DNA of 22,950 nt from a virus, in IMG/VR virus record IMGVR_UViG_3300042691_034751, positions 1 to 22,950 of that record. One strand, written 5' to 3'. Shown here in pieces: positions 1 to 22,950 of the stretch (position 1 is its first letter; the number at the start of each line of letters is the position of its first letter). The translations under genes and the position numbers were made by a program. The notes below the pieces were generated by a model. It saw only the letters and a list, made by a program, of their open reading frames with translations, had not been told where the DNA came from and ran no database searches.

Positions 1-427
1 TCGCTTTCTCTCTGAAGGTCTGGCGCGACTTGTTGGACTTACGGAACTTGGTGCAGTCGAAGGTCTGGCTTTTGCCTGATAGGAAATCCCGAACCCCGAC
101 GACATAATGGGAGACGAGGGCGCGTGTGACCTTTAACTCCCGCGCGACTTCGGCCTGGGACTTCTTGCCGTTGAGTTGGTCGAGGCCAGCCGCGAAAGCG
201 ATCGCGTTCGCCATGACGGGGAGGTTGTTCGTCTCGAGGAGAAGCCCGACCACCTTTCCAAGCGTGAGCGCCTGCTGACGCACCTCGGCAGCTTGGAGCA
301 TGGCCATGACCTTGCGGGCCACGGCGGGCGTCGTGCCGAGGTCATCGGCGAGGATGTCTTCGGGTGAATCAATGTCGAGGTCAGGCATATAGGCGGGTTC
401 GCCGTCGCGTGCGGTGAAGGTGTTCAT
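1..427 (-). CDS. Helix-turn-helix phage protein, C-terminus cut off by the window
   Basis: The frame opens at an ATG (425-427) that overlaps the upstream gene's TGA by four bases and stays open to base 1, so at least 142 residues are present and the C-terminus lies outside. The middle of the protein carries a helix-turn-helix-like stretch (roughly residues 85-110, around KKSQAEVARELKVTRALVSHY), preceded by two helical segments rich in Ala, Leu and Gln. The end turns basic (FRKSNKSRQTFREKA). This fits a DNA-binding protein. Position after the resolvase, at the end of the replication block, would suit a small terminase-like or late regulatory protein, but no family was recognised. The HTH assignment rests on pattern only. 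Confidence 0.75.
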   Translation of the reverse strand, partial: MNTFTARDGEPAYMPDLDIDSPEDILADDLGTTPAVARKVMAMLQAAEVRQQALTLGKVVGLLLETNNLPVMANAIAFAAGLDQLNGKKSQAEVARELKVTRALVSHYVVGVRDFLSGKSQTFDCTKFRKSNKSRQTFREKA

Positions 428-648
428 TGGAATGCTCGGCGTTGGATTTTGTCGGCAGGGAGTCGAAGGGTGCGGCAGAGGGAGACAAAAATCGGGGAGC
501 GGATGAAATGGATGGCGCTGGCCTTGTGGAGTTCCCACTCGGCGTTCTTGTTTTTGTTCGCAAAATCCGTCTTGGCATCGACATCGAGGACGGTCTGGCG
601 AATGAAGGCGCACATGAGTTCGCGGCACCCCTTGTCGTCGTATGTCAT
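424..648 (-). CDS. Small phage protein of unknown function (74 aa)
   Basis: The ATG at 646-648 overlaps the stop of the resolvase gene (ATGA), and the gene's own TGA overlaps the next start, so it is one link of a translationally coupled chain. The protein begins MTYDDKGCRELM and ends in a compact segment around FIRSPIFVSLCRTLRLPADKI. That suggests a small helical protein with two Cys residues (C8, C13) and a third near the end. No catalytic motif, signal peptide or membrane segment is visible. Its place directly after DnaB- and RuvC-like genes suggests an accessory role in replication or recombination, but that is inference from neighbourhood alone. Confidence 0.75.
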   Translation of the reverse strand: MTYDDKGCRELMCAFIRQTVLDVDAKTDFANKNKNAEWELHKASAIHFIRSPIFVSLCRTLRLPADKIQRRAFQ

Positions 649-1079
649 GGCTTGGCCGTCCTCCGGTTGTATTCGGCGATCAACAAAGCGTCCGCTGTGG
701 CGTGCGTGACCTTCAGCGTCGGGAAAAGCTCCTGCGCCCGGCGCTTGCTCACATTCTTGTCGCCACGGGTCAAACACCCCATTGACTTCTGCCACACGGC
801 AGGCCGCACGCGCTCGTAAGGCACCCGCAAAGCGGTCAGAACCGCTTGAAGGCGTCCATACCCTTCGCCGAAGGTGAAAGCCGATTTAACGCCCATCTGC
901 GGCGAAGAGTGGACTAACTCCAGCACCGCCCGAGGTTCTGCCAGCGAAATGGCATCGCCGATGAGGTCGATGAGGTCTCGGTCTGTCTCAGGCATTTTGT
1001 GCGCCCATGGGTCGCCGAGGGTTGGGATGAATGCGATACCGCCGGACAAGCCGGGGTCTATACCTATGTAGAGTTTCAT
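645..1079 (-). CDS. RuvC-like Holliday junction resolvase / RNase H-fold nuclease
   Basis: A 144-residue protein, a little shorter than cellular RuvC (about 170). It opens with the family signature IGIDPGLSGG, giving the first acidic catalytic residue D8. A second acid follows in VLELVHSS (E54), and H126 and D130 sit in the C-terminal THATADALLIAEY. This is the DEDD arrangement of RuvC-like nucleases. RuvC resolves four-way DNA junctions as a dimer. Phage versions process recombination intermediates and branched replicating DNA before packaging. The start overlaps the helicase stop by four bases. The context of helicase, annealing ATPase and exonuclease supports the role. The main alternative is a related RNase H-fold nuclease with another branched substrate. 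Confidence 0.9.
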   Translation of the reverse strand: MKLYIGIDPGLSGGIAFIPTLGDPWAHKMPETDRDLIDLIGDAISLAEPRAVLELVHSSPQMGVKSAFTFGEGYGRLQAVLTALRVPYERVRPAVWQKSMGCLTRGDKNVSKRRAQELFPTLKVTHATADALLIAEYNRRTAKP

Positions 1080-2371
1080 TTGTTAGTTGTTTGATTGTCA
1101 GAGATTCTTTCGGAAAATGTCGCCGTGGCTCCGTTCATTCGGACCGGCACGGCCCCGCCTCGCTCGCCGTCGCGGTTTTTGATGATGGTCAGGAATTGCT
1201 CCTCGGGCTGGCCGCCCACGAACCACACATGATCCGAGTGGTGACCGATGGCGCGGGACTCGCGGAGCTTTGGCGGGTTGTCGTCATTGAGTTGCGAAGC
1301 CGTCGCCACCGCGACATTGAGGTGGAGTGCCAGCGATTTGAGCCGCTTCGACACCTCCGAGACATGTTGCTCGCGCGTCTCGTTGGACCCGAGCGCCCGG
1401 AGGTGAATGAGTTGGATGTAATCGACCACGATCAAGTCCGCCTTGTCCTTCGCCACCAACTCCCGAGCCGCCCCATCGATCGCCTCCCACTCGGTCAGGT
1501 TGCTCTCGACCTCGAGCGGGTAATGCGCCAGCTCCTGAGCGTAAGCCGTGAACTTGTTAGACATCCCCTGCGACTTCTCCCCTTCCCGGTTGCTCATGCG
1601 AAGGATCCCGACCGGAAACCCACACATGGCCGAGAGCATCCGCCCCACGACCTGAGTCGCCGGCATCTCGAGCGAGAAGACCGCCACGCGCTTGCCAGCC
1701 CGCAGAGCATGGAGCGCCATTTGCAGGAGCATGATCGACTTGCCGCCCGATGTCGGCGCCGCCACGGTCAGGAGTTCCCCGCGCTTGAGGTGCGCCACGC
1801 GGTCCAGCGATCCGATCCCCGAGCCAAAGGTCTCCACCGGCTCGGTCTTCTCCAGGTCGGCAATCAACCCGTCGATGAGTTGCTTCATGCCCACGCGGGG
1901 CGTCTCCTGCATGGCCGCCGCGCCGTTGAGCGCCTCCGCCACCGCTGCGATGTCGCCCTCCTGACGGAGAAACGCATCCTCCGCCTTGCGGATCGCTGCC
2001 AGCGCCGTGCGGTAACGCCGCGCATCCATGAGCGCCCCGCGATGCCATGCCGCCGTCTTCGGGTCGCCGGTCGGCATCACCGTGTGCAGGTCGATCAACT
2101 CCATCATCCCCCCTGCCGCCTCGATTTGCCCATCGCGGTCGAGTTGCGCCTGCACCGCCATGAAATCCGTCGCCACCCCGTCCTCGTGCAGCTTGCGGAT
2201 CGCCCCGAGGATGATTTTATGCTTCTCGTAAAAAAACAAGTCATCCGGCCATGACATCGCGTCCAGATTGGCAAAGTTTTGAAGAAGGCAGCTGATCGCC
2301 GCTCGTTCTGCCGGTTCGTTCAGAGGGATCGCCGCCTTCGGCATGGGAATGATTTTCTCCATTGCGTTCAT
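1076..2371 (-). CDS. dnaB: DnaB-type replicative helicase
   Basis: At 431 residues this is near the usual DnaB length (about 450). The N-terminal domain (about 15-150) shows the PAERAAISCLL start typical of DnaB. The RecA-like motor follows: Walker A around residues 205-212 (APTSGGKS, a phage-like variant of the usual ARPSMGKT), the SLEM motif near 233-236, Walker B around 313-317 (LIVVDYIQL) and a late QLN motif at 360-362. DnaB is a hexameric ATPase that unwinds DNA 5'-3' at the fork. The start overlaps the stop of the upstream gene by four bases, and that upstream protein sits where lambda O would be. The phage therefore carries its own helicase and need only recruit host primase and polymerase. 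Confidence 0.95.
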   Translation of the reverse strand: MNAMEKIIPMPKAAIPLNEPAERAAISCLLQNFANLDAMSWPDDLFFYEKHKIILGAIRKLHEDGVATDFMAVQAQLDRDGQIEAAGGMMELIDLHTVMPTGDPKTAAWHRGALMDARRYRTALAAIRKAEDAFLRQEGDIAAVAEALNGAAAMQETPRVGMKQLIDGLIADLEKTEPVETFGSGIGSLDRVAHLKRGELLTVAAPTSGGKSIMLLQMALHALRAGKRVAVFSLEMPATQVVGRMLSAMCGFPVGILRMSNREGEKSQGMSNKFTAYAQELAHYPLEVESNLTEWEAIDGAARELVAKDKADLIVVDYIQLIHLRALGSNETREQHVSEVSKRLKSLALHLNVAVATASQLNDDNPPKLRESRAIGHHSDHVWFVGGQPEEQFLTIIKNRDGERGGAVPVRMNGATATFSERISDNQTTNK

Positions 2372-2826
2372 AGGGCCATGGGTGCTGGCGCGTTGCCGTA
2401 GGCAACCGCCTTATTTATCTTCTCTTCTCTGGTAACGCTTTTGTAACGCTGTGAGCGTTTCTCTTCCGTTACATCACCGTTACTGCGATGCTTATTGACT
2501 CGCCGCCCTACAAGTGCTCGCTCCTTAGCGGTTTGAGTGTTGTGGCGGTCAAAGTTCACAAAGGTGATTTTCGCATCTTTCACGCGCAACCACCCCGCTT
2601 CGACGAGGCTTTCAGCGAAGCACTCATTGCCCGCCAGTTTGTTCAAATGCGAGAACGCCGCGATTGTTGTAACGCCGTCAGCGTTACAATTCCGAGACGC
2701 CCAACCCCACACCTGGATCAACGCCCCGACCACCGCATTCGGGGCCATCTTCGTCGCCTCGGCGATCTGTAAAACCTCGGGCTTTTCGGGCAGGTGGAGC
2801 TCCACCTTAATCCATTCTCCGGCCAT
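2368..2826 (-). CDS. Probable phage replication initiation protein (lambda O-position)
   Basis: A 152-residue protein starting MAGEWIKVELHLPEKPEVLQIA. It has a winged-helix-like first two-thirds (ATKMAPNAVVGALIQVWGWA, then FSHLNKLAGNECFAESLVEAGWL) followed by a basic, polar tail. The arrangement recalls phage replication proteins with an N-terminal DNA-binding domain. I recognise the pattern, not a named family. Two facts support an initiator role: the gene is coupled to the DnaB-type helicase by a four-base overlap, and its own coding sequence contains a cluster of GTAACGC repeats, as lambda O carries the origin inside its gene. The start at 2826 is two bases from the preceding stop. It could instead be a transcription regulator. 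Confidence 0.75.
   Translation of the reverse strand: MAGEWIKVELHLPEKPEVLQIAEATKMAPNAVVGALIQVWGWASRNCNADGVTTIAAFSHLNKLAGNECFAESLVEAGWLRVKDAKITFVNFDRHNTQTAKERALVGRRVNKHRSNGDVTEEKRSQRYKSVTREEKINKAVAYGNAPAPMAL
2432..2689. repeat. Iteron cluster inside the initiator gene, candidate replication origin
   Basis: GTAACG(C) occurs repeatedly in both orientations. Direct copies lie at 2432-2437 and 2443-2448, a degenerate inverted copy (AGCGTT) at 2454-2459, and inverted copies (CGTTAC) at 2467-2472 and 2478-2483. Spacing is 11, 11, 13 and 11 bp, close to one helical turn. About 190 bp away TTGTAACGC and GCGTTACAA (2667-2675 and 2681-2689) form a 9-bp inverted repeat with a 5-bp spacer. A T-rich, AT-rich stretch (2409-2429) lies beside the first cluster and could act as a melting site. 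The layout resembles origins embedded in phage initiator genes. Function is inferred. Confidence 0.6.
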
Positions 2827-2827
2827 G

Positions 2828-3025
2828 TTATTTCTTCCCCTTCATAGTGTTTGCATTCCGCTCGATGTATTTCCGCACGCGCTCCATGTCCGCCTCCGCC
2901 TCTGCCTGTTCTGCCAGCGAGTAAGTGTGCCGGTAGTTCGGCAGCGGCTCCAGGCGTTGAATGCGCGGCCCGATCGGGCAGCCGTTCAGACAGATGGAGA
3001 GGCGGAGCGAGAGGTCTTGGGTCAT
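2828..3025 (-). CDS. Small hypothetical phage protein (65 aa), downstream of the pentamer array
   Basis: The protein starts MTQDLSLRLSICLNGCP and ends in a charged helical segment (EAEADMERVRKYIERNANTMKGKK), so it is probably a small soluble helical protein. No family was recognised. An in-frame ATG at 3043 would add six residues. Neither start has a visible Shine-Dalgarno sequence, unusual for a gene with no overlapping upstream gene to couple to. The 37 bases upstream are rich in A and C and should be unstructured, and before them comes the hairpin that closes the CNNGG array. The leader could therefore control this gene and the initiator gene that starts one base after its stop. That link is inferred. 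Confidence 0.65.
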   Translation of the reverse strand: MTQDLSLRLSICLNGCPIGPRIQRLEPLPNYRHTYSLAEQAEAEADMERVRKYIERNANTMKGKK

Positions 3026-3062
3026 GTTTGTTTCATTTTGCATTTGTTGGTGTTGTCGTTTT

Positions 3063-3311
3063 GCAAACTGCGGCGCTCCGTGAAGCGCCGTGTGTTTGCC
3101 AAGCCGTGCCGAGCCAAGCCATGCCCGGCCAGGCCTTGCCCCGCCGCGCCTTGCCAAGCCTCGCCGTGGCAAACTGCTGCACCTCCGAAGAGATGCAGTG
3201 TGTTTGCCATGCCATGCCATGCCGCGCCACGCCTAGCCCCGCACAGCCCCGCCACGCCGCGCCCAGCCTTGCCATGCCCGGCCGAGCCAGGACTTGCCAC
3301 GCCCTGCCATG
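3063..3311 (-). repeat. CNNGG pentamer array with two hairpins, unknown structured element
   Basis: On the transcribed strand there are 21 pentamers of form CNNGG (3311 down to 3207), a 38-nt hairpin (3206-3169), 14 more pentamers (3168-3099) and a 36-nt hairpin (3098-3063). Thirty-three of 35 units fit exactly; the two exceptions differ at one base each. The two N positions show 14 of 16 dinucleotides. Each hairpin has an outer GCAAAC/GTTTGC stem, an ACA/CA internal loop and an inner stem of 8-9 bp whose sequence differs between copies. A period of 5 is not a coding period, and all three frames are almost stop-free simply because CNNGG rarely makes stops. The element is intergenic inside the early operon. 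Function unknown. Confidence 0.9.
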
Positions 3312-3316
3312 TAAAA

Positions 3317-3877
3317 TCATTGCCATTCAACCGTGTAGCGGCCAAAGATTGGGCGAAATGTTCCAAGCCCCAAGATTCCACCTTGATCCAGCATTGTTTG
3401 GAGGCATGCTGCTGTGAGTAAGGTGTTTTCTTGGTGCGTGAGTTGGATTTTAATTTGCCAACCCGTCGGGAGCATCGGCCGCTCTTTAGGGTTAGGCACT
3501 CCATCCTTGACCCTTGCGACATGCTGTAAAATCTCGATCCTTGGGTCTTGGATTGTGTAGGGCGTGCCCTCCGCATCGAGGATTTGGGCGTTAAGCGGAT
3601 CCTCTCCAGTCGCCTCGATTGAGACAAAAGACATGACTCCAAGGGCAACATCACGCGCCTGCTTTCCGTAAAAACGCTTGGCCACCGATGGCGTGTTTTG
3701 TGCTGCCAGTAGCGAATAAAGGTTGAGGACGGGAATGACCAAATGGCCCGACGGTGTGGTGTAGAATTTTTCCATCACCGGAAGTTTCGTTTTGTTGTCT
3801 CCCGCGTAGCGGTCGAACATGATGGGCCGGATGCCGCGAAGCGTGGCCGTAAGTGTAGTTGTTTTGATTTCCTTCAT
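3317..3877 (-). CDS. Phage protein with a RAMP/Cas7-like C-terminal signature
   Basis: A 186-residue protein that begins MKEIKTTTLTATLRGIRPIMFDRYAGD and ends GILGLGTFRPIFGRYTVEW. The closing Gly-rich GLGxFRPxFGRY motif is shared with a family of phage proteins often seen in recombination and replication modules. It resembles the glycine-rich loop of RAMP-fold (Cas5/6/7-like) RNA-binding proteins. The RAMP link is pattern-based and unproven. The start ATG overlaps a TGA in the -1 frame of the preceding GIY-YIG gene. The pentamer array begins 5 nt after the stop, making this the closest protein partner candidate for that element. An alternative is a single-strand DNA-binding or annealing accessory. 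Confidence 0.8.
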   Translation of the reverse strand: MKEIKTTTLTATLRGIRPIMFDRYAGDNKTKLPVMEKFYTTPSGHLVIPVLNLYSLLAAQNTPSVAKRFYGKQARDVALGVMSFVSIEATGEDPLNAQILDAEGTPYTIQDPRIEILQHVARVKDGVPNPKERPMLPTGWQIKIQLTHQENTLLTAACLQTMLDQGGILGLGTFRPIFGRYTVEWQ

Positions 3878-4145
3878 ATTTTTTTATCGTTTCTAATGCC
3901 TCACTGCGTGAGAGTTTGAACCACTCGCCATTGCCGCTCGGTTTCACGAGCCGCAGGTGGGCAATGGCGAGGTGGATCCTCTTTTCCAAAATGGTCTTTT
4001 CTCCTGGCTTGGCCTCAACCCAGCCGAGGATTTCAAGCGCCCGAGGAGACCACACATGAGCCGCCCACAGCCTGTGCCGTAAGTCGTTCTCCGTGCAGCC
4101 GATCTTGCACTCACTTCCATTGTGAAAAAAATAAACCCGGTCCAT
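3651..4145 (-). CDS. GIY-YIG / T5orf172-like nuclease domain protein, possible -1 frameshift at its end
   Basis: Starting at the ATG 4143-4145 the protein reads MDRVYFFHNGSECKIGCTENDLRHRL, then a helical stretch with EKRIHLAIAHLRL and a GEWFKLSRSEALETI segment. This is the layout of T5orf172-type GIY-YIG domains (about 85-90 residues). The zero frame runs on to 3651 and would overlap the next gene by 227 bases with out-of-character, basic sequence. At the natural end lies a run of seven A in slippery phase (A AAA AAA at 3879-3885). A -1 slip there gives a TGA at 3874-3876 overlapping the next ATG, matching the ATGA coupling used elsewhere. So either programmed slippage or a one-base homopolymer change. 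The functional end is probably 3874. Confidence 0.7.
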   Translation of the reverse strand: MDRVYFFHNGSECKIGCTENDLRHRLWAAHVWSPRALEILGWVEAKPGEKTILEKRIHLAIAHLRLVKPSGNGEWFKLSRSEALETIKKYEGNQNNYTYGHASRHPAHHVRPLRGRQQNETSGDGKILHHTVGPFGHSRPQPLFATGSTKHAIGGQAFLRKAGA

Positions 4146-4155
4146 TTGTGTTAGT

Positions 4156-4590
4156 TCAGAACGGGATGTCGTCGGTCTCTTTGGCGGGTTTGGCCTTCGG
4201 CGCGGGCGCCGAGGATTTGGGTGACATCCAACGCTCGAGGGTGTTGAAGCGGTGGCCGGAGTCGGCACCCTCCTCCTCGCCAAGAACGACCGTGGCCGTC
4301 TTGCCGATGAAATCCTCGGGCTGGACATCGATGTCCTCCCCTGGCACCACGGCAAACCCGCAGGCTTCGCGCACTTGGTCGATCTTCCACCCGGCTTTTT
4401 CGGTGAATGTCAGGTGCTCATGGACTTCCGGCCCCTTCGCGCCGTCGCCGATTTCGACTCGGCAGATGAGTTTGATCATCGGGTTTCCGGCCTTGGATAG
4501 CTTTTCCATGGCGTTGACGATTTCGACTTTGTAGGTTCCCGGCTCGACGAAATAGACGGGTTTCGGTTCGGATTGTTTGTATGTAGGCAT
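4156..4590 (-). CDS. Single-stranded DNA-binding-like protein with SSB-type acidic tail
   Basis: A 144-residue protein with a beta-rich N-terminal portion (YFVEPGTYKVEIVNAMEKLSKAGNPMIKLICRVEI). It continues with a Gly-rich turn and a Pro/Ala/Lys linker, and ends ETDDIPF, the acidic and terminal-Phe tail by which SSB proteins recruit partners. The core resembles phage DUF669-type proteins found beside recombination genes, not classical OB-fold SSB, so the SSB role rests on tail and context. It would coat single-stranded DNA made by the neighbouring nuclease and pass it to the annealing ATPase. It starts one base after the nuclease gene's stop codon. Confidence 0.8.
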   Translation of the reverse strand: MPTYKQSEPKPVYFVEPGTYKVEIVNAMEKLSKAGNPMIKLICRVEIGDGAKGPEVHEHLTFTEKAGWKIDQVREACGFAVVPGEDIDVQPEDFIGKTATVVLGEEEGADSGHRFNTLERWMSPKSSAPAPKAKPAKETDDIPF

Positions 4591-4591
4591 A

Positions 4592-5602
4592 TTATTTTTT
4601 GGATTTGATTTGTCGCAGGGTGTTAATGGGTGACCCTGCTCGCACCGCTGACTCGTCCATCTCCACGCCGGCGTCGGCGCAGAACTGGCGAAATTTGTCG
4701 GCGCTCATCTTTCCGCCGAGGGCGAGGATGAGCGTCTCTTTGGAAACATTGGCGGAGGCCCGTGCGATGGCATCGGCCTCCACGAACTGACGCCCCGCGC
4801 CGGTCGTAACCTTCCAGCCAGGGATGTCCTCGCCCGCGGCGAGGCGTTCTTTCAGAGCATCAATGACCGGCTCGGCGATCTGCTTCTCGGCGAGCTTCCA
4901 GTTCGCTGCGAAGGCACTCAGCTCGACCGGATTGGCGAGGATTTGGTCGCGGATGTCGGCAAGGGATGTCTCGGACTTCACCAAAGCCAAAGCCTCGGAG
5001 GATTGGCGAACCAGCGCCTTGCAGGTGTTCGCATGAGCGCACCACCCGCAATACTCATTCGGCGTCGGCTCCGCCAACCGGCTCGACGCCTCGGCGATGA
5101 TGCGGCTTACGGTCGCCTCGGCTTGGTCTCGGGTGAATGTGTAGGTGCGGCGAAGGCGCTGATCGACATAAACGACATGAGCCGTCCACGAGTCGGCGAA
5201 ATGCTCGTGCATACAGGCTAAACAATAGGCACTTAATTGTTCCCTATAATTCCTGACGGCTCCCGTTTTTAGATCTGCCACCCATTGAGCCCGAACGCAT
5301 ACCGCATCGGCCGTTCCTGGCTTCGAGAGACCCGGCACCTCCATGCCGAGGTATTCCTCGCGGGTCTCCACATGGTAGCCCCCGGAGAGCGTGCGAAGCT
5401 CTTCCACGCCCCACCGAGCCACCGCCTGATCTTCGGCGGTCAGCGTGTCGAAAGTCGTCGGATCATCCACCAAAAGCTCGCGGATCGCCTTGTCGATCAG
5501 CGTCCCACGCTCCGCCGCCGAGCTGGTGCCCGACGCACCCGTAAACAGGGCGCACTCGGCCAGCTTTGGCAGGGAGGAAGGAGATATTTCCTTGGCGATC
5601 AT
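4592..5602 (-). CDS. Cas4/RecB-like PD-(D/E)XK exonuclease (DUF2800-like)
   Basis: A 336-residue protein. The nuclease core is clear: GTADAV gives D99, VADLKTG gives D110 and K112, and QLSAY (Q122) is the next RecB-family motif. C17 near the N-terminus plus C185, C188 and C194 (CGWCAHANTC) match the four-Cys iron-sulfur pattern of Cas4/AddB-type nucleases. Such phage enzymes resect DNA ends to make single strands for annealing. A good Shine-Dalgarno (GGAGG) stands 7 nt before the ATG, which overlaps the previous stop. The C-terminal third (about 200-336) has helical, DUF2800-like character. Together with the SSB-like and Sak4-like neighbours it forms a recombination module. Confidence 0.9.
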   Translation of the reverse strand: MIAKEISPSSLPKLAECALFTGASGTSSAAERGTLIDKAIRELLVDDPTTFDTLTAEDQAVARWGVEELRTLSGGYHVETREEYLGMEVPGLSKPGTADAVCVRAQWVADLKTGAVRNYREQLSAYCLACMHEHFADSWTAHVVYVDQRLRRTYTFTRDQAEATVSRIIAEASSRLAEPTPNEYCGWCAHANTCKALVRQSSEALALVKSETSLADIRDQILANPVELSAFAANWKLAEKQIAEPVIDALKERLAAGEDIPGWKVTTGAGRQFVEADAIARASANVSKETLILALGGKMSADKFRQFCADAGVEMDESAVRAGSPINTLRQIKSKK

Positions 5603-5811
5603 TTTCCGCCCTCCTTAATTATTGAAATGATTTTTCTGCCAAGGGCTGCGGCCCCTCTCTTCTCTGAATATGCCCAAACCTGAAATGCGTCTGGGTGTAT
5701 TTTTTTATAGCGACGCCTGGAATTTATTGCCTGTTGGCAGAGCATTCTGATTTTCAACATCTTCTTCCGGCCCTCCGTGCTCTCTGTGTCCTCTGTGGTT
5801 AATCCCTTCAC
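5599..5811 (-). CDS. Small basic protein with an interspersed repeat at its 5' end
   Basis: A GTG start at 5809-5811 overlaps the ATPase stop (GTGA) and has a perfect GGAGGT six bases upstream, inside the end of the ATPase gene. The first 17 residues (MKGLTTEDTESTEGRKK) are simply the translation of an interspersed DNA repeat that also occurs at 19968-19988. The rest (MLKIRMLCQQAINSRRRYKKIHPD, then a basic end) may be the original protein from an internal ATG at 5760, giving 53 residues. The fold and function are unknown. The exonuclease start overlaps its stop, so it is read as part of the coupled operon. Confidence 0.6.
   Translation of the reverse strand: MKGLTTEDTESTEGRKKMLKIRMLCQQAINSRRRYKKIHPDAFQVWAYSEKRGAAALGRKIISIIKEGGK
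5773..5802. repeat. Interspersed CACAGAGGACACAGAG-type repeat, copy 1
   Basis: Bases 5782-5802 are identical to 19968-19988 over 21 bp, in the same orientation and 14 kb away. The flanks are similar but not identical. I associate this sequence type, which produces TTEDTE or NHRGHREHG peptides when translated, with short intergenic repeats in several bacterial phyla. Here it lies within the first codons of a small gene. Confidence 0.8.
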
Positions 5812-6743
5812 GCCGCCACCTCCATTTGTGCGGTTGCCTTAGCGATGAGCGCCTGCGGGCGGGTTTTGATTTGTGCCAGCAACTTCGGCGAGGCATTGCG
5901 CCAAGTCTCGCCCTCTTGGATTGAGCCGTTGCCGGTCAGAAAGGCATTCACCGCGTCCTCGTTGGCTTCCAGCAACTCGATCGCCGCCATCGTCTCGGCA
6001 CCGAGGATCTCGACGGCAGGCTCCGAGGTTTTGGGCGCAGGCTTGCCAAAGAGATGCGCCACCGATTCCCACTCCATCGGCAACTCCTCGGCGAGGCCCG
6101 ATCGTGTCTTGGCGTCGTAGGCCGCCGAGTGGGTTGTCAGGATGATGCGCTCCTTGCCCCCGATCCCCTTGGCCTTGCCGTTCTCCTGCGAGACGGCTTT
6201 CGTTTTGAACCGGAAAAACCAAAGCTCATCCGCCCACTCTTTCACCAGCGGAGAGGACTGCTTGGAGAGCTTGAGTTCGTAGCGGTCGTAAGCGGCGAGG
6301 ATGTCCGGCGGCTCGGTGCGCTGAACCTTCGAGTGCGCCAGGACAACGACATGCTTGCCGGCGTCGATGAGCGCATCCAAGGCGGTCAGGAACCGGCTGA
6401 CCTTTTCCGCCGCCATCACCCAGCCCTTGCCGAACCCGAAATCCTCGACGCTCTGCTTCTTGTTCGTAGCGAGGAGGTCTTCAACCGCCAACCGCTCCGC
6501 CCAGTCGGCGCTGTCGATGACGATCGTCTCGTAGTCCGTCCGGCTGGCTTCTTGGATGCACTCGCCGAGTTCTTTCCAAGTCGAGACCGCCACACGGTCA
6601 ACGGCGAGGTGGTTGCTGCCGCCCTCGATGTCGAGGAAGAGAGGATTTGGGAACTTGCTGGCGAAAGTCGTCTTACCGACGCTTTCGACCCCGTAAATGA
6701 CCACCCGCTGTGGTCGCTGTTGTTTTCCTTTAATTATTTTCAT
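5808..6743 (-). CDS. Sak4-like AAA/RecA-fold ATPase, phage recombination
   Basis: The start is taken at the ATG 6741-6743, giving 311 residues; upstream in-frame codons run through a C-rich non-coding spacer. Walker A is GVESVGKTT at about residues 18-26 and Walker B is TIVIDSADW at about 73-81, with VVVLAHSKV later as a sensor-like strand. This is the pattern of phage nucleotide-binding AAA_24/Sak4 proteins, RecA-core ATPases that work with SSB in single-strand annealing. The nearby nuclease and SSB-like gene fit that pathway. The C-terminal quarter (from about 230) is helical and poorly conserved in my memory. A plain RecA-like recombinase is less likely because of size. Confidence 0.88.
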   Translation of the reverse strand: MKIIKGKQQRPQRVVIYGVESVGKTTFASKFPNPLFLDIEGGSNHLAVDRVAVSTWKELGECIQEASRTDYETIVIDSADWAERLAVEDLLATNKKQSVEDFGFGKGWVMAAEKVSRFLTALDALIDAGKHVVVLAHSKVQRTEPPDILAAYDRYELKLSKQSSPLVKEWADELWFFRFKTKAVSQENGKAKGIGGKERIILTTHSAAYDAKTRSGLAEELPMEWESVAHLFGKPAPKTSEPAVEILGAETMAAIELLEANEDAVNAFLTGNGSIQEGETWRNASPKLLAQIKTRPQALIAKATAQMEVAA

Positions 6744-6817
6744 ATCACTCAATTTGTTGCGCGTTGTTTTGGATGCGCGCCCCCCCGTCACCTGCCCTCT
6801 CGGGCGATGCTGAAATT

Positions 6818-6964
6818 TTATTCTTTCGACGGACTCACAGCCGCCGCTTGCCAAAGGAGTTCGAGCGTTGCCCATTCGCAGTGCGTGAAGCATTCGGAGC
6901 AGACCGGCCCGAGGTCGTTATCCACCTGCTCGGCTTCGCCTTGGCACACAGCGCACCTAGTCAT
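6818..6964 (-). CDS. Tiny zinc-ribbon-like protein (48 aa)
   Basis: Reads MTRCAVCQGEAEQVDNDLGPVCSECFTHCEW and then a short helix. Two CxxC pairs (C4/C7 and C22/C25) plus a later Cys suggest one zinc-binding knuckle. The start overlaps the preceding gene by eight bases. It is one of four consecutive tiny early genes between the excisionase-like gene and the ATPase. No family name can be given; small zinc-ribbon proteins of this kind in phage early regions often bind host proteins or nucleic acid, but that is only a possibility here. About 74 bases of C-rich spacer follow before the ATPase gene. Confidence 0.65.
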   Translation of the reverse strand: MTRCAVCQGEAEQVDNDLGPVCSECFTHCEWATLELLWQAAAVSPSKE

Positions 6965-7124
6965 CGAAATCCTCCAAGTTCTCGCAGTCCCACTCCTGCC
7001 AGCGGTCTTCACGCTCCCGCATCCGCTTGATGCGCCGAATGATGTTTTCCTGCCCGAGGCAGTAGCAGGCGTAGCAAGAAAAGAGCGAAAGCACCGCCAA
7101 CGAGATCGCCATCCACCCACTCAT
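6957..7124 (-). CDS. Small single-span membrane protein (55 aa)
   Basis: MSGWMAISLAVLSLFSCYACYCLGQ forms one N-terminal hydrophobic segment (about residues 4-23, with three Cys). A basic stretch (RRIKRMRERE) and an acidic C-terminus (ENLEDFDD) follow. The charge pattern predicts the N-terminus outside or buried and the tail in the cytoplasm. ATGA overlap with the upstream gene and an 8-base overlap with the downstream one support translation. Function is unknown; it could be a superinfection-exclusion or membrane-anchored early protein, but no motif decides this. Confidence 0.65.
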   Translation of the reverse strand: MSGWMAISLAVLSLFSCYACYCLGQENIIRRIKRMREREDRWQEWDCENLEDFDD

Positions 7125-7270
7125 TTCGCCCTCCTCTCCAACCGAATCTCGGTTGGTGTTAATCCGTGGAGTTTTTGAAAAGTCACCCGTGCGGCCTCGC
7201 GGCTGACGGCCAGCACATAATCCCCGAACCGGCCAAAGACGCCGTTTGCCGTGCAATGCCAGAGGCTCAT
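7121..7270 (-). CDS. Tiny hypothetical early protein (49 aa)
   Basis: Starts MSLWHCTANGVFGRFGDYVLAVSRE and ends in a basic KLHGLTPTEIRLERRAK segment. It starts on an ATGA overlap and ends on another, so it is very likely translated although too short for most gene callers. The 3' end contains GAGAGGAGG, which serves as the Shine-Dalgarno of the next gene. No domain was recognised. Confidence 0.6.
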   Translation of the reverse strand: MSLWHCTANGVFGRFGDYVLAVSREAARVTFQKLHGLTPTEIRLERRAK

Positions 7271-7374
7271 CGTGACATCCTCCAGGTAATCGCCCCGAGC
7301 ACCGCCGGAGCGGCCATCAGTTGGAAAAACTCGATCCCGTAACCGAGGCAGCGCAAAATCGTCTCGTGGTCCAT
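7267..7374 (-). CDS. Tiny hydrophobic protein (35 aa)
   Basis: MDHETILRCLGYGIEFFQLMAAP continues into VLGAITWRMSR, a single hydrophobic helix. The ATG overlaps the excisionase stop in a TAATG junction, with a GGGAGGG purine tract 6-10 bases before it. The stop overlaps the next start. Coupling on both sides is the main support. Function is unknown; the size and hydrophobicity fit a membrane peptide. Confidence 0.5.
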   Translation of the reverse strand: MDHETILRCLGYGIEFFQLMAAPAVLGAITWRMSR

Positions 7375-7571
7375 TACGCGGCCCTCCCCCGGCTGCTCGC
7401 CTGTTGAAGCCTGTTGCCGGTCGTGATTTTCAAAGCCCGAACGACATCGGCCTCGTCGAACTTCCACTCACGCCCGACCTTGAATCCTGGCACTCGATTT
7501 TGTGCCGCCCATTTAAGGAGCGTCGGCCTGGCCAACCCGAGCCGTTGCGCCATTTCAGTAGCGGAGGTCAT
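7374..7571 (-). CDS. xis: Excisionase-like / MerR-type helix-turn-helix protein
   Basis: From the ATG at 7569-7571 (ATGA overlap) the 65-residue protein reads TSATEMAQRLGLARPTLLKW, then RVPGFKVGREWKFDEADVVRAL. This is the HTH_17 winged-helix pattern of excisionases: recognition helix, then a wing with a xGxxWxF turn. The C-terminus is basic (GNRLQQASSRGRAA). Excisionases bend attachment-site DNA and steer the integrase towards excision. The integrase gene lies nearby beyond the control region, which supports the assignment, but small HTH_17 proteins also act as plain regulators. Confidence 0.8.
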   Translation of the reverse strand: MTSATEMAQRLGLARPTLLKWAAQNRVPGFKVGREWKFDEADVVRALKITTGNRLQQASSRGRAA

Positions 7572-7729
7572 TTCTTGGCCCTCCGTTTGTTTTTGCGATC
7601 CACCATTTCGCGGACCGCTTGAACGATCACCTTGCTCATGGTGGTTCCGGTTGATTCGGCCTCCCGCTTTACCTCCTGCCAGAGGTCTAGTGGGAAACAC
7701 GCTCCCTGTTTTTTGTTCGTCGCTGTCAT
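7568..7729 (-). CDS. Ribbon-helix-helix (Arc/CopG-type) regulator
   Basis: Starting at the ATG 7727-7729 the 53-residue protein reads MTATNKKQGACFPLDLWQ and continues EVKREAESTGTTMSKVIVQAVREMV. That is one strand (GACFPL), helix A and helix B, the classical ribbon-helix-helix order with the TTMSKVI turn, then a basic tail. Such dimers place the strand pair in the major groove of palindromic operators. Two GGTGCAC sites lie 3 and 21 bases upstream of its start codon, so autoregulation is likely. It is the first gene of the leftward early operon, the position of a cro-like switch protein. Confidence 0.85.
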   Translation of the reverse strand: MTATNKKQGACFPLDLWQEVKREAESTGTTMSKVIVQAVREMVDRKNKRRAKK

Positions 7730-7731
7730 GC

Positions 7732-7891
7732 GGTGCACTTTTTTATTTCGGTGCACTTTTATCAATAAAAAAAATCAATGGGGTGTTGTCCCACCATGAA
7801 AAAAACTATTGACATCCGCATGGGGACAATGTTTGCGGGCGAAAATATTTTTTTGGTGCACCGAAAAAATAATTGATTGCAAGGGTGCACC
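7732..7891. promoter_or_regulatory. Divergent control region with four GGTGCAC sites
   Basis: GGTGCAC occurs at 7732-7738, 7750-7756, 7855-7861 and 7884-7890, containing the palindrome GTGCAC; the last two extend to GGTGCACC. Two sites flank each diverging gene start. A TTGACA hexamer lies at 7809-7814, but no good -10 was found at the usual distance. TTGTCCC (7786-7792) and GGGACAA (7823-7829) form an inverted repeat in the middle. The region is AT-rich (long A and T runs) against GC-rich neighbours. Operators for the flanking ribbon-helix-helix proteins are the simplest reading. Confidence 0.65.
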
Positions 7892-7914
7892 TATTCGCTG
7901 ACATTGTTTTCGTT

Positions 7915-8244
7915 GTGGGTCGGCACAAAAAACCAGACAGCGAAAAAGTGAAAAAACCGGGAGTCTCTTTGACCCCGGAGTGTCAGGATATTTTAGCCAA
8001 AATCATCCGCTACGAGTTTGAGGTGAACCAGACCGACATGGTTCCATCTCAAGCCATCCGCAAGTGCATGAGGCTCGCGTGGGACTATCACTACAAGGCA
8101 GCATATGAACAGCACGAAGCCATGGGACACCCCCTCCCCCAGGGCGCGTCCGCGAATATTGTGCGCCCACAATCCGTGACCTCCGCTGGTGGATACTCAA
8201 CTCAGAAAACTGCGAACTCCCTCCAAACTGGCAAGGCGAAGTGA
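7915..8244 (+). CDS. Probable ribbon-helix-helix-like regulator, only plus-strand gene
   Basis: The frame could open at a TTG at 7873, but that would place a GGTGCACC site in the coding region. The GTG at 7915 gives 109 residues starting MGRHKKPDSEKVKKPG. Then come a short strand (VSLTP), a helix (ECQDILAKIIRYEFE), a turn (TDMVPSQ) and a second helix (AIRKCMRLAWDYHYKAA). That resembles a ribbon-helix-helix unit, with a polar low-complexity tail. No good Shine-Dalgarno is visible. Being divergent from the early operon and sharing operator-like sites, it is the best candidate for the lysogeny repressor. Other DNA-binding roles are possible. Confidence 0.65.
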   Translation: MGRHKKPDSEKVKKPGVSLTPECQDILAKIIRYEFEVNQTDMVPSQAIRKCMRLAWDYHYKAAYEQHEAMGHPLPQGASANIVRPQSVTSAGGYSTQKTANSLQTGKAK

Positions 8245-8257
8245 TCGACCTGACCGC

Positions 8258-9262
8258 CTAAAGCGCCCAGAATTTCTCCGCGTCCGCTTTTCTAACGCCC
8301 CGCGCGTATTTTTCCTCCACCATGCGCGCCGAGGAATGCCCGAGGAAGTAAGCCGTCTTTGAGCTATCCTGCCACATTGCCCGGTGCATGGATGCCGCCG
8401 TGTGGCGAAGGCAGTTCTGCGGCCATTCCTCCCACTTCATTTGTTCGGCTAGCTTCGTGCGTGCGCGCTTGATGATGTCCTCGTTTATGCGCGGCCATTT
8501 TTTCGGAAGATGCCGGCGGAGGGCAGGCAGGATCGGCACGAAGCGCGGCCGTGGTTGGATGTCCGTCGATTTGCGGATCGGGATAAAAATCTCATCTTTC
8601 TCGATATGCTTCGGCTCACACCGCCACACCTCCGAGATTCGCATGCCGCCAAAAACTCCGAGCACGAGCCAAGCCCGGAGGCGCGCATCTTTTTTCGTAA
8701 GAGCCAGGAGTCGCTTCACCTCCGCCACCGTCAAGAGGTGATGCTCCGGCGCGGCCTTCGGCGTGTCGATCTTGAGCACCGGGTTGGTCGATGTGAGTTC
8801 GTAGCGAACCAGCCAATTCCAGACGAGCCGGAGATACACGAACCCTTGGTTCGCCGTAGTCCCCGACCACCCCGGCCGCGAGAGAAACGCATCGATGTGA
8901 ATCGCTTTGATGTCGCGGAGTTCCTTCGCGCCATACTCCGCCACGAACTTCCCCCACCACCACTCCAAGAGCCGCCGGTGGTTCCCATCCTTCAGCTTCG
9001 GCATCCGCGCCAGGCAGAACTCCCTCCACCCCTGCGCCACCGTCATTCCCGCCGGGCCGGTGAAAGCCTCCGTCCCGCGAGTCTCCAGCTTCTCCAAGAG
9101 TGCCGCCTGATGAACCCGCGCCTCCGCCTGGGTGCGAAAAAATTCCCGCTTGGCGACGCCATTGATCCGCGAAAAAACCACGAAACGAGGCTCCCCCCGC
9201 ACCGTAGCCGTGCGAATGGTGACAACTGGCTTGTTGCGCCGTGTTGCGCTTGTTGCGCTCAT
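8258..9262 (-). CDS. int: Tyrosine site-specific integrase
   Basis: From the ATG 9260-9262 the protein has 334 residues; in-frame starts at 9292 and 9331 are possible but would run into repeat-rich att DNA. The order is an arm-binding N-terminus, a SAM-like core-binding domain (about 70-160) and the catalytic domain. Catalytic residues visible are R208 (GGMRISEV), K231, R286 with H287 (CLRHT), H309 (LGHSS) and nucleophile Y319 (EEKYARG). The first His of the usual HxxR box is Asn (N283). It would recombine attP with a tRNA-Thr gene in the host. The 3' half of that tRNA lies 109 bp upstream of the start. Confidence 0.93.
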   Translation of the reverse strand: MSATSATRRNKPVVTIRTATVRGEPRFVVFSRINGVAKREFFRTQAEARVHQAALLEKLETRGTEAFTGPAGMTVAQGWREFCLARMPKLKDGNHRRLLEWWWGKFVAEYGAKELRDIKAIHIDAFLSRPGWSGTTANQGFVYLRLVWNWLVRYELTSTNPVLKIDTPKAAPEHHLLTVAEVKRLLALTKKDARLRAWLVLGVFGGMRISEVWRCEPKHIEKDEIFIPIRKSTDIQPRPRFVPILPALRRHLPKKWPRINEDIIKRARTKLAEQMKWEEWPQNCLRHTAASMHRAMWQDSSKTAYFLGHSSARMVEEKYARGVRKADAEKFWAL

Positions 9263-9478
9263 GGGGGCAATTTCAACCATTTGCCGTGCCATTTCAATCC
9301 ATTTCGTGCGATACAGAAAAACGCCCGCCAAGCCAGTGTTTATGCGGTTCGAGGGGCTCCAGAAGGAGAGAGCCGACGACGAGATTTGAACTCGTGACCT
9401 ATCGATTACGAATCAAAATTTGCGTGCTGTTTTGCAGGTATTTATAGAGGCGTTGCGCTCTTATTGCGCGCTGTTGCC
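9232..9478. promoter_or_regulatory. attP region with flanking arm-like repeats
   Basis: TGTTGCGC is repeated at 9232-9239, 9242-9249 and 9251-9258 on one side of the tRNA-like core. GTTGCGC (9452-9458), ATTGCGC (9463-9469) and a weaker TGTTGCC (9472-9478) lie on the other, all in the same orientation. An imperfect tandem repeat of about 20 bp (ATTTCAA-CCATTT-GTGC) occupies 9270-9309. This arrangement resembles integrase arm-type sites around a core. The left set falls in the first codons of the integrase and the right set in the last codons of the winged-helix gene. Confidence 0.6.
9371..9417 (-). other. attP core: 3' half of tRNA-Thr(CGU), not a complete tRNA
   Basis: Read on the minus strand, the segment gives an anticodon loop TTCGTAA (anticodon CGT) with its stem, a five-base variable loop and a T arm (ACGAG, loop TTCAAAT, CTCGT). 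It ends with the 3' acceptor strand CGTCGGC. No matching 5' half (D arm and 5' acceptor strand) precedes it. That is what a phage carries as the core for integrating into a tRNA gene: insertion restores an intact tRNA. Both sides are phage genes, so this is attP in the unintegrated form. Confidence 0.85.
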
Positions 9479-9753
9479 GACTTTGGGCGGTAGAAGGTCG
9501 TCGTGCGCGGGGTGCCTTTGCCGTCGTCCACTTTGTGCGTGCAGCGGTCAAGCAAGCCTTTGCTGGCTTTGTTGGACAGCGTGCGTGCCGCACCTGAGTA
9601 GCTGAGGCCGAGGTCGGCGGCGATTTCGCGGACGGTGCGCCATCCGGCGGCGCGGAGAGGAGCGGCATCCGTGATGCGGGAGGTTTCAAATACGGCTTCC
9701 CACGCGGATGTCAGATCGGGAGAAGCCAGGGATTCCCCTTTTTTCTTTCGCAT
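9442..9753 (-). CDS. Winged-helix DNA-binding protein
   Basis: The start at 9751-9753 gives 103 residues, beginning MRKKKGESLASPDLTSAWEAVF; the longer open frame would lie inside the metallophosphoesterase gene, so the short version is preferred. A helix-turn-helix is visible in WRTVREIAADLGLSYSGAAR, followed by TLSNKASKGLLDRC and a wing with TPRTTTFYRPK. It overlaps the upstream gene's end by 43 bases, an unusually long overlap for this window. The last codons overlap the GTTGCGC repeats near attP. Probable regulator; target unknown. Confidence 0.75.
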   Translation of the reverse strand: MRKKKGESLASPDLTSAWEAVFETSRITDAAPLRAAGWRTVREIAADLGLSYSGAARTLSNKASKGLLDRCTHKVDDGKGTPRTTTFYRPKSATARNKSATPL

Positions 9754-10442
9754 AAATTCACGGTGAGGGATGTGTCGCAGTAGTGGCCGTAGGCGAAGCC
9801 CTGCGACCAGGCGAGCGTCGCACGGCGTTGGTTGGCGTAGGGCATGTCGAAGTTGGCGAGCATGCCGACGCAATAGCCGCTGGCGCCGTCGATGTTGCGG
9901 GCGCGCTCCCAGCCGACGCGGTGGAGGTGGGCCATCACGACATTGCCGTAGGTCTCGGCGTGGTCTCGGATGGCGGAGACATTGAACATGGAGCCGTGGA
10001 CGAATTTCGTGCCGCCGAGCATTTGGTATTCGCGAATGCCGTAGGGAGTAAGAGTGGCACGCAGTTTGTTTGCAGTTTCTGTAATCTTTTGGATGGTTAG
10101 ATTCGCGGCGTAGGCGAGGAGGGCGTTGGGGCTTTTGGAGAATTTCCAGAGTCTAGCTTCGTGGTTGCCGCACAGGATGACCTGTGGGCGGAGTTCGTGG
10201 AGGAATTCGATGCCTGCGGAGAGATCCCCGGCGACATCGGCGGCGTGGTCGGAGTCGTTACTGTCGCGGACGGCTCCGGCGCGGAAAGCGGAGAGGTCAA
10301 TGAAGTCGCCAAGGTGGAGGGTCTTGTCGGGCTTCCAGCGCTCCTTAAAAATCAACACGGCTTTGCGGGCTTCGGGATCGATCTCCGCTCCGTGACTGCA
10401 TCCGACGGCCAGCCACTTTTTCCATTTTTTGATTGGCGTCAT
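9711..10442 (-). CDS. Calcineurin-like metallophosphoesterase
   Basis: The ATG at 10440-10442 overlaps the previous stop (ATGA), giving 243 residues. Metal-binding motifs are in order: GCSHGAE at 14-20, HLGDFID at 43-49 (D46), GNHEARL at 92-98 (N93, H94), VHGSMFN and then AHLHR. The first motif normally reads DxH; here the Asp is Cys15 (CSH). I recall phage members with the same variant, so it may still bind two metals with altered ligands. Substrate is unknown; phosphodiesterase action on nucleotides or nucleic acid is typical of the superfamily. It lies between lysis and integration genes. Confidence 0.9.
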   Translation of the reverse strand: MTPIKKWKKWLAVGCSHGAEIDPEARKAVLIFKERWKPDKTLHLGDFIDLSAFRAGAVRDSNDSDHAADVAGDLSAGIEFLHELRPQVILCGNHEARLWKFSKSPNALLAYAANLTIQKITETANKLRATLTPYGIREYQMLGGTKFVHGSMFNVSAIRDHAETYGNVVMAHLHRVGWERARNIDGASGYCVGMLANFDMPYANQRRATLAWSQGFAYGHYCDTSLTVNLCERKKGNPWLLPI

Positions 10443-10696
10443 GGGAGGTCGGGAATCTCGTTGTCTTTTCGGAGTTCCCAAATGAAGGAACGGATTTTTT
10501 CGAGCGTGGCGGGGCAGGCTTTGCATTCGCGGCCTTCGTCGTCTCGCCAAGACTTAAATTCGCCGGATTCGTGTTTAAGGAATGCGCGGATTTCTTGAAG
10601 GAGGTCGTCGATTATTAAAATGGAGTCCATGCCTTTCACAGCGCAGATGTGCTCGGTGCGTTCTTCGGGCAGGTCGAATTCGAGAGTGGCTTTCAC
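10439..10696 (-). CDS. Conserved small phage protein (85 aa)
   Basis: GTG start at 10694-10696 in a GTGA overlap. The protein reads MKATLEFDLPEERTEHICAVKG followed by a helical half (ILIIDDLLQEIRAFLKH, then TLEKIRSFIWELRKD). The opening MKATLEFDLPEE with a following helical bundle is familiar from many tailed phages, where it remains of unknown function. No membrane segment or catalytic motif is seen. The chain of overlaps ties it to the lysis cassette upstream and the phosphoesterase downstream. Confidence 0.8.
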   Translation of the reverse strand: MKATLEFDLPEERTEHICAVKGMDSILIIDDLLQEIRAFLKHESGEFKSWRDDEGRECKACPATLEKIRSFIWELRKDNEIPDLP

Positions 10697-10938
10697 GCTT
10701 CTTCCTCCTCTTCTTCGTCCTCGTCTTCTTCCTCGTAGGGCCAGAGCAGGTCTTCGGCTTCGCGGGCGAGGGATTTCGCGGCGTAGTCGTTGCCGAATTT
10801 AAAATCCATGTTGTATGTCGTGCCTTCGTCTTCCCAACTCACCACGCAGATGCCATGCGCGAAATGCTCGGCGAGGAGGGCGCGGGCTTGGAGCATGACG
10901 GCCTCGCGGTCTTTTGGCGGGGCGGGTTTCTTGGCCAT
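10693..10938 (-). CDS. Small acidic-tailed phage protein (81 aa)
   Basis: The ATG at 10936-10938 shares a base with the amidase stop (TAATG). The protein has a basic start (MAKKPAPPKDREAV), a central alpha/beta part (ICVVSWEDEGTTYNMDFKFGN) and a nearly pure Glu/Asp C-terminus (EEEDEDEEEEEEA). Such tails often mimic nucleic acid or mediate basic-protein binding, but nothing here decides that. Function unknown. Confidence 0.75.
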   Translation of the reverse strand: MAKKPAPPKDREAVMLQARALLAEHFAHGICVVSWEDEGTTYNMDFKFGNDYAAKSLAREAEDLLWPYEEEDEDEEEEEEA

Positions 10939-11546
10939 TACAGGACGCGGTTAAGTGCCGCTAAAAGCGCGGCGTGGGCGGCTGGGGAGCAGTCGTCTTT
11001 GCGGCCGGGGGCGATGTCCGCGTGGCGGAGGATGTTTGCGAGGGGGATGTTGTTTTCGCGGATGATGGGGAGGAGATATTCGACGGCGCTGAGGAGGGCG
11101 TCTTCGCTCAATGGGGTCGAGTAGGTGTCGCCTTCCCATGCCATGCCGACGCTGAATGAGTTGGCGTCTTTGCGGCCTTGCCAGCTTGAGACTCCGGCGT
11201 GCCAGGTTCGCTGGGTGGGGAGGGCGAGGACGGTTCGTTTGCCGTTGCGGGCGATAATGCAGTGGTAGCTGACTTTGCTTACCGGATCGCAGCACCACGA
11301 GACTGATCCGGCATAAGCGCCGGAGGTGTGGTGCAAAATCACATGGGTCGGCTTAATGACGCGGCCGGCTGAGATGTTGGGGGTCCGCTTGTTGGTCTGC
11401 TGATAAAACTTTGGCTCGGGCTTGAGGCGGCCGGAGGTTTTGGCGGGGGAGGTTTTGGCTGGCTTCGCGGGCTTCGGCTCTGGCTGTGGCGCGGGGGATA
11501 CCTGCGGCTTGGGGAGCATGAAGAAGCGGGCGAGGAGGGAGATCAT
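10938..11546 (-). CDS. N-acetylmuramoyl-L-alanine amidase endolysin (Amidase_2)
   Basis: A 202-residue endolysin. The first ~60 residues are Pro/Lys/Ala-rich (PQPEPKPAKPAKTSPAK), a linker of unusual length at the N-terminus after a short hydrophobic start (ISLLARFFML) that might act as a membrane anchor or signal-arrest segment. The catalytic domain follows: LHHTSG (H72, H73), YHCIIARNG, WHAG and HADIAPGRKDDCSP (H175, K183, C186), the zinc ligands and catalytic Lys of T7-lysozyme-like amidases. It cleaves the amide bond between MurNAc and the stem peptide. Preceded by holin-like and lipoprotein genes with ATGA coupling. Confidence 0.93.
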   Translation of the reverse strand: MISLLARFFMLPKPQVSPAPQPEPKPAKPAKTSPAKTSGRLKPEPKFYQQTNKRTPNISAGRVIKPTHVILHHTSGAYAGSVSWCCDPVSKVSYHCIIARNGKRTVLALPTQRTWHAGVSSWQGRKDANSFSVGMAWEGDTYSTPLSEDALLSAVEYLLPIIRENNIPLANILRHADIAPGRKDDCSPAAHAALLAALNRVL

Positions 11547-11722
11547 TTGTCGCGGAGGGTGCGATCTGGAAGCTCGGGGAGTTGGTAGCTAAAGCGGCCA
11601 TAGTCGCTCTCGAGCGAGAAAGTGAGCGGGCCGAAGCTCGAGCACCCGGTGAGGAGAGCCAAAGCTAGGAAAAGAAAAGCGGCGAGGATCATGGCCGCCG
11701 CAAACTTGGCGGGGTTGATCAT
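11543..11722 (-). CDS. Small lipoprotein, possible outer spanin (59 aa)
   Basis: MINPAKFAAAMILAAFLFLA continues to a lipobox LLTGC with the lipidated Cys at residue 27. A 32-residue mature part follows, with LTFSLESDYGRFSYQLPELP. Start and stop both sit in ATGA overlaps between the holin-like and amidase genes. Position and size fit an Rz1-like outer spanin that bridges to the outer membrane during lysis, though the mature part is not especially Pro-rich. A Gram-negative host is implied if so. Confidence 0.72.
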   Translation of the reverse strand: MINPAKFAAAMILAAFLFLALALLTGCSSFGPLTFSLESDYGRFSYQLPELPDRTLRDK

Positions 11723-11883
11723 TTTTCCTTTCGGAAAAGCTCGATCGCGCCGAGGGCGGCGATGGTCAAGCTCGTGATGGCGTTGACCGCTTCGGGCTCG
11801 AGGTTGATGCCTGCCAGCCCGAGAAGGATGCAGAGGCCGCGAATGGTGGAGGGCTCCTTGAGCCTTGAGATCAGGTTTTTCAT
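11719..11883 (-). CDS. Holin-like small membrane protein (54 aa)
   Basis: MKNLISRLKEPSTIRGLCIL continues into LGLAGINLEPEAVNAITSL and TIAALGAIELFRKEK. There are two short hydrophobic helices separated by a PEAVNAI turn, and a basic C-terminus. Small phage proteins beginning with RLKEPST-type sequence are common next to endolysins and are usually called holins. It ends in an ATGA overlap with the lipoprotein gene. It is too short for most gene finders but well supported by context. Confidence 0.75.
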   Translation of the reverse strand: MKNLISRLKEPSTIRGLCILLGLAGINLEPEAVNAITSLTIAALGAIELFRKEK

Positions 11884-11907
11884 CTCCCGTGCGTGAGTGT
11901 CAAAGCC

Positions 11908-12177
11908 TCACGGACGGTTGGCGAGGATTTGCTCGATGCGCTTTGTGCGCTCATCTATGCGGGCCAAAGTCTCGGCTCGGTCGGCGGCGGTGGATTCGAT
12001 CTTTTGCAGGCGTTGCTCCTGCTTTTCGTTTTCCACTTCTACGCGGGAAACTTTTTCGGGAAGAATCCACCAGGCTTGCGAGGCGGAGAAGACGGTTGCC
12101 ACCAGGGCGAGCGCGGCGATGAACTCGCCGACGCTCATTTTTACACCTGGTCTGTTTCGGACAACTTCTGTGCTCAT
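11908..12177 (-). CDS. Membrane-anchored coiled-coil lysis protein (holin- or inner-spanin-like)
   Basis: The ATG at 12175-12177 shares its last transcribed base context with the fibre gene's TAA (TAATG). An internal ATG at 12138 is an alternative. The 89 residues contain one hydrophobic helix (FIAALALVATVFSASQAWWIL) and a long charged coiled coil (VEVENEKQEQRLQKIESTAADRAETLARIDERTKRIEQ). This layout fits either an XhlA-like lysis protein or an inner-membrane spanin subunit reaching the periplasm. It opens the lysis cassette. Confidence 0.75.
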   Translation of the reverse strand: MSTEVVRNRPGVKMSVGEFIAALALVATVFSASQAWWILPEKVSRVEVENEKQEQRLQKIESTAADRAETLARIDERTKRIEQILANRP

Positions 12178-13625
12178 TAGCTATTCGCCTGAGCTAAAAG
12201 ATTCCCGACAATGGCCGTGGTCGCGGTGTTGTTGATGCGATCCACATTGATTGCGTCGGTCTTCGTTTTTATCGCGGCGACATCGCTATTGGCTGGGGCC
12301 GTGTAGGCCGAACCGGCGAGGCGGGTGCTCACGGCTTGGTCGACTCGGGCCAACTCGACCGAAAGCTCGGAGCGGACTGCCGTGGCCACGGTGGCGGCGC
12401 TTGGGGCTGTTGCGCCACTCACAGGGGCGTCAATGCGGGCGAGTTCGGTGGCGAGTTCCACGCGGACCTCGTCGGCGATGGCGGCAGCGCTTGGCACGGA
12501 TGGCGCATTAGTGAGGGTCGTGACGGTCGCCAAGGTGCCGGATGGCGCGAGGCGGCTGGAGACGGCGGCATCGATGCGGCCGAGTTCGACCGAAAGCTCG
12601 GTGCGGACTTGGCTGGCGATTTCGGCTTCGGTCGGGACATCGGGCGAGTTGGTCAATGTTGTGACCGTGCCGCCGGTGATTTCCTTGGTGCTTGCGGACC
12701 AGACGGCTGTTGCCACAGAGGCCGCGCTCGGAGCGGAATCGGTCGGGATGCTGTCGATCTTCCCACCGACGCGCTCGAGGTCGGCACGGACGGCAGCGAC
12801 GAGGGAGACTTCGCTGAGGTTGGTGTTCCCGATTGCGCCCACGAGGGCGTTGATGACAGCCTGTCCGTCTGTTTCGTTGAGCAGGCTTCCTTCGACGGCT
12901 GCGCTGATCTGCGCGGTGGTTGGCGGAGTTGTGTAGTCGGCAGAGGCGAGTCGGCTCGAGATGCTTTGGTCGATGCGCCCAAGCTCGGTTCCGAGTTCCG
13001 TGCGAACGGCTGTGGCGACCGCGCTTGCGCTCGGTGCGGAGGTTGGCGCTGTGTAAGCTGAACCGGCGAGCCTGCTCGACACGGAGGCGTCGAGATTGGA
13101 AAGCTCGGTCAGTTCGGTGCGCACGGCGGAGGCCACCGAGGCGGCACTAGGCACGCTCGGCAGGTCGCCGGTCGTGAGGGACGAGCGGCTGGAGATCGTT
13201 GCGTCGAGGTTTGCCAGCTTGGTGCTGTTGGAATCCATCTCGGTGCGGATCTGAACCACTGTCGGGATCGAGAGGCCAGCAATGGCGGACTCTACGAGGC
13301 TTTGGTCTGCGGGGTCGCTGGGCAAGGCATCGGTTTTCGCCTGGATGGCAGAGATCGCGGCGGTGGGGATGTCGGCGGTGGTCAGAGTCGAGAAGGGGAT
13401 TTCGGCGGTGCCGCTCCAGTTGATCTGGCCAGTGCCGACGGTGGCTCCGCCGGAGAGGAAGACGAGTTGGTAGGTGCCGCTCGCTCCGGTCATGTTGCCG
13501 GTGTAGAAGCCGGAGCTGCCGACTTCGGAGAGGGTGATGGCGGAGCCACTGGCGGCTCCGGCGGTGTAGGCTTGGGCGGTGACGGTGAGCCCGGTTGAGA
13601 GTGCGATGTTCAGTTCGTTGGCCAT
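12177..13625 (-). CDS. Repetitive tail fibre-like protein (482 aa)
   Basis: The N-terminal 85 residues (MANELNIALSTGLTVTAQAY, ending near EIPFSTLT) look like a beta-rich head seen in phage fibre or baseplate-associated proteins. The rest is built of about five to six degenerate repeats of some 35-40 residues with the form PSAASVATAVRTELxxELxRID followed by xxVSSRLAGSAYTAP. These alternate short helices and turns, typical of an elongated trimeric shaft. Ala, Ser and Thr dominate. The protein would lie at the tail tip and contact the host. It is last of the fibre genes, directly before lysis. Confidence 0.85.
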   Translation of the reverse strand: MANELNIALSTGLTVTAQAYTAGAASGSAITLSEVGSSGFYTGNMTGASGTYQLVFLSGGATVGTGQINWSGTAEIPFSTLTTADIPTAAISAIQAKTDALPSDPADQSLVESAIAGLSIPTVVQIRTEMDSNSTKLANLDATISSRSSLTTGDLPSVPSAASVASAVRTELTELSNLDASVSSRLAGSAYTAPTSAPSASAVATAVRTELGTELGRIDQSISSRLASADYTTPPTTAQISAAVEGSLLNETDGQAVINALVGAIGNTNLSEVSLVAAVRADLERVGGKIDSIPTDSAPSAASVATAVWSASTKEITGGTVTTLTNSPDVPTEAEIASQVRTELSVELGRIDAAVSSRLAPSGTLATVTTLTNAPSVPSAAAIADEVRVELATELARIDAPVSGATAPSAATVATAVRSELSVELARVDQAVSTRLAGSAYTAPANSDVAAIKTKTDAINVDRINNTATTAIVGNLLAQANS

Positions 13626-13637
13626 GGTGGTTGTTCG

Positions 13638-14066
13638 TTAGGAGTTAAGGGCGGTGAGGGCTTCGGCGAGGACTTGGTCGAATGGGTGCGGTGCGGCGGG
13701 CCAGTCGGGGCGGGCGTCGTCGGGGTTTGCGGCAGCGGCGAGGGTGAGGCTGTCGAGCCACACGCGCACGGCGGAGAGCTTGGGGGAGGATTTGCCGGTA
13801 GCGCGGAGCTTGCCTTCGAGGTCGAGGCAGGTGAGGAGGCGGAGGGGGCTGTAGCCTTCGGCGGCGAGGTGATCTTCGGCAGTGATGGAGGGGGGCGTGG
13901 GGATGAGCCACTCGCCTGCGTTCCAGACGGCGTTCTCGGAGGGTTTGGCGGGGGCGGGTAGCCACTCGGCGCGCTTGGGGTTGTTGTGCGCGGCCCACTC
14001 GGCGAGGAGGCTTTGCGGGAGGTCGCGGAGGTCGGCTGGGTCGTGGATGTTGTAATAATTAGGCAT
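13638..14066 (-). CDS. Hypothetical tail-region protein (142 aa), possible fibre assembly protein
   Basis: Reads MPNYYNIHDPADLRDLPQSLLAEW, with a Trp/Pro-rich middle (WLPAPAKPSENAVWNAGEWLIPTPPS) and a helical end (VRVWLDSLTLAAAANPDD). The start overlaps the lectin gene's stop by eight bases. Its place directly after a fibre gene and its Pro/Trp content suggest a tail-fibre assembly chaperone, which often follow their fibre gene, but sequence similarity to those families is not evident to me. Function not proven. Confidence 0.75.
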   Translation of the reverse strand: MPNYYNIHDPADLRDLPQSLLAEWAAHNNPKRAEWLPAPAKPSENAVWNAGEWLIPTPPSITAEDHLAAEGYSPLRLLTCLDLEGKLRATGKSSPKLSAVRVWLDSLTLAAAANPDDARPDWPAAPHPFDQVLAEALTALNS

Positions 14067-14700
14067 AAACTCTGGGATGGTTGGCGACGGTTGCGCCGTT
14101 ATTGTTGGTGATGGTCAATCCGCCTTTTTGGTCGATGAGATCGCGAACAAGGGGGGCGTAGAAGACGAGCGACTGCGGGCGCACCTTGTCGCAGGTCATA
14201 CCTTTTGCGAGTGAGGCGATTTCGGCGGCGGTGAGGGCAACATTCCAAATGCCGACTTCGGCGATGCGGCCATCCATAAAAAGACCCGCTGAAGATGAAG
14301 AAAAACGAGCGCCTATATTTATTCTTGTCGGAGCAGGATTTAAGGCCGAGCCAGTGGATGTTGCGCTGTTGCCGCCGTCAAGGTAAACCGTGACAGTCGT
14401 ATTGTTGGGAAAGGTTGCCGCTGCGTGGTGGAATGTGTTTGCCGTGTAGCCAGCGGTGCTTTGGGCGTTGGTTACAGAGGTTAAAGCAAGATAGTCCGCA
14501 TATATGGGGTCACCCGCGATTGCGCCCGCTGCCAGTAACCTAAATCCTTCTGCTCCCGCTGATGTCGCTAATTCAAAAAGGCAACGATTGGTAGTCACAT
14601 CGTCTGCGCGGAACCAGCAGGCAAGCGTAAGTGGAGCGGCGGCTACTGGCGTAGATGTTGTGTTTAGCCGCTGGTTAGTGCCGTTAAATTCGTAAGCCAT
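14059..14700 (-). CDS. LamG/concanavalin A-like lectin domain protein
   Basis: A 213-residue protein that is essentially one jelly-roll domain. MAYEFNGTNQRLNTTSTP and LTLACWFRADDVTTNRCLF mark the first strands. YTANTFHHAAATF and TVTVYLDGG give the central strands, and INIGARFSSSSAGLFMDGRIAEVGIWNVALTAAEI closes the fold with the signature of Laminin_G_3 domains. Such domains bind sugars; in a phage fibre cluster it should recognise cell-surface polysaccharide. It starts one base after the previous gene's stop. Confidence 0.9.
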   Translation of the reverse strand: MAYEFNGTNQRLNTTSTPVAAAPLTLACWFRADDVTTNRCLFELATSAGAEGFRLLAAGAIAGDPIYADYLALTSVTNAQSTAGYTANTFHHAAATFPNNTTVTVYLDGGNSATSTGSALNPAPTRINIGARFSSSSAGLFMDGRIAEVGIWNVALTAAEIASLAKGMTCDKVRPQSLVFYAPLVRDLIDQKGGLTITNNNGATVANHPRVYA

Positions 14701-14701
14701 T

Positions 14702-15538
14702 TTAGGCCGCGCTCCTTACTTCGACCGCGATCAACTCGGCATCGCCTGTCATGGTGTCGTTGGTGGCATCGTCCGCGTTGCGGAATACTTTGATGCGGAA
14801 TGTATCGCCTGCGGTAAGGCCGTCGATGGCGGTGACGGTGATGGATGTGATGGTGGCGATGCCGCTCGTGCCGTTTGCGGCTCCGGTGGCCTCGGTGGCG
14901 GTGTCGAAGGAGTCGGTGTCGAGGTCGGTAGTGCAGCGCTCGATTTGCACGCCCCATCGGCAGTTGCCCGAGGTGGCGGAGGTAGCCATCCAGGCGAGGC
15001 GGATTTGCAGGCCGGAGGCGAGGTTGGCATTTTCGGGGATTACGCCGGAGAAAAAGGCGGACTCGTCCACGGCGGCGTCGAAATCGAGAACGGTGATGGA
15101 GTTTCGCGTGTCGAGAGTGGCGAATGCGGTGGCGGGGGGTTGGTTTTCGCGCGGGGTGAATCGTGCGAGGGTTTTGCTGGCGAAAGTGTAGTTATTGTTT
15201 GTTGTGTAATTCTGCGTGCCAGTATCGGCGTTGATCGTGGTGCCGGAAATCGAGAGCGAAGTGCCGAGGGTGAGGTGGGTGAGCTTGCTTTCGCTTTCGT
15301 CCCAGAAGAGCAGACGGTCGGCTCCGGGGTCGTCTGCGGTGATCTCGCCGGAGGCTATGGAAAGGACATCGGCGGCGCTGGTGCCGATGGTGGTCTGTGC
15401 GGAGGCGTTCAGCGTGCCGCCGGCGAGCGAGAGCCCGGTGCCGAGGGAGATTTCTTCGGCGGGGCCGGTGCCGGAGGTGGAGCGCCCGAGGAGTCGGTCG
15501 GTGGCGAGGATGGGTTTGCCGGAGCTGGTTGCGATCAT
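14702..15538 (-). CDS. Tail fibre / baseplate structural protein (278 aa)
   Basis: The N-terminal third (MIATSSGKPILATDRLLGR, GTGLSLAGGTLNAS, LGTSLSISGTTINAD) has short repeated beta-turn units common in phage fibre shafts. From about residue 115 it turns into a beta-sandwich-like domain (FTPRENQPPATAFATLDTRN, GLQIRLAWMATSATSGNC, VEVRSAA end). A module of this type can carry receptor-binding domains. It shares the operon with other fibre genes. Which receptor or partner it contacts cannot be told from sequence. Confidence 0.82.
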   Translation of the reverse strand: MIATSSGKPILATDRLLGRSTSGTGPAEEISLGTGLSLAGGTLNASAQTTIGTSAADVLSIASGEITADDPGADRLLFWDESESKLTHLTLGTSLSISGTTINADTGTQNYTTNNNYTFASKTLARFTPRENQPPATAFATLDTRNSITVLDFDAAVDESAFFSGVIPENANLASGLQIRLAWMATSATSGNCRWGVQIERCTTDLDTDSFDTATEATGAANGTSGIATITSITVTAIDGLTAGDTFRIKVFRNADDATNDTMTGDAELIAVEVRSAA

Positions 15539-15573
15539 GGATAAAAGTTTTAAGTTTTAAGAATTAAGTTTTA
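15539..15573. repeat. AT-rich CTTAAAAC repeats between fibre genes
   Basis: On the transcribed strand this spacer is almost entirely copies of CTTAAAAC and CTTAATT. It also provides the stop of the upstream gene (15571-15573). It contrasts strongly with the GC-rich genes on both sides. No Shine-Dalgarno is visible for the next gene. Confidence 0.75.
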
Positions 15574-15951
15574 AGAGAAAGTCAGTGAGGTGCGGTTGCT
15601 CCACTGCCCGGTGGCCGAGCTTTCGGTGGATGTGGTGCCTGCTGTGTTGAAGATGGTGCGGGAGATTTCCCAGGCTGCGCTGTCGTAGACGCTGCCGGTG
15701 TTGGGGAAGTCCGAGTAAAGGAGGAAGCCGAGGTAGGTCGTGGTGCCGTCGCTCGAAAGATCGAAGGCCCAGACGCGATCTGGTGCGTCTTTGGTGCCGG
15801 CCAGTTTGTAGACTTCGCCGGTGGAGGGATTGCGGCTGTAGAGGCGGCGGTCTGTGTGGTTCACACAAATTTCTCCCAAGGCCAGGTCGGAGGAGGCTGG
15901 GACTTTCGACGCTACGGTCGAGGATTTGGGCTTGATGATTGGGTTTGCCAT
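15571..15951 (-). CDS. Short fibre protein with shared N- and C-terminal modules (126 aa)
   Basis: The start MANPIIKPKSS repeats the first residues of the coiled-coil fibre gene upstream (MANPIIKIKRG). LGEICVNHTDRRLYSRN is the usual fibre-start motif with a G-E-I and an L-Y pair. The last ~65 residues match the end of the 418-aa fibre gene: AFDLSSDGTTTYLGFLL against AFDQSTNGLTTYSGRLL, and STESSATGQWSNRTSL against STASATGSWANRETL. So it is a head and tip without a shaft. It likely forms or caps a short fibre. Confidence 0.85.
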   Translation of the reverse strand: MANPIIKPKSSTVASKVPASSDLALGEICVNHTDRRLYSRNPSTGEVYKLAGTKDAPDRVWAFDLSSDGTTTYLGFLLYSDFPNTGSVYDSAAWEISRTIFNTAGTTSTESSATGQWSNRTSLTFS

Positions 15952-15990
15952 GTGGCGGGTTTTGATTTCGCGGAGTTAGACCCCCCGCTT

Positions 15991-16016
15991 GGCGAGGCGC
16001 TATGGAGCGCCCCGCC
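15991..16016 (-). other. Strong hairpin between two fibre genes
   Basis: The transcribed strand forms an 11-bp stem (GGCGGGGCGCT with AGCGCCTCGCC, one G-U pair) and a four-base loop CCAT. On the plus strand the wobble becomes an A-C mismatch, so the RNA is the better folder. No U run follows. It could be an attenuator, a processing site or a stability element. Confidence 0.7.
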
Positions 16017-16032
16017 GGGGTTGGGTTAGTTA

Positions 16033-16950
16033 CTAGTAGCTGCCGCCGTCGATGGTCGTCTCGAGTGCAGTGATGCGGGTCTCGTGGTCAGCCACATCGG
16101 CCTCGACTGCGTCCAGGCGGGAGTCGGCGCTGGCTCCTTCGAGAGCCGTGATGCGGTTGGAGAGCGAGGTGTCGGCTGTCGCGCGAGTCGAGCTTTCCGA
16201 ATCGAGATTGCTCTGAACTGCGGTGATGTCGGACTCGAGGCCGGACACATCCGATGCGCGGGCTGCGGCTTCGGCGCTGACTGCGGCGATGCGGGCGGTC
16301 TCTTCCGAAACGATGTCGGCCTCGGCTGCGGTGACGCGGGTGGTCAGCGCGCTGAGGTCGCTCGAGACGGTGTTGATCGAGGTCTGGAGGCCGGAGTCGC
16401 CAGCGATGCGGGCGGTCTCTTCAGCGGAGATGTCGTCGTTGATCGAGGAGATTGCGGATGCCAGGGCGTTGTCGTTCGTGAGATCGACCGAGTTGATCAA
16501 GCTGACGATTTCCGCGAAGCTGTCTTTGTCGGCATCAGCGGCGGAGAGGATCGCGTCGATGCGGCCTTTCTCGGTCGAGATTTTGCCGTCGAGAACGAGG
16601 TCGGCTGCTTCGCGAGCGGATTGCTCGGCGGAAACTGCCGCGATGCGCGCTGTCTCCTCGGCTGCGATGTCGTCAGCGAGATCGCTCTCGGCACCTTGAG
16701 CGCGGGAGATTTCGGCGTTGAGGTTGTTGGTGAGAGTTGTGTCGGCTGCTTCGCGTGCCGATTGCTCGCTTGAAACGGCGCTGTCAACATAGGTCTTTTT
16801 GGCGAAGACATGCTCGCCGCCGATGGCGAGGACGCCTTCGGCTGTGCCGATGAAGAGGGACTTATTGAGCGTGTCGAATGCGACTTCACCGGTCTGCAAG
16901 GAGACGGGAGCGCCTGAACCGCGTTTGATTTTGATGATGGGATTGGCCAT
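16033..16950 (-). CDS. Coiled-coil tail fibre shaft protein (305 aa)
   Basis: The first 50 residues (MANPIIKIKRGSGAPVSLQ, then GEVAFDTLNKSLFIGTAEG) are a typical fibre anchor. From about 55 onward the chain is an uninterrupted coiled coil with repeated SAEQSAREAAD and ISAEETARIA units of roughly 20-30 residues. It would trimerise into a long rod. It ends in LETTIDGGSY without a distinct globular tip, so a tip could come from another gene. The DNA copies of the repeats are visible too. Confidence 0.88.
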   Translation of the reverse strand: MANPIIKIKRGSGAPVSLQTGEVAFDTLNKSLFIGTAEGVLAIGGEHVFAKKTYVDSAVSSEQSAREAADTTLTNNLNAEISRAQGAESDLADDIAAEETARIAAVSAEQSAREAADLVLDGKISTEKGRIDAILSAADADKDSFAEIVSLINSVDLTNDNALASAISSINDDISAEETARIAGDSGLQTSINTVSSDLSALTTRVTAAEADIVSEETARIAAVSAEAAARASDVSGLESDITAVQSNLDSESSTRATADTSLSNRITALEGASADSRLDAVEADVADHETRITALETTIDGGSY

Positions 16951-17003
16951 GGCTAATTAGGTGTTGGTGGTGGTTGTTTGGGCTGTTCGTGGTGGGGTGA
17001 TTG

Positions 17004-17231
17004 TCAAAAAGTGCCGGCATCGATGACCGGGATCATGAGGGCGTAGGCCGATGCGGTGGGGCTCCAGCGGTAGGGCATCCCCTCGTCAAGGGCCATGTAG
17101 AGGCGGTCGGGTTTCCCGACGCTCGGGAAGCTCGATCGGTTCGGGTATTCGACGACGCTCGGCGGGAGGGTGAGTTCGAACGAGGAGAGATCGAGCGTCT
17201 GCGTGATGTTGGATTCGGTGATCGTTGTCAT
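17004..17231 (-). CDS. Small tail-region protein (75 aa)
   Basis: Reads MTTITESNITQTLDLSSFEL and ends near KPDRLYMALDEGMPYRWSPTASAY. It overlaps the 418-aa fibre gene by four bases (ATGA). The second half has the sense of a short fibre-associated or tip-capping domain with the L-Y pair common in such proteins. No family was recognised. Its location suggests it is a virion component or fibre accessory. Confidence 0.75.
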   Translation of the reverse strand: MTTITESNITQTLDLSSFELTLPPSVVEYPNRSSFPSVGKPDRLYMALDEGMPYRWSPTASAYALMIPVIDAGTF

Positions 17232-18484
17232 GCGTAGACGAGGGTCTCCCGGTTAGCCCACGAGCCGGTGGCGGAGGCGGTTGAAAGCACGCGCCCGGCG
17301 GCGTTGAGTGTCGAGCGGCGGATGGTCCAGGTGGCGGCGGTCTCTGGGAGTGCTGGCGCGGCGGGGCGGTCGGCGTTGAGGAGGCGTCCGCTGTAGGTGG
17401 TGAGGCCGTTGGTGGATTGGTCGAAGGCGTAGAGGTAGAGGGTCGGATCGATCGGGGGCTGGACGGTGCGGAGGCCGAGGGCGGTGCAGGAGATCTGCAT
17501 TCCGGCGGCGGGCGGCTCGTCGAATGTGATGGTGCCGGTGGCTTCGCTGACGAGGTAGTCGGTGGTGGGGGTTTGCGTGACGCCGTTCAAAGCCACGAGG
17601 ACATGCTCTGGATCGCTGCTGACAAGGCCGTCGATCGGGAAGGTGGTCGTGGTGCCGTCGCCGATGCGGACGGTGGTGTTGATTTGCAGGCCGGGGGCCG
17701 AGGCGATGATGTAGGACGAAAGGCCGGTGATCTCGGTGGCGGCGTGGGTGTGGATCGTGTCGGCTTTTGAGAGATCGACCCAGAGCTTGAATGCGGGCGA
17801 GGCGGAGGGATCGAAGGCGGCCCAGTAGCTTCCTGGCGGTGGATAGCCAGGATTCGGCTCGCCGATGCGGATGTAGAGTTCGCCGTTGTAGCTGACGACT
17901 TGGCCGGGGAAATAGTCGGCTCCGTTGTTGTAGGCGCCTTGGTAATCGACGGGCTCGGGCTGGAGGGCGGTGTCGGCGAGCGCGCCTTGGGCGGCGGTGG
18001 CTTTGCCGTCGATTTCGGACTGGAGGGTGTTGATCGCGGCGGCTGCTTCGGCAATCGAATCCAGCGCGGCAGGGTCCAGATTCGCGGTTAGATAATCGAT
18101 CCGCGTCGAGAGCGCGGCATCTCCTGCGATGCGTGCATTTTGCTCCGTCGTGAGATCGGCGCTGCGGGCGATGGTTGCCGCGAGGCGGGCGTCGGGCAGC
18201 GTGCCGGTGGTGAGAAGCGAGGCATCGATGGTCGGCGGCGCGGCGGCGACGACTGCGGCCGCGAAGTCGGTGATCTTGCTGGAGAGGTGAGGCTCGGGTG
18301 GGAACTCGGTGGGCTTGCCGGTGATGGCGTCCCAGGTCGTCGCCAAAGTGGTGACAACGCCATCCGCGTCGATGGTGGCGAAGTCGCCGTTCGGCAGGAG
18401 GTAAAGCCGCTTGCCGGAGTCGGGGACCTCTGGCGCGCTTCCGGCGATGCCGAAATTGATGTAGCGGACGAGTTGCTCGGTCAT
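17228..18484 (-). CDS. Tail fibre with carbohydrate-binding-like module (418 aa)
   Basis: The start at 18482-18484 overlaps the upstream stop (ATGA). After a beta-rich head (RYINFGIAG, KRLYLLPNGDFATID) comes a helical shaft (100-165). At about 181-225 is YQGAYNNGADYFPGQVVSYN then GELYIRIGEPN and SYWAAF. That pattern of paired aromatic residues around G-x-V-V-x-Y-N-G matches CBM5/12-type carbohydrate-binding modules. The C-terminal ~75 residues repeat the tip of the 126-aa fibre gene. The protein likely binds a surface polysaccharide. Confidence 0.87.
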   Translation of the reverse strand: MTEQLVRYINFGIAGSAPEVPDSGKRLYLLPNGDFATIDADGVVTTLATTWDAITGKPTEFPPEPHLSSKITDFAAAVVAAAPPTIDASLLTTGTLPDARLAATIARSADLTTEQNARIAGDAALSTRIDYLTANLDPAALDSIAEAAAAINTLQSEIDGKATAAQGALADTALQPEPVDYQGAYNNGADYFPGQVVSYNGELYIRIGEPNPGYPPPGSYWAAFDPSASPAFKLWVDLSKADTIHTHAATEITGLSSYIIASAPGLQINTTVRIGDGTTTTFPIDGLVSSDPEHVLVALNGVTQTPTTDYLVSEATGTITFDEPPAAGMQISCTALGLRTVQPPIDPTLYLYAFDQSTNGLTTYSGRLLNADRPAAPALPETAATWTIRRSTLNAAGRVLSTASATGSWANRETLVYA

Positions 18485-19029
18485 GGCGTGGTCGGTGCTG
18501 GCATGAATCCGATGCCTGCGGAGGAGTTGAACGCGGCGATCGCTTGCTTTGTGCGGAGCGGGGTCATCCACTTTTCGTTTGATGTGCCTGCTTCGGCTTC
18601 GGCTTGGGTGGCCTTGCCGTCTGGGATCGCGGCGGGGGTCTGCTCGTCTCCGAGGATGACGCTGTTTTGCACTTCGACTTGGAGGGTCGCCGTGCGGAGG
18701 GATTGGCTCGGAGCGGTCCAGCGGATTTCGAGGAAGGCGGGGATGCTGGCGGGGTCGGAAGAAAAGGCGGCCTCGACCGGGACGGTGTTCAGGTCAAGGA
18801 TGGTGGACCCGGGGGCCGCCAAAGCGAGAAAGTTGGAGTCGGAGAAGGAGGATTTAAGCGCGACAGTGGTCTGGGTGCCTGCGACGGGCGAGACGGCCAC
18901 GCCGTTTTCGACAAAGACGACCTCGATGGGGGCTTGGTCGCGGCGTTTGAGGACGAGCGATTGCAATGCGACATTGCTCGCGGCGGACTTCACGAACCGC
19001 CGGTTTTTTGAATCGAGGAATAGTTTCAT
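18481..19029 (-). CDS. Baseplate/fibre-linking protein (182 aa)
   Basis: The start is placed at the ATG 19027-19029; the TTG nine codons earlier would lie in a hairpin. It begins MKLFLDSKNRRFVKSAASN and has an N-terminal beta domain of the BppU-like kind (VVFVENGVAVSPVAGTQTTVAL). Near its end it carries the ATQAEAEAGTSNEKWMTPLR motif, familiar from fibre and collar proteins where shaft attachment occurs. It probably links the tail tip to the downstream fibres. Assignment is by motif and position. Confidence 0.82.
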   Translation of the reverse strand: MKLFLDSKNRRFVKSAASNVALQSLVLKRRDQAPIEVVFVENGVAVSPVAGTQTTVALKSSFSDSNFLALAAPGSTILDLNTVPVEAAFSSDPASIPAFLEIRWTAPSQSLRTATLQVEVQNSVILGDEQTPAAIPDGKATQAEAEAGTSNEKWMTPLRTKQAIAAFNSSAGIGFMPAPTTP

Positions 19030-19047
19030 GCCGCTCAAGCGAGCGGC
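19030..19047 (-). other. Small hairpin abutting a start codon
   Basis: GCCGCTC and GAGCGGC form a 7-bp perfect stem with a GCTT loop directly before the ATG of the 182-aa gene. It occupies the place where a ribosome-binding site would be; no Shine-Dalgarno is seen. Confidence 0.55.
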
Positions 19048-19079
19048 GGGTGTCAAATCGGGTAGGCTTCCGAGCGTCT

Positions 19080-19165
19080 CCTAGAGCGGAGAGCGGAAGG
19101 CGGAGGGCGGAAAGAGGCGGTTAGATTTTCGGTTTCAGCACTCCGGTTTCCGGTTTCGATTCGAC
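19080..19165. repeat. Low-complexity purine/pyrimidine repeats at a gene border
   Basis: The plus strand holds GAGCGGA/GGCGGA-type repeats (about 19084-19118) followed by CGGTTTC repeats (about 19126-19160) that run into the last codons of the 92-aa gene. These types, read in other frames, give the SALRS and ETGNRK-type peptides that I associate with interspersed intergenic repeats in bacteria. They form part of a wider set of such borders in this module. Confidence 0.65.
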
Positions 19166-19399
19166 GGCTTCCCACTTGCCGAGCGGGCAGCGCTCGGTGG
19201 CCATGCGGAGTTTTGCCCATGTTGAGCATCCGCACTTGCGACAGCGGCCAGTTGAATGAAACGCCTCGGAATCCCATTGGTCACAAGCGCGGCAAATAGA
19301 TTCTCGCTCGGCGAGGATTTCTGGCGGGGGTGTGCTGAAGCCACTACCAGAAAATCTTAGTATTGCAAAACCAAATTTTTTAAATAAATTACTTCTCAA
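19121..19399 (-). CDS. Cys-rich zinc-binding tail-region protein (92 aa)
   Basis: TTG start at 19397-19399, overlapping the upstream stop (TTGA). The core has CRACDQW, then CRKCGCSTWAKLRMATERCPLGKW: at least six Cys with CxxC pairs and the CPLGKW ending. I recognise that ending from small phage tail-cluster proteins of unknown function. A zinc ribbon is likely. The N-terminal ~25 residues are from AT-rich DNA that belongs with the previous gene, and the C-terminus ends in repeat DNA, so both ends may be recombined. Confidence 0.8.
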   Translation of the reverse strand: MRSNLFKKFGFAILRFSGSGFSTPPPEILAERESICRACDQWDSEAFHSTGRCRKCGCSTWAKLRMATERCPLGKWEAVESKPETGVLKPKI

Positions 19400-19911
19400 A
19401 ATACGGTGAAATTTATAGATGGAGGAATAGGCGGAGGGTAATTGCTAAAAATATAAGTCCTCAGCATTGGAAATCTTACACCATTTACATAACAATCAGC
19501 CCCAATCTCTTGATTGTATGTGATTCCACCTACATCGAAAGACGGGGAATATGGGCACGAATTATTTTCGTATGTAAAAGAAGTTGCATAGTTATCTCCT
19601 CCTACATCAATATAGATAAAAACTTGTTTACAGCTTTTATCAAAAATAATTTCAGCTATTATTGTTCCCTCATAATTGTCGAATCTAACTTCGAAGCCAT
19701 TTGGTGATGGAGTAAAAAAATAATCGGAATACTGAGTTGGCGTTAAATTTATGGAGACACCAGTTGCATTTTGTAATGTTTGCAAAAAACTTGCATTTTG
19801 AGAAATGTCAACCTGACACGGTCTACACCCGCAACACGCGCAATTCACAGCGCGAAGGCCGCCGTCGGTCTTGATTTTTATGGCTCCGGAAGATGTGCGG
19901 CCGAGGGTCAT
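19396..19911 (-). CDS. AT-rich tail-region protein of unknown function (171 aa)
   Basis: The first 30 or so residues (MTLGRTSSGAIKIKTDGGLR, then CACCGCRPC) are GC-rich and contain four closely spaced Cys, a possible metal site. From about residue 35 the DNA is markedly AT-rich (ATTTTT, TATAAAAAC runs) and codes for an Asn/Tyr/Phe-rich chain (YSDYFFTPSPNGFEVRFDNY, later YIDVGGDNYATSFTYEN). This composition is unlike all neighbours. It points to a transferred segment fused to an older N-terminus. Function cannot be given; a surface-exposed receptor-contact protein would suit position and variability. Confidence 0.8.
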   Translation of the reverse strand: MTLGRTSSGAIKIKTDGGLRAVNCACCGCRPCQVDISQNASFLQTLQNATGVSINLTPTQYSDYFFTPSPNGFEVRFDNYEGTIIAEIIFDKSCKQVFIYIDVGGDNYATSFTYENNSCPYSPSFDVGGITYNQEIGADCYVNGVRFPMLRTYIFSNYPPPIPPSINFTVF

Positions 19912-19919
19912 TTGGAGAA

Positions 19920-19988
19920 AGTAGGAAGGATGAAGGAAGAAGGATGAAGCAAAAGCCCCTCTGTGTGCTCTGTGTCCTCTGTGGTTAA
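19920..19988. repeat. Intergenic repeats: GGATGAAG type and CACAGAG type, copy 2
   Basis: GAAGGATGAAGGAAGAAGG (from about 19925) with a following GGATGAAG is a purine repeat. Bases 19968-19988 are identical over 21 bp to 5782-5802. The two types meet in the 82-bp gap between the 89-aa and 171-aa genes, and I see nothing else in it. Confidence 0.75.
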
Positions 19989-19993
19989 ACTCA

Positions 19994-20263
19994 TCAGCAT
20001 TCCTCTGTTGCGATCCATTTCAGCGTGCCGTTTACCGCGCCGAGCACATGGGTGCCGCTCCCAGGCGCGGCGGGGATTTTGAGCTTGCGGGCTTGGTGCC
20101 CGCCTTGGCCGGTGGTCTTCTCGATGAGGGAGGGATCGGCATCGAGGGCGGCGAAGGCGAAATTTTTCATGAGGTCCGCCGCCGAAAGCTGCATCGGGTA
20201 GCCGCCCGAGACTCTTGGTGGCGATTTGAGCTTCGCCTCGAAATCGACGGGAAGTTCAATCAT
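19994..20263 (-). CDS. Small minor tail-region protein (89 aa)
   Basis: Reads MIELPVDFEAKLKSPPRVSGGY with an SAADLMKNFAFAALD helix and then KLKIPAAPGSGTHVLGAVNGTLKWIATEEC. An eight-base overlap with the upstream gene supports the start. The ending, with VNGTLKWI, has a beta-rich character common to small structural phage proteins. No family known. Confidence 0.78.
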   Translation of the reverse strand: MIELPVDFEAKLKSPPRVSGGYPMQLSAADLMKNFAFAALDADPSLIEKTTGQGGHQARKLKIPAAPGSGTHVLGAVNGTLKWIATEEC

Positions 20264-20942
20264 AGGAAAAAATCCACTCGGTCCAATAGCCGTAATTCGT
20301 GGATGAGAAATTTAGGCTCAGGGAGTTGTCGTCAAAGAGTGCGGGATCTTCATAAGCGGAAAATGGAAAGCCGGGCGTGAGAAGTCGCGTGGACTTCTGC
20401 GGTGCCGACGGGAATGTAAAAGTGATGCTCTTGTAAGTTGCGCCGCCGACAGACCCTCCTCCGTTTTGGAAAAAACCGGTCGATTGCTCGTTTTCAGTAA
20501 AAGCGGAAATGGGGTCAAAATAACTTTCAGGTATTTGGCCAAAAACAAAATTGGGGAAAGTTTGGCTCACCACCCTCACAAGCACGCTGCCTCGGACCAT
20601 CGCGCCCCACGAGAGTTGGCACTGCTTTACTTTTCGCTCAATGGTCGCGGTCGATTTCACTCGGCCATAGGCGCTGACGATGAACTCGGTGAATCCATCC
20701 TCGCGGCGGCGCTCCTGCACTTCTGGAAAAATCTTGAGGCCGTCGATGCAGGGGGAGGAATTGCCGTCGGGCATGTTATTGCCGACAGCGAGGGTGGCGC
20801 GGTGGGTGGCGGTTTGGCTGGTGAGGCCGAGGTAAGTCTGATCCACGCGCACGAGGCCGCTGGGGAAGGTATTCACGGCGCGGCCGGGCTGGGCAATGAG
20901 GTCGGTGGCGGCGGTGGTGGAGTTGAAGAGCGTGTAACTCAT
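20256..20942 (-). CDS. Probable minor tail protein (228 aa)
   Basis: Directly follows the tape-measure gene (two bases between), the usual place of distal-tail or baseplate-hub proteins. The chain is beta-rich: MSYTLFNSTTAATDLIAQPG, DGLKIFPEVQERRREDGFTE, FIVSAYGRVKSTATIERKV and a long Ser/Phe-rich last part (SLNFSSTNYGYWTEWIFSYD). No catalytic motif. I do not recognise the family by sequence, but length, position and composition suit a distal tail component. Confidence 0.78.
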   Translation of the reverse strand: MSYTLFNSTTAATDLIAQPGRAVNTFPSGLVRVDQTYLGLTSQTATHRATLAVGNNMPDGNSSPCIDGLKIFPEVQERRREDGFTEFIVSAYGRVKSTATIERKVKQCQLSWGAMVRGSVLVRVVSQTFPNFVFGQIPESYFDPISAFTENEQSTGFFQNGGGSVGGATYKSITFTFPSAPQKSTRLLTPGFPFSAYEDPALFDDNSLSLNFSSTNYGYWTEWIFSYD

Positions 20943-20944
20943 GG

Positions 20945-22950
20945 CTAGGCGGTGAGCGCGGCGACGGGGAGGCGGGGTTCGATTTTTTCGAGGAGGGTTT
21001 TGATCGTTTCAACCATGGAATCGAGGGAGGACTTGCCGCCGGATTTGTCACCGCCTTTCGCGTCTTTGTCGGTCTGGCCGGTGCGTCCGGGCTTGTCGAC
21101 GGCGTCTTTCCCGGCCATGCGGTCGCGGAAGGATTTTGTATTTTCGGCCAGGCGGTCTTTGAGCGATTTTGGCGCGGCGTCTTCGGCGGGCTTTTCGGCG
21201 TCTTTTTTGGCGAAGCGGTCGCGGAAAGCGGCTTTGCCTTCGGCCATTCTTTGGGTAAGTGGCTTGGCGGCTTCGGCGGCGGCGGTTTCTTTCTCTGCGG
21301 CTCGGCGGGCGATGCTCTCTTCGCGGCGGGCGATACGCCCGGCGGCGCGCTCGGCTCCGGCAAAGTCTCCCCTGCCGATGGCCTCCTGCGCGCGCTTGGT
21401 GTCGCGGCCGCCACGGTCCACGGCATCCTTGGCGCGGGCTTCTTCGATGGACTTGAAGAGCTTCGCGGATTCGGAGAGTTCTCCTTTGATGTCCTTGGCG
21501 CTGCCTGCGGCTCTGGCCATGGCGGTGGCGAAGCTCTCGGCGGCATCGCCCATCCCGGCGTCTTGGGCTTGCTTGAGGTAGCCGTTGTAATCCTTCTGGT
21601 ATTGGAGGGCTTTGGCTTGCTCTTCATTTCCTCCGGCGAGGGCTTCGGCGATCTGGAGGTCGAGGGCGAGGGATTCCCGTTTTAATTCCTTCGATTCCTC
21701 TTCTTTTCTTCGCGCCTCTTCTTTTTTTTCAGCTTCTTTCTCTGCTAGTTTTCTTCCTTCTTCGGTGGCGCTAATTGTGTCGCGCATTTTGAGAATGCGG
21801 TCGGCTATCGAGGTATTCCCAGAATCAACGGCGTCTTTGTAGGCCGCCTCGAGGGTCGCCATCTTTTCTGCAAATGTGCCGGTGAGCTTTATCTCTTCAT
21901 TGGCCTCGGCGCGGTTTTGGTTGCCCTCTTTGATCTTTGCGGCGATGCCGGCTTCTTTTTCTTTGATCTGATCTTGGAGGCCTTTCAGGTCGTTAAACAG
22001 CGGCGTAACTTTGGCGTAGTTTTCTTGAAAGGAATCTGGGAATGCCTTGCCTGCTGCGATCCATTGGTCGGCAATTCTGCCTCCGGCCCCTTTGAGATTC
22101 TGCTCTATTTTTACGCCAGCCGTGTAGGAATCGTTGGCGACATCATACAAAGAACTGGACAGACCTTTAGTGAATGAGCTTCCGGCAAATGCCTTGGCTA
22201 GATTTTTTGCAATGCTCTCGGTGATTTTAGTTCCAAGCAGTTCAAAGGCAGATAACGCCGTCTGAAGCATGGGGCCGCTTGGATCAAAGATTTTTCCGAG
22301 AAATTGCCCAGCAGATTGAAAGGCTGCGATGAGCCTGCGGTAAATCTCGTTTGCTGTTTCAGCCGCTTGAAGTTTGAGCGTGTCCCAAAAAAGCGAAAAC
22401 CCTGCGCCGAGTTGCCCGGTGCTGATCGCGTTCAGCGCGGTCTGGAAGGAGTTCACCGACTTCTCGCTGGCGATGAAGTTTTCGGCAAAAGATTTTCCGA
22501 GGGCGGCGGCTTTTTCGGTAAGGACTTCGACGGAGGCAATGATGCCTTGGAGGTAGGGCTTGAGCTTGTCAATGATCGGCGCGCCGAATTTCGCGTAGGC
22601 GTTCGTAATGCTGTCGCTGAGGGTGGAGAGGAGGCCGGTCCAGGTGCCGGATTGGAGCTTCATGGAGCCGTTGAAGCGGTTCAGAGCTTCCTCGGCGACG
22701 AGCCAGGCTTCCGTGTTTTTGCCTGCTTTGGAAAGTTCTTCGATCTGTGTGCGCGTCTCGCCAGAGACGGCTCCGAGTTCTTGAAGGCGCTGCATGGCCT
22801 CGCCAACCGGGCGGCCGGATTGCAGGCCGTCGTAGAGGCGCCCGATCGTGGTGGCGACTTCTTCAAAAGGTTGGTTCGTTCCGGCGGCGATGTCGCCGAC
22901 GAGCCGCAGGCCGTCGCCAGTGGCGAGGGCGCCGCGCGTGAGGGTCTCGA
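20945..22950 (-). CDS. Tail tape-measure protein, N-terminus beyond the window
   Basis: The frame runs open from the right edge to the TAG at 20945-20947, so at least 667 residues are present. The visible start has the family pattern ALATGDGLRLVGDIAAGTNQ, then EEVATTIGRLYDGLQSGRPV and QRLQELGAVSGETRTQIEEL. The centre has hydrophobic helices (SDSITNAYAKFGAPIIDKL), while the last 300 residues are long charged coiled coils rich in Ala, Glu and Lys (EEGRKLAEKEAEKKEEARRKEEESKELKRE). It sets tail length, and the existence of such a gene marks a long-tailed phage. The internal ATG at 22795 is not the true start. Confidence 0.9.
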   Translation of the reverse strand, partial: ETLTRGALATGDGLRLVGDIAAGTNQPFEEVATTIGRLYDGLQSGRPVGEAMQRLQELGAVSGETRTQIEELSKAGKNTEAWLVAEEALNRFNGSMKLQSGTWTGLLSTLSDSITNAYAKFGAPIIDKLKPYLQGIIASVEVLTEKAAALGKSFAENFIASEKSVNSFQTALNAISTGQLGAGFSLFWDTLKLQAAETANEIYRRLIAAFQSAGQFLGKIFDPSGPMLQTALSAFELLGTKITESIAKNLAKAFAGSSFTKGLSSSLYDVANDSYTAGVKIEQNLKGAGGRIADQWIAAGKAFPDSFQENYAKVTPLFNDLKGLQDQIKEKEAGIAAKIKEGNQNRAEANEEIKLTGTFAEKMATLEAAYKDAVDSGNTSIADRILKMRDTISATEEGRKLAEKEAEKKEEARRKEEESKELKRESLALDLQIAEALAGGNEEQAKALQYQKDYNGYLKQAQDAGMGDAAESFATAMARAAGSAKDIKGELSESAKLFKSIEEARAKDAVDRGGRDTKRAQEAIGRGDFAGAERAAGRIARREESIARRAAEKETAAAEAAKPLTQRMAEGKAAFRDRFAKKDAEKPAEDAAPKSLKDRLAENTKSFRDRMAGKDAVDKPGRTGQTDKDAKGGDKSGGKSSLDSMVETIKTLLEKIEPRLPVAALTA

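Follow-up and report, generated by a model that had tools for sequence, protein, structure and literature searches.

GGC/NN pentamer tracts beside a RAMP gene in an uncultivated phage as the probable guide RNAs of a VIPR system

The closest described counterpart of this locus is VIPR (Viral Interference Programmable Repeat), reported in a bioRxiv preprint of April 2026 (version 2, June 2026; PMC13142463). These phage-borne systems combine a RAMP protein, Vipr, with vrRNAs that carry 9-16 YNNGG repeats and a conserved structured 3' tail (PMC13142463). The letters GGY are fixed within each vrRNA and the letters NN are hypervariable, the latter pairing with double-stranded DNA with one base skipped between pairs (PMC13142463). 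In Escherichia phage SUSP1, Vipr and its vrRNA bind DNA in an NN-dependent manner and the target genes are repressed, with most of the targets predicted for the SUSP1 clade being found in a satellite phage (PMC13142463). The types are numbered I-VII, some of them carry predicted nucleases (PMC13142463), and the examples include SUSP1 itself and a Pseudomonas fulva prophage (PMC13142463; PDB 36pp).

The locus analysed here lies within the window, meaning the whole stretch of 22,950 nt, which comprises positions 1 to 22,950 of IMG/VR virus record IMGVR_UViG_3300042691_034751 (Table 1). We conclude, with a probability of about 0.95, that the element at 3063-3311 provides the guide RNAs of a VIPR system carried by the phage, a case built on the anatomy of the array, the structure of its tails, the homology and fold of Vipr, the linkage between gene and tracts, and the turnover of NN against the conservation of GGC. 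An earlier note on this sequence had known of no described phage element of this form; that statement is superseded by the April 2026 description (PMC13142463). The kind of system is hence already known, and the window represents an additional member, maybe with an accessory gene specific to its subclade.

On the minus strand, which is the one transcribed, 3063-3311 contains two GGC-NN tracts, each followed by its own hairpin tail, and the tracts make up 175 of the 249 bases. The earlier note had treated this interval as a single array: the repeat is real, but it is divided into tracts of 21 and 14 units, each capped by a tail. Its counts were reproduced on recount, with 33 of the 35 in-phase units being exact GGC, 103 of the 105 fixed positions being kept, and only CA and CC missing from the minus-strand NN pairs (corresponding to plus-strand TG and GG). 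The two inexact units, GTC and TGC, are one base off each. The pattern (GCCNN)4GCC matches 18 times in the window against 0.01 matches expected from shuffles, which excludes a chance origin of the array. As in published VIPR loci, where the intergenic regions concerned are long, the tracts occupy an intergenic region flanking vipr on the same strand, starting 11 nt (tract 1) and 154 nt (tract 2) from the end of its ORF. The second tract, with 13 NN, falls within the published range of 9-16 units, whereas the first, with 20 NN, is longer and includes two broken units. Rfam, PADLOC and NCBIfam returned no useful match, and neither did a tRNA scan of six array loci; tRNA-like tails had been suspected at two other loci (L004 and L015), and were unsupported by the tRNA scan.

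Table 1. Features of the VIPR-like locus, with positions in the window
Feature	Positions	Strand	Description
vrRNA 2 3' tail	3063..3100	-	hairpin GGCAAAC-ACA-(CGGCGCTTCACGGAGCGCCG)-CA-GTTTGC
vrRNA 2 repeat tract	3098..3165	-	14 GGC units, all exact (13 NN)
vrRNA 2 NN, 5'->3'			GA TT AA GC GG AA CT CG AT TT TC AC TT
Predicted guide 2 target, as read from vrRNA 2			GAnTTnAAnGCnGGnAAnCTnCGnATnTTnTCnACnTT
vrRNA 1 3' tail	3168..3208	-	two-part hairpin GGCAAAC-ACA-(CTGCATCTC TTCG GAGGTGCAG)-CA-GTTTGCC
vrRNA 1 repeat tract	3206..3308	-	21 in-phase GGC units (20 NN), 19 exact
vrRNA 1 NN, 5'->3'			AG GT AA CT TC CG AT AA TG GC GT GG TG GG TA GT GC AT AT AT
vipr	3317..3877	-	186-aa RAMP (Csm3/Cas7-like) protein, phrog_4652
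Candidate vap (accessory) gene	3651..4145	-	GIY-YIG-type MUG113/T5orf172 domain at 4145-3873 (Pfam PF13455, E 2.9e-9)

The genes on the minus strand run from a GIY-YIG-type ORF through the 186-aa vipr to the tracts, beyond which come an ORF of 66 aa and the replication module, with a DnaB helicase, a Sak4 annealing protein, an exonuclease, a Holliday resolvase and an integrase nearby. These phage genes, together with the IMG/VR record itself, place the system on a phage. A Pfam scan of the 186-aa protein gave no match, and tblastn with the window's Vipr alone found no phage record, its sequence being too diverged. Profiles reached further: a Vipr-family profile of 74 homologues (A2) matched PDB 36pp, 'SUSP1 Vipr protein', with E 1.4e-38, and an HMM built without SUSP1 recovered SUSP1 gp039 with E 9e-27, a protein whose gene is flanked by GGT/NN arrays. 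The structure predicted from the 74-sequence alignment had a pLDDT of 95.6, compared with 57.5 from 20 close sequences, and the model resembled Csm3 and the Cas7 of type VII systems, with a Foldseek E of 2e-6 and a Z of 12.5 (162 residues, rmsd 3.8). The product is predicted from this model to adopt the CRISPR Csm3/Cas7 (RAMP) fold, and corresponds to the published description of the VIPR protein in being a small single-RRM RAMP with a glycine-rich loop (GGILGLGTFRP, close to the C terminus) and a homologue of SUSP1 Vipr.

The element is not unique but common in viral contigs, at least 120 of which matched in a blind scan of IMG/VR with the DNA pattern (GCCNN)8GCC. Most of these contigs share a layout in which tracts, mostly of 8-18 units, often recur, separated by a spacer or tail that stays constant. 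Linkage to Vipr was assessed in 115 loci taken from the DNA pattern only, among the matches listed, each with at least one array of 8 units or more, and Vipr was detected with an iterated HMM seeded with the 186-aa protein and its relatives. A Vipr ORF was found in 84 of these 115 loci and in none of 212 control loci (1.8 Mb), and 309 of the 312 arrays in Vipr-bearing loci were on the vipr strand, at a median distance of 263 nt. Relatives reached through the protein likewise had tracts adjoining vipr. One pattern locus only (L029) had its tracts on the strand opposite the Vipr ORF, and 31 (such as L008, L018 and L074) had tracts with no Vipr ORF detected in the stretch examined; some of these tracts are near contig or locus ends, while others may be orphan vrRNAs or accompany a diverged Vipr. 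Array length also varied far beyond the published 9-16 units, with a near-continuous array of about 650 nt in L006, and tracts of 23-43 units in L058. In the cultured mycobacteriophage Quico (L275:2940-3912), GGC/NN tracts adjoin QUICO_57, which is annotated as hypothetical and is a Vipr homologue (E 1.2e-40). Vipr homologues were also seen in Paraburkholderia, Candidimonas, Planctomycetota and Methylococcaceae genomes (L267-L270), with L267 having no run of at least five GGY units near the gene.

The locus resembles VIPR in several respects: a protein of the same RAMP sequence family, GGY/NN pentamer tracts by its gene on the same strand, a structured 3' tail, carriage by a phage, and hypervariable NN. 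It departs from the SUSP1 system in using almost only GGC, where SUSP1 has mostly GGT, in having a simple two-part hairpin as its tail, and in having a GIY-YIG-type gene as its neighbour rather than gp038.

The pattern of selection was evident from 28 tail-anchored tracts, compared in 362 non-identical array pairs from relatives with Viprs 60-98% identical. The fixed GGC letters agreed between relatives at 97.9% of positions, whereas for the NN letters agreement was 29.1%, with composition alone predicting about 28%. Scaffold and protein have hence been retained while NN has completely turned over, which is the signature of a guide rather than of a decaying repeat. This outcome bears on the possibility of a neutrally drifting pentanucleotide microsatellite or mobile repeat, in favour of which one can cite true simple repeats that also fit the pattern (the CCGGG repeat of L013) and the sharing and recombination of blocks between some arrays (L123 and L124, below). 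Neutral decay would strike all five positions, rather than leaving three 98% conserved and two random across relatives, making this origin very improbable. The earlier note had likewise held that three positions were constrained and two free, naming equal decay at all five in relatives as the result that would count against it, and the comparison came out against decay; its arguments that a period of five cannot be a codon effect, and that selection acts on the nucleic acid, are upheld.

Structure is conserved in the tails, which were also found 3' of the tracts in relatives. Across 14 pairs, 98.2% of cells were paired, against 28-50% in slid controls, and four pairs had changed on both sides; the tails of VIPR-like tracts therefore covary. 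The tracts themselves behave differently, as the natural choice of NN folds worse than NN-shuffled tracts (mean z +0.79, s.e. 0.10, 113 arrays, in a fold that excludes G4), as expected for a single-stranded guide. These results can be set against the suggestion that GG every five bases forms a G-quadruplex, as the earlier note had proposed, or another self-structured RNA or DNA element. The 5-nt spacing of GG is compatible with it, as is the low minimum free energy of the whole region (z -4.7), although the latter is partly owed to the two tails. The suggestion leaves unexplained the fixed C after GG, the linkage to the adjacent RAMP gene and the covarying tails, while the weakened folding of natural tracts runs counter to self-structure, albeit in a calculation that excludes G4; we consider it highly implausible.

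The TRAP operator consists of NAG triplets every 5 nt, and the tracts resemble it in carrying fixed triplets at this spacing in RNA. The array might accordingly be a landing platform for a TRAP-like ring or filament regulator of the operon, with NN as a mere spacer, and its position between genes within an operon would suit such a role. However, the ten window proteins scanned with Pfam contain no TrpBP domain, no TRAP protein being found among them, and the neighbouring protein is instead a Cas7-like RAMP and Vipr homologue. Nor can a pure spacer account for two tail-capped tracts per locus, or for guide blocks that are common to relatives and recombined between them; unlike in TRAP operators, NN carries information and the tracts end in a conserved tail. 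A regulator platform is thus very improbable, if slightly less so than the other two alternatives. The earlier note had also envisaged a protein that grips an RNA every 5 nt, which is in essence what a Vipr RAMP protein would do.

The blocks in question are few, with a small number of tracts sharing units above a shuffled null. The clearest involves tract 1 of L123 (about 6575-6652), which scored 16 and 15 against the tracts of L124 (about 6575-6662 and 6701-6768), where the shuffled maximum was 11. It looks like a chimera, with its first nine units from L124 tract 1 and its last units from L124 tract 2. Similarly, the first tracts of the window (3206-3308), L129 and L145 are homologous guides with units in common, in the block CT..AT AA TG. 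Where the shared units differ, the differences correspond to mild amino-acid changes in an NNx codon frame (V/A/T, K/R and S/T), only a lead given the few positions involved; these guides may be tracking a variable target gene.

Searches for targets assumed the published skip rule or varied it. Six patterns drawn from the window's two guides, five of them 8-unit seeds and the sixth 10 units long, were scanned over IMG/VR with a 1-nt skip and produced no full-length target and nothing beyond chance, and 51 guides of the clade showed no excess over shuffles against 3.5 Mb of sequence with skips of 0-3. Units 1-8 of guide 2 matched at least 120 contigs, and nearly all of the 120 matches listed encoded (D/E)FKAG(K/N)LR in frame, the skipped letter being the wobble base of each codon, mostly in two SF2-helicase families. 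However, units 9-13 did not fit in those frames, the 10-unit pattern had 0 matches in IMG/VR, and units 6-13 matched other gene families, such that the SF2-helicase match of guide 2 (3098-3165) is a lead and not a target. Seeds from guide 1 gave 4, 12 and 8 matches without convincing extension; the best candidate, a desaturase-like frame in L385, was rejected, as its agreement at 29 of 40 letters is near chance. Pseudo-peptides of guide 1 were absent from phage records, and one Candidimonas guide had no target in 268 genomes of its family. As no target was found for the window's guides, we infer the targeting step by homology.

Processing, ribonucleoprotein formation, the reading of DNA with a 1-nt skip and the repression of targets are all expected by analogy with the published SUSP1 system. 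On this model, two vrRNAs would be transcribed from the minus strand, each comprising a GGC/NN tract and a hairpin tail. Vipr would multimerise along the tract, with one subunit per 5-nt step, contacting GGC as a scaffold and displaying NN to DNA. The concatenated NN letters, with one base skipped between pairs, would then recognise double-stranded DNA belonging to a rival phage or a satellite, and repress or damage it. Such a complex would share its protein fold and the logic of an RNA-guided filament with the backbone of class 1 CRISPR-Cas (Csm3 and type VII Cas7), but differs in that its guide letters, rather than running contiguously, come as pairs set within a 5-nt scaffold. Correspondingly, a tandem-repeat scan of the window found no CRISPR-like array, and a scan of ten window proteins found no significant match to other cas genes, the nearest being a Cas4-like PD-(D/E)XK match at E 0.14 only.

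In each of the 24 relatives the GIY-YIG-type gene lies next to vipr; outside this subclade it gave a single weak match. Its residues include a conserved Arg and a conserved Glu. In the window its ORF continues open into vipr for about 225 nt, using a different frame, and an open overlap of roughly 220-260 nt was present in all 14 relatives checked. A slippery-looking A-run (AAAAAAA) is present at the start of vipr in most relatives with the overlap. This neighbour is a candidate VIPR accessory gene, possibly specific to the subclade, and its conserved adjacency prompts the guess that it could serve as an accessory nuclease. A bolder proposal, which we regard as speculative and rather unlikely, is that the subclade represents a nuclease-armed, phage-borne VIPR, in which the GIY-YIG-type vap would cut the DNA that the vrRNA locates and recombination between tracts would generate new guides.

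A guide-RNA system known only from a 2026 preprint has been recovered independently, starting from unannotated DNA and searching with one pattern, and the linkage of repeat, tail and RAMP gene extends across scores of uncultivated phages. Close relatives in which GGC is fixed and NN is fully replaced provide a clean evolutionary test. The subclade with a GIY-YIG-type neighbour, together with the evidence for a reshuffling of guides by recombination, is useful for understanding how guide arrays outside CRISPR gain targets.
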